Assembly: GCF_000981765.1 (NCBI RefSeq)
Contig: NZ_CP010975.1
Location: 186,001-250,000, forward strand
Source of the DNA: Kangiella geojedonensis
Lineage (GTDB): Bacteria > Pseudomonadota > Gammaproteobacteria > Enterobacterales > Kangiellaceae
Length of the DNA: 64,000 nucleotides
Reading direction: 5' to 3'
The notes beneath the pieces were generated by a model, which was not told the origin of the DNA, made no database searches, and saw nothing but the letters and a program-made list of their open reading frames with translations. Below are positions 1 to 64,000 of the stretch, one piece after another. Within the stretch, counting starts at the first letter, position 1; every line of letters begins with the position of its first letter. The translations under genes were made by a program, and so were the position numbers.

Positions 1-828
1 GGGGTGGCCATTCGGGCTTATTGAGTCTTCACCCGCTGGAATATGGCGGATCTGGGCGATTTCTTCGGTGACTTTACGTCCCGGCAAAATACCACCTTTA
101 CCTGGCTTAGCTCCTTGCGCTAATTTAAGCTCAATCATTTTAACCTGTGGGTGAGAGCTGACTTCTTTGAGCCGGTCATCGTCTAAGCCTCCATCACCAT
201 TACGCACGCCATATTTAGCCGTACCAATCTGGAAGACCACATCACCACCGCCAGATAGATGGTGTGGGGACAGTCCGCCCTCGCCAGTGTTGATCCAGCA
301 GCCCGCTTTAGCCGCACCCTTGGCCAACGCCTGCACGGCCACTTTGGATAAGGAGCCATAACTCATACCTGAAATATTGAAGAAGCTTTTGGCTAAGTAA
401 GGAGTTCGGCAGTATGGGCCGATTAATACTGGCTGAGATTCCACTGCGTTCTTTTCCAGAGTAGGAAACTGGTCATTTAAAAACATCACAGTGCCAGTGG
501 AGGTGAGGTTACGGGTTGAGCCGAAAGCCAAGGTTCGGCTGACATCTTTAGCAGCGCGGTAAGCCCAGTTTCGCTCGGCACGATTGAATGGCATCTCTTC
601 ACGATCCATGGCAAAGAAATATTGACGAAAGAATTCACCCAAGTGTTCAAACCAATAACGGAAATGACCAATAACTGGGAAGTTTCGGCGAATAGCCTGC
701 TTTTTTTGTGTTTTATCAATGATATAGACGACTGCGATGATCACAATCAAAATGCTTAGACCCAATACAAAGAAAAGCCCAATCCAGTTAAGCACTGTTT
801 TAGCAAAGGCCATAAACCCCGATTCCAT
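1..828 (-). CDS. FMN-binding glutamate synthase family protein (partial, C-terminal part outside window)
   Basis: The first 276 codons of a minus-strand gene are present; the rest lies beyond base 1. The start ATG at 828 is preceded by a good GAGGTGA ribosome site. The product starts with one membrane helix (about residues 10-38, LNWIGLFFVLGLSILIVIIA), followed by the N-terminal part of a glutamate-synthase large-subunit-like FMN domain with the motifs SGMSYGSLS, NTGEGGLSPHH and GAKPGKGGILPG. Stand-alone members of this family are membrane-anchored flavoproteins whose substrate is usually unknown; classical GltB also carries amidotransferase and other domains that are absent here. Family assignment is firm, reaction uncertain. 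Confidence 0.85.
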   Translation of the reverse strand, partial: MESGFMAFAKTVLNWIGLFFVLGLSILIVIIAVVYIIDKTQKKQAIRRNFPVIGHFRYWFEHLGEFFRQYFFAMDREEMPFNRAERNWAYRAAKDVSRTLAFGSTRNLTSTGTVMFLNDQFPTLEKNAVESQPVLIGPYCRTPYLAKSFFNISGMSYGSLSKVAVQALAKGAAKAGCWINTGEGGLSPHHLSGGGDVVFQIGTAKYGVRNGDGGLDDDRLKEVSSHPQVKMIELKLAQGAKPGKGGILPGRKVTEEIAQIRHIPAGEDSISPNGHP

Positions 829-987
829 GAACGCTCACCTCATTTACATTTCTATACAGATTTTTCTGTTATATTAACGCTAAAATAGTCATTAACACTA
901 TTAATTAGAAGCGCTTACTGAATATCAGAGTAATGGAGAGTTAGCAGGGAAGTCAAAGGTAAGCTTATATTACTGCCGGGGAAGATT

Positions 988-1602
988 GTGACCAAAGAAT
1001 CATTACCATCCGAAGATGAGTTGGTTGAGCGATTAAAAAACAATGATGTTGCGTTGTTTGAGCAGGTTGTTAAAGAGTATCACTCGTCGATGTTTGCTGT
1101 GGCTTATTCGATTGCAGGACCTGCCATTGCTGATGAAGTGGTGCAGGAAGCGTGGGTTTCAGCGATTAATGCAATTCATAAGTTTGAAGGCCGTTCGGCA
1201 CTGAAATCTTGGCTTATTCGTATCACTGCTAACGAAGCGAAAACGCGTTTGCGCAAAGAATCGCGCTCAGTCTCGCTAGAGGCAGTCGATGAAAACTGGG
1301 CGACGGATACGCGGTTTACAGAAAAAGGGCATTGGGCTGGCGGTAACCCTGAGTGGGATATTTCTTCCCCTGACGACTTGTTGGCAGCGGATGAACTTCA
1401 GGATTGTGTCAAGAAACACATGGTCAAACTCCCCGATAATCAACAACAAATCATTAATTTAAGGGATGTTGGCGGATTGGATATGGACACAATTTGTAAC
1501 ATCCTAGAGATTACTGCATCTAATGCCCGAGTATTATTACACCGTGCGCGCGATAAGATGCAGCAGGTGGTCGCGAGATTTCAGAGGACTGGAGAATGTT
1601 AA
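988..1602 (+). CDS. ECF-type RNA polymerase sigma factor
   Basis: A 204-residue sigma-70 family protein with region 2 (about 25-95, including DEVVQEAWVSAINAIHKFEG and KSWLIRITANEAKTRLRK) and region 4 (about 138-195, LPDNQQQIINLRDVGGLDMDTICNILEIT...RVLLHRARDKM). It should direct RNA polymerase to a small set of stress promoters. The GTG start follows a GGGGAAG ribosome site. Its last codons overlap a small zinc-binding protein by 7 bases, the usual arrangement of an ECF sigma factor with its anti-sigma factor. I could not see a clear self-like promoter upstream, so the regulon is unknown. Confidence 0.88.
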   Translation: MTKESLPSEDELVERLKNNDVALFEQVVKEYHSSMFAVAYSIAGPAIADEVVQEAWVSAINAIHKFEGRSALKSWLIRITANEAKTRLRKESRSVSLEAVDENWATDTRFTEKGHWAGGNPEWDISSPDDLLAADELQDCVKKHMVKLPDNQQQIINLRDVGGLDMDTICNILEITASNARVLLHRARDKMQQVVARFQRTGEC

Positions 1603-1832
1603 GTTGTAAGCACACGATAGCCCAAGGGACGGATTATCTGGACAAAGAGCTGGGCTTTTGGCGTAAAGTTGAGATGAAGATGCATCTCATGATTTGTGTC
1701 AACTGTCGACGTTACGTAAAACAGCTAAAGCAAACCGTTGTGATGTTGTCGAAGGGGCAGTTTAAACAGCCAAGTGAGCAGCAGGTGGAGGAACTAAAAC
1801 AAGAATACCAAGACGTCGTTTCGAAGCAGTAA
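1596..1832 (+). CDS. Soluble zinc-finger (HC2-type) putative anti-sigma factor
   Basis: A 78-residue protein overlapping the sigma gene by 7 bases (ATGTTAA), so translation is probably coupled. It carries an H-x3-C-x2-C motif (H30, C34, C37; HLMICVNC) plus C4 and H6 near the N-terminus, the pattern of zinc anti-sigma (ZAS/zf-HC2) domains that bind and hold ECF sigma factors. No transmembrane segment or large sensor domain follows, so this is a short cytoplasmic version, probably sensing redox or a metal directly. Function is inferred from the motif and the position. Confidence 0.7.
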   Translation: MLSCKHTIAQGTDYLDKELGFWRKVEMKMHLMICVNCRRYVKQLKQTVVMLSKGQFKQPSEQQVEELKQEYQDVVSKQ

Positions 1833-1870
1833 CCTTAAACAACGTTTACAGCGAGTATATAATGAGGCAT

Positions 1871-1905
1871 AAAAAAGGCTCAACCACGATAGTTGAGCCT
1901 TTTTG
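1871..1905. terminator. Bidirectional intrinsic terminator between the anti-sigma gene and bamE
   Basis: A GC-rich stem (AAAAGGCTCAAC with GTTGAGCCTTTT, 7-base loop) is flanked by an A-run on the left and a T-run on the right, so it can stop transcripts from both converging genes. Confidence 0.85.
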
Positions 1906-1933
1906 ATCCGGGATGTGCTATTTAGCGCGAAAG

Positions 1934-2245
1934 TTATTCTTTTTCAGGCTTAATCGTACCTTCCATACGCTCTAATTTATCGCCAACAAAATGCAATATA
2001 AGACGTTTAGAGCGTGATTCGCCACTTGATGGATTTAAATAGTATAAATAATACCAAGTATTATCGTCCAAATTGGTGTTTAATGCTGGCTTGCCTAAAA
2101 TGAAGGCAATTTGTGACTTAGTCATTCCAGGCTCAATTTTATTCACTTCTTTTTGTTGTAGAATGTTGCCCTGCTGGATCGACGGTGTATAGACACATGC
2201 GGTAGCGAGTGTGGCTAATAGTAATAAACAAAACAGTTTTTTCAT
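1934..2245 (-). CDS. bamE: Outer membrane assembly lipoprotein BamE (SmpA/OmlA)
   Basis: A 103-residue lipoprotein of the BAM complex, which folds beta-barrel proteins into the outer membrane. The N-terminus is a lipoprotein signal with lipobox LATAC (Cys17). The conserved BamE core is visible: GMTKSQIAFILGKPAL and WYYLYYLNP...LILHFVGDKLERMEG. Length is normal. It is divergent from fur, the arrangement also found in Pseudomonas and Xanthomonas (omlA-fur). Confidence 0.92.
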   Translation of the reverse strand: MKKLFCLLLLATLATACVYTPSIQQGNILQQKEVNKIEPGMTKSQIAFILGKPALNTNLDDNTWYYLYYLNPSSGESRSKRLILHFVGDKLERMEGTIKPEKE

Positions 2246-2331
2246 GCGTTACCTAATTTCTTGAGTTATTAGTGATTTTAGAGGTTCTTATTTAACTTTC
2301 CAAATCACTTTATATACAATCTGCGCCCTAG

Positions 2332-2341
2332 TATAATCATT
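2332..2341 (+). promoter_or_regulatory. Probable fur promoter -10 box overlapping a partial Fur box
   Basis: TATAAT at 2332-2337 lies 36 bases before the fur start. The stretch ATAATCATT (2333-2341) equals nine central bases of the 19-base Fur-box consensus, but the left half is not conserved. Autoregulation is therefore possible, not shown. Confidence 0.35.
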
Positions 2342-2372
2342 TTGTCGCGCAAATCTATCGGAGGATGTATTT

Positions 2373-2774
2373 TTGGAAAGCCAACAGTTAAAAAAAGCAG
2401 GTCTTAAAGTAACTCTACCCAGAGTTAAGATTTTGCAAATACTGGAAAGTTCCGACGAACGCCACTTGAGTGCAGAAGATGTTTACAAGATGTTGTTAGA
2501 CTCAGGTGATGACGTAGGTTTAGCGACGGTATACCGCGTTTTGACCCAATTCGAAACGGCAGGACTTATTACACGCCACAACTTTGAAGGCGGCCACTCA
2601 GTGTTTGAACTGGATGATGGTGAGCACCATGATCATATGGTCGACGTTGATGACGGTACAGTGATCGAGTTCATGAACGACGAAATCGAACGTCTTCAGC
2701 ACGTTATCGCCGAAGAGCATGGTTTTGAGATTGTGGATCATAGTTTGGTTCTTTACGTTAAGAAGAAAAAATAA
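2373..2774 (+). CDS. fur: Ferric uptake regulator Fur, cysteine-free variant
   Basis: A 133-residue iron-responsive repressor. It shows the Fur winged-helix region (LKKAGLKVTLPRVKIL; GLATVYRVLTQFETAGLITRHNFEGG) and the metal-binding HHDH at 85-88. The start is TTG, 8 bases after a GGAGG site; no in-frame ATG is better placed, and the N-terminus then matches Fur length. Oddity: the structural-zinc cysteine pair found in Escherichia coli Fur (C-x2-C after HHDH) is replaced by Asp91 and Asp94, and the whole protein contains no cysteine. It may use carboxylates or no structural zinc. Confidence 0.92.
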   Translation: MESQQLKKAGLKVTLPRVKILQILESSDERHLSAEDVYKMLLDSGDDVGLATVYRVLTQFETAGLITRHNFEGGHSVFELDDGEHHDHMVDVDDGTVIEFMNDEIERLQHVIAEEHGFEIVDHSLVLYVKKKK

Positions 2775-2777
2775 CCT

Positions 2778-2898
2778 AAAATCATCTTTTCTTTCGATCT
2801 CTTCGTTAAAAATCTCTTCAAGGCTAGTCATTTACTTCGTGTAAACTCCTAGCCTTGCTTCATTTTTTGCCTCGACCTCAAAAGAAAATCTAGATTTT
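2778..2898 (+). repeat. Long imperfect palindrome (element A) downstream of fur
   Basis: Starting 3 bases after the fur stop, about 120 bases fold back on themselves. Outer pairs: AAAATC (2778) with GATTTT (2893) and TTTTCTTT (2787) with AAAGAAAA (2881). Inner stem: AAGGCTAG (2820) with CTAGCCTT (2849). Apex: TCATTTAC, loop TTCGT, GTAAACTCC. The same TCATTTAC/GTAAACTCC apex, including a 3x3 internal loop, recurs after dnaK (13659-13781) with different arms. The right side of the inner stem is followed by a T-rich stretch, so it may also terminate fur. Confidence 0.6.
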
Positions 2899-3068
2899 TG
2901 GACTGCATCTCGCAGCAAAAGGTATTCCTTTTAGCCGCGCATTCACACCAAAATCCAAACTATAAGGCCATTCTCTTTTTCGAGCGTGAGCCGAAAGTTA
3001 GACTCTTCAGTCTAGGTTGTTTAGGCAAATTCCTTATAACTCAATAAGTTGTAAAGAAATCTGACTGA

Positions 3069-3096
3069 TTGATTTTTGTACAGTTGGGCGTATACT
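3069..3096 (+). promoter_or_regulatory. Candidate promoter of the secreted protein gene; contents of gap 2775-3181
   Basis: TTGATT (3069) and TATACT (3091), 16 bases apart, 85 bases before the next start. The rest of this 407-base gap holds the palindrome at 2778-2898 and small hairpins (AAAAGG/CCTTTT near 2924-2940; TTAGACT/AGTCTAG near 2998; TTATAACT/AGTTGTAA near 3034). I see no gene in it. Confidence 0.4.
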
Positions 3097-3181
3097 TTTT
3101 GGCCTTGGGGATTTTTTTGATCTCTGTCCACAGCTTGCGTTTGTTTTAGTTTTTTACTCAGTTAACGAAAAGGAGTTAGCT

Positions 3182-3952
3182 ATGAACAAGCGTTTCTATA
3201 CTTTATGCCTTCTACTGGCAGTCATACCTTTTGTCTTATTAACGACTCAAGCGGCAACCGCAGCGGATGAAAAGCCACCGGCAATGGCGGAAATGTGGCA
3301 TTTTAAAATTGATCCAGCCGCTCAAAAGAATTTTGAATCAGCATTAGCCGCGCATGCTAAATTTAGAAAGGAGAATGGTGACCCAAGGCATTGGTTTACC
3401 TACACGCCACATACCGGTGTGCTTGGCCGAGACTACTATATTCGGCATTGTTGCTTTAAATGGAGCGACCATCAAAAATACAATGAGTTGAAAGTCCACG
3501 AAGAACTTGGCAGTGACTGGGCAAACGGCCCCGGGCAATATGTTAAGAAAACACGCCATTTTTATTCTTGGGTTGATCATGAAAACAATAACTGGCCAGA
3601 GGGGACAAAAGCGAACTTGCTGCGGTTAACCCACCACAAACTCAAGCCAAACTCGGACATCGGCCCGGTGGTCAAAGAAATCTCTGACTTAGCAAAAAAA
3701 ATGGGCTGGAAACGCGCATGGGGTTGGTCTTATGAGCGCAATATGGATGGTGTCCATTTAACGCTAGCTATGCCAAGCGAAAACTTTGCTGGGTTCGAGC
3801 CACCAAAACCGGGTTTTGAAGAAATGGCGGCTAAAGAAATCGGTAAGGACGAGCTTAAAGAGTTATTCAGTCGCTTTGATGAACATGTGGAAAGCTTGAG
3901 TTTTCAGATAATGAAATTTAGACCTGAATTTTCAGTAATACACGACAAATAA
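3182..3952 (+). CDS. Secreted protein with two similar halves (unknown function, dimeric alpha/beta-barrel-like)
   Basis: A 256-residue protein with a Sec signal peptide (hydrophobic 8-22, likely cut after ATA-A around residue 28) and a strong AAGGAG ribosome site. The mature part looks like two related units: MWHFKIDPAAQKNFESALAA...YYIRHCCFKWSDHQKY (about 37-105) and LLRLTHHKLKPNSDIGPVVK...VHLTLAMPSENF (about 141-200), each beginning with a strand and helix and ending in a strand. This resembles duplicated ferredoxin-like folds such as NIPSNAP/ABM domains, but I do not recognise the family. Many His, Trp and Tyr residues are conserved-looking. Monocistronic. Confidence 0.7.
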   Translation: MNKRFYTLCLLLAVIPFVLLTTQAATAADEKPPAMAEMWHFKIDPAAQKNFESALAAHAKFRKENGDPRHWFTYTPHTGVLGRDYYIRHCCFKWSDHQKYNELKVHEELGSDWANGPGQYVKKTRHFYSWVDHENNNWPEGTKANLLRLTHHKLKPNSDIGPVVKEISDLAKKMGWKRAWGWSYERNMDGVHLTLAMPSENFAGFEPPKPGFEEMAAKEIGKDELKELFSRFDEHVESLSFQIMKFRPEFSVIHDK

Positions 3953-3965
3953 TAAGCTTTAGGGG

Positions 3966-4015
3966 TAACCTCGAAGGAAGTACGGTCTTAGAGAGCCCGT
4001 GACACTTCGAGGTTA
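3966..4015. other. Stem-loop at the convergent junction
   Basis: TAACCTCGAA (3966-3975) is an exact inverted repeat of TTCGAGGTTA (4006-4015). No clear T-run follows on either strand, so it is only a possible terminator for the two converging genes. Confidence 0.5.
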
Positions 4016-4025
4016 TATTCCTCCG

Positions 4026-4241
4026 TTACTCTCCAAGAGTGACGTTATAACTCTCATCCATAAATTCGATGGTGTCACCCGATACGACTTTTTTGCGTTT
4101 CTGAGTTTCCACCTCGCCATTAACTTTTACCAAACCTTCGCTAATGACCATTTTGGCCTCGCCACCGCTACCAACGATGCCCTCGAACTTAAGGATTTTA
4201 AATAGCTCGACGGGTTCTTGATTAATAATAATTGTGTTCAT
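4026..4241 (-). CDS. S4-domain RNA-binding protein (YbcJ-like)
   Basis: A 71-residue protein that is one S4 RNA-binding domain: FKILKFEGIVGSGGEAKMVI, SEGLVKVNGEVETQKRKKV and SGDTIEF. This fold binds structured RNA, and the short stand-alone family resembles E. coli YbcJ, whose target is not well defined. Length matches the family. It lies on the minus strand downstream of the unknown 4286-4987 gene, 44 bases away. Confidence 0.85.
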   Translation of the reverse strand: MNTIIINQEPVELFKILKFEGIVGSGGEAKMVISEGLVKVNGEVETQKRKKVVSGDTIEFMDESYNVTLGE

Positions 4242-4285
4242 TGTTTACCTTTAGTGGTATTTAGGAGGTTGAATATGTACTTGAG

Positions 4286-4987
4286 CTAAAGCTCTAGTAA
4301 AGGTTTAAGACTCATAGGATTAATAATCATGACTTTATCCCAACCTTGGGGTTTTTGGATATTCACTCTTAACTGAGCAATATCATCACGTCGAAGATTA
4401 AAGCCTGTTTGATCAATTAAGAGAAGCCACCATTCTTTATACTTGCTCTTATGGACAGAAATTTTATCTCTCTTGATTTTAGAGCAAAAATCAATATTTT
4501 GAATCATTTCTGATACGAGCCAACCTCCAGCTTGGCGATCAGTAAAACCTCCCATAATGAAGAAAGAATCAAGTGGACTTGAAGCTTTTACAGCATCTAG
4601 CCTAAAGTTATGTTGAGAGTATACAGAGAGTGAGTTTTGGGTCGGTTCGTTGCTAGCAAATTCAATTAATGACTTCCTAATGGCGTGCTTCAATTTTTTT
4701 AATGAACCTATAGGTCTAGTAAAACTGTAAAACAGAAACCAGCTCTGCTCACCTGCATAGTTTATACTTTGAGCGAGGTCTTCAATACTATGCCACAAAG
4801 GAATCGATAGCTCTTCTAGTCCTTCTGACTTACTATTAAATTGGACGTTTTGATTAAGTCTCCTAACCTCGACAGCTGTTGCCTCTTTTATTAAAAAGTC
4901 TGGTGTAATGTTTCCATCGGGTTCATAAATAGGGTTAAAGCCTTGTTTGGATAAATATTGGAAAGCTATTTTTTCAGAAGAGTCCAT
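4286..4987 (-). CDS. Unknown protein with possible PD-(D/E)xK-like N-terminus
   Basis: A 233-residue protein I do not recognise. Near the N-terminus a helix with Glu5 (SSEKIAFQYLSKQGF) is followed by PDF at 29-31 and EVR at 40-42 (TPDFLIKEATAVEVRRL). This spacing is that of a PD-(D/E)xK nuclease core, but the last lysine is arginine, so catalysis is uncertain. The C-terminal half is Trp-rich with no known motif. No signal peptide or membrane helix. It sits 9 bases downstream of recN on the same strand and could be co-transcribed. Its position between recN and an S4 gene suggests a recent insertion. Confidence 0.6.
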   Translation of the reverse strand: MDSSEKIAFQYLSKQGFNPIYEPDGNITPDFLIKEATAVEVRRLNQNVQFNSKSEGLEELSIPLWHSIEDLAQSINYAGEQSWFLFYSFTRPIGSLKKLKHAIRKSLIEFASNEPTQNSLSVYSQHNFRLDAVKASSPLDSFFIMGGFTDRQAGGWLVSEMIQNIDFCSKIKRDKISVHKSKYKEWWLLLIDQTGFNLRRDDIAQLRVNIQKPQGWDKVMIINPMSLKPLLEL

Positions 4988-4996
4988 GAGAGTTAT

Positions 4997-6652
4997 CTAT
5001 TCCTTTAAGAGCTCTCTTGCGTGATTTCGGATTGTTTCGGTGATCTCGACGCCACCAATCATGCGCGCGAGTTCTTCGACCCGTTGGTCTGTATTGAGTT
5101 CTTGTAGCTCAGTCTGAGTGCTTTTCTTGTCTTGCGACTTGGCGACCATTAAGTGCTGATGGCCTTGGGCTGCGACTTGCGCTTGGTGCGTGACGCAGAG
5201 GATTTGCGCCTTCTTGCCTAAGTCTGCCAAAAGCTTGCCAACGATTTCTGCGGTGCCACCGCCAATACCGACATCAACTTCGTCAAAAATCAGGGTAGGG
5301 AGCTGAATGGTCTGCGCATTAATCACTTGTAGCGCCAAGCTGATGCGAGATAACTCGCCGCCGGACGCGACTTTGCGTAGAGGTTGTGGTTGCTGGCCTG
5401 GGTTGGTGCTGACCATAAACTCAGCAGTTTCTAAACCTTGTGATTTATAAGAATCGGTATCCGTTGGGTTTAAAGCCACTTCAAATACACCGTTACCAAG
5501 CCCTAGGTCTTTCATCAGCTTAACAACTTGCTTTTCGAGATCTTTAGCAGATTTTGCGCGTGCTTTAGAAACTTTTGTGGCTAGTTTTTGGTAACTGTCT
5601 TGTTGTAAGGCGAGCTCTTTCTCTAAGTCATCGAAGGTTTGTTCGTCGCCCGACAGTTGTTCTAGCTCTTGCTCGATGGCTTGTTTGGTTTCAGGCAAGT
5701 CGACCATGGTTACTTGGTGCTTACGAGCGAGGTCGTGCAATAAGGTTAACTCTTGGTCGAGCTGCTGGAACTCTGCCGGATCAATATCAAGGTGCTCTAT
5801 ATAGTCGCGCAGTTCGTGACTCGCTTCTTCAATTTCGACTAAGGCCGACTGTAACAAGTCATGAGTACCAGTAACGCCTTGGTCCATCTGTTGCATATCG
5901 TTGATGATGTGAATAATTCGACCCAGCTGACTGACAATATTCTCATCGTCTTCATTCAGCGCCATCAGGCTTTGTTGGCCTTGTTCGAGCAATTTGCTGG
6001 CGTTAGCGGCACGCTTATGATCGTTTTCGATGTCATGAGCGCGATCAATCGGTGCTTTCTCAAGCTCTTCGAGCTGGAAGGTCAGTAAGTCGCGACGATC
6101 GTTTTTGTCTTTCAACGACTCCTTAAAAGAGGTTAACTTCGTTGAAATACTACTTATCTGTTTAGAAAGAGTGCGTAGCTCTTGAGTTTCTGCTGATAAG
6201 TCAGCGAAACGGTCAAGAAGCTGTAGATGAGTTTGTGGCTTAAATAGTGATTGATGTTCATGCTGTCCATGAATATCCACCAAAAAGTCGCCAAGTTCGC
6301 TTAACTGCGTCAAATTAACCGGTTGTCCGTTGATAAATGCCCTTGAACGACCATCGTGATTAATCACGCGACGAAGAATGCAGTCATCCTCGTCATCTAG
6401 CATTTGCTCATCAAGCCATGCTTGAACAGGTTTAAGCTTTTTAATATCAAACACAGCGCTGATTTCAGCACGCTTGGCACCGTTACGCACCACGGCACTG
6501 TCTGCACGCGCACCGAGCGCAAAAGATAGGGCATCCACCATGATCGATTTACCGGCACCGGTTTCGCCAGTAACCACGGTCATGCCTGATTGTAAGTCCA
6601 AATCAAGCTGTTCGATGATGGCAAAGTCTTTGATATGAATACTTGAGAGCAT
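4997..6652 (-). CDS. recN: DNA repair protein RecN
   Basis: A 551-residue SMC-like ATPase for double-strand break repair. Visible parts are the Walker A motif GETGAGKS at 29-36, long coiled-coil arms in the middle, the signature region LRKVASGGELSRISLALQV, and Walker B LIFDEVDVGIGGGTAEIVG. Length is normal for the family. It follows nadK by 35 bases in the same direction, so it probably shares that transcript. I saw no convincing LexA box in the short gap, unlike E. coli where recN is strongly SOS-controlled. Confidence 0.96.
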   Translation of the reverse strand: MLSSIHIKDFAIIEQLDLDLQSGMTVVTGETGAGKSIMVDALSFALGARADSAVVRNGAKRAEISAVFDIKKLKPVQAWLDEQMLDDEDDCILRRVINHDGRSRAFINGQPVNLTQLSELGDFLVDIHGQHEHQSLFKPQTHLQLLDRFADLSAETQELRTLSKQISSISTKLTSFKESLKDKNDRRDLLTFQLEELEKAPIDRAHDIENDHKRAANASKLLEQGQQSLMALNEDDENIVSQLGRIIHIINDMQQMDQGVTGTHDLLQSALVEIEEASHELRDYIEHLDIDPAEFQQLDQELTLLHDLARKHQVTMVDLPETKQAIEQELEQLSGDEQTFDDLEKELALQQDSYQKLATKVSKARAKSAKDLEKQVVKLMKDLGLGNGVFEVALNPTDTDSYKSQGLETAEFMVSTNPGQQPQPLRKVASGGELSRISLALQVINAQTIQLPTLIFDEVDVGIGGGTAEIVGKLLADLGKKAQILCVTHQAQVAAQGHQHLMVAKSQDKKSTQTELQELNTDQRVEELARMIGGVEITETIRNHARELLKE

Positions 6653-6687
6653 GGGTTAGCTATCTGTGTTTGTTATTTGTGAATTAA

Positions 6688-7572
6688 TTATAATTTTGAG
6701 CCCCAGCCGAGCTTAGTTCGAAGCAGGCGGAAATAGTCATAATCTTTCGGGTGCAATAGCCACAAGTCTTCTTTGCGCTTGCGGATGCAGATTTTTTCAC
6801 CTGGCGCGACGGGAAAACGTACTTGCCCATCGCAACTTAAGCGTGCTTCGTTCTCATTCGCTTGGCTGAATACGATATCAACTTTACTGTCTGCGTCAAT
6901 CGAAATTGGGCGACTGGACAGGGTGTGTGGAAACATCGGCACCAGCGATATAGCGTTAATCGACGGTGACATAATTGGGCCGCCAGCGGATAAAGAATAA
7001 GCCGTGGAGCCTGTTGGCGTAGAGATTATCAAGCCATCGCCGCGCAGGCTATAAACGAAAGAATCGTTAATATAAACCTCGAACTCGATCATGCGTGAGA
7101 TTTCACCGGGATAGAGAACGATATCGTTTAAGGCATCACTATAGCGTTCTTTGGTGGCGTCTCCTGCAATATCGGCCTCTAGCAAAAAGCGTCGTTCTTG
7201 AGTGTATTCGCCATTGAGTACTTCACTGACTTTTTCGGTAACTTGCTGTGGCTGGATATCGGTTAAAAAGCCTAAGTAACCACGGTTCACGCCCAACAAA
7301 GGAATGTTGTAACTGGCCATTAAGCGCGCGGAGTAAAGCATAGAGCCATCGCCACCAACAACAATCACTAAGTTGGCTTGTTCACCAATCGTTTGCCACT
7401 GGGCTTGGTCGGCTTGGGCAACGTCGATCCCGGCTGCAACAGAATCCTCGACCAAAACTTGGTAGTTATTGTCGAGTAAATGCTGGTATAACGTCATAAT
7501 GGTTTCGCCGACTTCTTTATGTTTCGGTTTTCCCATGATGCCAATGGTTTTAAAACTTAAAGCAGGAGCCAC
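6688..7572 (-). CDS. nadK: NAD kinase
   Basis: A 294-residue ATP-NAD kinase that makes NADP. The family motif GGDGSM is at 73-78, with RGYLGFLTD and the NAD-site region SALNDIVL and DGLIISTPTGSTAYSLSAGGPI. Length is typical. It is divergent from hrcA (129-base gap) and followed by recN, the same nadK/recN neighbourhood known in other gammaproteobacteria. Confidence 0.96.
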   Translation of the reverse strand: MAPALSFKTIGIMGKPKHKEVGETIMTLYQHLLDNNYQVLVEDSVAAGIDVAQADQAQWQTIGEQANLVIVVGGDGSMLYSARLMASYNIPLLGVNRGYLGFLTDIQPQQVTEKVSEVLNGEYTQERRFLLEADIAGDATKERYSDALNDIVLYPGEISRMIEFEVYINDSFVYSLRGDGLIISTPTGSTAYSLSAGGPIMSPSINAISLVPMFPHTLSSRPISIDADSKVDIVFSQANENEARLSCDGQVRFPVAPGEKICIRKRKEDLWLLHPKDYDYFRLLRTKLGWGSKL

Positions 7573-7587
7573 GTTTGCCCTTTGTCC

Positions 7588-7616
7588 CTTGTAATTGCAT
7601 TATTGACCCACATTTA
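7588..7616 (+). promoter_or_regulatory. Possible sigma-32 promoter upstream of hrcA
   Basis: CTTGTAA (7588-7594) and CCCACATTTA (7607-7616), 12 bases apart, resemble the heat-shock consensus CTTGAAA / CCCATTTA. The match is partial. No CIRCE inverted repeat is present here. Confidence 0.3.
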
Positions 7617-7701
7617 AGAATATATACAGCCAATAGGCAAGGGTTTTACCCAACAGAACCGAAAGTTATATCAACAACTAATAGGACATCAAGACACCTT
7701 C

Positions 7702-8745
7702 ATGAGCAAATTTGACCAGCGCGCACAGATATTAATGAAAACATTGGTGGAAACCTATATTTCCAGTGGCCAGCCTGTGGGTTCAAAAACCTTGCTCGAA
7801 AACTCGCAACTCAGCGTCAGTACCGCGACCGTGAGGAACGTTATGCAGGATCTTGAAAGTATGGGCTTACTAACCGCGCCGTACACGTCAGCTGGTCGAA
7901 TCCCGACCTCTCAAGGCGTTCGATTGTTTGTGGATCAGCTACTGACGGTGTCTGATGTCGAAGATATTTATTTAAAGCAACTACAGCAGCATTTGGGCAA
8001 AGTTTCGGAGACCGGAGAGATGTTATCGAGCGTTTCCAATATGTTGTCTCAGGTGACGCAGATGGCGGGACTGATTCGAGTGCCTCGCCGTGATGTAACG
8101 CGAGTGAAGCAGGTTGAGTTTGTGTCTTTGTCGCAGAATAAAGTGCTGGTGGTATTGGTGCTGAGCGATGGTGAAGTTCAAAACCGTGTGATTCAGCTGG
8201 ATAACCCGGTCTCGAGAGATGAACTTCAGCAGGCGTCAAACTACGTTAATCATCATTTTGCTGGAAAGGAGTTAGATACGGTTCGACGTGAGTTACTGAA
8301 CGAACTTAAGGATGATCGCGCCAAGATGGATCAGATGATGGCGTCGATGATGGAAGTGGCGGAAAAAGGATTTACGGGTGGCGAGGATGATGAAGTTCAG
8401 GTCACGGGTAAGTCACAACTGCTTAACTGGGTGAACTCCGGCGATATTTCGGACTTACAGTCGGTTTTTAATGCGTTTGCCGAAAAAACACAGATGCTGA
8501 CCTTGTTGGATAAATGTTTAAGTGCCGATGGTGTGCAGCTTTTTATTGGCGAAGAGTCTGGCTACGATGTGTTATCGCAATGCAGTGTTGTCGGCGCGCC
8601 ATATAGCATTGATGGTGAGGCGGTTGGTGTACTGGCTGTTGTCGGGCCAACACGTATGGATTATAACCGTGTTATTCCGATGGTGGATATTACCGCAAAA
8701 TTGATATCCGCAGCCTTGAATAATGACGACGAAACCTCATATTGA
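7702..8745 (+). CDS. hrcA: Heat-inducible transcription repressor HrcA
   Basis: A 347-residue repressor that normally binds CIRCE elements at chaperone operons and is tuned by GroEL. The N-terminal winged helix is clear (LMKTLVETYISSGQPVGSKTL; VSTATVRNVMQDLESMGLL; TSAGRIPTSQGVRLFVDQLL) and the C-terminal sensing domain ends in IGEESGYDVLSQCSVV and GVLAVVGPTRMDYNRVIPMV. It precedes grpE by 83 bases. I found no complete CIRCE site upstream of hrcA, grpE or dnaK, so its target may be groESL elsewhere. Confidence 0.95.
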   Translation: MSKFDQRAQILMKTLVETYISSGQPVGSKTLLENSQLSVSTATVRNVMQDLESMGLLTAPYTSAGRIPTSQGVRLFVDQLLTVSDVEDIYLKQLQQHLGKVSETGEMLSSVSNMLSQVTQMAGLIRVPRRDVTRVKQVEFVSLSQNKVLVVLVLSDGEVQNRVIQLDNPVSRDELQQASNYVNHHFAGKELDTVRRELLNELKDDRAKMDQMMASMMEVAEKGFTGGEDDEVQVTGKSQLLNWVNSGDISDLQSVFNAFAEKTQMLTLLDKCLSADGVQLFIGEESGYDVLSQCSVVGAPYSIDGEAVGVLAVVGPTRMDYNRVIPMVDITAKLISAALNNDDETSY

Positions 8746-8828
8746 AGAGCACAGCAACATTGAGTCAGTCCTAAAGGTGGATACTGGCTAGCGTTAACAG
8801 TTTTGAGAGACCGGTTTGGAGAAACAGT

Positions 8829-9464
8829 ATGTCTGAGAAAGACAAGCAAAATCAAGAAGTTGAGAATCAAGAAGAGCTTACAGAAGCGGAGAAAAAGGCT
8901 GCTGAAGAGCAAGTCCAGAAAGTGGTGGATGAAGCTTTAGAAGAAGCTGTTGAGTCTGCAGAAGACGATAACTTGGCTGATTTAAGCGACGAAGAGCGCA
9001 AAATTGTTGAGCTTGAAACGGCCCTAGAAGAAGCGGAGGCGAAAGCCGCTGAGAACATGGATGTGGCACTTCGAACCAAAGCTGAAGCTGAAAATATTCG
9101 CCGTCGCTCTGAAAACGAAGTCATTAATGCCCGTAAATACGCCATTGAGAAATTTGCGGAAGAATTATTGGCGGTAGTCGATAGTCTTGAGCAAGGCTTA
9201 CAAGCGAAGGCAGAGCATGAAGAGTCAAAAGCGATGAAAGAGGGTATGGAATTAACCTTGAAAATGACTTTGTCGACACTGAAGAAGTTTGGCGTCGAAC
9301 AACATAATCCGCTTGAAGAAGTGTTCGATCCGCAATTACACGAAGCCATGACTATGGTGCCTAGCCCTGATCATGAGAAGAATACGATTATTGATGTGTT
9401 CCAGAAAGGCTATTCACTGAACGGTCGCGTGATTCGCCCAGCGCGTGTCGTCGTCGCTCAGTAG
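8829..9464 (+). CDS. grpE: Nucleotide exchange factor GrpE
   Basis: A 211-residue co-chaperone that releases ADP from DnaK. It has a very acidic, low-complexity N-terminus (about 1-60), a long helix, and the conserved GrpE core (AEAENIRRRSENEVINARKY; FAEELLAVVDSLEQGL; GVEQHNPLEEVFDPQLHEAM; GYSLNGRVIRPARVVVAQ). It follows hrcA in the same direction and is closed by a terminator, so hrcA-grpE form one unit separate from dnaK-dnaJ. Confidence 0.96.
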   Translation: MSEKDKQNQEVENQEELTEAEKKAAEEQVQKVVDEALEEAVESAEDDNLADLSDEERKIVELETALEEAEAKAAENMDVALRTKAEAENIRRRSENEVINARKYAIEKFAEELLAVVDSLEQGLQAKAEHEESKAMKEGMELTLKMTLSTLKKFGVEQHNPLEEVFDPQLHEAMTMVPSPDHEKNTIIDVFQKGYSLNGRVIRPARVVVAQ

Positions 9465-9469
9465 GATTA

Positions 9470-9496
9470 TTGAATCTTTCGAATTGAATCTTTCGA
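9470..9496 (+). repeat. 13-base direct repeat after grpE
   Basis: TTGAATCTTTCGA occurs at 9470-9482 and again at 9484-9496, separated by one base, directly between the grpE stop and its terminator. Probably a small local duplication. Confidence 0.8.
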
Positions 9497-9502
9497 TTAA
9501 GG

Positions 9503-9535
9503 AAGCTGCCTGAATCATTTCAGGCGGCTTTTTTT
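9503..9535 (+). terminator. Intrinsic terminator of grpE
   Basis: AAGCTGCCTGAA (9503-9514) pairs with TTCAGGCGGCTT (9519-9530; one mismatch), followed by a T-run. Confidence 0.9.
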
Positions 9536-9623
9536 ATAGCTGTGGATTAATAAATGCCCACTTTCTGAGCATTTCGTAATACAATACCTCAAATTTTTAA
9601 ACTATTACCATGAGAGAATAAAG

Positions 9624-10340
9624 ATGGGTCGTGCCTTTCAAAACCGCAAAGAGTCGATGGCGAAAACATCAGATCAGAACGCCAAGGTTTACAGTAAATA
9701 CAGTCGTGAAATCTACGTTACCGCAAAGCAAGGTGGCTCTGAGCCAGAGAGTAACCTCGCTTTAAGAAGCTTAATGGACCGTGCTAAGCGTGATCAAGTT
9801 CCTGCGCATGTTATCCAAAAAGCCATCGATAAAGCGGAAGGCGGTGCGGGTGAAGACTTTGCTGTGGCGCGTTACGAAGGGTATGGACCTGGCAATGTTA
9901 TGGTGATTGTCGATTGCCTTACCGATAATCCAAACCGTACATTCGGTGAGGTTCGCCAGTGCTTTGTTAAGACTAAATCGAAAATCGGTACAGAAGGCAG
10001 CGTGATGCACATGTTTGATCACAGCGCTATCTTTGTTTTCGCCAGCGATGATGAAGAAGGTGCGCTGGAAGCCTTAATGATGGCCGACGTAGACGTGACC
10101 GATATTGAGCATGAAGAGGGGAAAATAACCGTGTTTGCCCCACAGACTGAATACTTCAAAGCAAAAAATGCACTACAAGAACACTTTGAAGGGATTGAGT
10201 TTGAAGTGGACGAAATACAGTTTGTACCAAAAGTAACCACTGCCATTAGTGGTGATGATCTTGAGATGTTCGAAAAGTTTATGGATATGGCGAACGATCA
10301 GGATGACGTGCAAAACGTTTATCACAACGCTGAATTTTAA
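9624..10340 (+). CDS. YebC/PmpR family protein
   Basis: A 238-residue member of the YebC/TACO1 family ([22 protein letters not shown]..., [38 protein letters not shown]). Members were described as transcription regulators and, more recently, as factors that help ribosomes at difficult sequences such as proline runs. The common bacterial form begins GHSKW; this one begins GRAFQNR, the second YebC subgroup (YeeN-like). It lies alone between two terminators, within the chaperone region. Confidence 0.9.
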
Positions 10341-10370
10341 TTCCTTGTAATCAGAACATATTCTTTATAA

Positions 10371-10412
10371 CCCTTTGCCGTGTAATTAACATAAAACGGC
10401 AAAGGGTTTTTT
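10371..10412 (+). terminator. Intrinsic terminator of the yebC-type gene
   Basis: CCCTTTGCCGT (10371-10381) pairs exactly with ACGGCAAAGGG (10396-10406), followed by six T. The rest of the gap to 10753 (about 340 bases) is AT-rich and must hold the promoter of the next gene; I see no gene or strong structure there. Confidence 0.92.
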
Positions 10413-10753
10413 CTTGCCTGAATATCACCTTAAAAAATTGCCCTAAGACCTAACGATAAGCGATAGGTTCCCGTTGAAAAAAGTTCCTTCTTTAATCGTG
10501 ACAAATCTCTCAAATACATCAAGCGGTACGCTTAAAAGATATTATTAATCAATAAGTTAACTCCTATAGCAGTTTCGAAGAAATCACCTTAAAAATGCAA
10601 AGTGTTAGCCCTAACTAAAGGCAAGTCTGTCACAAAAAAACGCTCAATTGTTAAACCTTATTTTACAAAAAAACGAGTGTGAAACAGGTCATGTTTTTTA
10701 GAGACTTTTGCGTGTTACAACTAAAGTCCACTTGCAACAAAAGGTGAAACATT

Positions 10754-11029
10754 ATGAAAAAATCAATGGCAGTATTAGGTGTGATATTTGGTTTGGCTGC
10801 GGGTTCTGCTAACGCAGGTGACGCAGATATTCTGAAGCAAATGGATGTTCGAGCGTGCCAAGCTCAAGCTCAGGTACAGAGTAAAGAAGAAGGCGAGAAA
10901 ACGCAAAAAGCTTGTGAGTGTGAAATTGAAAACACTGACTATGAAGCTTTATCTGAAGCTAAGAAAAAAGGTGACTTAGCAAAAATTCAGAAGATTAATC
11001 AAGAAGCTAAAGAAGCTTGTGCTGAATAA
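10754..11029 (+). CDS. Small secreted four-cysteine protein (copy 1)
   Basis: A 91-residue protein with a Sec signal peptide cut after ANA (residue 21) and an AAGGTGA ribosome site. The mature part is helical and charged and has four cysteines at 35, 54, 56 and 89, likely two disulfides. It is a paralogue of the next gene: both share RAC...Q, a C-x-C pair followed by EN-TDYEAL, then an EAKK-GD-AK stretch and a C-terminal Cys. I do not recognise the family. The position between grpE/yebC and dnaK hints at, but does not show, a periplasmic stress role. Confidence 0.75.
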   Translation: MKKSMAVLGVIFGLAAGSANAGDADILKQMDVRACQAQAQVQSKEEGEKTQKACECEIENTDYEALSEAKKKGDLAKIQKINQEAKEACAE

Positions 11030-11092
11030 TTAGCAAACAAGACTTACTCCCACTAACGATATAGGCATTTTGCAATCTAGAAGGTGATTATT

Positions 11093-11377
11093 ATGAAAAA
11101 GACATTACTAACATTAACGACAGTACTTGGTTTAACTATTGCGGGTAGCGCGATGGCTGATGAAGCTGAAAGCTTGAAGCAGCAGGAATTACGTGCTTGT
11201 GACATGCAAGCCCAGCAGTTGCCGGAAGAAGTGCGTGCCAAGCAACAGGAAAACTGTAAGTGTGTGGTCGAAAACACCGACTATGAAGCTTTGGTTGAAG
11301 CGAAGAAAAGCGGCGATATGGCTAAAGTGCAGGAAATTAAGAGCGAGGCAAGCCAATCTTGCAATGGTGTCCAATAA
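11093..11377 (+). CDS. Small secreted four-cysteine protein (copy 2)
   Basis: A 94-residue paralogue of the preceding gene, 63 bases downstream. I choose the ATG at 11093 because AAGGTGA sits 6-12 bases before it; the GTG at 11084 overlaps that site. Signal peptide ends at AMA (about residue 22). Cysteines at 36, 55, 57 and 90 match copy 1 in spacing, and the block NTDYEAL is identical. The two genes look like a tandem duplication that has diverged to roughly half identity. Function unknown. Confidence 0.75.
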   Translation: MKKTLLTLTTVLGLTIAGSAMADEAESLKQQELRACDMQAQQLPEEVRAKQQENCKCVVENTDYEALVEAKKSGDMAKVQEIKSEASQSCNGVQ

Positions 11378-11471
11378 TTAGGCACCTTCCCATGCGATAC
11401 ACCCTCAGGTATCACATGGGTTTCTCTCCTCTTAGACTCTCCCCTGAGAAAAGAGAACTCCTACATAGTCA

Positions 11472-11503
11472 AATAAAAGCTGGCCTTTGTGTCAGCTTTT
11501 ATT
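11472..11503 (+). terminator. Hairpin after the duplicated small genes
   Basis: AATAAAAGCTG (11472-11482) is an exact inverted repeat of CAGCTTTTATT (11493-11503). The following tract is T-rich but broken, so this is a moderately convincing terminator. The gap 11378-11714 otherwise holds the dnaK promoter region. Confidence 0.6.
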
Positions 11504-11530
11504 ATTTGTAAGATAATTTTCCGATGACCC

Positions 11531-11559
11531 CTTGAAATACAGTGAGCGAAACCAATATT
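11531..11559 (+). promoter_or_regulatory. Sigma-32-type promoter of dnaK with a CIRCE-like half-site
   Basis: CTTGAAA (11531-11537), preceded by CCC, is an exact heat-shock -35 box; CCAATATT (11552-11559) is a fair -10 box, 14 bases later. Right after it, TTGCACTC resembles the left CIRCE arm (TTAGCACTC), but the right arm GAGTGCTAA is absent. Heat control by sigma-32 is therefore more likely than HrcA control. Confidence 0.6.
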
Positions 11560-11714
11560 GCACTCCAACAAGTTGGTATTCAGCGTAGCAACGATGGCGC
11601 TGGGTCACTTTTTATGAGTAACCTTAAAAAAAGTAAGTTTAAGGGGTTGATCTACTAAACCCAGCCCCCACATAAGCTACAAGCAAGATTTAAAGACCCT
11701 TTTGGAGTGAAAAC

Positions 11715-13658
11715 ATGGCCAAAATTATCGGAATTGATTTAGGTACAACAAATTCATGTGTTGCCGTTATGGACGGTGACAAGCCTCGCGTTATTGAAAA
11801 TGCTGAAGGCGCACGCACAACACCATCAATCATCGCTTACACCGAAGACGGTGAAACTTTGGTTGGTCAGTCAGCGAAGCGCCAAGCAGTAACCAACCCT
11901 GAAAACACTTTGTATGCGATCAAGCGTTTGATCGGTCGTAAGTTTAAAGACAACGTCGTACAAAAAGACACGGGCATGGTTCCCTATAAGATTATCGAAG
12001 CGGACAATGGTGACGCTTGGGTACAAGTGAACGACAAGAAAATGGCACCGCCACAGGTTTCTGCTGAAATCTTGAAAAAGATGAAGAAAACAGCAGAGGA
12101 CTTCCTTGGTGAAGAAGTGAAGGAAGCCGTGATTACGGTTCCTGCCTACTTCAACGACTCACAACGTCAGGCGACTAAAGATGCGGGTCGTATCGCAGGT
12201 CTTGACGTAAAGCGTATTATTAACGAGCCAACAGCGGCAGCGTTAGCTTACGGTATGGACAAAGAGCGTGGCGATCGCACTATCGCGGTTTATGACCTTG
12301 GTGGTGGTACTTTCGATATTTCTATCATCGAAATCGCGGAAGTTGATGGCGAGCACACGTTCGAAGTACTTTCTACCAACGGTGATACTTTCCTTGGTGG
12401 TGAAGATTTCGATATGCGCGTTATTGAATACTTGGCGTCTGAATTTAAGAAAGAGTCAGGTATCGACCTTAAAGGCGACGCATTAGCGATGCAACGTTTA
12501 AAAGAAGCTGGTGAGAAAGCTAAGATCGAACTATCTTCAAGCAGCCAGACTGAAGTTAACTTGCCTTACATCACTGCGGATTCTACAGGTCCTAAGCACC
12601 TTAACATCAAGCTGACTCGTGCCAAATTAGAAGCACTGGTTGAAGACTTGGTTGAGCGTACGCTAGAGCCAGTAAAACAAGCACTGAAAGATGCAGGCGT
12701 TTCTAACTCAGAAATCGATGACGTTATCTTGGTTGGTGGTCAAACGCGTATGCCTAAAGTACAAGAAGCAGTATCAGGCTTCTTCGGCAAAGATGCGCGT
12801 AAAGACGTTAACCCTGATGAAGCGGTAGCAGTAGGTGCTGCGATTCAAGGTGCGGTACTTGGTGGTGACGTCAAAGACGTTCTACTACTCGACGTAACGC
12901 CTTTAACGCTTGGTATCGAGACTATGGGTCAAGTAATGACTCCGCTGATTGATAAGAATACAACGATTCCAACTAAGGCATCGCAAACCTTCTCAACAGC
13001 TGAAGATAACCAAACGGCAGTAACGGTTCATGTGCTACAGGGTGAGCGTAAGATGGCTGCTCAGAATAAATCACTGGGTCGTTTCGACTTAGCAGATATT
13101 CCACCAGCACCACGCGGTACGCCTCAGATCGAAGTAACGTTTGACATCGATGCTAACGGTATCATGCACGTTTCTGCGAAAGATAAAGCGACAGGCAAAG
13201 AGCAATCGATTCAGATTAAAGCCTCTTCAGGTTTGAGCGATGACGAAATCGATCAAATGATTAAAGATGCTGAGGCGCATGCTGAAGAAGATAAGAAGTT
13301 CCAAGAGCTGGTTGAAGCACGTAACCAAGCGGATGGCCTCGTTCACGCTTCACGTAAGTCGTTAGATGACGACAGCATCACTTTTGAAGACGGTGAGAAA
13401 GAAGCGATTGAAAAAGCCGCTAATGAGCTTGAAGAAGCGATCAAAGGTGACGACTTAGAAGATATCAAAGCTAAGACTGAAGCCTTGAGCCAAGCATCTG
13501 CGAAGATGGCTGAGCGTATGTATGCAAACGCACAGCAGCAAGCGGAAGCTGGTCAACAGCCAGGTGGCGAGCAAGCATCTAACGATAGCAATGCTGGCGA
13601 TGATGTTGTAGACGCTGAGTTTGAGGAAGTTAAAGACGACGACAAGTCTAAGTCGTAA
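11715..13658 (+). CDS. dnaK: Chaperone DnaK (Hsp70)
   Basis: A 647-residue Hsp70. The ATPase domain starts with [17 protein letters not shown] and contains [23 protein letters not shown] and [16 protein letters not shown]; the linker is [13 protein letters not shown]; the substrate-binding domain and helical lid follow, ending in a Gln/Gly-rich linker and the acidic tail [11 protein letters not shown], which is typical of bacterial DnaK. A heat-shock promoter lies about 150 bases upstream. dnaJ follows after a 225-base gap containing a large palindrome. Confidence 0.98.
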
Positions 13659-13781
13659 TTAAAACGGCTTTTTGACTCGATAGCTTTGTTGCTGAGTTTT
13701 CTGCGAGTGCTCATTTACCTGAGTAAACTCCGCTTCTCGAAAACTCAGCGCCTCGCTCTCAAGCCAAACTGCTCGTTTTAA
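13659..13781 (+). repeat. Long imperfect palindrome (element B) between dnaK and dnaJ
   Basis: Directly after the dnaK stop, nested inverted repeats span 123 bases: TTAAAACG (13659) with CGTTTTAA (13774), GGCTT (13666) with AAGCC (13761), GCTGAGTTTTC (13691) with GAAAACTCAGC (13739). The apex is TCATTTAC (13711), loop CTGA, GTAAACTCC (13723). These apical sequences are identical to those of element A after fur, whereas the arms differ in sequence but still pair. It is in the same orientation relative to the upstream gene. Likely a mobile or structural 3'-end element. Confidence 0.65.
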
Positions 13782-13822
13782 GAGAATATCCCTTTAGTTT
13801 TATACAAGGGAGAAGTTAAGGT

Positions 13823-13848
13823 AAACGCAGGATTTGGTTCCTGCGTTT
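13823..13848 (+). other. Perfect hairpin before dnaJ
   Basis: AAACGCAGGA (13823-13832) pairs exactly with TCCTGCGTTT (13839-13848), 35 bases before the dnaJ start. It has no T-run and may act as a processing or pausing structure that lets dnaJ be expressed less than dnaK. Confidence 0.6.
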
Positions 13849-13883
13849 GCGGTTTAAAAAGATTGAAGAAAAAGTAGCTAATT

Positions 13884-15026
13884 ATGTCGAAACGCGATTA
13901 TTACGAAGTATTGGGTGTGTCGAAGGGCGCAGAGAAAGCTGAGTTAAAGAAAGCTTATCGTCGTTTGGCGATGAAGAATCACCCCGATCGTAATCCAGAT
14001 GATAAAGAAGCTGAGCAGCGCTTTAAAGAAGCGAAGGAAGCTTATGAAGTCTTGAGCGATCCACAAAAGCGTCAAATGTACGATCAGTATGGTCATGCAG
14101 GCGTTGACCAAAGTATGGGCGGTGGAGCCGGTGGCTTTGGTGGCGGTGAAGATTTCAATGATATCTTCGGCGATATTTTTGGTGACATATTTGGTGGCGG
14201 TGGTCGTCGTGGCGGAGGCGGTAGGCGTCAAGCTCGCGGCAACGACTTGCAGTACAATTTAGAAATAAGCTTAGAAGAAGCTGTTCGTGGCGTTGAGAAG
14301 GAAATTAAAGTTCCAACTTACGTTAATTGTGACACCTGTGATGGTGATGGCGCTAAACCTGGTTCTGGCACCACAACCTGTACAACCTGTGCCGGTCAAG
14401 GCGCGGTTCGCATGAGCCAAGGTTTCTTCTCAGTTCAACAAACCTGCCCAGATTGTCAGGGAACTGGCCAAATGATTAAAGACCCTTGTGGCGATTGTCA
14501 TGGTCAGGGCCGAGTGCATAAAACCAAAGAATTGAAAGTTACCATTCCTGCGGGCATTGACGATGGCATGCGTGTTCGTTTAACCGGCGAAGGTGAAGCT
14601 GGTGGTCCAGGCGCAATCGCTGGCGACTTGTATGTTCAGGTTTATGTCAAAGAGCATCCAATATTCAAGCGCGACGGGGTAAATCTTTATTGTGAAGTAC
14701 CGCTAAGCTTTGTCACCGCTACATTAGGAGGCAAGTTGGATGTGCCAACGTTGGAAGGCAAGGTAGCATTAACCATACCGGCAGAAACCCAGACTGGGCG
14801 CTTATTCCGACTCAAAGGAAAAGGCGTTAAAGGCGTACGTAGTAGCATGGTTGGCGACTTGTTATGCCGCGTGATTCTTGAAACACCGGTTAAACTCAAT
14901 AAAAAGCAGAAAGAGCTGCTGGAAGAGTTTCAACAAACCGTGAATGATTCGGACGGAAAAAACAGTCCAAAGCAAAAGAGCTGGTTTGATGGTGTTAAGA
15001 AGTTTTGGGACGCCATGACGAGTTAA
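13884..15026 (+). CDS. dnaJ: Chaperone DnaJ (Hsp40)
   Basis: A 380-residue co-chaperone that stimulates DnaK ATPase. The J domain (about 1-70) has the HPD motif (NHPDRNPDD); a Gly-rich linker follows (about 75-115); the zinc region has four C-x2-C-x-G-x-G units ([32 protein letters not shown]); then the C-terminal substrate domains. All key residues are present. The first Cys unit reads DGDG rather than the usual GSG form, which is harmless. A terminator follows. Confidence 0.97.
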
Positions 15027-15041
15027 AATATATAGTGATAG

Positions 15042-15067
15042 AAAGCCCGCCGAGTGCGGGCTTTTTT
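15042..15067 (+). terminator. Intrinsic terminator of dnaJ
   Basis: AAAGCCCGC (15042-15050) pairs with GCGGGCTTT (15056-15064), 5-base loop, followed by TTT. Confidence 0.93.
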
Positions 15068-15129
15068 GTGTTTAGCAGAAAAAAGATTTATGCTCGTACG
15101 CTGATGTATCAAGCTTGGAATGCTATTAG

Positions 15130-15750
15130 ATGAAAAGATTATTTGCACAACTTAAAGTCAGTGTTTATGGTTTATGCGCGCTCTTTTTACTGGCATGTGA
15201 AAATGATAAAACGCTACAGCCGCTGACCAGTGATGCGGTGATAGTCGCCTTTGGCGATAGTCTGACTGATGGGGTCGGTGCCTCGAAAGGTAAAGCTTAT
15301 CCTGATGTGCTAGCCAGCCTGACTTCAAGAGAGGTCATCAACGCTGGGGTTTCAGGAGAAGTTACGGCAGAAGGCTTGCAGAGGCTGCCACTTATTTTAG
15401 AGACACATAATCCTGATTTGGTGATTTTGATGGAAGGGGGCAATGATATTTTGCGTAATCTGAGTCATGCCCAAGCTAAGTCAAATTTGGCGCAGATGAT
15501 CCAAATGATACGCCTTTCTGGCGCGGAAGTGGTGATGCTGGGCATTCCTGAGAAAAACTTATTTTCAGACTCGGCAGACTTTTATGACCAGTTGGCAGAA
15601 GAGTATCAAGTGGTGTATGACGGTGAAAGCATGTCAGAGTTACTGAAAACACGCTCTTTGAAATCCGACTCTATTCACCTGAATAATGCGGGATACCAAG
15701 AGCTAGCTCAACGAATTTTTGCGCTACTGCAGGAGCAGGGCGCTTTATAA
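15130..15750 (+). CDS. SGNH/GDSL-family esterase lipoprotein
   Basis: A 206-residue esterase or lysophospholipase of the TesA type. A lipoprotein signal ends in LLAC (Cys23), so it is probably membrane-anchored on the periplasmic side. Catalytic blocks are all visible: GDSLTDG at 42-48 (nucleophile Ser44), GGND at 103-106 and D-x2-H (Asp180, His183). E. coli TesA is a soluble periplasmic protein, so the lipid anchor is a difference. It lies 17 bases before dapB and may be co-transcribed, though no functional link is evident. Confidence 0.88.
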   Translation: MKRLFAQLKVSVYGLCALFLLACENDKTLQPLTSDAVIVAFGDSLTDGVGASKGKAYPDVLASLTSREVINAGVSGEVTAEGLQRLPLILETHNPDLVILMEGGNDILRNLSHAQAKSNLAQMIQMIRLSGAEVVMLGIPEKNLFSDSADFYDQLAEEYQVVYDGESMSELLKTRSLKSDSIHLNNAGYQELAQRIFALLQEQGAL

Positions 15751-15767
15751 GTATTGAAGACATAATT

Positions 15768-16571
15768 ATGAAAAAAACAAATATCATCATTAATGCTGCT
15801 ACCGGGCGAATGGGTAAAGAGTTACTTCAGGCGACGGCTGCAGACAAAGAGGTTACTTTAGTGGGGGCTATCGCACGAGCGGGTCATCCCATGGTGGGCA
15901 ATGATGTCGCCTATTTGATTGGCTCAGAGCCTCTAGGCGTTCTTATTACAGCTGAACTTTCTAGTGAGTTAAGTAAGGATGCTGTGCTGATTGACTTTAG
16001 TCTGCCAGATTATTCGATCGAGAGCCTTGAGAGAGCAGTTAAAGCCAGTACGCCAGTAGTGATTGGTACAACAGGTTACTCTGATGAACAGTTGAAGCAA
16101 ATCGAAGAAGCCGCTAAGTCAATTCCGATTGTTTTTGCCGCGAACTATTCGGTAGGGGTAAACAGTTTGTTAGGTTTGGTAAAGCAAGCAACGAAACTAT
16201 TAGGGGATAATTCGGATATAGAGATCTTTGAGGCCCATCATAAGCATAAAAAAGATGCACCGTCAGGAACGGCCTTAGCATTGGGCGAAGCGGTAGCTGA
16301 GGTTAAAGGAGAAAACTTAAAAGATGTCGCTGAGTGGGCGCGCCATGGTGATTTGCCAAGGCAAGAAGGTGCCATCGGTTTTTCCGTGATGAGAGCGGGT
16401 GATATCGTGGGAACCCATGATGTGGTATTCGCACTGAATGGTGAAATGGTCACGTTAAGACACGAGGCTCAATCAAGACAGTGTTTTGCGAGCGGAGCTG
16501 TGGTTGCAGCGAAGTGGTTAATAGGTAAGTCCGCAGGGCTTTATAATATGCAGGATGTGTTAGGGCTTTAA
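15768..16571 (+). CDS. dapB: 4-hydroxy-tetrahydrodipicolinate reductase
   Basis: A 267-residue reductase of lysine and diaminopimelate synthesis. It shows the nucleotide-binding GRMGKELLQA start (about 13-22), TPVVIGTTGYSDEQ, the catalytic block EIFEAHHKHKKDAPSGTAL and the C-terminal DIVGTHDVVFALNGE. Length is standard. It precedes the car genes, as in Pseudomonas, but here a 566-base gap with an apparent small RNA lies between. Confidence 0.96.
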   Translation: MKKTNIIINAATGRMGKELLQATAADKEVTLVGAIARAGHPMVGNDVAYLIGSEPLGVLITAELSSELSKDAVLIDFSLPDYSIESLERAVKASTPVVIGTTGYSDEQLKQIEEAAKSIPIVFAANYSVGVNSLLGLVKQATKLLGDNSDIEIFEAHHKHKKDAPSGTALALGEAVAEVKGENLKDVAEWARHGDLPRQEGAIGFSVMRAGDIVGTHDVVFALNGEMVTLRHEAQSRQCFASGAVVAAKWLIGKSAGLYNMQDVLGL

Positions 16572-16769
16572 GGACAGTTGAGTTCTATCATTATCAATTT
16601 CGCATTAAGGTTAAGAGATTCGCTATAGAGCTTGTGCGAAATATCTCAACCAGATGTAGTCCTAGTCGAAATTTTGTGGACGAGATCGTAGGATAAACCT
16701 TGGTATAACCATTAAGTCATTGTTATTATTGGATATTGACGTTTGATTCAAATCTGAATGGGTGATTTC

Positions 16770-16932
16770 CCCTATTGCTCTACTCTTGCAACGGAGTAAA
16801 GTTATAGATGTGCAAGGGACGCACGTAAGGAAGACTAGCCGAGGGACTTGGTGAGACAAGGAAGTAGCAGGGAGCACCTTAAAAAGGCATGAGGCCACTC
16901 GAAAATGGGCGGGATTACCGCCCTTTTTCTTT
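16770..16932 (+). ncRNA. Candidate CsrB/RsmZ-type CsrA-binding small RNA
   Basis: About 160 bases between dapB and carA carry at least six GGA motifs (16793, 16817, 16829, 16844, 16860, 16871) in contexts such as ACGGA, AGGGA and AAGGA, and a seventh in the terminator loop. Several sit in hairpin loops: ATGTGC-AAGGGAC-GCACGT (16808-16826) and CCGAG-GGA-CTTGG (16839-16851). A strong terminator ends it. Repeated loop GGA motifs plus terminator are the hallmark of RNAs that sequester CsrA/RsmA. The 5' end is a guess. Upstream, TAAGAGATTCGCTATA (16612-16627) weakly resembles a GacA/UvrY site. Confidence 0.55.
16907..16932 (+). terminator. Intrinsic terminator of the candidate small RNA
   Basis: GGGCGG (16907-16912) pairs with CCGCCC (16918-16923), followed by TTTTTCTTTT. 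It ends a transcript before carA, so carA needs its own promoter in 16935-17130; I could not single one out. Confidence 0.9.
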
Positions 16933-17088
16933 TGTATTCTCATTAAAGCCAAACATCTTGTCATTTAGTGGATTTTTTAAGCCCAGATCATGTAATTGTT
17001 GATGAAGACTCATGGACATAAAATGAGTGTTCCCTTACAATATAGGGAATTTGCCAAATTTTTGTCTTTTTGTGAAAAATGTGCGGAG

Positions 17089-17101
17089 TCATTATTAATG
17101 A
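17089..17101. promoter_or_regulatory. Small palindrome upstream of carA, possible operator
   Basis: TCATTA-T-TAATGA is a perfect 13-base palindrome 36 bases before the carA start. It vaguely resembles one arginine-repressor box arm (TGAAT/ATTCA spacing), which would fit carAB regulation in other bacteria, but the match is too weak to name. Confidence 0.25.
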
Positions 17102-17137
17102 ATCCGATTTTTTTGCGCCTAAAAAACGGAGGTTTCT

Positions 17138-18298
17138 TTGCCAACACAAGAGTCTCAGCAGCTACTTTCAAGTCTGCAGCCCGCCATTTTAGTTCTCGAA
17201 GACGGTAGCGTGTTCCATGGTTCATCAATTGGTTTTGATGGGCAAGCTATCGGAGAGGTGGTCTTTAACACAGCCATGACTGGCTACCAAGAGATATTAA
17301 CTGACCCATCTTACGCCAAGCAGATAGTCACGCTAACGTACCCTCATATTGGTAACACCGGAATCAACAGTGAAGATGTTGAGTCTGACCAAGTCTGGGC
17401 CGAAGGTTTGATTATTCGTGATTTACCGTTGCTGCACAGCAACTGGCGCAGCGAAGAGTCATTAAGTGATTATCTAAAACGCACAAAGAAAGTCGCGATT
17501 GCTGATATCGATACACGCCGCTTGACTCGAATTTTGAGAGATAAAGGTGCTCAGAGTGGGTGTATTATCGCAGGTGACATTGATGAAGCGAAAGCTCTAG
17601 AGCTTGCCAAAGGCTTCCCCGGCCTGAAAGGTATGGACCTAGCGAAAGAGGTCTGCACCAAGGAGCAATACGATTGGAATCAAACCAGCTGGGATCTCGT
17701 CGATGGTTATGGCGAGAGACAAGAGTCTAAGTTCAAAGTTGTGGCTTTCGATTACGGCGTGAAGAAGAACATTCTACGCATGTTAGCGGACCGCGGTTGT
17801 GACTTAACGGTTGTGCCAGCGCAAACTCCAGCGAAAGATGTCTTAGCGATGAATCCGGATGGGATTTTCTTATCCAATGGCCCCGGTGATCCAGAACCAT
17901 GTGATTACGCAATTAAGGCGATTCAAGATATTTTAGAAACTGACATTCCAGTATTTGGTATTTGTCTAGGGCATCAGTTGTTAGCCCTAGCGAGTGGCGC
18001 GAAAAGTATCAAAATGAAATTCGGTCATCATGGTGCAAACCATCCAGTGAAAACACTGGAAAGTGACCGCGTTATGATTACTAGCCAAAACCATGGTTTT
18101 GCGGTTGACGAAGCAACATTGCCGGATAATTTGAAGGCTACACACCGTTCTTTGTTTGACGGTTCTCTACAAGGTATTCATCGTACCGATAAGCCTGCAT
18201 TCAGCTTCCAGGGCCACCCTGAAGCAAGCCCAGGTCCAAACGATGCATCGCCCTTGTTCGATCATTTCATTGAGTTAATGGAACAAGCTAAAGCCTAG
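17138..18298 (+). CDS. carA: Carbamoyl-phosphate synthase small subunit
   Basis: A 386-residue glutaminase subunit that feeds ammonia to CarB for arginine and pyrimidine synthesis. N-terminal domain [18 protein letters not shown]...[17 protein letters not shown]; class I glutamine amidotransferase domain with nucleophile Cys in [11 protein letters not shown] and the His/Glu pair in GHPEAS. The start is TTG, 7 bases after GGAGG; it gives a dozen extra residues before the conserved LVLEDG compared with E. coli. carB follows after 14 bases. Confidence 0.96.
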
Positions 18299-18312
18299 GA
18301 GAGAAAAAGAAT

Positions 18313-21300
18313 ATGCCAAAACGTACTGATATAAAAAGCATCTTAATTTTAGGCGCTGGCCCAATCATCATCGGTCAGGCTTGTGAGTTCGACTATTCAG
18401 GTGCACAAGCGTGTAAAGCGCTTCGAGAAGAGGGTTATCGAGTTATTTTGGTTAACTCGAATCCTGCGACGATTATGACTGACCCTAACATGGCTGATGC
18501 AACTTATATCGAGCCAATTGAGTGGGAAGTTGTTTCTAAAATCATTGAAAAAGAAAAGCCGGACGCGATTCTTCCAACCATGGGTGGCCAGACAGCACTG
18601 AACTGTGCACTAGATTTGGCTTCTCGCGGCGTGCTTGAAATTCATGGCGTCGAGATGATCGGTGCAAACCGCGAGGCGATTGATAAAGCAGAAGATCGTG
18701 AGTTATTCGCTAAATCGATGGCTAAGATTGGCTTAGACCAGCCACGTCAAGATATTGCACGTAGCCTTGAAGATGCGTGGAAAGTACAGAAAGAAGTCGG
18801 CTTCCCTTGTATTATCCGTCCATCGTTCACAATGGGTGGTACAGGTGGTGGTATCGCTTATAACAAAGAAGAATTCGAAGAGTTGTGTGCTCGTGGTTTA
18901 GATTTGTCGCCAACTAACGAGTTATTGATTGATGAGTCATTGATTGGTTGGAAAGAGTACGAGATGGAAGTTGTTCGTGATAAGAATGATAACTGTATCA
19001 TTATCTGCTCTATCGAAAACTTTGACCCAATGGGCGTGCACACGGGCGACTCGATTACCGTAGCGCCAGCGCAGACGTTGACTGATAAAGAATATCAACG
19101 CATGCGTGATGCTTCATTGGCGGTATTGCGCGAGATTGGTGTTGAAACGGGTGGTTCAAACGTTCAGTTTGCGATTAACCCTGACAATGGTCGTATGACG
19201 ATTATTGAAATGAACCCACGTGTGTCGCGTTCATCAGCGCTAGCATCTAAAGCGACTGGTTTCCCAATTGCGAAGGTTGCTGCAAAGCTTGCTGTCGGCT
19301 ATACGCTGGATGAGCTTCAGAACGAAATCACTGGTGGTAAAACGCCTGCGTCGTTCGAGCCAAGCATCGATTATGTGGTCACGAAAATTCCTCGTTTCAA
19401 CTTCGAGAAATTCCCGAATACTGATGCAACTTTGACCACACAAATGAAGTCTGTGGGCGAAGTGATGGCAATTGGCCGTACCTTCCAAGAGTCGGTTCAA
19501 AAAGCATTACGTGGATTAGAAGTTGGTTCATCGGGTTTTGAACCAAAACTTGAAGACGATAATGAAGAATGGGTTGATACGTTACGCCAAAACTTACGGG
19601 TGCCTGGTACTGATCGTATCTGGTATATCGGAGATGCTTTCCGTAAAGGCTGGTCGATTGACGATGTTTTTGATCTAACCGGTATCGACCGTTGGTTCTT
19701 GGTTCAAATCGAAGAAATTATTAAGATTGAAGAAATGCTGCATGGTAAGTCTCTATCTGACCTGGACGAGCATTTGTTACGTCAAGTGAAGCGCAAAGGC
19801 TTCTCTGACGAGCGCTTGGCAGATATTTTTGCCTGCCGCGAAAAAGAAATTCGTAAATTACGTAAAAAGCTTGGCGTGATGCCAGTCTACAAGCGAGTTG
19901 ATACCTGTGCTGCTGAGTTTGCTACCAGCACGGCTTACATGTACTCAACCTACGAAGAGGAATGTGAAGCGAATCCGTCGGATCGAGAAAAGATCATGAT
20001 TCTTGGTGGCGGTCCTAACCGTATTGGTCAAGGGATTGAGTTCGATTATTGTTGTGTACACGCTGCCTTTGCGATGCGCGATGATGGTTATGAAACCATT
20101 ATGATCAACTGTAACCCAGAAACCGTCTCTACGGACTTCGATACATCAGATCGCTTGTATTTTGAGCCACTGACGTTGGAAGATGTTTTGGCAGTAGTGG
20201 ATGTTGAAAAGCCTAAAGGCGTGATTGTTCATTACGGTGGGCAAACGCCACTTAAATTAGCTCGTGAGTTGGAAGCCGCGGGCGTACCAATTATTGGCAC
20301 CTCACCTGACGCAATTGACCGCGCTGAAGACCGTGAGCGTTTCCAACGTGCAATTGACCGTTTGGGCTTGTTGCAGCCGCCAAACCGCACGGCGCGTAAT
20401 TTAGAAGAAGGCGTACGCCTTGCCGAAGAAATAGGTTACCCGTTGGTGGTACGTCCTTCGTACGTACTGGGTGGTCGCGCTATGGAGATTGTCTATAACG
20501 AAGACGAATTACGACGTTATATGAATGATGCGGTTAGCGTATCTAATGAGTCGCCGGTATTACTCGATCGCTTCCTTGATGATGCGATTGAGGTGGATGT
20601 TGATGCTATCTTTGATGGCGAACAAATCCTAATTGGTGGTGTCATGGAGCATATTGAGCAAGCGGGCGTTCACTCAGGTGACTCGGCATGTTCGATTCCG
20701 CCATTTAGCTTAAGCAAAGAAGTTCAAGACGAAATGCGTCACCAGATGTTAAAGATGGCTAAAGAGCTTCAAGTTAGAGGCTTGATGAATACTCAGTTCG
20801 CCATCCAGGGTGATAAGATCTTCATTCTTGAAGTGAATCCACGAGCATCGCGTACGGTTCCGTTTGTGTCAAAAGCTACCGGTACACCTTTAGCAAAAGT
20901 TGCTGCGTCCGTAATGGCTGGCAAAACGTTGGAAGAAATCGGTTATACACAAGAAGTTATTCCAACCTACTACTCGGTAAAAGAGCCGGTGTTCCCGTTC
21001 AATAAGTTCCCAGGTTCGGATCCAATTCTAGGGCCTGAAATGAAATCAACGGGTGAAGCCATGGGCGTCGGTAAAACCTTTGGTGATGCTTTCTATAAAG
21101 CAAAACTTGGCGGTGCCAGTGGACAAATCGTTCCATTAGCTGGGCGTGCAATTATTAGTGTACGTGAAGCTGACCGAGCAGGCTTGGTTGGTGTGGCTAA
21201 GAAGCTGGTTGAGCAAGGCTTTGAACTGATGGCCACTAGCGGTACTGCGCGCGCTATCCGTGAGGCAGGCATTCCGTGCCAACGTATTAACAAAATGTTT

Positions 21301-21543
21301 GAAGGTCGCCCACATATTGTGGACTACATCAAGAATGGTGAGGTAGACTATATCGTTAATACGACAGAAGGTAAGCAAGCTATTGCTGACTCATTCTTGA
21401 TACGTCGTAGTGCTTTACAACATAAAGTTCCTTACACCACAACATTAGCTGGTGCTGTGGCTTCTTGTGCCGCCATGAAGGAACATACTCGTAGCACTAT
21501 TAATTCTGTTCAGGAATTACATAAACAGGTAAAAGCGGTATGA
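18313..21543 (+). CDS. carB: Carbamoyl-phosphate synthase large subunit
   Basis: A 1076-residue enzyme with two homologous ATP-grasp halves ([20 protein letters not shown] and [20 protein letters not shown] begin their respective pre-ATP domains), an oligomerisation segment between them, and a C-terminal MGS-type allosteric domain (about 940-1070, [10 protein letters not shown]...[13 protein letters not shown]). It makes carbamoyl phosphate together with CarA. Length is typical. Its stop codon overlaps the greA start (ATGA), so greA is translationally coupled. Confidence 0.98.
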
Positions 21544-22022
21544 ATAGAGTTCCGATGACTGCAGCTGGCGCAGAACAGTTGCAGGAAGAGTTGAATGATC
21601 TGAAAAAAGTGCAGCGTCCAAGAGTGGTCGCTGCCATTGCTGAAGCGCGTGAACACGGTGACTTGAAAGAGAACGCTGAGTATCATGCCGCTCGTGAGCA
21701 GCAGGGTTTTATTGAAGGCCGCATTCAAGAAATTGAAGCAAAGCTTTCTAACTCGCAGATCGTTGATATCAGCAAAATCACCAACACTGGAAAAGTGATT
21801 TTTGGCTCAACCGTAGTTTTAATTAACTTGGAAGACGGAAAAGACACTGAAGTTCGTTACCAAATTGTTGGTGATGATGAAGCTGATATTAAGCAAAACA
21901 AGCTCTCGATCAACTCGCCAATTGCACGTGGTTTGATCGGAAAGGAAGAAGGCGATATTGCTGATATTCAAACTCCAGGCGGAAAAGTGGAGTATGAAGT
22001 CGCCGAAGTGCTTTATATCTAG
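21540..22022 (+). CDS. greA: Transcript cleavage factor GreA
   Basis: A 160-residue factor that rescues backtracked RNA polymerase. The N-terminal coiled coil has the catalytic acidic tip ([20 protein letters not shown]) and the C-terminal FKBP-like domain ends in [17 protein letters not shown]. It overlaps carB by 4 bases and is closed by a terminator. carB-greA adjacency also occurs in Pseudomonas. Confidence 0.97.
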
Positions 22023-22039
22023 ATAGAAGCAGTTAGTGA

Positions 22040-22064
22040 AAAAGGGCCCTAGTGGCCCTTTTTT
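22040..22064 (+). terminator. Intrinsic terminator of carAB-greA
   Basis: AAAAGGGCC (22040-22048) pairs exactly with GGCCCTTTT (22054-22062), T-run to 22064. Confidence 0.93.
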
Positions 22065-22122
22065 GTTTTAGGTTAAAGTTTTATTTACATTATTTTCACA
22101 ATGGAGGTATAAAATAAGGACT

Positions 22123-23073
22123 ATGAATAAAATACCGATAGCTATTAGCTCTTGCCTACTAGGAAACAAAGTCCGTTTCGACGCTGGGCACAAGCAATCT
22201 AAATACTGTTTAAATACCTTAAGCGACTGGTTTGAGTATCAACCAATCTGTCCTGAGATGGGTATAGGCATGCCTGCACCTCGACCGCCAATACGATTAA
22301 TTGAGGATGATGATAAAGAGATCAGAGTCGTTCAGGTCGATGATCACTCATACGATGTTACGGATGAACTCAAAGCATTTGCTAAAGAAAAGCTAAATGA
22401 ACTAGATGATGTGTGTGGGTATATAGTGATACGTAATTCGCCTAGTTGTGGCATGGAGCGAGTGAAGGTGTATCACCAAAATGGTAACCCAGCTGGTCGT
22501 TCGGATCGAGGTGTCTATATCAATGAGATCATGAATGAGCGTCCTGAGTTACCAGTAGAAGAAGAAGGTCGTTTGCAAGATCCTAAACTTAGGGAAAACT
22601 TCATTACTAGGGTGTTTGCTTACCAGGATTTTAAAGATCAGGTCAAAGTATCGCCTTCGGTTGATGCTCTAGTGAAGTTCCATAGTCGCTACAAATATTT
22701 AGTGATGGCTCACAGTTATGCAGGATATAAAAAGCTTGGGAGACTGGTGGCAAATAACGATGGATTAGAACTTGATGAGTTAGTGATTACTTACGAAAAA
22801 GAGCTAATGCAAGTTTTACAGAAGCTAGCTAATGCAAAGTCTCATAGTAACGTGCTATACCATATTTTAGGGTATTTAAAAGAAGACTTAGCACCAGCAG
22901 CGAAGCAAGAACTTATCAATGTTATTGAACAATATCGACAAGGTATAGTGACCTTGATTGCCCCTATTACATTAATTAACCACTACATAAATCAGTATGG
23001 AAATGAGTATATTGCTAAGCAAGCCTACTTAAATCCTCACCCTGTTGAACTTGGTCTGAGGAATTATCTGTAA
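22123..23073 (+). CDS. DUF523/DUF1722 protein (YbgA-type fusion)
   Basis: A 316-residue two-domain protein. DUF523 (about 5-150) has a possible metal-binding cysteine set: SSCLLGNKVRFDAGHK, CPEMGIGMPAPRPPIRL and RNSPSCGMERVKVY. DUF1722/YbgA follows (about 165-310, VDALVKFHSRYKYLVMAHS). Its stop overlaps the start of the photolyase gene by one base, and ybgA-phrB pairing is also known in E. coli, so a link to photoreactivation or light stress is likely, but the activity is unknown. Confidence 0.88.
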   Translation: MNKIPIAISSCLLGNKVRFDAGHKQSKYCLNTLSDWFEYQPICPEMGIGMPAPRPPIRLIEDDDKEIRVVQVDDHSYDVTDELKAFAKEKLNELDDVCGYIVIRNSPSCGMERVKVYHQNGNPAGRSDRGVYINEIMNERPELPVEEEGRLQDPKLRENFITRVFAYQDFKDQVKVSPSVDALVKFHSRYKYLVMAHSYAGYKKLGRLVANNDGLELDELVITYEKELMQVLQKLANAKSHSNVLYHILGYLKEDLAPAAKQELINVIEQYRQGIVTLIAPITLINHYINQYGNEYIAKQAYLNPHPVELGLRNYL

Positions 23074-24446
23074 TGGGCAAGAAGTTGGTATGGTTTCGTC
23101 AAGATTTAAGAGTTAGAGATAATCCTGCATTGCATGAAGCTGCAAACGAGGGTGAGGTTGTGGCTGTTTTCATTGAAGCACAAGAACAACGCAAACAGCA
23201 TCATGAGTCAGCGGCAAAAGTTGGCTTTATCTTTGACACTTTATTGGAGCTCAGAAGTGAACTCAATGAATTAGGTATTCCGTTGCACATCAAGACCTGC
23301 GCGACTTTTACGGATCAAATCAGTGCACTGCAGCAGTGTATCAAAGAGTATGATGCGGACAGTATCTACTTTAATCGCGAGTATCCGGTTAATGAGATGG
23401 AGCGTGACAAGGAGTTAGTGGAAAGGCTTAAGAAGGAAGAAATAGCTGTTCACCAATATGATGGTGACTTGGCGTTAGAACCGAGTTTGGTCAAAAACAA
23501 GCAGGGAGAGCCTTATAAAGTTTTTACACCCTATAAAAAGGCATGGATAGAGATCCATAAGCACTCACCGATAGAGCCGCTTAGCTCACCACATAAACAG
23601 ACGAGTAATATTCATAATCAAGTGACCGAAGATTTTTCACAAGAATACCGACATGATCTCTGGCAAGCGGGAGAAGTTGCTGCTCATGAGCGTTTAAATC
23701 AGTTCTTAGACGGTGTGGATCAGTATAAAGATCAACGAGATATCCCAGCAGTGGCAGGCACGAGCTTTTTGTCTCCATATTTAGCTATGGGATCAATATC
23801 CGCTAAGCAATGCATTCATGCCTTATTAGAGCACTATGATGGAGATGAGCAAAAACTTTATGGAAATACTTGGTTTTCAGAGATTGTGTGGAGAGAGTTT
23901 TATCGACAAATACTGATTGATAATCCGCAGATTGCGAAGCACAAAGCTTTTAATACCAGCGCGAAAGAGGTATGGGTTAATAATAAAGAAGCATTTGAAG
24001 CATGGAAAGAAGGCCGAACTGGCTTTCCTATTATTGATGCAGCGATGCGACAGTTAAACCAAACAGGCTGGATGCATAATCGTTTACGAATGAATGCTGC
24101 TATGTTCTTAAACAAGTTGTGTCTAGTTGATTGGCGCTTGGGAGAAAAATACTTTATGGAAAAGTTAATTGATGGAGATTTTGCTTCTAATAATGGTGGT
24201 TGGCAGTGGTGCTCGTCAACCGGTGCTGATGGTGCACCCTATTTTAGGATTATGAGTCCGCTGTCTCAGTCAAAACGTTTTGATCCAAAAGGAGATTTTA
24301 TTCGAAAGTTGGTCCCAGAGCTTGAAGGATTGGACAATAAGTCCATCCATGAGCCAAGTGTAGAGCAAAGAAAAAAAGTGGGCTATCCTGAACCTGTGAT
24401 TGATTATAAATCAGCAAGAAAAAGAGCGTTAGAGCTACTTAGCTAG
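23073..24446 (+). CDS. phrB: Deoxyribodipyrimidine photolyase
   Basis: A 457-residue flavoprotein that repairs UV pyrimidine dimers using blue light. The N-terminal antenna domain begins LVWFRQDLRVRDNPALHEA; the C-terminal FAD domain has REFYRQILIDNP, TGFPIIDAAMRQLNQTGWMH and NNGGWQWCSSTGADGAPYF. All conserved tryptophan-containing FAD motifs are present, and length is normal for class I CPD photolyases. It is coupled to the DUF523 gene. Its 3' end overlaps the convergent 24435-24977 gene by 12 bases. Confidence 0.95.
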   Translation: MGKKLVWFRQDLRVRDNPALHEAANEGEVVAVFIEAQEQRKQHHESAAKVGFIFDTLLELRSELNELGIPLHIKTCATFTDQISALQQCIKEYDADSIYFNREYPVNEMERDKELVERLKKEEIAVHQYDGDLALEPSLVKNKQGEPYKVFTPYKKAWIEIHKHSPIEPLSSPHKQTSNIHNQVTEDFSQEYRHDLWQAGEVAAHERLNQFLDGVDQYKDQRDIPAVAGTSFLSPYLAMGSISAKQCIHALLEHYDGDEQKLYGNTWFSEIVWREFYRQILIDNPQIAKHKAFNTSAKEVWVNNKEAFEAWKEGRTGFPIIDAAMRQLNQTGWMHNRLRMNAAMFLNKLCLVDWRLGEKYFMEKLIDGDFASNNGGWQWCSSTGADGAPYFRIMSPLSQSKRFDPKGDFIRKLVPELEGLDNKSIHEPSVEQRKKVGYPEPVIDYKSARKRALELLS

Positions 24447-24977
24447 GGTTTTTATCTTTTTAGCTAAATCATTAAATTGACTATCCATCGTTTCTTTGCC
24501 AAACCAGACATTGAGATACTGTGAATGGCAATCTGTATTGGTCATATCATGCAAGTGGTTGTCATTAAGATAAAGCTTTAAACCTTCATCCTGAAATAGA
24601 AAAAGATCATAGTAATCTCCAGCTGAAACATCTTTATAAACACTATTTATAGCTCTAAAGGGTTCACTGCACATATCTAATACATTTGAATTCAGGTTTT
24701 CGTGCAAATACTCATCTGCGCCCTCCGTGAACTGTTGTCCCTCTACCTCTCTTAGGTATGAGAATCGCAATAACTTGGTTTGATTATCAAAAATATGCTC
24801 AGCGGAATCGCAATTTGGGTAATATACACCAACATCAACGATATCAAACCACAGCTTAGAAACTCTTTCTTCAGCACAAAGCTGAAATGCACCTTTTGTA
24901 TGAGAAATGCTTTGTGGCAAATCAGCCATAGCAGTATTAGCTATAGCTGCGAGTAGAGTAAGCGTAGGAATACGCAT
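24435..24977 (-). CDS. Periplasmic chalcone-isomerase-like protein
   Basis: A 180-residue protein with a Sec signal (cut after AMA, about residue 18). The mature part reads like the bacterial chalcone-isomerase-like domain: KLWFDIVDVGVYYPN, KLLRFSYLREVEGQQFTEGADEYL, and near the end LNVWFGKETMDSQFNDL. These proteins are not thought to isomerise flavonoids; related folds bind fatty acids. It touches the next gene by one base (24977), so the two form an operon, divergent from the desaturase operon. A lipid-binding role would fit the context but is inference. Confidence 0.7.
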   Translation of the reverse strand: MRIPTLTLLAAIANTAMADLPQSISHTKGAFQLCAEERVSKLWFDIVDVGVYYPNCDSAEHIFDNQTKLLRFSYLREVEGQQFTEGADEYLHENLNSNVLDMCSEPFRAINSVYKDVSAGDYYDLFLFQDEGLKLYLNDNHLHDMTNTDCHSQYLNVWFGKETMDSQFNDLAKKIKTLAK

Positions 24978-25540
24978 TAGAGGCTGTCTCTAACTTTTCT
25001 GACAAAGTAGCCAATATAAGGGAGGTGTTGATAAAAGCCTTCTGCACCATCCCAATAATCTTGGTGGAGAATCACTTTTCCTTGCTCATTAAAGCGCAGT
25101 TGTGTCATACCAACTGATACTGAGCGAATGTCTCTGCCTTTGGCTGTAAACTCCATAATCATTTTCCAGCGAAGGTAATAATCAGAGTCACTTTTACTCA
25201 CATCTAAAATTTCGACGGTCGTGGTTTTTACATTCTCAGCTGTTTCTTCCATGTAAGGAATTAGTTCATCAATAGTGCGGAATGTTTTAAAAGTGTCGTT
25301 AAAATAGAATGTGTCAGCATAAACTTCACGGATTTTGGCTTCTTTGGCATCAAGGTGGAAGTCTTTAAAAACCAATGAAAAGTGGGATGCGGGATCGGAG
25401 TGTTCACTGGTTGAAGGTATGGTCTCTAAAACCGACAAAAATTCTTCAACACGATCGTTATACATACGGTCTCCTCCTGAAGAGCAGCAGATGATTGTCA
25501 AGCTAAGTGTTAATGCAACTATAAGTTTGAGTAGCTTCAT
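24977..25540 (-). CDS. NTF2-like (SnoaL-fold) secreted protein
   Basis: A 187-residue protein from the ATG at 25540. A longer frame reaches 25615, but only the inner start places a signal peptide (KLLKLIVALTLSLTIICC) at the N-terminus; the lipobox is imperfect, so lipidation is uncertain. The body has NTF2/SnoaL features (FYFNDTFKTFRTIDELIPYM, YYLRWKMIMEFTAKGRDIRS, HQDYWDGAEGFY). Proteins of this type often accompany flavin oxidoreductase, DUF1365 and cyclopropane-synthase genes, as here across the divergent gap. Confidence 0.7.
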   Translation of the reverse strand: MKLLKLIVALTLSLTIICCSSGGDRMYNDRVEEFLSVLETIPSTSEHSDPASHFSLVFKDFHLDAKEAKIREVYADTFYFNDTFKTFRTIDELIPYMEETAENVKTTTVEILDVSKSDSDYYLRWKMIMEFTAKGRDIRSVSVGMTQLRFNEQGKVILHQDYWDGAEGFYQHLPYIGYFVRKVRDSL

Positions 25541-25673
25541 TGTGCTAGTACCTACTTTATGGTGATATAAGAGAATAATAGCTGACACGTCAAATATTTG
25601 TGAAAGACAGTTCACGGGATTTTCACAATTTTAAGCATAACATAGCGGTTACATCATTCTAAGGATTACTACG

Positions 25674-26561
25674 TTGAGACAGTGGTTTGATAACAAAATA
25701 GTAGGCGCTGATTCAGGCGACGAGGTCGACTGGCCTAGAGTAATACCCTATATCTTACTCCATTTGAGCTGTTTATTTGTATTGGTCGTTGGTGTGAGCT
25801 GGATAGCTATTGCAGTATGTGCAGCAAGTTACTTTGTTCGCATGTTTGCTATTACGGCCTTTTACCATCGCTACTTTTCCCATAAAAGTTTTAAAACGAG
25901 TCGTTTCATGCAGGCGATCTTTGGCTTTTTAGGGGCAACTGCAACGCAGCGTGGCCCACTGTGGTGGGCTGCACATCACCGCCATCATCATAAGCATGCA
26001 GATACGGAAAAAGATTCTCACTCGCCACGTGATGGCTTCTTAAGAAGTCACACATTGTGGTTCCTGAACAAGAAGAATTTCGCTACAAATGAAGATCGTG
26101 TTAAGGATTTAGTGAAGTACAAAGAATTGAGGTGGTTGGATCGGTATGACATTGTTCCACCAATTATCTATGCATTCTTGGTATTAATGGTCGGCACCTA
26201 TATTGAACATGTTCATCCCGAACTCGGTGCTACAAAGTGGCAAATATTAATTTGGGGATACTTTGTGTCAACGGTTGTATTATCGCACGTGACATTTTTA
26301 ATTAATTCGCTTGCTCACGTTTGGGGATTCCGTAGCTTTGAGACAAATGATGATAGTCGCAACAATCCATTACTGGCTTTGCTCACTCTGGGGGAGGGCT
26401 GGCATAATAATCATCACCAATTCCCATCATCGGTAAAACAAGGACTAAGGTGGTGGGAGCTTGATATAAGCTACTACCTTTTATTTATGATGGAAAAGCT
26501 AGGTCTGATTTGGGATTTACGAAAGCCCGATGCGGCTAAAATTCAGGAGGAAAGGGTGTGA
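25674..26561 (+). CDS. Acyl-CoA desaturase (stearoyl-CoA 9-desaturase type)
   Basis: A 295-residue membrane di-iron desaturase that puts a cis double bond into fatty acyl chains. The three histidine boxes are intact: HRYFSH (65-70), HRHHH (102-106) and HNNHH (244-248, in GEGWHNNHHQFP). Membrane helices flank them (about 23-62 and 163-210). The start is TTG, after AAGGATT; the first in-frame ATG comes too late (after the first membrane pair). It opens a tightly packed lipid operon and overlaps the next gene by 4 bases. Confidence 0.93.
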   Translation: MRQWFDNKIVGADSGDEVDWPRVIPYILLHLSCLFVLVVGVSWIAIAVCAASYFVRMFAITAFYHRYFSHKSFKTSRFMQAIFGFLGATATQRGPLWWAAHHRHHHKHADTEKDSHSPRDGFLRSHTLWFLNKKNFATNEDRVKDLVKYKELRWLDRYDIVPPIIYAFLVLMVGTYIEHVHPELGATKWQILIWGYFVSTVVLSHVTFLINSLAHVWGFRSFETNDDSRNNPLLALLTLGEGWHNNHHQFPSSVKQGLRWWELDISYYLLFMMEKLGLIWDLRKPDAAKIQEERV

Positions 26562-27814
26562 AGGTAGCGGTTATTGGTTCGGGGATTTCAGGAATTTCAG
26601 CAGCAGAGTACTTATCGGACAAATGTGAGGTCACTGTTTACGAGAAAAACAGTAAGGTTGGTGGTCACGCTGATACACAGACTATTGAGATTGATGGTGA
26701 ACCAGTAGACGTTGATACAGGGTTTATCGTCTTCAACCCAGAAAATTACCCACGTTTTTTTGAGTTACTGAATAAATATAACGTCGCCTATAAAGATAGC
26801 GATATGAGCTTTGCAGTATCCAATCGTTTTAGTGGACTTGAATATAACGCTACTAACATTAATAAATTGTTTTGTCAGAGAAGAAATATTGTTAACCCGA
26901 AATTTTATCGGATGATTCGAGATATCGCACGCTTTTATAAAGAGGCGCCGGCGTTACTTGAAGAAGAAAGTAACGATATCTCTTTAGGCGAATACCTAAA
27001 AACGAATGGTTACAGTGATTATTTTACCAACGAACATATTGTTCCAATGGCCTCGGCGCTTTGGTCCGGAAAAGCGGATCTGATCATGGATTTTCCTGCC
27101 AGATATTTAGTCGCCTTTATGCAAAATCATGACATGATGCAAATGAATAAGCGTCCAGTTTGGAAAACCGTTAGTGGTGGCTCTAGACAATACCTTAAAG
27201 CTATAACGGATAAGGCCAACTTTGATGTCAGTGTGGATACGCCAATTAAAAAGGTAGAAAGAACCGAGCATGGTGTGATATTACATTTATCTGAAGGAAG
27301 GATGCATCAGTTTGATCAAGTTATATTCGCTTGCCATAGTGATCAAGCTCTGAAGCTATTAGAGGATCCAACCCCATCAGAGAAAGAAGTATTAGGGGCT
27401 ATAAAATATCAACGTAACGAAATATGTTTGCACTGGGACGAGGCTTTGCTACCTAAGAGGAAAAGTGCCTGGGCAAGTTGGAATGTGATTCGTAACGAAA
27501 TCAGCAAAGTACAATGTACGGTGAGTTATTACATGAACTTACTGCAATCTTTGCCGACTGAACGCCCAGTGATTGTGAGCTTGAACATGAGCGAATATGT
27601 GGATACTGAAAAGGTGTGGAAGTATATAGAATATGAGCACCCTGTTTATACTCAAGAAACTATCAATGCGCAAAATAAAAGACCTCAGCTACAGGGTAAA
27701 ATGTCTAGCTATTATTGCGGAGCTTATTGGGGGTGGGGCTTTCATGAAGATGGAGCGCGTAGTGGCGTAGAGGCTGCTCAGCATTTACTTCGTGACAATG
27801 GTTATGCTGAATAA
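26558..27814 (+). CDS. FAD-dependent oxidoreductase (amine-oxidase fold, COG2907-like)
   Basis: A 418-residue flavoprotein with a Rossmann motif at the N-terminus (VAVIGSGISGISAAEYLS; next strand ends with an acidic residue in VYEKNSKVGGHADT), a substrate domain, and a C-terminal FAD motif (YYCGAYWGWGFHEDGARSG). GTG start overlaps the desaturase stop by 4 bases. This family is regularly encoded with DUF1365 and cyclopropane-fatty-acid-synthase genes and is thought to act on acyl chains; in Rhodobacter similar genes belong to fatty acid modification linked to singlet oxygen. The exact reaction here is unknown. Confidence 0.88.
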   Translation: MKVAVIGSGISGISAAEYLSDKCEVTVYEKNSKVGGHADTQTIEIDGEPVDVDTGFIVFNPENYPRFFELLNKYNVAYKDSDMSFAVSNRFSGLEYNATNINKLFCQRRNIVNPKFYRMIRDIARFYKEAPALLEEESNDISLGEYLKTNGYSDYFTNEHIVPMASALWSGKADLIMDFPARYLVAFMQNHDMMQMNKRPVWKTVSGGSRQYLKAITDKANFDVSVDTPIKKVERTEHGVILHLSEGRMHQFDQVIFACHSDQALKLLEDPTPSEKEVLGAIKYQRNEICLHWDEALLPKRKSAWASWNVIRNEISKVQCTVSYYMNLLQSLPTERPVIVSLNMSEYVDTEKVWKYIEYEHPVYTQETINAQNKRPQLQGKMSSYYCGAYWGWGFHEDGARSGVEAAQHLLRDNGYAE

Positions 27815-28595
27815 TAGTGTCGTCAAAGGCTGGGTGCGGCACCGACGGTATGCGCCAAAGCCACATCTGTTTGAATATGATATGAAGTGGACCTTGCTTG
27901 ATCTTGATGAGGTTGAGAATCAGTTCAAGCTTAGCCGTCTATGGTCGGTGGAAAAGTACAATATTGTGTCATATCGAGCCAAAGACTTTCACCAAAATTC
28001 TACTAATGAATCCGAAGAAATCACCTCACCCAAAAGCAATAAGCAAAACATTATAAAAACCATCAAGACACGAACAGGGAAAGAGTTCGAGGGAAAGGTT
28101 TACATGATGTCGCACTTAAGAAACTACGGCTATAACTTCAACTCAGTCTGTTTTTACTATTGCTACGACTTAGATGAGACGTTAGCGTTTATCGTTAGTG
28201 AAATAACTAATACTCCATGGGGAGAGCGACATAGTTACGTTTTCGACTGTGCTAATGAAGAAAGTTCAAAGTGTGGTAAAGTTTATCAGTACAGCTTTAA
28301 GAAAGAGTTTCATGTATCCCCGTTCATTCAAATGGATATGCTCTATCGCTGGACATTTAAAGTGGCTAAGGATGAACTAAGAGTACACATGGCGGTGTTA
28401 ACGACTGAAGGAAAAAAGTATTTTGACGCAACCTTCACAGGTAAGCTATTACCATTAACAACCAGTAGCATGAGAAAGTATGGTGTTAGTCATGCTTTAC
28501 AGCCACATAAAATGAGCTTTTTAATTTATTGGCAGGCTCTCAAGTTGTGGCTCAAACGATTAAAGGTATTTGACCACCCCAAACACAGTCAATAA
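27792..28595 (+). CDS. DUF1365 family protein
   Basis: A 267-residue protein with family features VRHRRYAPKPHLFEYDM, NYGYNFNSVCFYYCYD and KEFHVSPFIQMDMLYRWTF. Its reading frame begins inside the previous gene. Three starts are possible (GTG 27792, ATG 27798, ATG 27804); none has a good ribosome site, so coupled translation is likely and the true start may be a few codons downstream. DUF1365 proteins occur almost always between the flavin oxidoreductase and a cyclopropane synthase, and their activity is not established. Confidence 0.85.
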   Translation: MTMVMLNNSVVKGWVRHRRYAPKPHLFEYDMKWTLLDLDEVENQFKLSRLWSVEKYNIVSYRAKDFHQNSTNESEEITSPKSNKQNIIKTIKTRTGKEFEGKVYMMSHLRNYGYNFNSVCFYYCYDLDETLAFIVSEITNTPWGERHSYVFDCANEESSKCGKVYQYSFKKEFHVSPFIQMDMLYRWTFKVAKDELRVHMAVLTTEGKKYFDATFTGKLLPLTTSSMRKYGVSHALQPHKMSFLIYWQALKLWLKRLKVFDHPKHSQ

Positions 28596-28606
28596 TAGGA
28601 GTATCA

Positions 28607-29887
28607 ATGACGCAGGGCACACGTGTTGCAAAGCAACGAAACAGTACTGAATTGAAGCAGGCGGCAGCCAATAGCGGGATGCTAAAAATTATCCGAAATC
28701 AAGTTAAGGAAACTTTAGGTCGGATTCAAAATGGTTCGATTACCGTGACTGACCCTGTCGAAACCTATGTTTGTGGCGAGCAACAAACAGATGTTGCTGT
28801 GACGTTGACGATACGAGACCTCGATTTTTATAGGCAAGTAGCTCTCGAGGGGAGTAACGGCGCGGCACAAGCTTATATTGATAGCAAGTGGGATGTGGAT
28901 AATTTAACTGGATTGGTTCAGATTTTGGTTCGTAATATCGAGTTATTAGATGAAATGGAAGGTGGACTTGCCTGGTTAAGAAATAGTGCTTTAAAGGTAT
29001 GGCACTACTTTAATAAGAATAGTGTTTCCGGTAGTAAAGATAACATTTCTGCTCATTATGATTTGGGCAACGAATTTTTTAAGCTGTTCTTAGATAAGCA
29101 CATGATGTATTCGTCAGCAATTTTTGCTGAAGATGAGTCGCTTGACGTGGCTTCCGAACGAAAGTTAAAAACCATTTGTGACAAGTTGGATTTGAAAGAA
29201 ACTGATAAGGTCATCGAAATAGGCACTGGTTGGGGTGGTATGGCCATATATGCAGCTAAAAATTATGGTTGCCACGTCACGACGACCACGATATCCGAAC
29301 AGCAATATCAGTATGCGAAACAAAGGATTTCTGAAGAAGGTTTAGAAGATAAAGTAACGCTTCTTAAGCAAGATTATCGTGATCTGAAAGGGTCCTTTGA
29401 TAAGCTTGTTTCTATTGAGATGATCGAAGCGGTTGGCCACCATTATCTTGATACCTATATCAAAAAGTGTAGTGACTTGCTTAACTCTGACGGATTGGCG
29501 CTAATACAGGCAATTACTATTGAGGACCGTCGATATAAACAAGCTTTGAAGTCGGTGGACTTTATTAAACGCTATATCTTCCCAGGTAGTTTCATTCCAT
29601 GTGTGTCTGCTGTGGTGTCTAGCTCGGCCAAGCATTCAGATCTTAGGCTTATTAACCTAGAAGATTTTGGTGATAGTTATGCGAAAACGCTCAATCATTG
29701 GGCAAAACGTTTTGAAGACAATATTGAGCAGGTGAAAGCGCAGGGCTATAGCGAAGAATTTATACGCATGTGGACATTCTATTTTAGTTACTGTGAAGGT
29801 GGTTTTATAGAAAAGTCGATCAGCGACATTCATTTGCTTTTTGCCAAGCCTGCTAATAAGAGAAAACAATGGCTAGCACAACTTTAA
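28607..29887 (+). CDS. Cyclopropane-fatty-acyl-phospholipid synthase family methyltransferase (copy 1)
   Basis: A 426-residue S-adenosylmethionine methyltransferase that acts on unsaturated acyl chains of phospholipids. SAM site VIEIGTGWGGMAIYAA; downstream ISEQQYQYAKQR, the acidic VSIEMIEAVGHHYL, and Cys396 in SYCEGGF near the end, the region of the bicarbonate-binding site in E. coli Cfa. An N-terminal domain of about 130 residues precedes, as in Cfa. GGAG ribosome site 7 bases upstream. The product could be cyclopropane, methylated or furan-type fatty acids. Confidence 0.9.
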   Translation: MTQGTRVAKQRNSTELKQAAANSGMLKIIRNQVKETLGRIQNGSITVTDPVETYVCGEQQTDVAVTLTIRDLDFYRQVALEGSNGAAQAYIDSKWDVDNLTGLVQILVRNIELLDEMEGGLAWLRNSALKVWHYFNKNSVSGSKDNISAHYDLGNEFFKLFLDKHMMYSSAIFAEDESLDVASERKLKTICDKLDLKETDKVIEIGTGWGGMAIYAAKNYGCHVTTTTISEQQYQYAKQRISEEGLEDKVTLLKQDYRDLKGSFDKLVSIEMIEAVGHHYLDTYIKKCSDLLNSDGLALIQAITIEDRRYKQALKSVDFIKRYIFPGSFIPCVSAVVSSSAKHSDLRLINLEDFGDSYAKTLNHWAKRFEDNIEQVKAQGYSEEFIRMWTFYFSYCEGGFIEKSISDIHLLFAKPANKRKQWLAQL

Positions 29888-30429
29888 ATACAAATAACAT
29901 CGTTAACTTTGTACTGTTCCAATTAGTTTGGGTTGGCTTTGTTTTTGGAGCTGAAGAAAACTTTATTTGGCTTGGTTGCTTGTTATTAGGTCTGATGTTG
30001 TTGTGGCAACTGTGGCCTTCAAGACGCCAAGAAAGCGATTTCATTATCATCATTACCAGTGCTTTGTGTGGCTTTATACTAGCAACGGCATGGTCTGCCA
30101 GTGATTTGATTGTTTATGACAACCACTGGCCCGCTAAACAACTGGCACCCTGGTGGATTGTTGCTTTGTGGGTTGCCTTTGGTGCCGCATTTAACCATTC
30201 CCTTGCTTGGGTACAAAAAAGCCCTTACTTAGCTGGTGCATTAGCAGCTGTAGGAGGTCCGGTATCATACCTTGCAGCTGAGCGAGTTGGAGCCGTTATT
30301 ATCCACAGTCCAGTGTTCACGCTAAGTGCTATGGCTCTAGGTTGGTTTGCCGTCGCTTTCTTATTAACCCTACTAGTTAAGCGCCATGGTCAAACTAAAC
30401 AATGTTGGTTCGCTAATGTCTGGGAGTGA
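29869..30429 (+). CDS. DUF2878 membrane protein
   Basis: A 186-residue integral membrane protein with about five or six helices, beginning inside the end of the methyltransferase gene (19-base overlap). Typical features of DUF2878 are NFVLFQLVWVGFVFGA near the start and FGAAFNHSLAWVQKSPYLAGAL plus AAVGGPVSYLAAERVGAV. Function unknown; the family is found mainly in this lipid-modification setting. It overlaps the next gene as well. Confidence 0.82.
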   Translation: MASTTLNTNNIVNFVLFQLVWVGFVFGAEENFIWLGCLLLGLMLLWQLWPSRRQESDFIIIITSALCGFILATAWSASDLIVYDNHWPAKQLAPWWIVALWVAFGAAFNHSLAWVQKSPYLAGALAAVGGPVSYLAAERVGAVIIHSPVFTLSAMALGWFAVAFLLTLLVKRHGQTKQCWFANVWE

Positions 30430-31201
30430 GCTTCTTCTAATATTGCTAGCGATAAACTTGCTGATGCAAGTGTTGGCCTGGTTGTGGCAGAAAAAGCACC
30501 AGCATGCCGATATTGCTGACGTTGTTTGGTCAGGAATGATTGTTGTTAACGGTATCGTGATATTCACGTTAGCGACGGGTGATATTTTTCACCGCGCAAT
30601 AATTTTACTCATTCCTGTCGCATGGTACTTGAGACTCTTTTGGCACCTTGTAGAGCGATATGACCTTTCAAAAGAAGATGGCCGCTACGCTTACTTAAGA
30701 TCCTACTGGGATAAAAACACTCAAGCTAATTTTTTAATGTTTTTTATCGGGCAGGGTTTGATTATTAGTTTGTTCAGTTTCCCTGCATGGGTTCTGGCAA
30801 ACAACATTGATGACTTTGGGTTATGGGACCTTGTTGGTTTATTCGTGGTTGGAATCTCTTATCTTGGAGTATGGCTTTCAGATCGTCAATTGAGGCTATT
30901 TAAGAAAAATAAAACTAATAAGGGGAAAGTGTGCGATGTCGGTTTGTGGAAATATTCGCGGCACCCAAATTATTTCTTTGAATGGACCCACTGGTTCGCA
31001 TACCCCCTGCTGACCATTGGCAATGAGCTGCAGTGGCTAATGTGGATATACCCTATGATTATGCTGGTGTTCTTATTGAAGTTAACGGGTATACCATTTA
31101 ATGAACAACAAAACCTAAGATCGAAAGGGGACGCTTACAGGGATTATCAAGAGCACACCAATAAATTTTTTATTGGCCCGAGAAAAACTAAACATAGTTA
31201 G
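30386..31201 (+). CDS. DUF1295 family membrane protein (steroid 5-alpha-reductase-like)
   Basis: A 271-residue multi-helix membrane protein. The C-terminal part has the DUF1295 / isoprenylcysteine-methyltransferase-like signature LWKYSRHPNYFFEWTHW and ends in DAYRDYQEHTNKFF. Two starts are possible: ATG 30386, overlapping the previous gene by 44 bases, or ATG 30416, which overlaps by 14 and places the first helix closer to the N-terminus; I favour neither strongly. Proteins of this fold reduce or methylate lipids; a reductive step on the modified acyl chain is a reasonable inference. Confidence 0.82.
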   Translation: MVKLNNVGSLMSGSELLLILLAINLLMQVLAWLWQKKHQHADIADVVWSGMIVVNGIVIFTLATGDIFHRAIILLIPVAWYLRLFWHLVERYDLSKEDGRYAYLRSYWDKNTQANFLMFFIGQGLIISLFSFPAWVLANNIDDFGLWDLVGLFVVGISYLGVWLSDRQLRLFKKNKTNKGKVCDVGLWKYSRHPNYFFEWTHWFAYPLLTIGNELQWLMWIYPMIMLVFLLKLTGIPFNEQQNLRSKGDAYRDYQEHTNKFFIGPRKTKHS

Positions 31202-31212
31202 GAGAAAATAGC

Positions 31213-32256
31213 TTGATTAAGACGATTATCAATATGATGGAGTCTGGGACTTTGCCAGACTCAGTAATCCGAGCAGGTATTAGGAAACTGTGCAAGCAGA
31301 GGCTTGAAGATGAGCACAAGAATGATATCGAAGCTCAAAGCGAGCAGTATGATCGTTTTTTACAAGAGTTGAGACGCAGCGACATCGCTGTAAAAACTGA
31401 TAAAGCTAATGAGCAACATTACGAGGTTCCTGCTGATTTCTATTTGCTGGCTTTGGGGCAGCACCTAAAGTATAGCGGCTGCTTGTGGGAAGATGGTACG
31501 GAAGACTTATCGACCGCTGAAGAGAATATGCTAGCGCTTTATGTTCAGCGCGGCGAGTTCGAGGATGGACAGCAGATTCTTGAGTTGGGTTGTGGTTGGG
31601 GATCATTAACACTGTATTTGGCAGCAAAGTTTCCGAACAGTCATATTACGACTTTGTCGAATTCAAGCTCACAAAAGCAGTACATTGATAGTCAGGCAAA
31701 AGAGCGCGGCTTAAGTAATATCGACGTTATAACTGTCGATATTAACAATTTTAATACCGAGAAGACATTTGACCGTATCGTTTCAATTGAAATGTTTGAA
31801 CACGTCAGAAATTACCAGCAATTATTTCAACGAGTAACCAGCTGGCTTAATGATGAAGGTAAGGTCTTTCTGCATGTCTTTTGTCATCGTTACTTGATGT
31901 ATCCTTTTGAAGAAGACGGCGACGATAATTGGATGGGGAAATATTTTTTTAGTGGCGGCCAGATGCCAGCTGCTGATACTTTCCTGCATTTTCAGGGTGA
32001 GCTGAATTTGGAGAAGCGATGGTTACTGAGCGGGCAGCACTATGAAAAAACATCAAACGTTTGGTTGGAGAATACCGATAAACATAAAGAATCTATTTTA
32101 TCGGTTTTTGAAAAGGTGTATGGTGAAAAAGAAGCCAAAGTTTGGTTACAGCGATGGAGAATATTTTTCATGTCATGTGCCGAGCTATTCGGTTTGAATC
32201 AAGGGAACGAGTGGTTAATCGCACATTATCGGTTTAGTAAATCGGCTCATAAATAA
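31213..32256 (+). CDS. Cyclopropane-synthase-like SAM methyltransferase (copy 2)
   Basis: A 347-residue methyltransferase distinct from copy 1. SAM site ILELGCGWGSLTLYLAAKF; YEVPADFYLLALGQHLKYSG before it; VSIEMFEHVRNYQQLFQRV and CHRYLMYPF after it. It resembles the Cfa-like group that also includes plant coclaurine N-methyltransferases. The start is TTG following GGAG by 8 bases. It ends exactly one base before the histidine kinase start. Two different Cfa-type enzymes in one operon suggest two successive methyl transfers or two substrates. Confidence 0.85.
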   Translation: MIKTIINMMESGTLPDSVIRAGIRKLCKQRLEDEHKNDIEAQSEQYDRFLQELRRSDIAVKTDKANEQHYEVPADFYLLALGQHLKYSGCLWEDGTEDLSTAEENMLALYVQRGEFEDGQQILELGCGWGSLTLYLAAKFPNSHITTLSNSSSQKQYIDSQAKERGLSNIDVITVDINNFNTEKTFDRIVSIEMFEHVRNYQQLFQRVTSWLNDEGKVFLHVFCHRYLMYPFEEDGDDNWMGKYFFSGGQMPAADTFLHFQGELNLEKRWLLSGQHYEKTSNVWLENTDKHKESILSVFEKVYGEKEAKVWLQRWRIFFMSCAELFGLNQGNEWLIAHYRFSKSAHK

Positions 32257-33549
32257 ATGGCACGTAAGCAGAAGAAAATACATCACAAGTTAGTTAAAGC
32301 AATGCTCATCCAGCTGGTGCTGATTAGTGGTGTGACTCTGCTTAGTGTATATGGCGCCGCAAAGGTTGTTGAAAAAGTATTAATCAAACAGGCTCTCGAA
32401 GGAGAGGCAGACTTTTACTGGAAGCACTACAAAGAAAACCCTACCAGTAATTTGCCTAGAACGCTTAATTTAACGGGTTACATGGAAAGAAGCTCGCACT
32501 CTGAGCCAGTTCCTGAAGATATCGCAAAGCTCCCTATTGGTTATCAGCGGCTTGAAACTCGTGAGAAACGACCTTTAGTTCATGTGTCTGAGCGTTATGG
32601 CCGTAAGCTGTATCTTGTCTTTGAAGAAGGTCAGGTAGCAAAGTTAGCATTATTTTTTGGCATAACCCCTCTAGCGTTAGTTCTTTTAATCATCTATCTT
32701 CCTGCATGGATTAGCTACTACATGGCTAAACGTGCTGTATCTCCGGTGATAAAGTTGTCTCGTAAAATGGAAACCGTCAACGCTGATGAAGGCTTTGAAA
32801 TCGATTTCTCCGATATTGAAAAAAATGCGGATGCAGAAGTCGACGTGTTATTGAATGCCTTCAAACAATATGCTCGAAAAGTTGAACAGTATGTTGATAG
32901 AGAAAAGAATTTTACCCGTTATGCCAGTCATGAGCTTAGAACACCCTTGGCGGTATTAAAAGGCTCTCTTGCGCTCCTTGAACGACAAGAGCTTGATAAT
33001 CGACAGCAGGCAGTGGTAAAGCGCATGCATCCGATGATCAAAGAGATGGAGGAGTTGCTTGAGGCATTGTTACTTCTCTCTAGAGATCAAACTCCAGAAG
33101 AAACGAGCACTCCAATATCATTAAATGATTTGATAAAAGAGCAGCTGTTCCAGATTCAAAAGATTAACTCTGATAAAGATTTAGAGGTTAAGTTAAGCTT
33201 TGAAAATAGTATTAAAGAAATTGTTCCTGAAAGGCTGTTTTGTATTTGTATCAATAACCTGATTAGCAATGCTTTTAATTATACCGAGCAGGGTTCGATA
33301 ACACTTAAAATAAAAGATCGGGATATTATCGTTGAAGATACAGGTTGTGGTATTCACCCCGCAGCACTGAAGCGAGTACATGAGCCTTTTTATCGAGAAA
33401 ATCGTGAAAATATCAAGGTCAAAGGTTTTGGTTTGGGGCTCTCGATCGTTTACCGTATTTGTGAGCAGCTGGGTTGGAAACTGGTGATAGAAAGTGAGCA
33501 AGGCCAAGGCACCAAAGCAACCTTAACCATTCCACAAAAAGAGACCTAA
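32257..33549 (+). CDS. Sensor histidine kinase of the lipid operon
   Basis: A 430-residue two-component kinase. Two membrane helices (about 14-35 and 128-153) enclose a periplasmic domain of about 90 residues; then a HAMP-like linker, the dimerisation box with phospho-accepting His225 (RYASHELRTPLAVLKG), N-box CICINNLISNAFNYT, and G-boxes VEDTGCGIHP and GFGLGLSIVY. The start codon directly abuts the stop of the methyltransferase gene, so it is part of the operon. Its partner is very likely the convergent response regulator 3 bases away. The sensed signal may be membrane state. Confidence 0.93.
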   Translation: MARKQKKIHHKLVKAMLIQLVLISGVTLLSVYGAAKVVEKVLIKQALEGEADFYWKHYKENPTSNLPRTLNLTGYMERSSHSEPVPEDIAKLPIGYQRLETREKRPLVHVSERYGRKLYLVFEEGQVAKLALFFGITPLALVLLIIYLPAWISYYMAKRAVSPVIKLSRKMETVNADEGFEIDFSDIEKNADAEVDVLLNAFKQYARKVEQYVDREKNFTRYASHELRTPLAVLKGSLALLERQELDNRQQAVVKRMHPMIKEMEELLEALLLLSRDQTPEETSTPISLNDLIKEQLFQIQKINSDKDLEVKLSFENSIKEIVPERLFCICINNLISNAFNYTEQGSITLKIKDRDIIVEDTGCGIHPAALKRVHEPFYRENRENIKVKGFGLGLSIVYRICEQLGWKLVIESEQGQGTKATLTIPQKET

Positions 33550-33552
33550 AAA

Positions 33553-34254
33553 TTAAGCTTGGTCATCACCGTTTTTCGGCGGAACGATTTTTAAGCCCAA
33601 GCTAGGTACTGTCTCCAAGAGCGCAAAATCAAAGGGTTTATCAATAACTTTACGGAGATTGTATAAGTGACTTCGTAAGACATCACTATCGGGGACTAAG
33701 TCGCCCCAGAGTTCACGCTCAATTTCTTCTCTCGACACAAGTTCTGGTGAGCGCCGCATGAGCATCTTTAGAATTTGCAAGCCAGTCGGCGATAACTTTA
33801 ACTCTTGGTTAGCTCGGGTAACCTTCATGGTTTTTGGATCAAGTTCAAGATCGTGAATTTTAAGAGTCTTGCTACTAAAGTCACCCTTGTGGCGTTTAAT
33901 GATAGATTTTAAACGAGCATCGAGTTCTTCAAAATCAAAAGGCTTGATCAGGTAGTCATCGGCTCCGGTATCAAACCCTTCGAGCTTGTCACTGAGTTGA
34001 TCTCTAGCTGTAAGCATGAGCACGGGAATGTCAGACTCGGCTTCTTGTCGAACTTTTCGACAAATTTCATAGCCGTTCAAGCCAGGCAACATGATATCAA
34101 GAATTAACGCGTCATAACTGTTATTGAGGGCAAGGCTAAGCCCTGTGGGGCCATCGCTGGCATAATCGACAATATAACCGCAGAGTTCAAGAAACTCGCC
34201 CGTAGTTGCCGCTAACTCAGCATGATCTTCGACTAAAAGGACGCTGTAAGCCAT
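33553..34254 (-). CDS. OmpR-family response regulator
   Basis: A 233-residue regulator: receiver domain with acidic pocket (VEDH), phospho-accepting Asp53 (LILDIMLPGLNGYE) and Lys104 (DDYLIKPF), then a winged-helix DNA-binding domain (LKLSPTGLQILKMLMRRSPE...LWGDLVPDSDVLRSHLYNLRKVI). It converges on the kinase gene, ending 3 bases from it; kinase and regulator are usually co-directional, so this arrangement is odd. Being on the other strand, it is transcribed independently and is followed upstream by yhbY. Confidence 0.93.
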   Translation of the reverse strand: MAYSVLLVEDHAELAATTGEFLELCGYIVDYASDGPTGLSLALNNSYDALILDIMLPGLNGYEICRKVRQEAESDIPVLMLTARDQLSDKLEGFDTGADDYLIKPFDFEELDARLKSIIKRHKGDFSSKTLKIHDLELDPKTMKVTRANQELKLSPTGLQILKMLMRRSPELVSREEIERELWGDLVPDSDVLRSHLYNLRKVIDKPFDFALLETVPSLGLKIVPPKNGDDQA

Positions 34255-34270
34255 TGATATCCCTTGTTAA

Positions 34271-34582
34271 TTATTTTGGTAAGATGATTTTTACATCTTC
34301 TGAACGACGATACAAGGCTAAAATGTGTCCAATGACCTGAACTTCCTGTCCTTTTGATCTTTTGATGATCTCGTCGATAATGGCTTTCTTATCATCTCGC
34401 TCTTCAGCACGAACTTTAACTTTGATCAGCTCATGATGGTTGAGTGCTAAGTTAATTTCTTCAAGCACATTTTCAGTTAAGCCTTTATCCCCAATCATTA
34501 CAACGGGTTTGAGGTTATGTGCCTTACTGCGTAAGAACTTAATTTGTGTCTTGCTTAATGGTGTTTGTTTAGATTGTGACAT
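34271..34582 (-). CDS. yhbY: Ribosome-assembly RNA-binding protein YhbY (CRM domain)
   Basis: A 103-residue CRM-domain protein: LSKTQIKFLRSKAHNLKPVV, the GxxG-type loop MIGDKGLTENVLEEI, and HHELIKVKV. It binds pre-50S ribosomal RNA. It is divergent from rlmE, a conserved pairing in gammaproteobacteria. The response regulator lies 16 bases downstream on the same strand and may be co-transcribed. Confidence 0.94.
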   Translation of the reverse strand: MSQSKQTPLSKTQIKFLRSKAHNLKPVVMIGDKGLTENVLEEINLALNHHELIKVKVRAEERDDKKAIIDEIIKRSKGQEVQVIGHILALYRRSEDVKIILPK

Positions 34583-34675
34583 TTGATGAACTTAATAGTG
34601 AGAATTGCAGTTATTTTACCTTAAAAACGGTACAATAGAGACCTGTTTTAATGAATACAAGTGATTTTCTAAGGC

Positions 34676-35296
34676 ATGTCTCGTACAAAAAGCAGTCAGC
34701 GCTGGATGAAGGAACATTTTGACGATCCTTACGTGAAAAAGTCACAAAAAGATGGCTACCGCTCTCGTGCCGTATATAAGCTAGAAGAGCTTGACCAAAA
34801 GTATCAGTTGGTTAAGCCTGGGTGCACGATTGTGGACCTTGGCGCAGCGCCCGGTGGTTGGTCGCAATATGCCGCCTATAAGATAGGCTCGAAAGGCAAA
34901 ATATTTGCTTTAGACATTCTACCCATGGACCCTTTGCCTGATGTGAACTTTATTCAAGGTGATTTCAGAGAAGAATCAGTGCTGAATCAATTACTTGATA
35001 TGATTGGTGACCACAAGGCAACCCTTGTATTATCTGATATGGCCCCCAATATGAGTGGAATGGACGCGATCGATCAGCCTAAAGGTATGTATTTGGCTGA
35101 GCTAGCGCTTGAGTTGGCAAGAGAAGTGTCGGCGAAAGGTGCGAGTTATGTGGTCAAAGTATTCCAAGGCGAGGGATTTGACGAATATATTCGCCAATGT
35201 AGGCAAAGCTTTGATAAAGTCATGATCCGCAAGCCGGATGCATCAAGGGCTCGTTCCCGTGAAGTGTACGTTGTTGGACAAGGCTATAAAGGTTAA
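34676..35296 (+). CDS. rlmE: 23S rRNA 2'-O-ribose methyltransferase RlmE (RrmJ/FtsJ)
   Basis: A 206-residue methyltransferase that modifies U2552 of 23S rRNA at a late 50S assembly step. SAM motif [15 protein letters not shown], acidic [15 protein letters not shown], and the catalytic lysine region [15 protein letters not shown], with [11 protein letters not shown] at the end; the family K-D-K-E set is present. Length is standard. It precedes ftsH by 180 bases, as in E. coli. Confidence 0.97.
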
Positions 35297-35476
35297 AGCT
35301 ATTTAATTAAGGCTTTCCAGCCATTAGCAATTATGGAATGTGTTACGTTTTGTTACGATACTGGTGCGGAAAAGCCAGTTTTATTGAGCCATTGGGCTTA
35401 TCAATAGAAACAAGCATGGCATAATACTGAGTCAAAAAGTAAAGACAGGAAGCTGTCATAATTTGAGGTTCGAATT

Positions 35477-37417
35477 TTGAGCGATTTAGTAAAAAACATA
35501 CTATTTTGGGTTATAGCGGCGGTTATTCTCTTCGTTGTTATTGATGCCATTCAAGAGAAGCAGCTTGACGATAGTAAAATTCCTTTTTCTGAATTTGTTG
35601 AGAAAATTGAGGCAAAGGAAGTTGATGATGTCGTCATTAACCCTAACGATATCGTAGTGTCTGGTCGAGAAACTGGTTCGAACCGTAATATTAGAGCGGA
35701 AATTCCAGATGGCGGGCATGGAAAACTCAACGAAATTCTGCTCGAAAACAAAGTCCAATATTCAGGCAAAAAGCGTGAAGGTGGTGGCTTTGGTACTTTC
35801 TTACTAAGCTTTGGCCCGATTCTGCTGTTGATAGCTGTATGGATATATTTCATGCGCCAAATGCAAGGCGGCGGTAAAGGTGGCGGTGCTTTATCATTTG
35901 GTAAAAGCAAAGCTCGTATGTTGAGTGAAGACCAGGTCAAAACGACTTTTGCGGATGTTGCGGGCGTAGAGGAAGCGAAGGAAGAAGTAGGCGAGTTGGT
36001 CGACTTCTTGCGCGACCCACGCAAATTCCAGCGCTTGGGTGGAAAGATCCCACGCGGTGTTTTGATGGTGGGGCCACCAGGTACCGGTAAAACATTGCTA
36101 GCACGTGCGATTGCAGGCGAGGCAAAAGTTCCTTTCTTTACGATTTCAGGTTCTGACTTCGTCGAAATGTTTGTGGGTGTTGGTGCGTCACGTGTGCGTG
36201 ATATGTTTGAGCAAGCCAAAAAGCATGCTCCATGCATTATTTTCATTGATGAGATTGATGCGGTAGGTCGCCATCGTGGTGCTGGTCTAGGCGGTGGTCA
36301 TGATGAGCGCGAGCAAACTTTGAACCAACTATTGGTTGAAATGGATGGTTTTGAAGGCGGTGAAGGCGTGATCGTCATTGCTGCAACAAACCGTCCTGAC
36401 GTTCTTGACCCTGCACTATTACGTCCTGGCCGTTTTGACCGTCAGGTCATCGTTGGCTTGCCAGACATTAAAGGTCGGGAACAAATCATTAAGGTTCATA
36501 TGCGTAAGATCCCAGTGGGTGACGACGTTGAACCAAGTTTAATTGCTCGTGGTACACCTGGTTTTTCAGGTGCAGATTTAGCGAACTTAGTTAACGAAGC
36601 TGCATTATTCGCTGCGCGTGATAATTTACGTACAGTTGGCATGGAGCAGTTCGAGAAAGCAAAAGACAAAATTTTGATGGGTGCTGAACGTCGCTCAATG
36701 GTGATGACTGAGGAAGAAAAACTAAACACGGCGTACCACGAAGCGGGTCATGCAATTGTTGGTCTTCGTGTTCCTAGTCATGATCCTGTGTATAAGGTGA
36801 GCATTATTCCACGCGGTCGAGCGCTGGGTGTGACCATGTATTTGCCAGAGCAGGACAAATACTCCCTATCGAAAGAGGCGTTGGAAAGCCAGTTGTCTTC
36901 ATTATTCGGTGGGCGTATTGCTGAAGAACTCCTCAATGGTGCTGATAAAGTAACTACTGGTGCTTCGAATGATATCGAGCGAGCGACTGATATTGCACGA
37001 AACATGGTGACTAAGTGGGGCTTATCTGAAAAGTTAGGGCCTATGTCTTATGCCGAAGATGAAGATGAGGTGTTTCTAGGGCGTTCGGTAACGCAACACA
37101 AGAATATTTCGGATGAGACGGCGCGTATGATCGATTCAGAAATTCGCGATATTATTGAGCGTAATTACGAGCGTGCGAAAACAATCTTAAATGAAGACAT
37201 GGATAAGTTACATGCCATGGCAAAAGCGTTGATGAAGTATGAAACGATTGATGCTAAACAGATTGATGACATTATGAAAGGCGAAGAACCTCAGCCACCG
37301 GCAGACTGGTCTGAAAAAACTAGCGCTGATGATGCTAGCGATGGAGGCAGTGCAAACAAGCAAGCTCCTTCGCAGGAGCCTGAGGATAATCCTTCTCAGC
37401 GTCAGTCAGACGATTAA
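35477..37417 (+). CDS. ftsH: ATP-dependent zinc metalloprotease FtsH
   Basis: A 646-residue membrane protease that removes misfolded membrane proteins and regulators such as sigma-32 and LpxC. Two helices (about 5-23 and 106-126) flank a periplasmic domain; AAA module with Walker A GPPGTGKT at 199-206 and Walker [12 protein letters not shown]; zinc site HEAGH at 421-425. The start is TTG after GAGG; it gives the usual short N-terminus. The C-terminal tail (after about 610) is polar and disordered. Confidence 0.97.
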
Positions 37418-37422
37418 GAAAC

Positions 37423-37445
37423 AGGGTCCTGCGGGGCCCTTTTTT
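37423..37445 (+). terminator. Intrinsic terminator of ftsH
   Basis: AGGGTCC (37423-37429) pairs with GGGCCCT (37434-37440) with one G-T pair, followed by TTTTT. folP starts 28 bases later, so read-through probably supplies folP. Confidence 0.75.
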
Positions 37446-37473
37446 GATACTGGTTTTAGGAAATTGAGGTTGC

Positions 37474-38289
37474 ATGTCTAAATTAGAATCGTTACTGAAT
37501 CGCCCGCGCCCTTTGGTGATGGGGATCTTAAATACTACCCCGGATTCGTTCTCAGATGGTGGACGTTACATTCATCAAGAAGATGCCGAGAAGCGAATTA
37601 AAGAGATGCTAAGCGCCGGGGCGGATATTATTGATATCGGTGGTGAGTCAACGCGGCCAGGTGCCGCTGAGGTCTCGTTAGAGGATGAGTTAAAGCGAGT
37701 AATACCTCTGATTAAAGTGGCCAAAGCGCTTGGTGCGATAGTTTCTGTTGATACAAGCAAAGCTGAAGTGATGTCACGAGCTTTAGAGCATAATGTTGAC
37801 CTCATCAATGATGTTCGAGCGTTGCAAGAAAAAGGGGCGCTAGAGGCTGTTACAGGAAGCGGTGCTTACCTTTGCCTGATGCACATGAAAGGACAGCCAC
37901 GGACTATGCAACAGAACCCACAATATGACGATGTTGTGGCTGAAGTTCAGGATATGTTAAGAAAACGGATTGCAGAATGCGAAAAACATGGAATCGATAG
38001 AAAGAAAATTATCGTTGATCCGGGTTTTGGCTTTGGCAAAAGTTTGAAGCATAATACAGAGTTAATGGGCCGGTTGGAGCTGTTACAAGGTTTAGGCTGC
38101 CCAGTTCTGGTCGGTGTTTCTAGAAAAACCATGATAGGCCAGATTCTAGATCAAGAGATTCCTGAGAGGTTGGTCGGTAGTGTTGTTGCCGCAACCTATG
38201 CAGCGTTAAAGGGAGCAAAAATTTTACGCGTACACGATGTAAAAGAAACCGTGCAAGCGATGAAAGTTATTAGTGCGTTTAAGAATTAA
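37474..38289 (+). CDS. folP: Dihydropteroate synthase
   Basis: A 271-residue folate enzyme, the target of sulfonamides. Motifs: VMGILNTTPDSFSDGGRY near the N-terminus, DIIDIGGESTRPGA, SVDTSKAEV, IVDPGFGFGKSLKHN, and the C-terminal RVHDVKETVQAM. Length is normal. It precedes glmM by 24 bases, the conserved folP-glmM pair. Confidence 0.96.
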   Translation: MSKLESLLNRPRPLVMGILNTTPDSFSDGGRYIHQEDAEKRIKEMLSAGADIIDIGGESTRPGAAEVSLEDELKRVIPLIKVAKALGAIVSVDTSKAEVMSRALEHNVDLINDVRALQEKGALEAVTGSGAYLCLMHMKGQPRTMQQNPQYDDVVAEVQDMLRKRIAECEKHGIDRKKIIVDPGFGFGKSLKHNTELMGRLELLQGLGCPVLVGVSRKTMIGQILDQEIPERLVGSVVAATYAALKGAKILRVHDVKETVQAMKVISAFKN

Positions 38290-38313
38290 CATGACATAAA
38301 AATAGGACGAAGC

Positions 38314-39645
38314 GTGAGTAAAAGAAAATATTTTGGCACTGACGGTATACGAGGTACTGTTGGACAATTCCCCATCACACCAGAGTTTGTATTAAAGCTA
38401 GGCTGGGCCTTAGGCCAAGCTTTAGGGAATAAAGGAAGCGTAGTTATAGGGAAAGATACGCGTATCTCCGGTTATATGTTTGAGTCAGTGCTTGAGGCTG
38501 GCCTAACGGCTGCTGGTGTTAACAGTTTGTTAGTAGGGCCGATGCCGACTCCTGCAATTGCTTACCTAACACGAACCTTTAGAGCCGATGCCGGTATAGT
38601 GATCAGTGCTTCACATAACCCTTATCATGATAATGGTATTAAATTTTTCTCTGCGGATGGTACTAAATTTCCGGATGACGTTGAGTTGGAAATTGAGGCA
38701 CTAATGGAGCAAGAGATGACCACGCTAGCCAGCGACAAGTTAGGTAAGGCGTTTCGTATTGAAGATGCCACTGCTAGGTATATTGAATTCTGTAAAGCCA
38801 GCTTTCCCAATAATTTATCATTAAAAGGACAGAAACTGGTGGTAGATTGTGCACATGGAGCGACTTACCACATAGCACCCCATGTTTTTAAGGAACTGGG
38901 TGCTGAAGTAATCGTTATTGGTAATACACCTGATGGTTTAAATATCAATTTAGACTGCGGTGCTACGGCAACAAATGCATTGTCAAAAGCAGTGGTGGAA
39001 CACAAAGCTGACTTGGGAATTGCCTTCGATGGCGACGGTGACCGAGTTATGATGGTTGATAGCGATGGCAGTCTGATTAATGGTGACCAACTGATTTGGC
39101 TTTTAGCTAAGCACCTCAATAATAAAGGTGAGCTACAAGGTGGTGTTGCTGGAACCTTGATGACTAATATGGCTGTAGAAGTCGATTTAAAGAAAGAAAA
39201 AATCGAATTTGAACGCACAAAAGTGGGCGACAGGTATGTGATGCAATCACTCAAACAAAATAACTGGAAACTTGGCGGAGAATCGTCTGGCCATGTAATT
39301 TGTTTGGACTACAACTCTACGGGCGATGGTATTGTTGCTGCGTTGCAAGTACTCAATGCTTTGAAAGAAACTGAGCAAACGCTAAAGAGTTTTTCAAATT
39401 TGCATCCATTGTTTCCACAAGAGTTGATCAACGTCCGTGTAGATGATGCTGATTCAATCTTAGAAAAGCAAGAGTTGAAAACATTGGTTTCAGATGTTGA
39501 GCAACAACTAGGGGATTCCGGTCGAGTATTGATTCGCAAGTCTGGGACCGAGCCTCTGATACGCGTTATGGTCGAAGCGAAAGACGAAACTATGACAAAA
39601 AACTATGCAAATATGATTGCAAGTAAAGTTCAAGAGTTAGTGTAG
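38314..39645 (+). CDS. glmM: Phosphoglucosamine mutase
   Basis: A 443-residue mutase converting glucosamine-6-phosphate to glucosamine-1-phosphate for peptidoglycan and [16 protein letters not shown] at the N-terminus, the phosphoserine loop [19 protein letters not shown], metal loop [13 protein letters not shown], sugar-binding GGESSGHV and phosphate-binding [18 protein letters not shown] start after AGGACG. In many relatives secG or tpiA-secG follows; here an outer-membrane protein gene follows instead. Confidence 0.97.
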
Positions 39646-39678
39646 AAAATTGTAAAATTGTACAAAGTTGAGTATATT

Positions 39679-39709
39679 TTGCAGTGTAAGTTATTGTTTC
39701 ATGTATAAT
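39679..39709 (+). promoter_or_regulatory. Probable promoter of the ompA-type gene
   Basis: A perfect TATAAT (39704-39709), preceded by TG, and a TTGCAG (39679) 19 bases upstream, in an AT-rich region 45 bases before the start. The spacing is long, so the -35 is uncertain. Confidence 0.5.
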
Positions 39710-39753
39710 GGCTTTACTCTTTAAACACAGGAAAAAAGGAAGAGGGCAAAATT

Positions 39754-40884
39754 ATGAAAAAGAAACTAATCGCAGCAGCATGTATGTTGGCTTTAGGCTC
39801 AACAGCATTTGCAGACGAAGGTGAAGTGAAAGATCGTTACGGTTTTTATGCTTATGCTGGTATGCATAACTTAGAACTAGATTCTTCGCGATTGACAAAT
39901 GACCGACTTGGCGGGAACTTTGGTTTAGGTTGGGCTTTTAATAAGAACTGGCAAATCGAAGGACAGTATGCTTACACAGATGATGCCTTTAACAGAGCTT
40001 CTGGTAATCGTACGGACATTATTACGTATAGCTTAGACGTTTTATATAACGATACTAGCTGGTTGGGTAGCGCAGCTACACATCCTTTCTTGAAAGTCGG
40101 TTATGGTCAACATGACGACAAATATGGTGTATATCATCCAGACTTTGAAGACGAGTTCTATAAAGTCGGTTTAGGTATTCAGCACTTTGCAAACGACGAC
40201 GTTTTCATGCGCTTAGGTTATGACTTCATGGATTCGGGCGAGCGTGGCGATGACAAAATGCTATATTTTAATGTTGGTTTATTCTTTGGTGATACCGTTC
40301 GTTCAGGTGCTGCACCAAAAGTAGAGCCAAAGAAAGAAGCTAAAGACTCAGATGGCGATGGTGTTTTAGATGCTAACGATCGTTGTCCAGGTACTCCAGC
40401 TGGCGCAGCAGTTGATGCTTATGGTTGTGCTCTTGATAGTGATGGCGACGGTGTTGCTGACTATAAAGATGCATGTCCTGGTACTGAAGCTGGTGCAAAA
40501 GTTGACGAGAAAGGCTGTAAGATTGAGCCTAAAGAAGAAGTTGTTGTTGATATGCGTTTGAACTTTGACGTTGACAAGTACCAAATCAAACCAGAAATGG
40601 TTTCTGAAATTGCGAAAGTTGCTGAGTTCTTACGTCAATACCCAAGCGTAAATGCGCAGATTCAAGGTCACACGGATAGCACTGGTTCTAACCAGTACAA
40701 CCAAGGCCTATCTGAGCGTCGTGCTAATGCGGTAAAAGACTACTTGATCAACAACTTTGGTATCAGTGAGTCTCGTTTAAGTTCTGTGGGTTATGGTGAA
40801 GAGCGTCCAATCGCTGACAACTCGACTTCTGAAGGTCGTGCACTTAACCGTCGTGCAGAAGCTCACGCTGAAACGATGAAGTAA
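39754..40884 (+). CDS. OmpA-family outer membrane protein with thrombospondin type 3 repeats
   Basis: A 376-residue porin-like protein. Signal peptide cut after AFA (about residue 20); an eight-stranded OmpA-type barrel (about 25-188) ending in FNVGLFFGD; two calcium-binding type 3 repeats (DSDGDGVLDANDRCPGTPAG and DSDGDGVADYKDACPGTEAG, about 203-262); and a C-terminal OmpA peptidoglycan-binding domain (LNFDVDKYQIKPE, QGHTDSTGSNQYNQGLSERR, GYGEERPIADN). It links outer membrane to the cell wall. A strong promoter and terminator indicate high single-gene expression. Confidence 0.95.
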   Translation: MKKKLIAAACMLALGSTAFADEGEVKDRYGFYAYAGMHNLELDSSRLTNDRLGGNFGLGWAFNKNWQIEGQYAYTDDAFNRASGNRTDIITYSLDVLYNDTSWLGSAATHPFLKVGYGQHDDKYGVYHPDFEDEFYKVGLGIQHFANDDVFMRLGYDFMDSGERGDDKMLYFNVGLFFGDTVRSGAAPKVEPKKEAKDSDGDGVLDANDRCPGTPAGAAVDAYGCALDSDGDGVADYKDACPGTEAGAKVDEKGCKIEPKEEVVVDMRLNFDVDKYQIKPEMVSEIAKVAEFLRQYPSVNAQIQGHTDSTGSNQYNQGLSERRANAVKDYLINNFGISESRLSSVGYGEERPIADNSTSEGRALNRRAEAHAETMK

Positions 40885-40910
40885 TAATAATTATTTTTAA
40901 TTATTATGTG

Positions 40911-40944
40911 ACAAAGCCCGGCTCTTGCCGGGCTTTGTTTTTTT
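40911..40944 (+). terminator. Strong intrinsic terminator of the ompA-type gene
   Basis: ACAAAGCCCGGC (40911-40922) pairs exactly with GCCGGGCTTTGT (40927-40938), 4-base loop, then a T-run. Confidence 0.96.
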
Positions 40945-41010
40945 AGGCAAATAAGCTACTATCAAAGAAAGCTAAAAATAAAATGCCACTAAATAACAGG
41001 AGTGTTGCCA

Positions 41011-41406
41011 ATGCTAAAATCAGTCACTGTGCGGGACTATATGACTTCGGCCATGATTACTTTAAAGCCTGAAACCGATGTGGTTGAGGCCGCTCAAACT
41101 ATGATGGAATATCGTCTAACAGGCGCTCCGGTACTTGATGACCACAATCGCTTAGTGGGTTTTCTCTCGGAGAAGGACTGCTTGCACACGGTATTGAGTG
41201 CTATATATCATGGAGACTTGGGCGATAGGGTCATGGATCGAATGAGTAAGGACGTTAGAACAGTTCATCCTGATGATAGTATTGCTGATGTAGCCGAAAA
41301 ATACTTACAGGATAACTGTCGCATGTACCCCGTGGTCGAAAAAAGCCAGTTAGTAGGGATGATTTCTAGACAAAGTATACTTAAGGCCTTTCAACACTTC
41401 TCTTAG
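41011..41406 (+). CDS. CBS-domain pair protein
   Basis: A 131-residue protein made of two CBS motifs (about 5-58, VRDYMTSAMITLKPETDVVE...RLVGFLSEKD; and 70-128, VMDRMSKDVRTVHPDDSIAD...QLVGMISRQSILKAF). Such modules bind adenine nucleotides and regulate partners. I choose ATG 41011 because AGGAG lies 9 bases before it; the GTG at 41002 overlaps the ribosome site. Stand-alone; partner unknown. Confidence 0.88.
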   Translation: MLKSVTVRDYMTSAMITLKPETDVVEAAQTMMEYRLTGAPVLDDHNRLVGFLSEKDCLHTVLSAIYHGDLGDRVMDRMSKDVRTVHPDDSIADVAEKYLQDNCRMYPVVEKSQLVGMISRQSILKAFQHFS

Positions 41407-41454
41407 AGTGCTAGAGAAGCGGTAATGCATAAACTGCGTAAAAAAGAATCGTGA

Positions 41455-41478
41455 GAAGAGTAGCTAGAACTACTCTTC
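41455..41478 (-). terminator. Hairpin at the nqrM stop codon
   Basis: GAAGAGTAG (41455-41463) pairs exactly with CTACTCTTC (41470-41478), overlapping the nqrM stop. On the minus strand a T-run follows only after nine bases, so termination is plausible but not ideal. Confidence 0.55.
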
Positions 41479-41691
41479 GATGATACTAACATCCAACCTG
41501 TGCTCATTATTTCTTAAGCGAGCACGTTTTTTGGCACAAGGCTTGTCACAGTCGCAAGCTTTCTCAATACCAAGAGCATCCAAACCGCCACAGCTTCCGC
41601 TGATACGTTTTTGCTGGAAAATATAGCCAATCGCCATAATGATAATGACTGCTATAAATAATGCAAAAGCTAATAAAAATGTGCTGTTCAT
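41470..41691 (-). CDS. nqrM: Na+-NQR maturation factor NqrM
   Basis: A 73-residue protein with one membrane helix (about 5-24) and four cysteines at 34, 46, 48 and 52 in the pattern SCGG...C-x-C-x3-C, which identifies the NqrM family. NqrM is needed to deliver iron for the cysteine-bound iron centre between NqrD and NqrE. It lies downstream of apbE in the nqr region, separated by about 390 bases, which is the usual apbE-nqrM association. Confidence 0.92.
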   Translation of the reverse strand: MNSTFLLAFALFIAVIIIMAIGYIFQQKRISGSCGGLDALGIEKACDCDKPCAKKRARLRNNEHRLDVSIIEE

Positions 41692-42041
41692 CGTGTTGGA
41701 TTTACTCTATTAAAACTGATTTTATGGCCCTTATTTTATCACAGGTATCTACTGTGTTAACAGGCTATAAATCAACCAAAGCTTTCCTCAAAACGGCAAA
41801 ATTTAACTAATTTCTATAAATTCTCATGTAAATCAATTGCTTGTAATGATTTGGTTGGAGCGTGTGTGACTTGCTGTTTTAGTAATGTATTACCTTAATG
41901 AAGTATGTTTCGATAAAGGGATGATTAGGGGGTATGATTCTTCAGGCAATGCTAATCAGTTGCACTCTATCACTGCAAATAATAGTAGTGAACTTCAAGT
42001 GTGAAAGTTATGTAATTTGTTATATACAGGTGCCTATCTAT
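41692..42041. other. Intergenic gap between nqrM and apbE
   Basis: About 350 AT-rich bases upstream of nqrM. It must carry the nqrM promoter on the minus strand if the terminator at 42042-42065 works. I see no convincing gene: the only start-to-stop frame with a ribosome-like site (41921 on the plus strand, 27 codons) has no recognisable features. Confidence 0.5.
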
Positions 42042-42065
42042 AAAAAAGCCTACGACTATAAGGCT
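42042..42065 (-). terminator. Probable terminator of apbE
   Basis: On the minus strand AGCCT (42065-42061) pairs with AGGCT (42051-42047), followed by six T. The stem is short (5 pairs). Confidence 0.6.
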
Positions 42066-42079
42066 GGGTTATGGCCTAT

Positions 42080-43084
42080 CTAATTGTCTAAAGTGACCTG
42101 TTGAAACTCTTTTGTTTGTTGGGTCGACAGCTCACTACCATCCTGGCTGATAAGAAAAACAGCAAGTTGATGAGTCTTAGCAAAGGATAGGGCGGCTTCC
42201 GCTCCCATGACGGTTAAAGCCGTAGCATAAGCATCAGCATACATATTCTGTGGGTGTATCACAGAGACTGAGGTGAGGTTATGAGTGACTGGATAACCGG
42301 TGTTAGGGTCAATGGTATGAGAAAACCGTTGACCATCGATCTCAAAGTAATTACGGTAGTCCCCAGACGTGGCTATTGAGCTATCTTTAAGGCCTACCAC
42401 GAGCATTTTTTGCTGACTAATACTAACAGGCTTTTCTACAGCAACTCGCCACACAGAACCGCTAGGATTCTTTCCTTTGGTTTTAGTTTCGCCACCAATT
42501 TCAACCAGGTAATCTTCGACACCATGTTGCTCGACGATATTGGCCACTCGGTCAACGCCATACCCCTTAGCAATAGCAGAAAGATTGATTGTAATGCCGG
42601 GGTGCTCCTTTTGGATGCACTGATTATGGATATCGTAGGTTAATTTGTCAGTACCGACTTCAGTCATGAGTTGTGATACTTCCTCAGGGCTTGGCACCTT
42701 CTCTTCATATTCTTCAGCGTTGAAACCCCAGCGAGAAATTAATGGCCCTAGGGTGATATCAAAAGCACCACGGGTTTCTTCGTATATGTTTCTTGCGGCT
42801 AACAGCACTTCCCACGTTTTACTTGAAAACCTATAGCAGGAGCCGTCTTGAAGTTTATTGAAGCGGTTGATTTCACTATCGGGGATATAAGTCGACATCA
42901 GTTGATTAATATCTTTTAACTCGTCTTCAATGTCTTGGTATATCTCTTGGGGAGAAGCGTCGCCAGGCTTTACTATGACGCTATAAGTGGTGCCCATGGT
43001 ATTGCCGGTAATTTTACTATATTGAGCTTCTTCAGCACATGATAAGCAAAGGGATAGTAGTATGACTAGTGTAAACAAACGCAT
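42080..43084 (-). CDS. apbE: FAD:protein FMN transferase ApbE
   Basis: A 334-residue flavin transferase that attaches FMN through a phosphoester to threonines of NqrB and NqrC. Start ATG 43084 gives a lipoprotein signal (MRLFTLVILLSLCLSC); an upstream TTG would extend it by 9 unlikely residues. Motifs: GNTMGTTYSVIV, FDITLGPLI, LSAIAKGYGVD, LVEIGGETKTKG and GYPVTHNLTSVSVI. It is located directly downstream of nqrF, as in Vibrio. Confidence 0.95.
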   Translation of the reverse strand: MRLFTLVILLSLCLSCAEEAQYSKITGNTMGTTYSVIVKPGDASPQEIYQDIEDELKDINQLMSTYIPDSEINRFNKLQDGSCYRFSSKTWEVLLAARNIYEETRGAFDITLGPLISRWGFNAEEYEEKVPSPEEVSQLMTEVGTDKLTYDIHNQCIQKEHPGITINLSAIAKGYGVDRVANIVEQHGVEDYLVEIGGETKTKGKNPSGSVWRVAVEKPVSISQQKMLVVGLKDSSIATSGDYRNYFEIDGQRFSHTIDPNTGYPVTHNLTSVSVIHPQNMYADAYATALTVMGAEAALSFAKTHQLAVFLISQDGSELSTQQTKEFQQVTLDN

Positions 43085-43134
43085 AAAGACGAACCTATAA
43101 TATTGGACCAAGCAACTAATAAAAATTGGGATAC

Positions 43135-43160
43135 AAAAAAGGCGACCCTTAAGGTCGCCT
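43135..43160 (-). terminator. Terminator of the nqr operon
   Basis: On the minus strand AGGCGACC pairs exactly with GGTCGCCT (43160-43153 with 43147-43140), loop of five, followed by six T. It separates nqrF from apbE. Confidence 0.92.
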
Positions 43161-43182
43161 ATTTTAGAAGAGTTAGCTTTGA

Positions 43183-44409
43183 TTAGCCACCAAAGTCATC
43201 GAGAAGGATGTTCTCGGGTTCAACGCCAAGATCTTCAAGCATCTTAATACAAGCTGCGTTCATCATCGGAGGTCCACACATGTAGAACTCACAATCTTCC
43301 GGAGCAGGGTGGTCTTTCAGGTAGTTTTCATACAATACGTTATGAATAAAACCTGTATAACCTTCCCAATTATCTTCTGGAAGCGGATCTGATAAAGCAA
43401 CGTGCCAATCAAAGTTGTCATTTTCACGAGCAAGCATGTCGAAATCTTCTTCATAGAACATTTCTCGCTTGCTTCGAGCGCCATACCAGAATGTCATTTT
43501 ACGGTCAGTTTTGATACGACGTAGTTGGTCAAAGATGTGAGAGCGCATTGGAGCCATGCCAGCACCACCACCGATGAAGACCATTTCTGCGTTAGTGTCT
43601 TTAGCGTAGAACTCACCGTAAGGACCAGAAATAGTGACTTTATCACCTTCTTTAAGGTTCCAGATATACGACGACATTTTACCAGCAGGAAGTGACATAT
43701 CACGCGGTGGCGGCGTAGCGATACGCACGTTCAACATAATAATGCCTTCTTCTTCTGGGTAGTTTGCCATTGAGTAAGCGCGAATCACTTCCTCTTTTGA
43801 CTCAGCTTCTACGTCAAACAGCTTAAATTGCTCCCAGTCAGGACGATACTCTTCTGGAATATCAAACTCACTGTACTTCAGTTTGTATGGAGGACACTCG
43901 ATTTGAATGTAACCACCGGCACGAAATGGCACGCTTTCACCATCAGGGATACGTAAAACAAGTTCTTTAATAAACGTTGCTTTGTTATCGTTAGAAATAA
44001 CTTCGCAGTCCCACTTTTTAGTACCAAATACTTCTTCCGGCACTTCAATTTTCATGTCTTGTTTTACAGCAACCTGACATGATAAACGATAGCCTTCAGC
44101 CGCTTCACGTTTAGTGATGTGGCCTTCTTCAGTTGGAAGAATAGAGCCACCACCATCGGTCACTTTACAGATACACTGACCACAAGTACCACCACCACCA
44201 CAGGCTGATGATACGAAGATACCGTTATTGGCTAGTGCTCCTAAAAGCTTACCGCCAGCTTCAGTGGTAATTGACTTATCAGCGTCATCGTTGATGTTAA
44301 TTGTAACGTCACCAGTAGCTACTAGTTGCTTGCGAGCAAATAGAATAATCATCACAAGCGCAAGAATCACTACGGTAAATAAGGCAACGCCTAGAATAAT
44401 CTCAGTCAT
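43183..44409 (-). CDS. nqrF: Na+-translocating NADH:quinone reductase subunit F
   Basis: A 408-residue entry subunit that oxidises NADH. One N-terminal helix (about 4-25); a 2Fe-2S ferredoxin domain with the cysteine cluster [17 protein letters not shown] and a fourth Cys in RLSCQV; an FAD domain ([13 protein letters not shown]) and an NADH domain ([15 protein letters not shown] ... [14 protein letters not shown]). Last gene of nqrABCDEF; the operon order and length are standard. Confidence 0.98.
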
Positions 44410-44427
44410 TAGTTGTTTCCTTATAAA

Positions 44428-45036
44428 TTACAATTTGATACCAGAGAACGACATGAAACCGATAGCCATCAGTCCGACTGTGATGAAGGTAATACCTAAA
44501 CCACGAAGACCATCAGGAACGTCGGAATACTTCATTTTCTCACGAATACCAGCCAATGCAGCGATTGCTAGCGCCCAACCAAAACCTGAACCTAGGCCAA
44601 AGACCACCGACTCAGGGAAGTTGTAATCACGCTCTACCATGAATAGCGAGCCACCCATGATGGCGCAGTTAACGGTAATCAGTGGCAAGAAAATACCCAG
44701 TGATTGATACAAAGCAGGGAAGAACTTATCGAGAGTCATCTCTAATATTTGTACCAAGGCAGCAATAACACCGATATAGACAATCAAGCCTAAGAAGCTT
44801 AGGTCGGCTTCTGGGAAACCTGCCCATGCCAAAGCACCGTCTGCTAATAAATAGTGAACTAACAAATTGTTCACTGGAACGGTAATGGTTTGTACGATGA
44901 TAACCGCAATACCCAGACCAATCGATGTTTGAACTTTCTTGGATACCGCTAAGAAAGTACACATTCCCAGAAGGAATGCTAATGCCATGTTTTCGACGAA
45001 AACAGAGCGAATAAATAATGATAAATAATGTTCCAT
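44428..45036 (-). CDS. nqrE: Na+-NQR subunit E
   Basis: A 202-residue membrane subunit with six helices. Together with NqrD it holds an iron centre; the cysteines in [15 protein letters not shown] and [13 protein letters not shown] fit the conserved ligands. One-base overlap with nqrD. Confidence 0.97.
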
Positions 45037-45671
45037 TATTCTTTATCCTCCACTTGGTCTTTTTTCCAAGCACGTAATGCCCAGATTAGGAAACCAATAA
45101 TAAAGAATGAACTTGCTGGAAGAACCAACATACCGTTTGTCTCGTACCAACCGCCATTTGCAGTAGTAGGCAAGATTGTATAGCCAAGTAGCTCACCTGA
45201 GCCGAATAGCTCACGGATAATACCGACGACAATCAACAGAACCGAGTAACCCAGACCGTTACCTAAACCGTCAAGGAAGCTCATAAAAGGTCCATTCTTC
45301 ATGGCATAAGCTTCGGCACGACCCATCACGATACAGTTGGTAATGATAAGGCCGACGAAAACCGAAAGTTGCTTAGAAACTTCATAAGCATAAGCCTTCA
45401 GAACTTGGTCAACCAAGATTACCAACGACGCAATAATGGTCATTTGTACAATAATACGGATGCTAGAAGGAATCTGCTTACGAATCATACTGATCAGCAT
45501 GTTCGATAGCGCAACAACCGTGGTAAGAGCTAAGCTCATCACCAAAGCTGTTTCCAGCTTACTGGTAACCGCAAGTGCTGAACAGATACCCAGTACCTGT
45601 AGAGCAATCGGGTTATTATTGAAAATCGGTGAAAATAAGACCGATTTGGCTTCTTGTTTATCAAATGCCAT
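45036..45671 (-). CDS. nqrD: Na+-NQR subunit D
   Basis: A 211-residue six-helix membrane subunit, homologous to NqrE. Conserved cysteines in [15 protein letters not shown] and [16 protein letters not shown]. It ends one base into nqrE and begins 2 bases after nqrC, so the genes are co-translated as a block. Confidence 0.97.
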
Positions 45672-45672
45672 C

Positions 45673-46434
45673 TTAAATTTCTCCCGCTCTTACTCGTTCT
45701 AAGAATGGGCCAAAGCCATCCTCGCCCAACCAATAAACAAGGGTGTTTTCAACACCGTTACTGGTTAGTGTTGCGCCTGAAAGGCCATCAACTTGGTGTT
45801 CGTTTTGAGCAGAACCTTTGACTAACTTAATCACTGGTTCGCCTTGCTCGTTTAGAACTTCTTTGCCGGGCCAGATTGCGCGCCATGTTGGGTTCTCGAT
45901 CTCACCACCCAAACCAGCTGTTTCACCATGCTCGTAGTATTTAAAACCTACCACTGTTGTGGTGTCAGGTTTTAATGCCAAGAAGCCGTACATGGTTGAC
46001 CATAGGCCATAGCCGTGTACTGGCAGAATGATAGTTTCTAAAGTTTGGCCATCACGAACTAAGTAAACGTTAGCTAACGTAGAGCGCTTTTTAATGCTAG
46101 CAACATCTTCTTTACCTTCTAACACCTTATTGGTTTCAGGGTCTTTAGCAAACTTACGCTGATTAAAGTCTTTTGGTGGCTCGACGAACTCACCAGTGGA
46201 TAAATCAACCACTTTAGTCTCGACTTGTTTGAACAGCTCATCAATCTCAGACTGAGTGCCACCTTGCTCAAGTAAACCTGCCGCAATCAAGATGTTACGC
46301 TTGCGGTCGAGCTCCTTATTAAGCTCCTGTTGCGGTTTCAGCTGAATTGCAGCAAAAGAGACTACAACCGAGCAAACTAAGCTCAAGACAACTGCAACAA
46401 CAATCGTTTTGATAGGACTTTCTTTCTTAGACAT
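45673..46434 (-). CDS. nqrC: Na+-NQR subunit C
   Basis: A 253-residue subunit with one N-terminal helix (about 8-30) and a periplasmic FMN domain. The motif SGATLTS near the C-terminus carries the threonine to which ApbE attaches FMN. I choose ATG 46434 ([10 protein letters not shown]): it is the position that gives the normal N-terminus; the frame is open 20 codons further upstream without family similarity. Overlaps nqrB by 8 bases. Confidence 0.96.
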
Positions 46435-47632
46435 TACGACGAGTCCTCCGTTTGATGTTCGCTTGTACCACGAAGTGGTCAATAAGCGGTGCAAACAAGT
46501 TAGCGAATAGAATTGCTAGCATCATTCCCTCTGGGAATGCTGGGTTGACCACACGAATCATTACAGCCATAAAGCCGATAAGGGCACCAAAGATCCACTT
46601 ACCTTTATTGGTCAATGCGGCTGACACTGGGTCGGTTGCCATGAAGAACATACCGAAGGCGAAGCCACCTGTGACTAGGTGCCAGTACCAAGGCATCGCA
46701 AACATTGCATTCGATTCGCTACCAATACCGTTCAAGATATAGCTGGTTGCGATCATGCCTAATAGAACACCCAGTACGATGCGCCATGAGGCGATTCGCA
46801 TATAGATGATGAACAAACCACCGATGATGATCATTAGGGTTGAAACTTCACCAATAGAACCTGGAATACGACCCATGAATGCGTCCCACCAGTTAGTATT
46901 GATGCTGTAATCAGTGATAGAGCCTGCTGCCGCTGCAGCTAGAGGCGTTGCACCAGAGAAACTATCGACCGCAGCCCAAACGGTTTCACCTGAGATGTCT
47001 GCTGGGTAAGCGAAGAATAGGAAGGCACGGCCTGCTAGTGCTGGGTTCATGAAGTTCTTACCAGTACCACCGAAGATTTCTTTTGCGACAACCACACCGA
47101 AAGAAATACCGATAGCCACTTGCCACAATGGAATTTTGGCCGGCAGGATCAAAGCGAAAAGGATCGAAGTGACGAAGAACCCTTCGTTGATCTCATGACC
47201 ACGCACTGTAGCAAATAAGACTTCCCAGAAACCACCGACAATAAAGGTCACGGCGTAAATAGGAATAAAGAAACATGCACCATAGAACATCAGGCCAAAA
47301 ATACCCGTCTCAGGCGTTATAACTCCTCCAAAGAACTGGAAAAAGTCAACCTGCCACATATCGGGTAGGCTCATGCCTGCCTGAAGCGCTGCTTGTGCTT
47401 GGTAACCGACGTTCCACATACCCCAGAACATGGCAGGGAAAGTAGCGAACCACACCATGATCATAATACGTTTTAAGTCGATATTATCTCTTACGTGAGT
47501 CGCGCCCTTAGTGACGTGACCCGGCGTGTAGAAAATAGTCGCCGCCGCTTCGTAAAGTGCGTACCACTTTTCCCACTTGCCGCCTTTTTCAAAATGCGGC
47601 TCTATTTTCTCAATAAAATTCTTTAAACCCAT
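46427..47632 (-). CDS. nqrB: Na+-NQR subunit B
   Basis: A 401-residue membrane subunit with about ten helices that carries riboflavin and a covalent FMN on the threonine of SGATPLAAA. It begins [20 protein letters not shown], matching the Vibrio protein, with AAGGA 9 bases upstream; two in-frame ATGs further upstream are less likely. It starts one base after the nqrA stop codon. Confidence 0.96.
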
Positions 47633-47633
47633 C

Positions 47634-48980
47634 TTAGCCATCCTTCTCAATCTTAGTCAGATTTTCGCGGAGAATTGAGCCATGCTCGTATTTGCCTGGG
47701 CAAACGAAGGTACACAATGCTAAATCTTCTTCATCTAATTCTAGACAGCCAAGCGCTTGTGCAGTATCAGTGTCGCCACTGACCAGAGCACGAATAAGCT
47801 GTGTTGGTAAGATGTCTAGTGGAAGAACACGTTCATAGTTACCGATCGGCATAATGGCTCGTGGCGAACCGCCAGTAGACGTGTTCATTTTGAATTTTTT
47901 GCTTGGGAATATATGCCCTAGGAAAGCGCGAGTTACAGAGAACTTGTTGCTTCCTGGCATTGCCCAACCGAAGAACTCTTTCTCACGGCCTTCTGGGATA
48001 ACAGTAATTTGATTGTGGTAACGACCGACAAAGGCTCGTGACTCAACAGCGTTAACACCATTCAATACTGACCCTGAGATTTGGCGGTTGTCGTTGTCGT
48101 TAACTTCATTGTTTAACAACTCATCGACATTAGCACCTAGACGTGTGCGTACTAAGCGAGGGTTTTTAACTTCTTCGCCCGTTAATGCAATGATACGCTC
48201 AACAAAAAGCTCACCATCAGTAAACAAGCGACCAAGCGCGATAACATCCTGATACCCCATGTGCCAAACCACATTGTCAGATGACGCTGGGCTTAAATGA
48301 TGGATGTGAGTACCGACAAGGCCTGCTGGGTGTGGGCCTGAGAATGACTCATAGCTGACTTTAGCGTTGGTAGACTTTTCTATTTGAGAGCCTCCCTTAG
48401 TCGCTACAAAAACTTTCTCACCCGCTAGCTGTGCAAGGATATCTAGCCCGTGATTAAAGTCAGCATTGTATTCTTTAATGGCTACCTCAGGATCGCCCGC
48501 TAACGGGTTAGTGTCCATGGCGCTAATCACGATAGTCTTAGCGGTAGAATCAATGGCTGGAACTTTGGAGTAAGGGCGAGTACGCAAACCAGTCCACATG
48601 CCAGACTCAACCATTTGATCAACAATGGCCTGACGGTCTAGATTGGTTAACTGATCCGCTGAATATTTATTAAAAGATACCGCTTCTTCTTGATCTGCAA
48701 TCTCGACCACAACGGAAAGCAGTTTACGCTTTGCCCCGCGGTTAACCGCGGAAATGGTGCCTGAAGCAGGAGCTGTATATTTTACCCCGGGAGTTTTCTT
48801 GTCTTCGAAGATGATCTGGCCTTTTTTTACCTGATCCCCAACTTGCACATGCATGGTGGGTTTCATGCCAACATAATCTTCGCCTAAGATGGCGACGGTT
48901 TTGACCGTAGCACCAGTTGAGATTGTTTGCTCTGGCTTTCCATCTAATGGAAGATCCAGGCCTTTTTTAATCTTAATCAT
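47634..48980 (-). CDS. nqrA: Na+-NQR subunit A
   Basis: A 448-residue subunit that forms part of the cytoplasmic side and the quinone site. It begins [20 protein letters not shown] and includes [40 protein letters not shown] and [20 protein letters not shown]. First gene of the operon. A terminator-like hairpin lies 60-100 bases upstream of its start. Confidence 0.97.
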
Positions 48981-49042
48981 AGGTCGCTACTTAACTATTA
49001 CCTGATGGTTGTCACTTCAATAATTGCAACGTCTGAACTGAC

Positions 49043-49080
49043 CAAAAACAAAAAACCTGGTGTACAGTCACCTGTAACCA
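49043..49080 (-). terminator. Terminator-like hairpin in the nqr leader
   Basis: On the minus strand CTGGT-TACAG (49080-49071) pairs with CTGTA-ACCAG (49066-49056, one bulged base), loop of four, directly followed by GTTTTTTGTTTTTGG. No minus-strand gene lies upstream, so the only transcript it can stop is the nqr leader itself: a possible attenuator. A second hairpin (AGGTCA/TGACCT, 49157-49132) precedes it. Confidence 0.6.
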
Positions 49081-49166
49081 GTCTAATCTATTGTTTTATG
49101 GTCTATTTTCATTACAATCGCTCAACATTAAGGTCAAAAATTGTTCAATGACCTCAAACGGCGCGT

Positions 49167-49172
49167 ATTATA
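49167..49172 (-). promoter_or_regulatory. Likely -10 box of the nqr operon
   Basis: On the minus strand TATAAT (49172-49167) would start RNA near 49160 and give a leader of about 180 bases before nqrA. No good -35 box is seen 17 bases upstream. The 433-base gap 48981-49413 thus holds the nqr leader on one strand and the tpiA promoter on the other. Confidence 0.4.
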
Positions 49173-49256
49173 CTTGGATCAACACGGTAAGATCCATGGT
49201 TTTTGGGATAAAACCCATGATTGAACTGAAAATCCTTAATTCTTAAGCATCAATGC

Positions 49257-49285
49257 TTGTGTTAAAGCCAAGGCTCGGTTAATAT
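49257..49285 (+). promoter_or_regulatory. Probable tpiA promoter
   Basis: TTGTGT (49257-49262) and TAATAT (49280-49285) are 17 bases apart, about 130 bases before the tpiA start. Confidence 0.45.
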
Positions 49286-49413
49286 TTGCGCCCTTTTGAG
49301 AAAAAGGCGGGTTTCTTATTGTCCGAAGCTTCTTCTTTACTTAGTGATTATTTTCAGTAATGGGTGAGAGGCGACAATATTAAGCTCAACAGTCATATAT
49401 AAAGAGGTGTGAT

Positions 49414-50181
49414 GTGCGTAAAACCTTGATCGCAGGAAATTGGAAGATGCACGGTAACTTAGCGTCCATTGAGAGCTTAGTTAACGGTATTAAGCGTCAA
49501 TTAGATAGTAATTGGCAAAGCGATGTTTTGGTTTGCCCACCATCCTTATATATCGACAAAACGATTCAGTTGGCTCAAGACAGCAAGATTTCAGTCGGTG
49601 GACAAAACCTATCTGAACAAGAGCAAGGGGCTTTCACCGGGGAAATTAGTGGCGATATGCTGAAAGATTTGGGGGCGAACTATGTGTTAGTTGGTCACTC
49701 AGAGCGTCGTAGCCTGTATAATGAATCGAATGCCTTAGTGGCTGAAAAGTTTGCTAAAGCCCTAGAAAAAGGTCTGGTACCGGTTTTATGTGTTGGTGAA
49801 ACCCTTGAACAACGCGAAAATGGCACCACTATGGAAGTAGTTAAGGGCCAAATCGACGCCGTTTTAGACTTTTATCAAGATAAAACAACGGGTTTAGAAA
49901 AGTTAGGACAAGGTGTTATCGCTTACGAACCCGTATGGGCCATCGGCACAGGCGTAACCGCAAGTCCTGAGCAAGCGCAAGAAACGCACGCTGAGATAAG
50001 ACGCTACCTTTCAACAATGAATCAAAGCGTTGCGGAAAAAGTTCAGATTTTATATGGCGGTAGTATGAAGGCTGCAAATGCTGGAGAACTACTGGCGCAG
50101 AAAGACATTGATGGTGGCTTAATCGGGGGCGCATCCCTGAAAGCCGATGAATTTATAGCAATTTGCAAAATTGCTGGTTAA
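49414..50181 (+). CDS. tpiA: Triosephosphate isomerase
   Basis: A 255-residue glycolytic enzyme. RKTLIAGNWKMHG has the catalytic lysine, VGHSERR the catalytic histidine, and AYEPVWAIGTG the catalytic glutamate; YGGSMKAANA and GGLIGGASL bind phosphate. GTG start after AGAGGTG. secG and tRNA-Leu follow. Confidence 0.98.
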   Translation: MRKTLIAGNWKMHGNLASIESLVNGIKRQLDSNWQSDVLVCPPSLYIDKTIQLAQDSKISVGGQNLSEQEQGAFTGEISGDMLKDLGANYVLVGHSERRSLYNESNALVAEKFAKALEKGLVPVLCVGETLEQRENGTTMEVVKGQIDAVLDFYQDKTTGLEKLGQGVIAYEPVWAIGTGVTASPEQAQETHAEIRRYLSTMNQSVAEKVQILYGGSMKAANAGELLAQKDIDGGLIGGASLKADEFIAICKIAG

Positions 50182-50209
50182 CAGCAGATAAGACGAGCAG
50201 GTTAAGAGT

Positions 50210-50650
50210 ATGGAATTATTTTTAATGATCAGTCTGTTAGTAGTAGCACTACTATTGATTGGTATTATATTGATCCAACAAGGTAAAGGTGCAGAGATGG
50301 GAGCCTCTTTCGGTTCTGGCGCCTCTAATACGTTGTTTGGTGCACCGGGTTCAGGTAACTTCTTGACTCGATCAACGACAATTCTAGCAATTGTATTTTT
50401 CGCAATTGCTTTAGCTATCGGTGCTGTTAACTCAAGCGATAAAGCAACTCAGTCGAGTTTACTGGATGATGCTGCTCAAACTGAAGAATCAGGAACTTCG
50501 GTGCAGTCTGCTGAAATCCCAGCTGAGACTAATGAAGAAATCAGTACTGAAATCCCTTCAGAAGAAACTACGACTGAAGTTATCCCAGAGTCAATTGATG
50601 CTGCCGCTGAAGATGCAGAAAAAGCAAAAAAAGACGGCGATAATCAGTAA
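50210..50650 (+). CDS. secG: Protein translocase subunit SecG
   Basis: A 146-residue Sec channel subunit. Two membrane helices (about 3-22 and 55-75) flank the conserved loop LIQQGKGAEMGASFGSGASNTLFG. The remaining C-terminal tail of about 70 residues is very rich in Glu, Ser and Thr; E. coli SecG (110 residues) has a much shorter one. The tail looks disordered and is not essential to the fold. Confidence 0.95.
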   Translation: MELFLMISLLVVALLLIGIILIQQGKGAEMGASFGSGASNTLFGAPGSGNFLTRSTTILAIVFFAIALAIGAVNSSDKATQSSLLDDAAQTEESGTSVQSAEIPAETNEEISTEIPSEETTTEVIPESIDAAAEDAEKAKKDGDNQ

Positions 50651-50661
50651 GTAATTTTTTA

Positions 50662-50747
50662 GCTCAGGTGGTGGAATTGGTAGACACGCTATCTTGAGGG
50701 GGTAGTGGCCGTAGGCCGTGCGGGTTCAAGTCCCGCTCTGAGCACCA
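50662..50747 (+). tRNA. tRNA-Leu (anticodon GAG)
   Basis: An 86-base class II tRNA with acceptor stem GCTCAGG/TCTGAGC, anticodon stem-loop CTATC-TTGAGGG-GGTAG with GAG, a long variable arm, T arm GTGCGGGTTCAAGTCCCGC, and encoded CCA. It reads CUC and CUU codons. The secG-tRNA-Leu(GAG) linkage is conserved in gammaproteobacteria. Confidence 0.97.
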
Positions 50748-50754
50748 AAACATC

Positions 50755-50787
50755 AAAAAGGCCGTTACGTTGTAACGGCCTTTTTTT
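50755..50787 (+). terminator. Terminator after tRNA-Leu
   Basis: AAAAAGGCCGTTAC (50755-50768) pairs exactly with GTAACGGCCTTTTT (50772-50785), three-base loop, T-run. Confidence 0.95.
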
Positions 50788-50830
50788 ATTCTAAAAATTA
50801 TAATTCATACATGTCTTATTCTACGGTTTT

Positions 50831-51015
50831 ACAGTGCACTAGAAAGTGTGCACTGTCGAACGTTTTTCCAGCTAATTATCGGTAGAGATTTATTTAAGTC
50901 TGAAAGGAATATTTAAAGACGAAAGTGATTCTAAACAACAAGCAAAAAACTGTTTAGAAAATTTACAAGAAATAGCGAAAATTTGTTCGCAAATTTTACA
51001 AAGTTAGTGCACTAA
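50831..51015. other. Cluster of GTGCAC palindromes in the gap before the small membrane protein
   Basis: The 391-base gap 50788-51178 is AT-rich and has no gene that I can support. It contains ACAGTGCAC (50831) inverted as GTGCACTGT (50848-50856) and a perfect 12-base palindrome TTAGTGCACTAA (51004-51015); all share AGTGCAC. They could be sites for one dimeric DNA-binding protein acting on the downstream promoter. Confidence 0.4.
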
Positions 51016-51078
51016 TGGATAAGTTTTCAAAATAAATAGTAAAATTGAACAGTCTATCGCATTAGGGAAAACCATTTA

Positions 51079-51106
51079 TTTGTGAAGTTTTGTAATGAGG
51101 TATAAT
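51079..51106 (+). promoter_or_regulatory. Promoter of the small membrane protein gene at 51179
   Basis: TTTGTG (51079-51084) and a perfect TATAAT (51101-51106), 16 bases apart; the transcript would have a 5' leader of about 65 bases. Confidence 0.55.
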
Positions 51107-51178
51107 AGATGCTCCTTTAAGGGAAGCCAGCTGACTGTGCGTTGACTTCTTCTTGATATTTGTCTTGAGGAGTTAGGT

Positions 51179-51307
51179 ATGAAAAACGTTATAGAGCCAA
51201 GAAAAATTCGGAAAGGACGTGATGCTGAAGAAATTTTTCTTGATGTATGTCGAGGTTTAATTGTGGTGCTTTTATTAGGTGTCGTAGGTTACGCTGCGTT
51301 TAGTTAA
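51179..51307 (+). CDS. 42-residue single-helix membrane protein (basic N-terminus)
   Basis: A short gene with its own promoter and a strong GAGGAG ribosome site 7 bases before ATG. It encodes 42 residues: a basic head (PRKIRKGR), the segment DAEEIFLDVCRG and one membrane helix (LIVVLLLGVVGYAA). A second gene at 62251 encodes a 42-residue protein with the same pattern DAE-x-IF-x-DVC-x2-L...YAA, so both belong to one family, which supports that both are real. I do not recognise the family. Possibly a small regulator of a membrane complex. Converges on ilvD. Confidence 0.75.
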   Translation: MKNVIEPRKIRKGRDAEEIFLDVCRGLIVVLLLGVVGYAAFS

Positions 51308-51330
51308 GCCAACTTAAGTTAATGTAATGA

Positions 51331-51364
51331 TGGCTGATAAGTGGGTGCAAACATTTATCAGCCA
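51331..51364. other. Hairpin at the convergent end of ilvD
   Basis: TGGCTGATAA (51331-51340) is an exact inverted repeat of TTATCAGCCA (51355-51364). Without a clean T-run, it is a probable but not proven terminator for both converging genes. Confidence 0.5.
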
Positions 51365-51384
51365 TACTCATCTATGAAGTAAAA

Positions 51385-53211
51385 TTAAACAATTCGCACA
51401 GCGCCTTTGTCGGCACTCAAGGCATGCTTAGCATAGACTCTTAAGGACGTAGACAAACGCCTGTTACGTGACTTGGGTTGCCAGCCTTTCTCAGATTGTT
51501 TCTGTCGACGACAATCAAGCTCTTGTTGCTCAACCTTTAGTTCGAGCAAACGGTTTGGAATATCGATGTGAATAGTGTCACCGTCTTCAACTAGGCCGAT
51601 CATTCCTTCGCTAGCCGCTTCTGGAGACACATGACCAATCGATAAACCAGAGGTGCCACCTGAAAAACGTCCGTCGGTAATTAGCGCACAATCTTGGTCT
51701 AGACCTTTTGATTTTAGATAGCTCGTTGGGTACAACATTTCTTGCATCCCAGGGCCACCTGACGGTCCTTCGTAGCGAATAATGACAGCATCACCTTTTT
51801 CTATGGTGTTACTTAAGATAGCTTCAACGGCACTGTCTTGGCTTTCAAACACACGAGCTCGCCCTGTAAAGGTTAATAGCCGATTCGGAACGGCGGCAGT
51901 TTTAATGATGCTACCGTTAGGTGCAAGGTTGCCATAGAGCACAGCAAGCCCGCCGTCTTTGCTGTAAGCATTGTCAATATTACGAACACAGCCACCTTCA
52001 CGGTCGGTATCTAGCGAGTCGTAAAGGCAGCTCTGACTGAAGGCTTGTTGAGTTGGAATACCGGCAGGCCCAGCTCGATACAGTTTTTTGATCGAGTCTT
52101 TGTTTGTCGTCATGACATCCCATTCATCAATTACCTTACCAAGCGATTTTTGTAGTACCGTCGGTTGATTAAGGTTTAGTAAGTTGCCTCGTTTGAGTTC
52201 GCCTAAAATAGCCATAACGCCGCCAGCACGATGTACGTCCTCCATATGATAATCCTTTGTTGCTGGTGCTACTTTGCATAAGTTAGGAACTTGTCGTGAT
52301 AAGCGATCAATATCTTGCATGGAAAAATCAATGTCGCCTTCGTATGCTGCCGCAAGAAGGTGCAATACGGTGTTGGTTGAACCGCCCATGGCAATATCCA
52401 AACTCATGGCGTTCAAAAACGATTTTCGATTAGCAATGTTACGCGGAAGTACTGATGTATCATTGCCTTGGTAGTAGCTTTTGCATAACTCAACGATCTG
52501 GCGGCCAGCTTTCAAAAACAGCTGCTCACGCGCCGAGTGTGTTGCGAGTAGCGAGCCATTACCTGGTAAAGCAAGTCCGAGTGCTTCGGTGAGGCAGTTC
52601 ATGGAGTTTGCAGTAAACATTCCTGAGCATGAGCCACAAGTTGGGCAAGCGCTGCGTTCAACTTGTTCACTCTCCTCGTCGCTTATTGAATCGTCTGCGG
52701 CAGCAACCATAGCGTCCACTAAATCGAGCTTGATTAATTGATCTGACAGTTTGGTTTTGCCAGCTTCCATCGGCCCGCCAGAAACAAAGATCGCAGGTAT
52801 GTTAAGGCGCATTGCCGCTAGTAACATGCCAGGGGTGATCTTGTCACAGTTAGAAATGCACACCAGAGCATCGGCGCAGTGAGCATTAGCCATATACTCC
52901 ACAGAGTCCGCAATGATTTCGCGCGATGGTAGCGAATACAGCATACCGTCATGCCCCATGGCGATGCCATCATCAACGGCAATGGTATTAAACTCTTTAG
53001 CAATACCACCGGCTTTTTCAATTTCACGTGCTACTAATTGTCCCATGTCTTTTAAGTGGACATGCCCCGGTACAAACTGAGTAAATGAATTACAGACAGC
53101 GATGATCGGCTTGCCAAAATCATTATCCTTGACGCCGGTTGCGCGCCATAGGGCACGAGCCCCAGCCATATTTCGGCCATGGGTCGATGTTTTCGAGCGG
53201 TAATCAGGCAT
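51385..53211 (-). CDS. ilvD: Dihydroxy-acid dehydratase
   Basis: A 608-residue iron-sulfur enzyme, the third common step of isoleucine and valine synthesis. Start ATG 53211 ([20 protein letters not shown]) matches the family; the open frame extends 48 codons upstream into ilvE without similarity. Cluster motifs: [25 protein letters not shown] and [19 protein letters not shown]. It overlaps ilvE by 8 bases and is the last gene of the operon. Confidence 0.97.
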
Positions 53212-54154
53212 GACTTTTTTCCTCAACAGCATGGACCCTTTCCAACCAACCTTGTTCATCAGGCGTAGTACCCTTAAACAGACCAAAAAACGCTTGCTGT
53301 AATTTCTCCGTGATTGGACCGCGAGAACCTGAACCAACCGGCAGATCATCAACACTTTTTATCGGCACAACTTCCGCCGCAGTTCCAGTCATAAAGGCTT
53401 CATCCGCAAGGTAAAGTGCTTCGCGTGTCATGTTCTGCTCAAGCACATCGTAGCCCATTTGACGAGCCAGTTGGATGATGGTGTCGCGTGTGATACCCGG
53501 CAAAATTGAGGCGGTAAAAGGTGGCGTATACAAAGTATTGTTTTTTACCACAAACACATTCTCGCCAGAGCCTTCGGAGATATAGCCGTTAACATCTAGC
53601 GCAATGCCTTCCACGTAGCCTTTGCGGGTCGCTTCTTCGACAATAAGTTGCGAAGACAAGTAGTTGCCTCCAGCCTTAGCCGCCGCTGGAATGGTATTCG
53701 GCGCCACACGATTCCAGGACGATATACACACGTCTACGCCATTTTCGATTGAGTCATTGCCAAGGTATGAGTCCCATGGAAACGATGCAATCGAGACTTC
53801 AACGGGGTTCTGGCTAGGGTTAACGCCGATGGAGCCATAACCAAAAAAAGCGACAGGACGAAGATAAGCATTACGCAAATTATTCTTGCTAACGACTTCA
53901 TGGCAGGCCGAGAGTAATTCATTAAAAGAATAGGGAATACTCATGCGATAAATTTTAGCTGAAAGATATAAGCGCTCTATATGCTCACGAAGTCTGAAGA
54001 AAGCAGGCACTTTACTGGTTTCGTAGCAGCGGATGCCTTCAAAAACCGATGAACCATAGTGGAGAGCATGAGTCAGTACATGAACTTGCGCGTCTTGCCA
54101 AGGTATTGTCTCGCCATTGAACCAAATGTATTTGGGTGGATTAAGCGTTGCCAT
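53204..54154 (-). CDS. ilvE: Branched-chain amino acid aminotransferase
   Basis: A 316-residue class IV (fold type IV) PLP aminotransferase for the last step of Ile, Val and Leu synthesis. It shows [33 protein letters not shown], the PLP lysine in AAKAGGNYL, and [12 protein letters not shown] with [15 protein letters not shown] ribosome site. Overlaps cimA by 14 bases and ilvD by 8. Confidence 0.96.
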
Positions 54155-55808
54155 TGTGTGAAACCTCGTGGTGAAAATTTAATGAGTGGTGCTTCGGGAC
54201 TGTTGTTTGTTTGCCCTCAGTAAAATCGCTAAATTTAATTAAAAATAATTGATAGCTGTCGATTAAAGCCTGTGCGCTAGCTTTAAGGATGTTGTCTGAA
54301 CAACCGATGGTCGCCCAGCGTTCTTGCTTATACCCTGACTGAAGCCATACCCGTGTGGTTGCTGCGGAGGCTTTCTCAGGATCTAAGATGGAGACCTTAT
54401 AGTCAGTCAGTTGCATATCTCTGACCTGCGGAAAAAAACTGGTGAGGGCCTTTTTTAGCGCCAAATTCAAAGCGTCTACAGGGCCTGATGCCTCTTCAAC
54501 CACATGTGCAAACTTATTTTTTACGCGCACCTTAACGGTTGCTGTGCACAGTTCCGAATTATGCGGAGAGGATATATTCAGATCATTCACATTGCTCTGA
54601 ATATTAAGCACAGTGAAGTGTGGCTGGTAAGACTCATCCTGTTTACGTACTAACATTTCAAACGAGCCAGGCGCGTTTTCCAAGGTCAGGCCATTTTTTT
54701 CTAGAGACTTAATGCTTTCGAGAACTTGGTCAAAGTTTCGCGATACATCCAACCCCAGCTTTTTAGCTTGCAGTTGTACATTGGACTTTCCTGATAATTC
54801 AGAAATCGTAATGTCGCGTTGATTACCGACGAGCGCAGGGTCAATGTGCTCATAGGTTTTACTGGCTTTCGCAATAGCGGCGACGTGTATCCCTCCTTTA
54901 TGGCTAAAGGCATTGTTACCAACATATGCAGCGTCAGCCTTAAGCGGCATGTTGGCAACGTCTGCCACTTGCTTTGATAGCGTGGACAAATGTGAAGCCT
55001 TTACGTTTGAATTAACGGCATACGCCTGATTAAACGTAGGCTTCAAAAGTAACGTTCCAAGAAGTGATATCAAGTTAGCATTACCGCAACGTTCGCCATA
55101 ACCATTAACAGTGCCCTGGATCAAGGTAACACCCGACTTGATTGAAGCAAGGCTATTTGCGACCGCTAATTCACAATCGTTATGGCAGTGGATACCCAAG
55201 GAAAGCTGTGGGAATTTAGCGTGAACTTTCGACACTATCGAAGTGATGTCGCTAGGCATGGTGCCACCATTCGTGTCGCATAGCGTGACATTATCAACTC
55301 CCGCTTCGATAGCAGCTTCAAGACATTGATAGGCGTAGTCTGGACTGTCTTTAAAGCCATCAAAAAAATGTTCCGCGTCTAAAACCACTTCACGATTATG
55401 CGACTTAAAGAAGGCCACGCTGTCGAAAATCATGCTTAAATTTTCTTTTAGGTCAGTACGCAAAACGGTTTCAACATGATACTGCCAAAATTTACTGACT
55501 AGAGCCACTACAGGAGTATTTGCACTCAATAAGGACTGTATTTGTGCATCTTGTTCGACAGTTGTTAAAGGCTTTCGGGTCGCACCGAACGCCACCAGTT
55601 TGGCGTGCTGCAAACCTAAATTTTTTGCATGGCGAAAATAGGCCTCGTCTTTTGGGTTGGAACCCGGCCAGCCTCCTTCAATATAATCCATGCCAAAATC
55701 ATCCAGCAGTTGCGTGATTTTTAATTTATCTTGCAACGAAAAACTGATCCCTTTGTATTGGGCGCCATCTCTTAAAGTGGTGTCGTAAAGAAATAATTGC
55801 TTACTCAT
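54141..55808 (-). CDS. cimA: (R)-citramalate synthase
   Basis: A 555-residue enzyme of the isopropylmalate/homocitrate synthase superfamily. The TIM-barrel starts DTTLRDGAQYKGISFS (9-24); metal ligands lie in LGIHCHNDCELAVANS and GTVNGYGERCGNANL; a C-terminal LeuA-type dimer domain follows (about 415-530). The motif order YIEGGWPGSNPKD and FKDSPDYAYQCLEAA are characteristic of the citramalate synthase (TIGR00977-type) group rather than LeuA. It condenses pyruvate with acetyl-CoA. It occupies the operon where threonine deaminase (ilvA) would usually be, so isoleucine probably comes from pyruvate. Confidence 0.9.
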   Translation of the reverse strand: MSKQLFLYDTTLRDGAQYKGISFSLQDKLKITQLLDDFGMDYIEGGWPGSNPKDEAYFRHAKNLGLQHAKLVAFGATRKPLTTVEQDAQIQSLLSANTPVVALVSKFWQYHVETVLRTDLKENLSMIFDSVAFFKSHNREVVLDAEHFFDGFKDSPDYAYQCLEAAIEAGVDNVTLCDTNGGTMPSDITSIVSKVHAKFPQLSLGIHCHNDCELAVANSLASIKSGVTLIQGTVNGYGERCGNANLISLLGTLLLKPTFNQAYAVNSNVKASHLSTLSKQVADVANMPLKADAAYVGNNAFSHKGGIHVAAIAKASKTYEHIDPALVGNQRDITISELSGKSNVQLQAKKLGLDVSRNFDQVLESIKSLEKNGLTLENAPGSFEMLVRKQDESYQPHFTVLNIQSNVNDLNISSPHNSELCTATVKVRVKNKFAHVVEEASGPVDALNLALKKALTSFFPQVRDMQLTDYKVSILDPEKASAATTRVWLQSGYKQERWATIGCSDNILKASAQALIDSYQLFLIKFSDFTEGKQTTVPKHHSLNFHHEVSHNGNA

Positions 55809-56067
55809 TGCCTAAACAACTCCTCAGTCGAGATGGTTTGGTATGATGAACTTCCACCACATCAACTAATTTATGTAATTGGTGATAAAGGTTGTCGGCA
55901 GAACGTTCGCTACTTAACTGTAGGGTGACGCTCATGCCATTTTCTAAACACTCTTCGCGTGCCAAGCAGTAATTAACGTTAAAACCACGATGACGAACCA
56001 AGCGCAGAATACGTTCTAAACTGCCTGCTGATTGTCGAACGATAATTTTAAAAGTGCTGGTACTCAT
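55801..56067 (-). CDS. ilvM: Acetolactate synthase small subunit (ACT domain)
   Basis: An 88-residue regulatory subunit with one ACT domain (STSTFKIIVRQSAGSLERIL... NGMSVTLQLSSERSADNLYH). The short length is that of IlvM rather than IlvH/IlvN. Overlaps ilvG by 4 bases and cimA by 8, so it is translated together with its catalytic partner. Confidence 0.92.
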   Translation of the reverse strand: MSTSTFKIIVRQSAGSLERILRLVRHRGFNVNYCLAREECLENGMSVTLQLSSERSADNLYHQLHKLVDVVEVHHTKPSRLRSCLGNE

Positions 56068-57818
56068 TGTGTGGCCTCCTCAGGTCGTTTGTGCTGGCTA
56101 CTATCTGGAGCCGCCTTAGTTTTATTAGGGTTGTTTTCGATGTAATCCGAGTTACTTTTGCCAGGTGGTACAAGCGGCCAGACGTTATCATCCGGATCGA
56201 TAGACACGTGTAGCAAATAGCTCTCGTCGCTTGCTAAAAATTCATCAAGAGCAGAATCAACTTGTGATGATTGATTGATGCTATGGCTGCGGACGCCAAA
56301 GGCATGGGCAATCTCAACAAAGTCAGGGTTGTCAGAAAGATCGACTTCACTAAACCGTTGTTCGAAGAATAGGTTTTGCCATTGACGAACCATGCCCAGT
56401 CGTTGGTTGTCGAGAAGCAAAATCTTCACCGCGATACCGTAACGTTTCAGCGTGGCGAGTTCTTGAATGTTCATCATGATAGAGCCGTCGCCAGAGACTG
56501 TAATAACGGTGTGATCAGGGTGAGCAAACTTGGCCCCTAGTGCTGCAGGCAAGCCATAGCCCATGGCGCCTAAACCACCGCTACTCAGGTGCTGACTACT
56601 GGCGTTGAACTGCATATGTTGTGCAACCCACATCTGATGCTGACCGACATCACAAGTAACAATCGCTTGTTGTTGCAAACAACGATCCGATAACTTTTTT
56701 AATAATGCGGGGGCGTAAATACCGCTAAATGGAGCGTCGTAGCGGAACCCCAGCTCTTTTTTATTGTGCAGACAACGATAGCGCCACTCATGAGCCATTT
56801 GGTGCTTGAAACGATTGCTTAATGAGGTCATGAGTTCGGTCAGTATGCTATTCATATCGCCGATCAGACTAAGGTCGGCAAGGCGTAGCTTGCTGATCTC
56901 TGCGCGATCGCAATCGATATGAATGACTTTGGCGTGTGGTGCAAACTGCTTTAAGTCGCCTGTTGCGCGATCATCAAGACGAGCGCCTGCTACTAACAAT
57001 AGATCACATTCTTGTACCGCTATGTTAGCGGCTTTGGTACCGTGCATTCCAAGCATACCCAGGTTATATACGTGGGTGCTTGGCAACGCCCCAATACCTT
57101 TTAGCGTAGTGACAGTAGGTACTTTGAACTGATCAACAAAAGATGTCAGTAGCTCTGAAGCTTTAGCTAAGCCAACGCCACCCCCCGCGTAAACCAAGGG
57201 CTTTCTACTGGTTGACAATAACTCAGTAGCCAGCTGTAAAGACTCTCCGCCTGATTGTTGCGAAGTGGCTGACAGTGCATTTGGTCGCAAATCATCACAA
57301 AAAGCTAAGGTTGTCGCGGGCATTGGAGCCATTTGAACATCTTTAGCGATATCAATCAGAACGGGGCCTGGACGACCGCTTTGAGCCAACTGGATTGCCT
57401 CGTTCAGCATACGAGGCAATTCCTCAATATGAGTCACCAGGTAGCTGTGTTTTACAACTGATAGCGACATACCATAAGTATCGATTTCCTGAAAAGCATC
57501 GGTGCCAATCAGGTTAGAAGCGACTTGTCCGGTGATCGCTAGAAGCGGCACCGAGTCCATATGAGCATTAGCAATACCAGTGATCAGGTTAGTTGCCCCT
57601 GGTCCTGAAGTGGCAATACACACGCCCAGTCTGCCACTAGAGCGAGCATAACCATCGGCGGCAAATACGGCGCCTTGCTCATGACGACATAACACATGTT
57701 TTACACCGCTGCCGAGCAAAGCATCGTACACCGGCATGATGGCGCCACCGGGATAGCCAAATACCGTGTCAACTTGATGATCTTTTAAGGTCTTTATTAA
57801 ATAGTCTGCACCACGCAT
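56064..57818 (-). CDS. ilvG: Acetolactate synthase large subunit
   Basis: A 584-residue thiamine-diphosphate enzyme making acetolactate and acetohydroxybutyrate. Start ATG 57818 (MRGADYLIKTLKDHQVDTVF) follows AGGTGA; an upstream ATG at 57851 overlaps ilvC and is less likely. Motifs: GYPGGAIMPVYDAL, the catalytic Glu in LCRHEQGAVFAADGYAR, FAD region, and the ThDP motif VSGDGSIMMNIQEL. Pairing with IlvM suggests the valine-resistant isozyme II type. Confidence 0.96.
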   Translation of the reverse strand: MRGADYLIKTLKDHQVDTVFGYPGGAIMPVYDALLGSGVKHVLCRHEQGAVFAADGYARSSGRLGVCIATSGPGATNLITGIANAHMDSVPLLAITGQVASNLIGTDAFQEIDTYGMSLSVVKHSYLVTHIEELPRMLNEAIQLAQSGRPGPVLIDIAKDVQMAPMPATTLAFCDDLRPNALSATSQQSGGESLQLATELLSTSRKPLVYAGGGVGLAKASELLTSFVDQFKVPTVTTLKGIGALPSTHVYNLGMLGMHGTKAANIAVQECDLLLVAGARLDDRATGDLKQFAPHAKVIHIDCDRAEISKLRLADLSLIGDMNSILTELMTSLSNRFKHQMAHEWRYRCLHNKKELGFRYDAPFSGIYAPALLKKLSDRCLQQQAIVTCDVGQHQMWVAQHMQFNASSQHLSSGGLGAMGYGLPAALGAKFAHPDHTVITVSGDGSIMMNIQELATLKRYGIAVKILLLDNQRLGMVRQWQNLFFEQRFSEVDLSDNPDFVEIAHAFGVRSHSINQSSQVDSALDEFLASDESYLLHVSIDPDDNVWPLVPPGKSNSDYIENNPNKTKAAPDSSQHKRPEEATQ

Positions 57819-57831
57819 AAGTTCACCTGTT

Positions 57832-58848
57832 TTAGTTGATGGTTTGATCAACCAAGGGTTTTTTCTTGATCCAAGGCATCATGCCGCGCAGCTTTGCACC
57901 GACAACTTCAATCTCGTGTTCTGAGTGAGAGTGGCGTAATTTATGCAACGTTTGGTAATCGTTACGACAATCGTCGACGTACTCTTTGGCGAATTGTCCA
58001 CTTTGGATTTCCGACAAAATGGCCTTCATGGATGCTTTCGTTTCATCCGTCACTAAGCGGTTGCCGCGTGTTAGATCGCCATACTCTGCGGTATTAGAAA
58101 TGGAGTAACGCATGGTGTTGATGCCGCCTTCGTACATTAAATCGACGATCAGTTTTAACTCATGCAAACATTCGAAGTAGGCCATCTCTGGCGAGTAACC
58201 GGCTTCAACTAAGGTTTCAAATCCGGCTTGAACCAGTGCCGCCGTGCCACCACAGAGGACGGCTTGCTCGCCAAACAAGTCTGTTTCGGTTTCTTCTTTA
58301 AAACTGGTTTCGATCACACCTGCACGACCACCACCAATAGCACTGGCATAGGCATAGGCTAATTCTTTGGTATTACCGGTAACGTCTTGATGAACAGCAA
58401 CCAAGCAAGGGACGCCACTTCCTTCTGTGTAAGTCGAGCGTACTGTGTGGCCCGGACCTTTGGGCGCAACCATAAAAACGTTGATGTCTTCACGAGGGGA
58501 GATTTGGTCGAAGTGGATATTGAAGCCATGGGCGAATCCCAAGCTGGCTCCCGGCTTTAGATGTGGCTCTAGGTACTGGGTATAAACTTCCGGTTGGTTT
58601 TCATCCGGCAGTAACATCATCACCAAGTCTGCATCTTTTATTGCTTCCTCAAGCTCAGCGCCAGGCATATTGCTTCGCTTCAATTTTTCGAAAGTCGAAG
58701 AACCTTTGCGTAGAGCTACGGTAACGTCGAAGCCACTGTCTTTGAGGTTATTGGAATGCGCATAACCTTGCGAACCATAGCCTAAAACTACCAGCTTCTT
58801 GTTTTTTAGCGAGTCCGTGTTGATGTCTGTGTCGTATGTTACTTTCAT
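57832..58848 (-). CDS. ilvC: Ketol-acid reductoisomerase
   Basis: A 338-residue class I (short) NADPH-dependent enzyme, second common step of Ile/Val synthesis. [20 protein letters not shown] gives the nucleotide site; metal ligands lie in [19 protein letters not shown] and [19 protein letters not shown]. First structural gene of the operon, with GGAG before the ATG and two attenuators upstream. In E. coli ilvC is a separate gene controlled by IlvY, so placement here is different. Confidence 0.97.
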
Positions 58849-58900
58849 AATATCTCCAATAGTTAATGTGTCGTGATAAAGCGTTAATAAAAGTTTGAGT

Positions 58901-58935
58901 AAAAAAAAGCCCCCGGACTTTTCAGTGCGGGGGCT
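58901..58935 (-). terminator. ilv attenuator terminator, gene-proximal copy
   Basis: On the minus strand AGCCCCCG (58935-58928) pairs with CGGGGGCT (58915-58908), followed by T8. Its first arm is also complementary to CGGGGGCG (58976-58969) inside the last codons of the leader peptide, giving the alternative antiterminator expected for attenuation. Confidence 0.92.
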
Positions 58936-58961
58936 GCGGTTGTTAGTTGATAATTCTTAGC

Positions 58962-59039
58962 TCAATAACGCCCCCGTTGCGGTAATAAAATCACCACAAT
59001 AATTAAGACGACGATAATGATTGAGTTTAGTAAGTTCAT
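58962..59039 (-). CDS. ilv operon leader peptide, gene-proximal copy
   Basis: A 25-residue peptide, too short for ordinary gene calls. After MNLLNS it has a run of Ile, Val and Leu (SIIIVVLIIVVILL, residues 6-19) and ends in PQRGRY. Fourteen of 25 residues are the amino acids made by the downstream operon. A ribosome starved for them would stall and leave the CGGGGGCG segment free to block the terminator; a ribosome reaching the stop would cover it. The ribosome site is weak. Confidence 0.88.
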   Translation of the reverse strand: MNLLNSIIIVVLIIVVILLPQRGRY

Positions 59040-59139
59040 AATCTAAAGAAGCTACTCAAAATTGCTGCACTTATTTATGCTTCGCTGCTTTTGAGTTTGC
59101 GTCTTACCTCCAATCTGTTAAATGTACTTTAAGTTAATC

Positions 59140-59174
59140 AAAAAAAAGCCCCCGGACTTTTCAGTTCGAGGGCT
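59140..59174 (-). terminator. ilv attenuator terminator, distal copy
   Basis: On the minus strand AGCCCTCGAAC (59174-59164) pairs with GTCCGGGGGCT (59157-59147) with one mismatch and one G-T pair, followed by T8. The 10-base loop region TGAAAA is shared with the proximal copy. Its first arm pairs with GAGGGC in the distal leader-peptide codons. Confidence 0.88.
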
Positions 59175-59198
59175 TCGTTATTCGTTGTGTTTCTTAAC

Positions 59199-59291
59199 TC
59201 ACACGCGCCCTCGTTGCGGTAATAAAATCACCACAATCACGTTAATCACAATGAAGCTCACCGAGAGCATGTTAAGGGCTTGTTTCAACAT
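59199..59291 (-). CDS. ilv operon leader peptide, distal copy
   Basis: A 30-residue peptide that is a diverged duplicate of the proximal leader. It starts MLKQALNMLSVSF, then IVINVIVVILL and PQRGRV; VVILLPQRGR is identical in both copies. It is followed by its own terminator at 59140-59174, so a transcript must pass two attenuators in series before ilvC. Start could also be the internal ATG (residue 8). The remaining gap 59292-59460 should hold the promoter, which I could not place with confidence; between the copies lies a hairpin ACTCAAAA/TTTTGAGT (59054-59096). Confidence 0.85.
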   Translation of the reverse strand: MLKQALNMLSVSFIVINVIVVILLPQRGRV

Positions 59292-59460
59292 AAAAGTATC
59301 TTACGTTAGGTTCCAAATGTTCGTTAATTTTATGCTAAGCGCAACCGAATATTCATCGTTACGTTCAGCATTTGAATCGAGGTTAACACAGTCTTTGACC
59401 TTTGCAAATATATTTTAGATATTTTTGATCTGGTCAGATAAGCTGTCATAACCAAAAGTT

Positions 59461-60282
59461 CTAAAGGCTTGTGTCGTGAGTAACTGCTAACTTCGTGACT
59501 TCCTGAGGAATATAGTGTTGCCGTAACTCATGCCAGTTTAATATCGTCAGGTTGCCTTCGAAATCTTCTGCAAGTGCTGTGCAGCTCTCGACCCAGTCAC
59601 CATCGTTATAATACTGAATGCCGTGAAACTCCCGCATTTCAGCATGATGGATGTGCCCACAAACGATACCATCGGCTTGCTGCTTCTTGGCGTGTTCAGA
59701 AGCAATCTCCTCAAACTGAGAAATGTAACTGACCGCGTTTTTCACTTTCATTTTAAGGTGCGCAGACAGCGACCAATACCCTTTGCCGAATTTCTGGCGA
59801 AACTTATTAATAGGGCGGTTGAGTTTTAGCAGAAACTCATAGAGGTGATCACCGATAGTGGCTAACCACGGAGTAAAGCGCATGACGTTATCGAAAATAT
59901 CACCATGCAGCACCAGCAGTCGTTTGCCTTTCGCGGTGATATGCATATCGTCTTCTAGTATTTTAACACTGCCCAGTGACATGGTGGCAAAGTCACGAAT
60001 TAAAGAATCGTGGTTGCCAGGGATAAATATCACATCGCACCCTTTGCGCGCTTTACGCAGGATTTTTTGTACCACATCATTGTGTTCTTGTGGCCAATAC
60101 CAGCGGTTCTTTAAGCGCCAGCAATCAATAATATCACCGACAAGGTAGAGCTTATCGGATTCAATATGTTTTAGAAATTCGAGAAGAAGTTTTGCCTGAC
60201 AGCCTTTGCTTCCTAGGTGTGTGTCTGAGATCCAGATGGTGCGAAAGTGTGTTTTATTCTTATGGGTAGACGGCAGGGTCAT
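59461..60282 (-). CDS. LpxH-like metallophosphoesterase (UDP-2,3-diacylglucosamine diphosphatase family)
   Basis: A 273-residue calcineurin-type phosphoesterase. Start ATG 60282 follows GAGGTAAG; an upstream frame of 41 codons has no similarity. Metal-binding motifs are complete: D20-x-H22 (ISDTHLG), GD at 49-50 (LVGDIIDCW), GNHD at 89-92, a HGD, and GHIHHAEM. This matches the UDP-2,3-diacylglucosamine hydrolase-like group (COG2908), but it is longer than classical LpxH and could be a paralogue with another substrate. Divergent from an outer-membrane barrel gene. Confidence 0.82.
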   Translation of the reverse strand: MTLPSTHKNKTHFRTIWISDTHLGSKGCQAKLLLEFLKHIESDKLYLVGDIIDCWRLKNRWYWPQEHNDVVQKILRKARKGCDVIFIPGNHDSLIRDFATMSLGSVKILEDDMHITAKGKRLLVLHGDIFDNVMRFTPWLATIGDHLYEFLLKLNRPINKFRQKFGKGYWSLSAHLKMKVKNAVSYISQFEEIASEHAKKQQADGIVCGHIHHAEMREFHGIQYYNDGDWVESCTALAEDFEGNLTILNWHELRQHYIPQEVTKLAVTHDTSL

Positions 60283-60446
60283 TTGTCTTACCTCATCAGT
60301 GAGTTGTGGTAACTTTAACAAGCTAATATGACTGTTATGTGACCGAGATCCTACATTTAGATGTAACTGCAGGACTATGTGACGGTTATTTGGGAAAATA
60401 AACAATATACATTATGATGTAATCGAACAATAACGATAAGGAACCT

Positions 60447-62042
60447 ATGCGTCGAGCTATCGGAATACTATTATTACTTTGTTGTGCAGTAGCAGCCGGC
60501 AAGGAAAAAATAAACAAGCAACAGGGATACCGCATTAACGACATTAAAGTCGTCATCCACCCTATTTTTAGCGAAGAAGAGCGTACAGGTTGGATCTATG
60601 AAACCGCAGACGAGCTTCATATCGACACCAAACCTTATGTCATAAAAAGACTGTTACCGTTCAAACAAGGCGACACCGTACACCAGCGGTTGTTGAAAGA
60701 GGCGGGACGTATTTTAAGACGACAAGGTTTTTTGAGGGGCGCTAAGGTCAGCTGGGTCGAGGCCGAAGATGGGCAGGGCATCGATGTCACCGTCGAGACT
60801 TGGGAAACGTGGACGCTGGTGCCAACGGTGGATGTGAGTAGAGAAGGTGGCGTGACTGAGTATGCTTATGGCATTGAAGACGATAACTTATTGGGACATG
60901 GTCTGCGTGCTACCTTAGAGTATTTTAAGGAAGACGATCGTTCCGGCTACACCCTTGTTTTAGCATCAGATGTGTCTACTGAGCATCATATCCAGAGTGC
61001 TGTTGCATTATCTAACAACTCGGATGGCGAACAGTACTCGTTGACCTTAAAAAAACCTTTCTACACGTTGGAAGACACTTGGGCCGCTGGCGTTTCTTAT
61101 AACTCTCAAAAGCTACGTGATACCTTTTATAGTAATGACGAGGCCGTCAATATCTTTGAGCAAGACATTGACCAATATGACATTTCCTATGGGCTTTCTA
61201 GGGGCTTGGTTAATGACCACTCCCTACGCTATTCACTTGGTTATAGTAAGGACGAAAATCATTTTGAGCCACTAGCGGGCACTTCCGCTTTACCTTACGA
61301 TCGAGGGCTGGAGTATGTCTGGTTGGGCTTAGAGTATCAAAAAGACGAATTTATTCAGACCAAAAACTTATATTTGATTGGCCGCACTGAGGATGTACAG
61401 TTTGGTTGGTATCATCGTTTACGTCTCGGTTATAACACCAGTGAACTCGGCAAAGAGAAAGGGCTTGTTGGGTTTTGGAGCGGACGCTATGTGACAAAAC
61501 CTCATGATGACCACTTACTGCACTTTTTTGCCAACGCCAGTTCCGAAGGAGAAAGTATTGACCAACAGGGGAGAGCGCTTGGGGTAACCTCCTATTATGG
61601 TATGGGGTTCGAGCATTTTTACCACTTCAATCAAGAGCATATTCTATACAGCAAATTACACTACCGTGGGGCAGACAATCCGTATATCGATCGCCCCATA
61701 TCGCTTGGTGGTGAGTCGGGTTTGCGCGGGTATCCGCTAGAATATCAGCACGGCGAAGAACGGTTTTTATTAAATTTTGAGAAACGTTATTACCCGGGAA
61801 CTACTTGGTTTAAGTTACTCAATGTGGGTTACGCCGCATTTATTGATGCGGGGCGCGTTAGTGGTCATACGCCTTACGTTAATCAAGAGGATGGCACCTT
61901 AGTCAGCGCTGGCGTTGGGTTACGTTTGTTCATCGCACGCTCCAGTGGACGAAAAGTGATTAATATTGATTTGGCATCGCCACTAAACTCTGATTTTGTC
62001 GACGGCGTTGAGTTAAGCATTACTTTGAAAGCCAGTTTCTAG
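60447..62042 (+). CDS. Omp85/BamA-TamA family outer membrane protein with a single POTRA
   Basis: A 531-residue protein: signal peptide (about 1-17), one POTRA-like domain (about 28-118, YRINDIKVVIHPIFSEEERTG to ETWETWTLVP), and a 16-strand surface-antigen barrel with the family lid motif around GGESGLRGYPLEY and a terminal strand VELSITLKASF ending in Phe. BamA has five POTRAs and TamA three, so this is a reduced member. It may insert or move lipids or proteins at the outer membrane. AAGGAA ribosome site. Confidence 0.85.
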   Translation: MRRAIGILLLLCCAVAAGKEKINKQQGYRINDIKVVIHPIFSEEERTGWIYETADELHIDTKPYVIKRLLPFKQGDTVHQRLLKEAGRILRRQGFLRGAKVSWVEAEDGQGIDVTVETWETWTLVPTVDVSREGGVTEYAYGIEDDNLLGHGLRATLEYFKEDDRSGYTLVLASDVSTEHHIQSAVALSNNSDGEQYSLTLKKPFYTLEDTWAAGVSYNSQKLRDTFYSNDEAVNIFEQDIDQYDISYGLSRGLVNDHSLRYSLGYSKDENHFEPLAGTSALPYDRGLEYVWLGLEYQKDEFIQTKNLYLIGRTEDVQFGWYHRLRLGYNTSELGKEKGLVGFWSGRYVTKPHDDHLLHFFANASSEGESIDQQGRALGVTSYYGMGFEHFYHFNQEHILYSKLHYRGADNPYIDRPISLGGESGLRGYPLEYQHGEERFLLNFEKRYYPGTTWFKLLNVGYAAFIDAGRVSGHTPYVNQEDGTLVSAGVGLRLFIARSSGRKVINIDLASPLNSDFVDGVELSITLKASF

Positions 62043-62250
62043 CTTTATATCGGTAACATCTGATTTGATTGACGACATACTTTGACATCAATTCCACCTA
62101 AGTTATTGAATTCCTATCCTACTGTCAGTGTACGACACAGCTATTTACATTTATAAACACACCCTTCACCAAAAATAGGGTTTGATGGTGATGTGGACTG
62201 AAGGGAAGTGTGTGACTTCAGAGAACTTACAATCCGACAGGGGAAGAGCC

Positions 62251-62379
62251 ATGAAACAGAATAGCGAAATCAACACTGAAATTGATAATGATTATGACGC
62301 AGAAGGCATCTTTATCGATGTTTGCAAAGCGTTGGTAGCCATCGTTTTAGTGGGTATGGTGTTGTACGCAGCGGTATAA
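62251..62379 (+). CDS. 42-residue single-helix membrane protein (acidic N-terminus)
   Basis: Start ATG 62251 follows GGGGAAGAG; a longer frame to 62182 lacks similarity. It encodes 42 residues: an acidic head (EINTEIDNDYD), DAEGIFIDVCKAL and a membrane helix (LVAIVLVGMVLYAAV). It matches the protein at 51179 in length, in DAE-x-IF-x-DVC and in the C-terminal YAA, but the head charge is opposite. Ends 2 bases from the convergent glycosyltransferase gene. Function unknown. Confidence 0.75.
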   Translation: MKQNSEINTEIDNDYDAEGIFIDVCKALVAIVLVGMVLYAAV

Positions 62380-62380
62380 A

Positions 62381-63466
62381 CTAACTGTTGTTAGGAGTTT
62401 CGCTTAGCGGTTGTTCAAGCCCATAAAATTCTATAGCTTGCTCAATCAGCTTCTGCACCTGCTCCACAGTAATGTGTTGCATTAGGTTGTCACCTTTTAA
62501 GCGGTAACCCCAGGGAATACCTTCGGGCTCGCACTGCAACTCTTTACTGGCTATGGCAGTGTAGGCATCAGCAGTAAATCGTTGGTATAAGTAAGGCCCA
62601 GTACGTTTTGGGTTGCTGTGAGCATAAAGACCAATGACCGGTGTGTTTTGGGTCACGGCCATGTGAGCTGGACCAGAGTCTGGAGCAATAACCAGCTGTG
62701 CTTTTTTTAATGTGAGTAGCAGTTGTTTGAGATCGGTTTGACCCGCGAGGTTAATGGTATAGGCGCGAGACGCTTTTGAAATCTCAGCGCATAATTGCTT
62801 TTCAAACGAGGTCGGGCCGCCAGTGAGCAATACCTGATAACCCAACTGATGGCAGAAATCTGAAATGGCTGCGTATCGATCCGTTGCCCAATTTCGCTCT
62901 GCTTTACTGGCTGCGGGCGAAATGACGACGTAAGGCTCCTTGGGTAAAAAGTTAGTGCCCCACGCTTTTGCTTCATGCGGGATAGGAATATCCCAACTCG
63001 GTAAATGATCGTCAACGCCAACAGCTCGAACAAAGTCTCGAAAGCCGTCAAGCACATGGTAACCCCGAGAGTCTGAGATGTGTTGGTTAACAAATAACGA
63101 GTGAAGTTCTTTGCTACGCCCTTTTTCAAAACCAATTTTGACTTTCGCGGGAATAAAGAAAGCCGCCACATTTGCTCGAAGAGCAAGTTGCATGTGTAAT
63201 AAAACATCAAACTGGCGCGCTTTCATGTCACGCTTTAGCCGCTTGTAGGCTTTCCAGCCCAAGCTTTTATCAAAGACCACAAACTCGATGCCAGGCAAAT
63301 CTCCAATCAGCTTTTCTTCGACTTTGCCAATTACCCAAGTGATTTTTGCTCGGGGATAAGTTCGCTGTAATGCCTGTATTGATGAGACTGCGTGGCATAC
63401 GTCGCCAATAGCAGAAAGGCGTAAAACGCAGATCGATTGAGGCTTTTCAGCTGGGTTGATTAACAA
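62381..63466 (-). CDS. Glycosyltransferase family 9 (heptosyltransferase-like)
   Basis: A 361-residue GT9 enzyme, probably a lipopolysaccharide core heptosyltransferase. Motifs: VLRLSAIGDVCHAVSSIQAL at the N-terminus, FDVLLHMQLALRANVAAFF, the ADP-heptose site VISPAASKAERNWATDRYA, and IAPDSGPAHMAVTQNTPVIGLYAHSNPKRTGPY. Most similar in pattern to heptosyltransferase I (WaaC/RfaC-type), but the acceptor is not certain. Divergent from the Kdo kinase gene, which supports a role in the LPS inner core. Confidence 0.88.
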   Translation of the reverse strand: MLINPAEKPQSICVLRLSAIGDVCHAVSSIQALQRTYPRAKITWVIGKVEEKLIGDLPGIEFVVFDKSLGWKAYKRLKRDMKARQFDVLLHMQLALRANVAAFFIPAKVKIGFEKGRSKELHSLFVNQHISDSRGYHVLDGFRDFVRAVGVDDHLPSWDIPIPHEAKAWGTNFLPKEPYVVISPAASKAERNWATDRYAAISDFCHQLGYQVLLTGGPTSFEKQLCAEISKASRAYTINLAGQTDLKQLLLTLKKAQLVIAPDSGPAHMAVTQNTPVIGLYAHSNPKRTGPYLYQRFTADAYTAIASKELQCEPEGIPWGYRLKGDNLMQHITVEQVQKLIEQAIEFYGLEQPLSETPNNS

Positions 63467-63550
63467 AAGTCACACCTACTAAAGTTATGGATACTCCAGA
63501 TTTTAATGTATAGTATGTCATAAACCAACCGCGTCATTGATTGAGTTTGC

Positions 63551-64000
63551 GTGAAAATTCAACAAGTTGATAAGAATCGATACCTTGTAGCGATTAAAAA
63601 ATACCGTGATAGGGTTTCTAAGGATTGGTTTGACCCACAACAACTACAACAAAATGATGAAATCATCGGTCAGTCTGTAGGACGCAACACCACGTATTTT
63701 TTTGAAAAAGACGGCAAAAGCTACGTCCTAAGACGATATTACCGAGGTGGCCTGTTATCGAAATGGGTCGAAGACAGTTACTTCTTCTTGGGGATTCGCC
63801 GTACCCGCGCATATCGTGAGCAAGTCATGCTTAAGAAAATGCGCAAGCTTAACCTGCCTGTGCCAAAACCAGTTGCTTTGATGGTGGCTAAAAAAGGATT
63901 GGTTTATCGTGCATCCATTATTATTCGACTGATTCCTAATTCAAAAGACTTGTTCCATATTCTCCGTGAGCGGGCACTTACTGAGAATGAGTGGCTTGCC
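63551..64000 (+). CDS. kdkA: 3-deoxy-D-manno-octulosonic acid kinase (partial, runs off the window)
   Basis: The first 150 codons of a protein-kinase-fold enzyme that phosphorylates Kdo of lipid A, as in Haemophilus and Vibrio. Recognisable blocks: SVGRNTTYFFEKDGKSYVLR with RYYRGGLLSKWVEDSYFFLG, RAYREQVMLKKMRKLNLPVP, and YRASIIIRLIPNSKDLFHIL. The catalytic loop lies beyond base 64000. GTG start with a weak ribosome site. Next to the heptosyltransferase-like gene on the other strand. Confidence 0.85.
   Translation, partial: MKIQQVDKNRYLVAIKKYRDRVSKDWFDPQQLQQNDEIIGQSVGRNTTYFFEKDGKSYVLRRYYRGGLLSKWVEDSYFFLGIRRTRAYREQVMLKKMRKLNLPVPKPVALMVAKKGLVYRASIIIRLIPNSKDLFHILRERALTENEWLA

Follow-up and report, generated by a model that had tools for sequence, protein, structure and literature searches.

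Two tandem leader-peptide attenuator modules of the ilvL kind upstream of the ilvC operon in Kangiella, predicted to act in series

The ilvGMEDA (ilvL) attenuator of Enterobacterales resembles the modules described here from Kangiella in having an Ile/Val/Leu-rich leader peptide and a near-identical terminator, which reads CCCCCGCACCGAAAGGTCCGGGGG-T8 in E. coli ilvL and CCCCCGCACTGAAAAGTCCGGGGG in the proximal copy of the window (the whole 64-kb stretch of DNA, from the marine bacterium Kangiella geojedonensis, that was analysed). Relative to E. coli ilvL (Rfam RF02744), Kangiella has two copies, these precede ilvC, and the hairpin within the control codons (hairpin P) and the antiterminator arm (region 2) differ in sequence. 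Leader-peptide attenuators have also been described before ilvG, ilvI and leuA in Shewanella (PMC2659441), in a report whose main text does not contain the word “tandem”, and the sensitivity of single attenuators is treated in PMC1183508. Two leader open reading frames with serial attenuation on one mRNA are likewise described for Salmonella mgtCBR (PMC3641672), but there the two signals are unlike (ATP and proline) and the stem-loops do not resemble intrinsic terminators, whereas the Kangiella modules are homologous, share their signals and end in intrinsic terminators. Tandem TPP riboswitches (PMC9481103), presented as a route to more digital RNA switches, likewise make serial homologous terminator decisions on one signal with a steeper response, although they are ligand-binding aptamers rather than translated leader peptides and the independence of the two decisions is something that we infer for Kangiella. 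In the rimP leader (PMC2965389), a second terminator stands in tandem before one gene, as in Kangiella, and the passage on that leader describes no leader peptide. Among the papers listed in searches of the open PMC literature, judged by titles and the beginnings of abstracts and with subscription journals mostly outside their reach, none described homologous leader-peptide attenuators arranged in tandem ahead of an operon for amino acids. The Kangiella locus would be the tandem-riboswitch design carried over to translated leader peptides; it is conserved in the genus, and single-copy relatives exist for comparison. With it one can test whether serial attenuators multiply, and the two copies form a natural pair in which the contribution of attenuation to basal level and steepness can be measured.

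On the minus strand upstream of ilvC, sequence and folding in the window place two homologous modules between an LpxH-like phosphoesterase gene (59461-60405, minus strand, NCBIfam matches below cutoff) and ilvC (58848-57832). The original prediction, made from the letters of this DNA, had put two leader-peptide attenuators at 58901..59291, and its coordinates and sequence proved correct, including the T8 run of each copy. In each module, all on the minus strand, a leader peptide rich in Ile and Val has a hairpin among its control codons and then a G-rich stretch complementary to arm 3 of the terminator that follows, which carries U8. In the distal copy, the leader peptide open reading frame (59199..59291, 30 aa, MLKQALNMLSVSFIVINVIVVILLPQRGRV), identified from the reading frame and genus comparison, contains hairpin P by folding (59216..59234, GUGGUGAU-UUU-AUUACCGC) and region 2, the antiterminator 5' arm CGAGGGC, by pairing analysis (59207..59213); a terminator hairpin supported by RNAfold and covariation (59147..59174; arm 3, 59173-59167; arm 4, 59154-59148) and the U8 run (59140..59147) follow. 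A 100-nt spacer (59040..59139), in which promoter scan and motif search found no promoter motif, separates this copy from the proximal one, whose corresponding features, identified in the same ways, are the leader peptide (58962..59039, 25 aa, MNLLNSIIIVVLIIVVILLPQRGRY), hairpin P (58979..58997), region 2 with the sequence CGGGGGC (58970..58976), the terminator hairpin (58908..58935; arm 3, 58934-58928; arm 4, 58915-58909) and the U8 run (58901..58908).

Both leader peptides carry VVILLPQRGR at the C-terminus followed by one more residue. Hairpin P has the same sequence in both modules and is formed by the last control codons, region 2 lies in the final codons, and both terminators follow the pattern AGCCC(C/U)CG-n-ACU-GAAA-AGU-C-CGGGGGCU with U8 behind it. 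These three elements are near-identical between the copies, and it is the stretch from stop codon to arm 3 and the N termini of the leaders that differ. As had been predicted, the last leader codons are complementary to the first terminator arm, with 7 bp both in the distal copy (CGAGGGC/GCCCTCG) and in the proximal one (CGGGGGC/GCCCCCG), and the one inter-copy difference, G->A with C->T, is compensated on both antiterminator sides, which agrees with the earlier reading that the alternative pairing was kept after duplication. The same difference leaves a G.U pair in the distal terminator because arm 4 is unchanged. By eye, no obvious ribosome-binding site adjoins the ATG of either window leader. 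Within the spacer (59040-59139), the arms ACTCAAAA...TTTTGAGT were noticed by eye, and the G019 spacer exceeds that of the window by 83 nt; a mobile repeat between the copies was rejected, as a spacer query (59040-59135, 96 nt) matched only itself genome-wide.

The two-module arrangement is not a chance one. Nine short open reading frames rich in Ile, Leu or Val occur in the 64-kb window and only these two have a stable hairpin and T-run 3' of them, while a Markov-1 control of 20 sequences of 64 kb yielded no such frame with hairpin and T-run. A simple terminator scan, whose rule takes loops of 3-8 and disallows internal mismatches, listed neither of the two minus-strand terminators; RNAfold recovers both.

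Conservation of the RNA structure was assessed in an alignment of 19 rows, comprising 18 Kangiella copies and the single copy of G033. Leader, hairpin P, region 2, terminator and a T-run of 5-9 T are present in all 18 Kangiella copies, with terminator stabilities of -16.7 to -19.7 kcal/mol. In the terminator, 99.5% of cells are paired over the 19 rows and three pairs show two-sided changes, above all shuffles. For the antiterminator (2:3), 90.2% of cells are paired as compared with 35-62.4% when the arms are slid, and a pairing of at least 5 bp is available in 19 of 19 rows; its two-sided change is confined to one pair in five distal copies, probably a single event common to five close relatives, and covariation here is not above shuffles, of which 419 of 500 reach the count of two-sided pairs and 500 of 500 that of further pair types. 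Hairpin P, with 95.3% of cells paired and one two-sided change that 60 of 500 shuffles reach, is likewise not clearly above its control; in G033, a hairpin forms at this position from another sequence. The 2:3 runs are not uniform, as the distal copies of G015, G009 and G013 have runs of four instead of five in both region 2 and arm 3, and in the proximal copy of G015 the two runs are unequal (four and five). Shuffled arm-3 controls for 2:3 were weak in some copies (20 of 300 in the window proximal copy, 35 of 300 in the G009 distal copy), and in some (G015) region 2 pairs with the bases immediately 3' of it.

When the folded RNA includes arm 4, the terminator has the lowest energy in 18 of 19 copies, the exception being the G009 proximal copy, and antitermination must therefore be kinetic. 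The minimum-energy fold lacks hairpin P in the G003 distal and G015 proximal copies. In the trp attenuator, region 2 can pair either with arm 3 or with arm 1, the latter pairing being a 1:2 protector. Here, hairpin P adjoins region 2 and excludes it, and no upstream arm competing for region 2 was seen in folds of the 2:3 state, which begin at hairpin P. To our knowledge, a 1:2 protector arm is a variant feature that attenuators do not all need.

We consider it probable that these are two complete ribosome-mediated attenuators of the ilvL kind, working in series so that transcripts from one promoter would pass both before reaching ilvC-ilvG-ilvM-cimA-ilvE-ilvD. Slow translation of Ile or Val codons would hold the ribosome short of region 2, leaving this free to pair with arm 3 and block the terminator; once at the stop codon, the ribosome would mask region 2 and let the terminator form, with hairpin P perhaps serving as a pause hairpin. 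An untranslated leader would be expected to read through, since no upstream arm was seen competing for region 2, and in this it should differ from trp. As RNA polymerase would have to pass both decisions, read-through should approximate the product of the two and log gains should add, giving lower basal expression and a steeper, pseudo-cooperative induction by Ile or Val shortage; pseudo-cooperative tandem riboswitches follow this arithmetic (PMC9481103). By this arithmetic, a steeper response with lower basal read-through is the likeliest consequence of having two modules, and a rise of read-through under Ile/Val shortage is the behaviour that the sequence predicts. In a toy race with our own parameters, halving the speed of Ile and Val codons gave a read-through of 0.35 or 0.41 with one module and of 0.14 with the pair, as compared with 0.01 and 0.0001 in the unstarved state. 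Of the proposal that two copies might sharpen or widen the response, sharpening fits these considerations, and widening does not, because serial terminators multiply, so that read-through needs a stall on both leaders (an AND relation) and the response is narrowed.

The leader codons bear directly on which amino acids would be sensed. Assuming a ribosome footprint that reaches 15 nt beyond the first P-site base, region 2 would in all 18 copies be masked by a ribosome that has reached the stop codon, and would be free if the ribosome were held at the earlier Ile/Val-rich codons, as we suppose to happen in Kangiella geojedonensis. We took as effective codons the last 10 whose stall frees region 2, which over nine genomes gives 90 for each copy type. 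The distal leaders have 34 Ile, 33 Val and 8 Leu among these, and the proximal leaders 41 Ile, 38 Val and 10 Leu, so that Ile, Leu and Val together make up 83% and 99%, respectively. Both leaders would thus sense Ile and Val about equally, which speaks against the suggested division of Ile versus Val between them. A two-input AND gate, in which one copy would respond mainly to Ile and the other mainly to Val (or Leu), draws some encouragement from Leu, as the toy race filters out a shortage limited to Leu and the effective codons of the window leaders hold none in the distal and one in the proximal copy; given the near-equal Ile and Val counts in both copies across nine genomes, and a Leu content that is inconsistent among them (three per copy in G013), we regard such divided labour as improbable. 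Most copies use CGG (Arg) and GGG (Gly), codons that are rare in window genes (5% of Arg and 10.9% of Gly codons in 11 window open reading frames), and the window distal copy uses CGA (15.8%). The proximal leader of G013 ends in another frame and yet retains CCGCAACGGGGG. This use of rare codons, together with the retention of CCGCAACGGGGG through a frame change, suggests that the RNA is conserved for itself, beyond the peptide.

Upstream regions in the genus were compared wherever IlvC was found, which was the case in 9 of the 20 genus genomes searched. Two modules lie upstream of ilvC in 9 of 9, with IlvC identities to the window from 97% down to 77% and inter-copy gaps of 16-183 nt. The model used for searching (R1) was built from the 19 rows and matches the genus copies by construction, and the sequences themselves are the evidence for both copies. 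In the remaining 11 genomes, no IlvC match reached E <= 1e-10; two of these assemblies are incomplete (55% and 86%). One of the genus genomes without IlvC (G011) has a single module (L174:2886-2976) before a 99-aa open reading frame, ilvM-like by position, and ilvE, perhaps an operon remnant after gene loss. A weak leader match in G016 (E 0.29) has one internal stop.

The position of promoter-like sequences argues for the order of the modules. A predicted promoter lies 5' of the distal copy, with a -35-like TTGCAA (59402..59407, minus strand) and an extended -10 element, TGTTAACCT (59380..59388, minus strand), whose TGnTAnnnT motif all nine genomes have 5' of the distal leader and none of them has between the two start codons. 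A TTTGCA-like element stands 16 nt ahead of the -10 hexamer of this motif in 9 of 9 genomes; by eye, it is TTTGCA in six and a one-base variant in G017, G018 and G009, and G009 has an additional TGnTAnnnT motif farther upstream. The distance from distal T-run to proximal ATG is 100, 104, 183, 122, 127 and 123 nt in G000, G017, G019, G003, G018 and G006, and only 30, 32 and 16 nt in G015, G009 and G013. A general promoter scan of the window listed four sites, including one on the plus strand, as compared with 1.9 expected; its minus-strand sites lie upstream (59536-59509 and 59449-59421) and over the ilvC start (58874-58847), with none between the copies, and the extended -10 motif was likewise unlisted. 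The match at 58874-58847 (9 of 12) is past both modules and overlaps the ilvC start codon, and a transcript from it would therefore be without that start. As the spacing is short in three genomes and the motif occurs only upstream of the distal copy, the two copies most likely act in series from one upstream promoter. Transcription starting between the copies, which the original prediction had named as the case against its own reading, is unlikely for the same reasons.

These data also bear on whether the proximal copy alone might regulate ilv, with the distal copy being a leftover duplicate or a terminator of read-in from the phosphoesterase gene. That gene is on the same strand and could read into the distal copy, and in eight of the nine genomes its terminator is slightly weaker than the proximal one (-16.7 to -18.2 vs -19.7 kcal/mol), but a leftover should decay, whereas the distal leader, hairpin, region 2 and terminator are intact in every one of the nine genomes down to the most divergent IlvC. 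In addition, the promoter motif is consistently 5' of the distal copy, and in three genomes a proximal-only promoter would fall inside that copy, making this explanation unlikely. A further possibility is that the main output of the distal module is a short terminated RNA, or a peptide, acting in trans; transcripts from the predicted start that stop at its terminator would be about 230 nt long, and a trans role has been reported for a leader peptide, cf. the Sinorhizobium trp leader (PMC7298713). An RNA acting in trans would not need the full antiterminator that the distal copy has, however, and we hold this to be extremely improbable.

Serial action might also be non-independent, if distal arm 4, freed after distal antitermination, were to capture proximal arm 3 in a relay. 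The pairing of distal arm 4 with proximal arm 3 is as strong as that within the proximal terminator itself in 6 of 9 genomes (about -18 kcal/mol), and in five of those six arm 4 still matches proximal arm 3 despite a changed distal arm 3. Such a relay is nevertheless very unlikely, because the cross pair is weaker in the other three genomes (-13 against -18) and the proximal copy would become partly redundant.

Outside the genus, R1 matches 167 of 295 order genomes at E <= 0.01 and 5 of 369 class-sampled genomes at E <= 1e-4, two of the latter five being from the same order. Among the matches listed, to about E 8e-4, neighbouring pairs occur only in the Kangiella genus (eight genomes, G009 not being among them). 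The 67 extra-genus loci examined with their flanks (21 at E <= 0.1, L138-L158; six at E <= 1, L167-L172; 40 at E <= 0.01, L178-L217) have exactly one sense-strand R1 match each and none is doubled, with the limit that 61 of the 67 were chosen by model score and a weak second copy could escape. The last group comprises 40 of the next 42 listed places, leaving out G045:C41 and G072:C10, and one locus ends at a contig edge. Among the loci examined, doubling thus appears confined to Kangiella, and the search for one versus two copies in related genomes that had been proposed at the outset bears out the view that two in series is unusual. IlvC at E <= 1e-90 was found in 18 of 394 order genomes, of which the nine Kangiella genomes have two modules and eight others one (G033, G094, G068, G747, G762, G076, G052 and G095); in these eight, a leader and GAAA-loop terminator stand directly before ilvC of the same class, as in Kangiella except for the copy number. 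In the remaining genome, G061, no module was found, and 24 of 80 distant IlvC loci scanned with R1 gave no match at E <= 1.

As for family assignment, the modules resemble the ilvGMEDA (ilvL) attenuator kind, a kinship indicated by the match of R1 to ilvL of E. coli at 39.6 bits (E 1.5e-7), to which the terminator contributes most, by the near-identical terminator, and by the genes downstream of the 40 further R1 loci, 37 of which precede an acetolactate synthase gene, one ilvE, and two none of five tested operon proteins. There was no R1 match to leuL. At this level R1 is not specific for ilv, as a leader in G013 that by eye is rich in Thr (L173:1213-1300) reaches 37.7 bits; together with its terminator it lies before a gene that by eye resembles an aspartokinase gene, and is a classical thr-type attenuator. 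The Rfam model RF02744 scores the window copies at 17.8 and 17.0 bits and E. coli ilvL at 157.4 against a gathering cutoff of 88, so that the locus holding both window copies (L003) has no RF02744 match at cutoff; at a relaxed threshold, Rfam gave 23 matches, none near its own cutoff, the top score being His_leader with 27.4 bits, seemingly in large part terminator-derived.

The history of the two copies was examined in a tree of 20 rows. Its support is weak, with 11 of 17 inner branches open, and neither the distal nor the proximal copies are monophyletic in it (two changes each). Mean identities are 0.74 among distal copies, 0.79 among proximal copies, 0.71 between the copies within a genome and 0.70 between distal and proximal copies of different genomes; the within-genome value of 0.85 in G006 may reflect gene conversion. 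Because all nine genomes have both copies and the N termini are copy-specific, a single ancestral duplication is favoured over several, though not proven.

Finally, the operon behind the modules fits control by Ile and Val in its products. The order, all on the minus strand, is ilvC-ilvG-ilvM-cimA-ilvE-ilvD: ilvC (57832..58848; ketol-acid reductoisomerase, 338 aa, by NCBIfam), which we take to be of class I; ilvG/ilvB (56064..57851; acetolactate synthase 2 catalytic subunit, NCBIfam NF006524); ilvM (55801..56067; acetolactate synthase 2 small subunit, NCBIfam NF008362, 68.4 bits vs a cutoff of 68); cimA (54141..55808; citramalate synthase, TIGR00977); ilvE (53204..54154; branched-chain transaminase, by protein-family match); and ilvD (51385..53355; dihydroxy-acid dehydratase, matching from residue 49, so that the listed start is probably too early). 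With a citramalate synthase encoded inside the ilv operon, isoleucine is probably made from pyruvate rather than from threonine. Threonine dehydratase is reported to be missing from all Kangiella genomes studied in PMC6000758, where, of five strains, only Kangiella geojedonensis KCTC 23420 has the branched-chain cluster. The shorter form of IlvC occurs in the Kangiella genus and G033, and in other genera of the family with a match, 15 of 16 genomes have a distant, longer-frame form (33-39% identity); the ilv operon may have been acquired separately.
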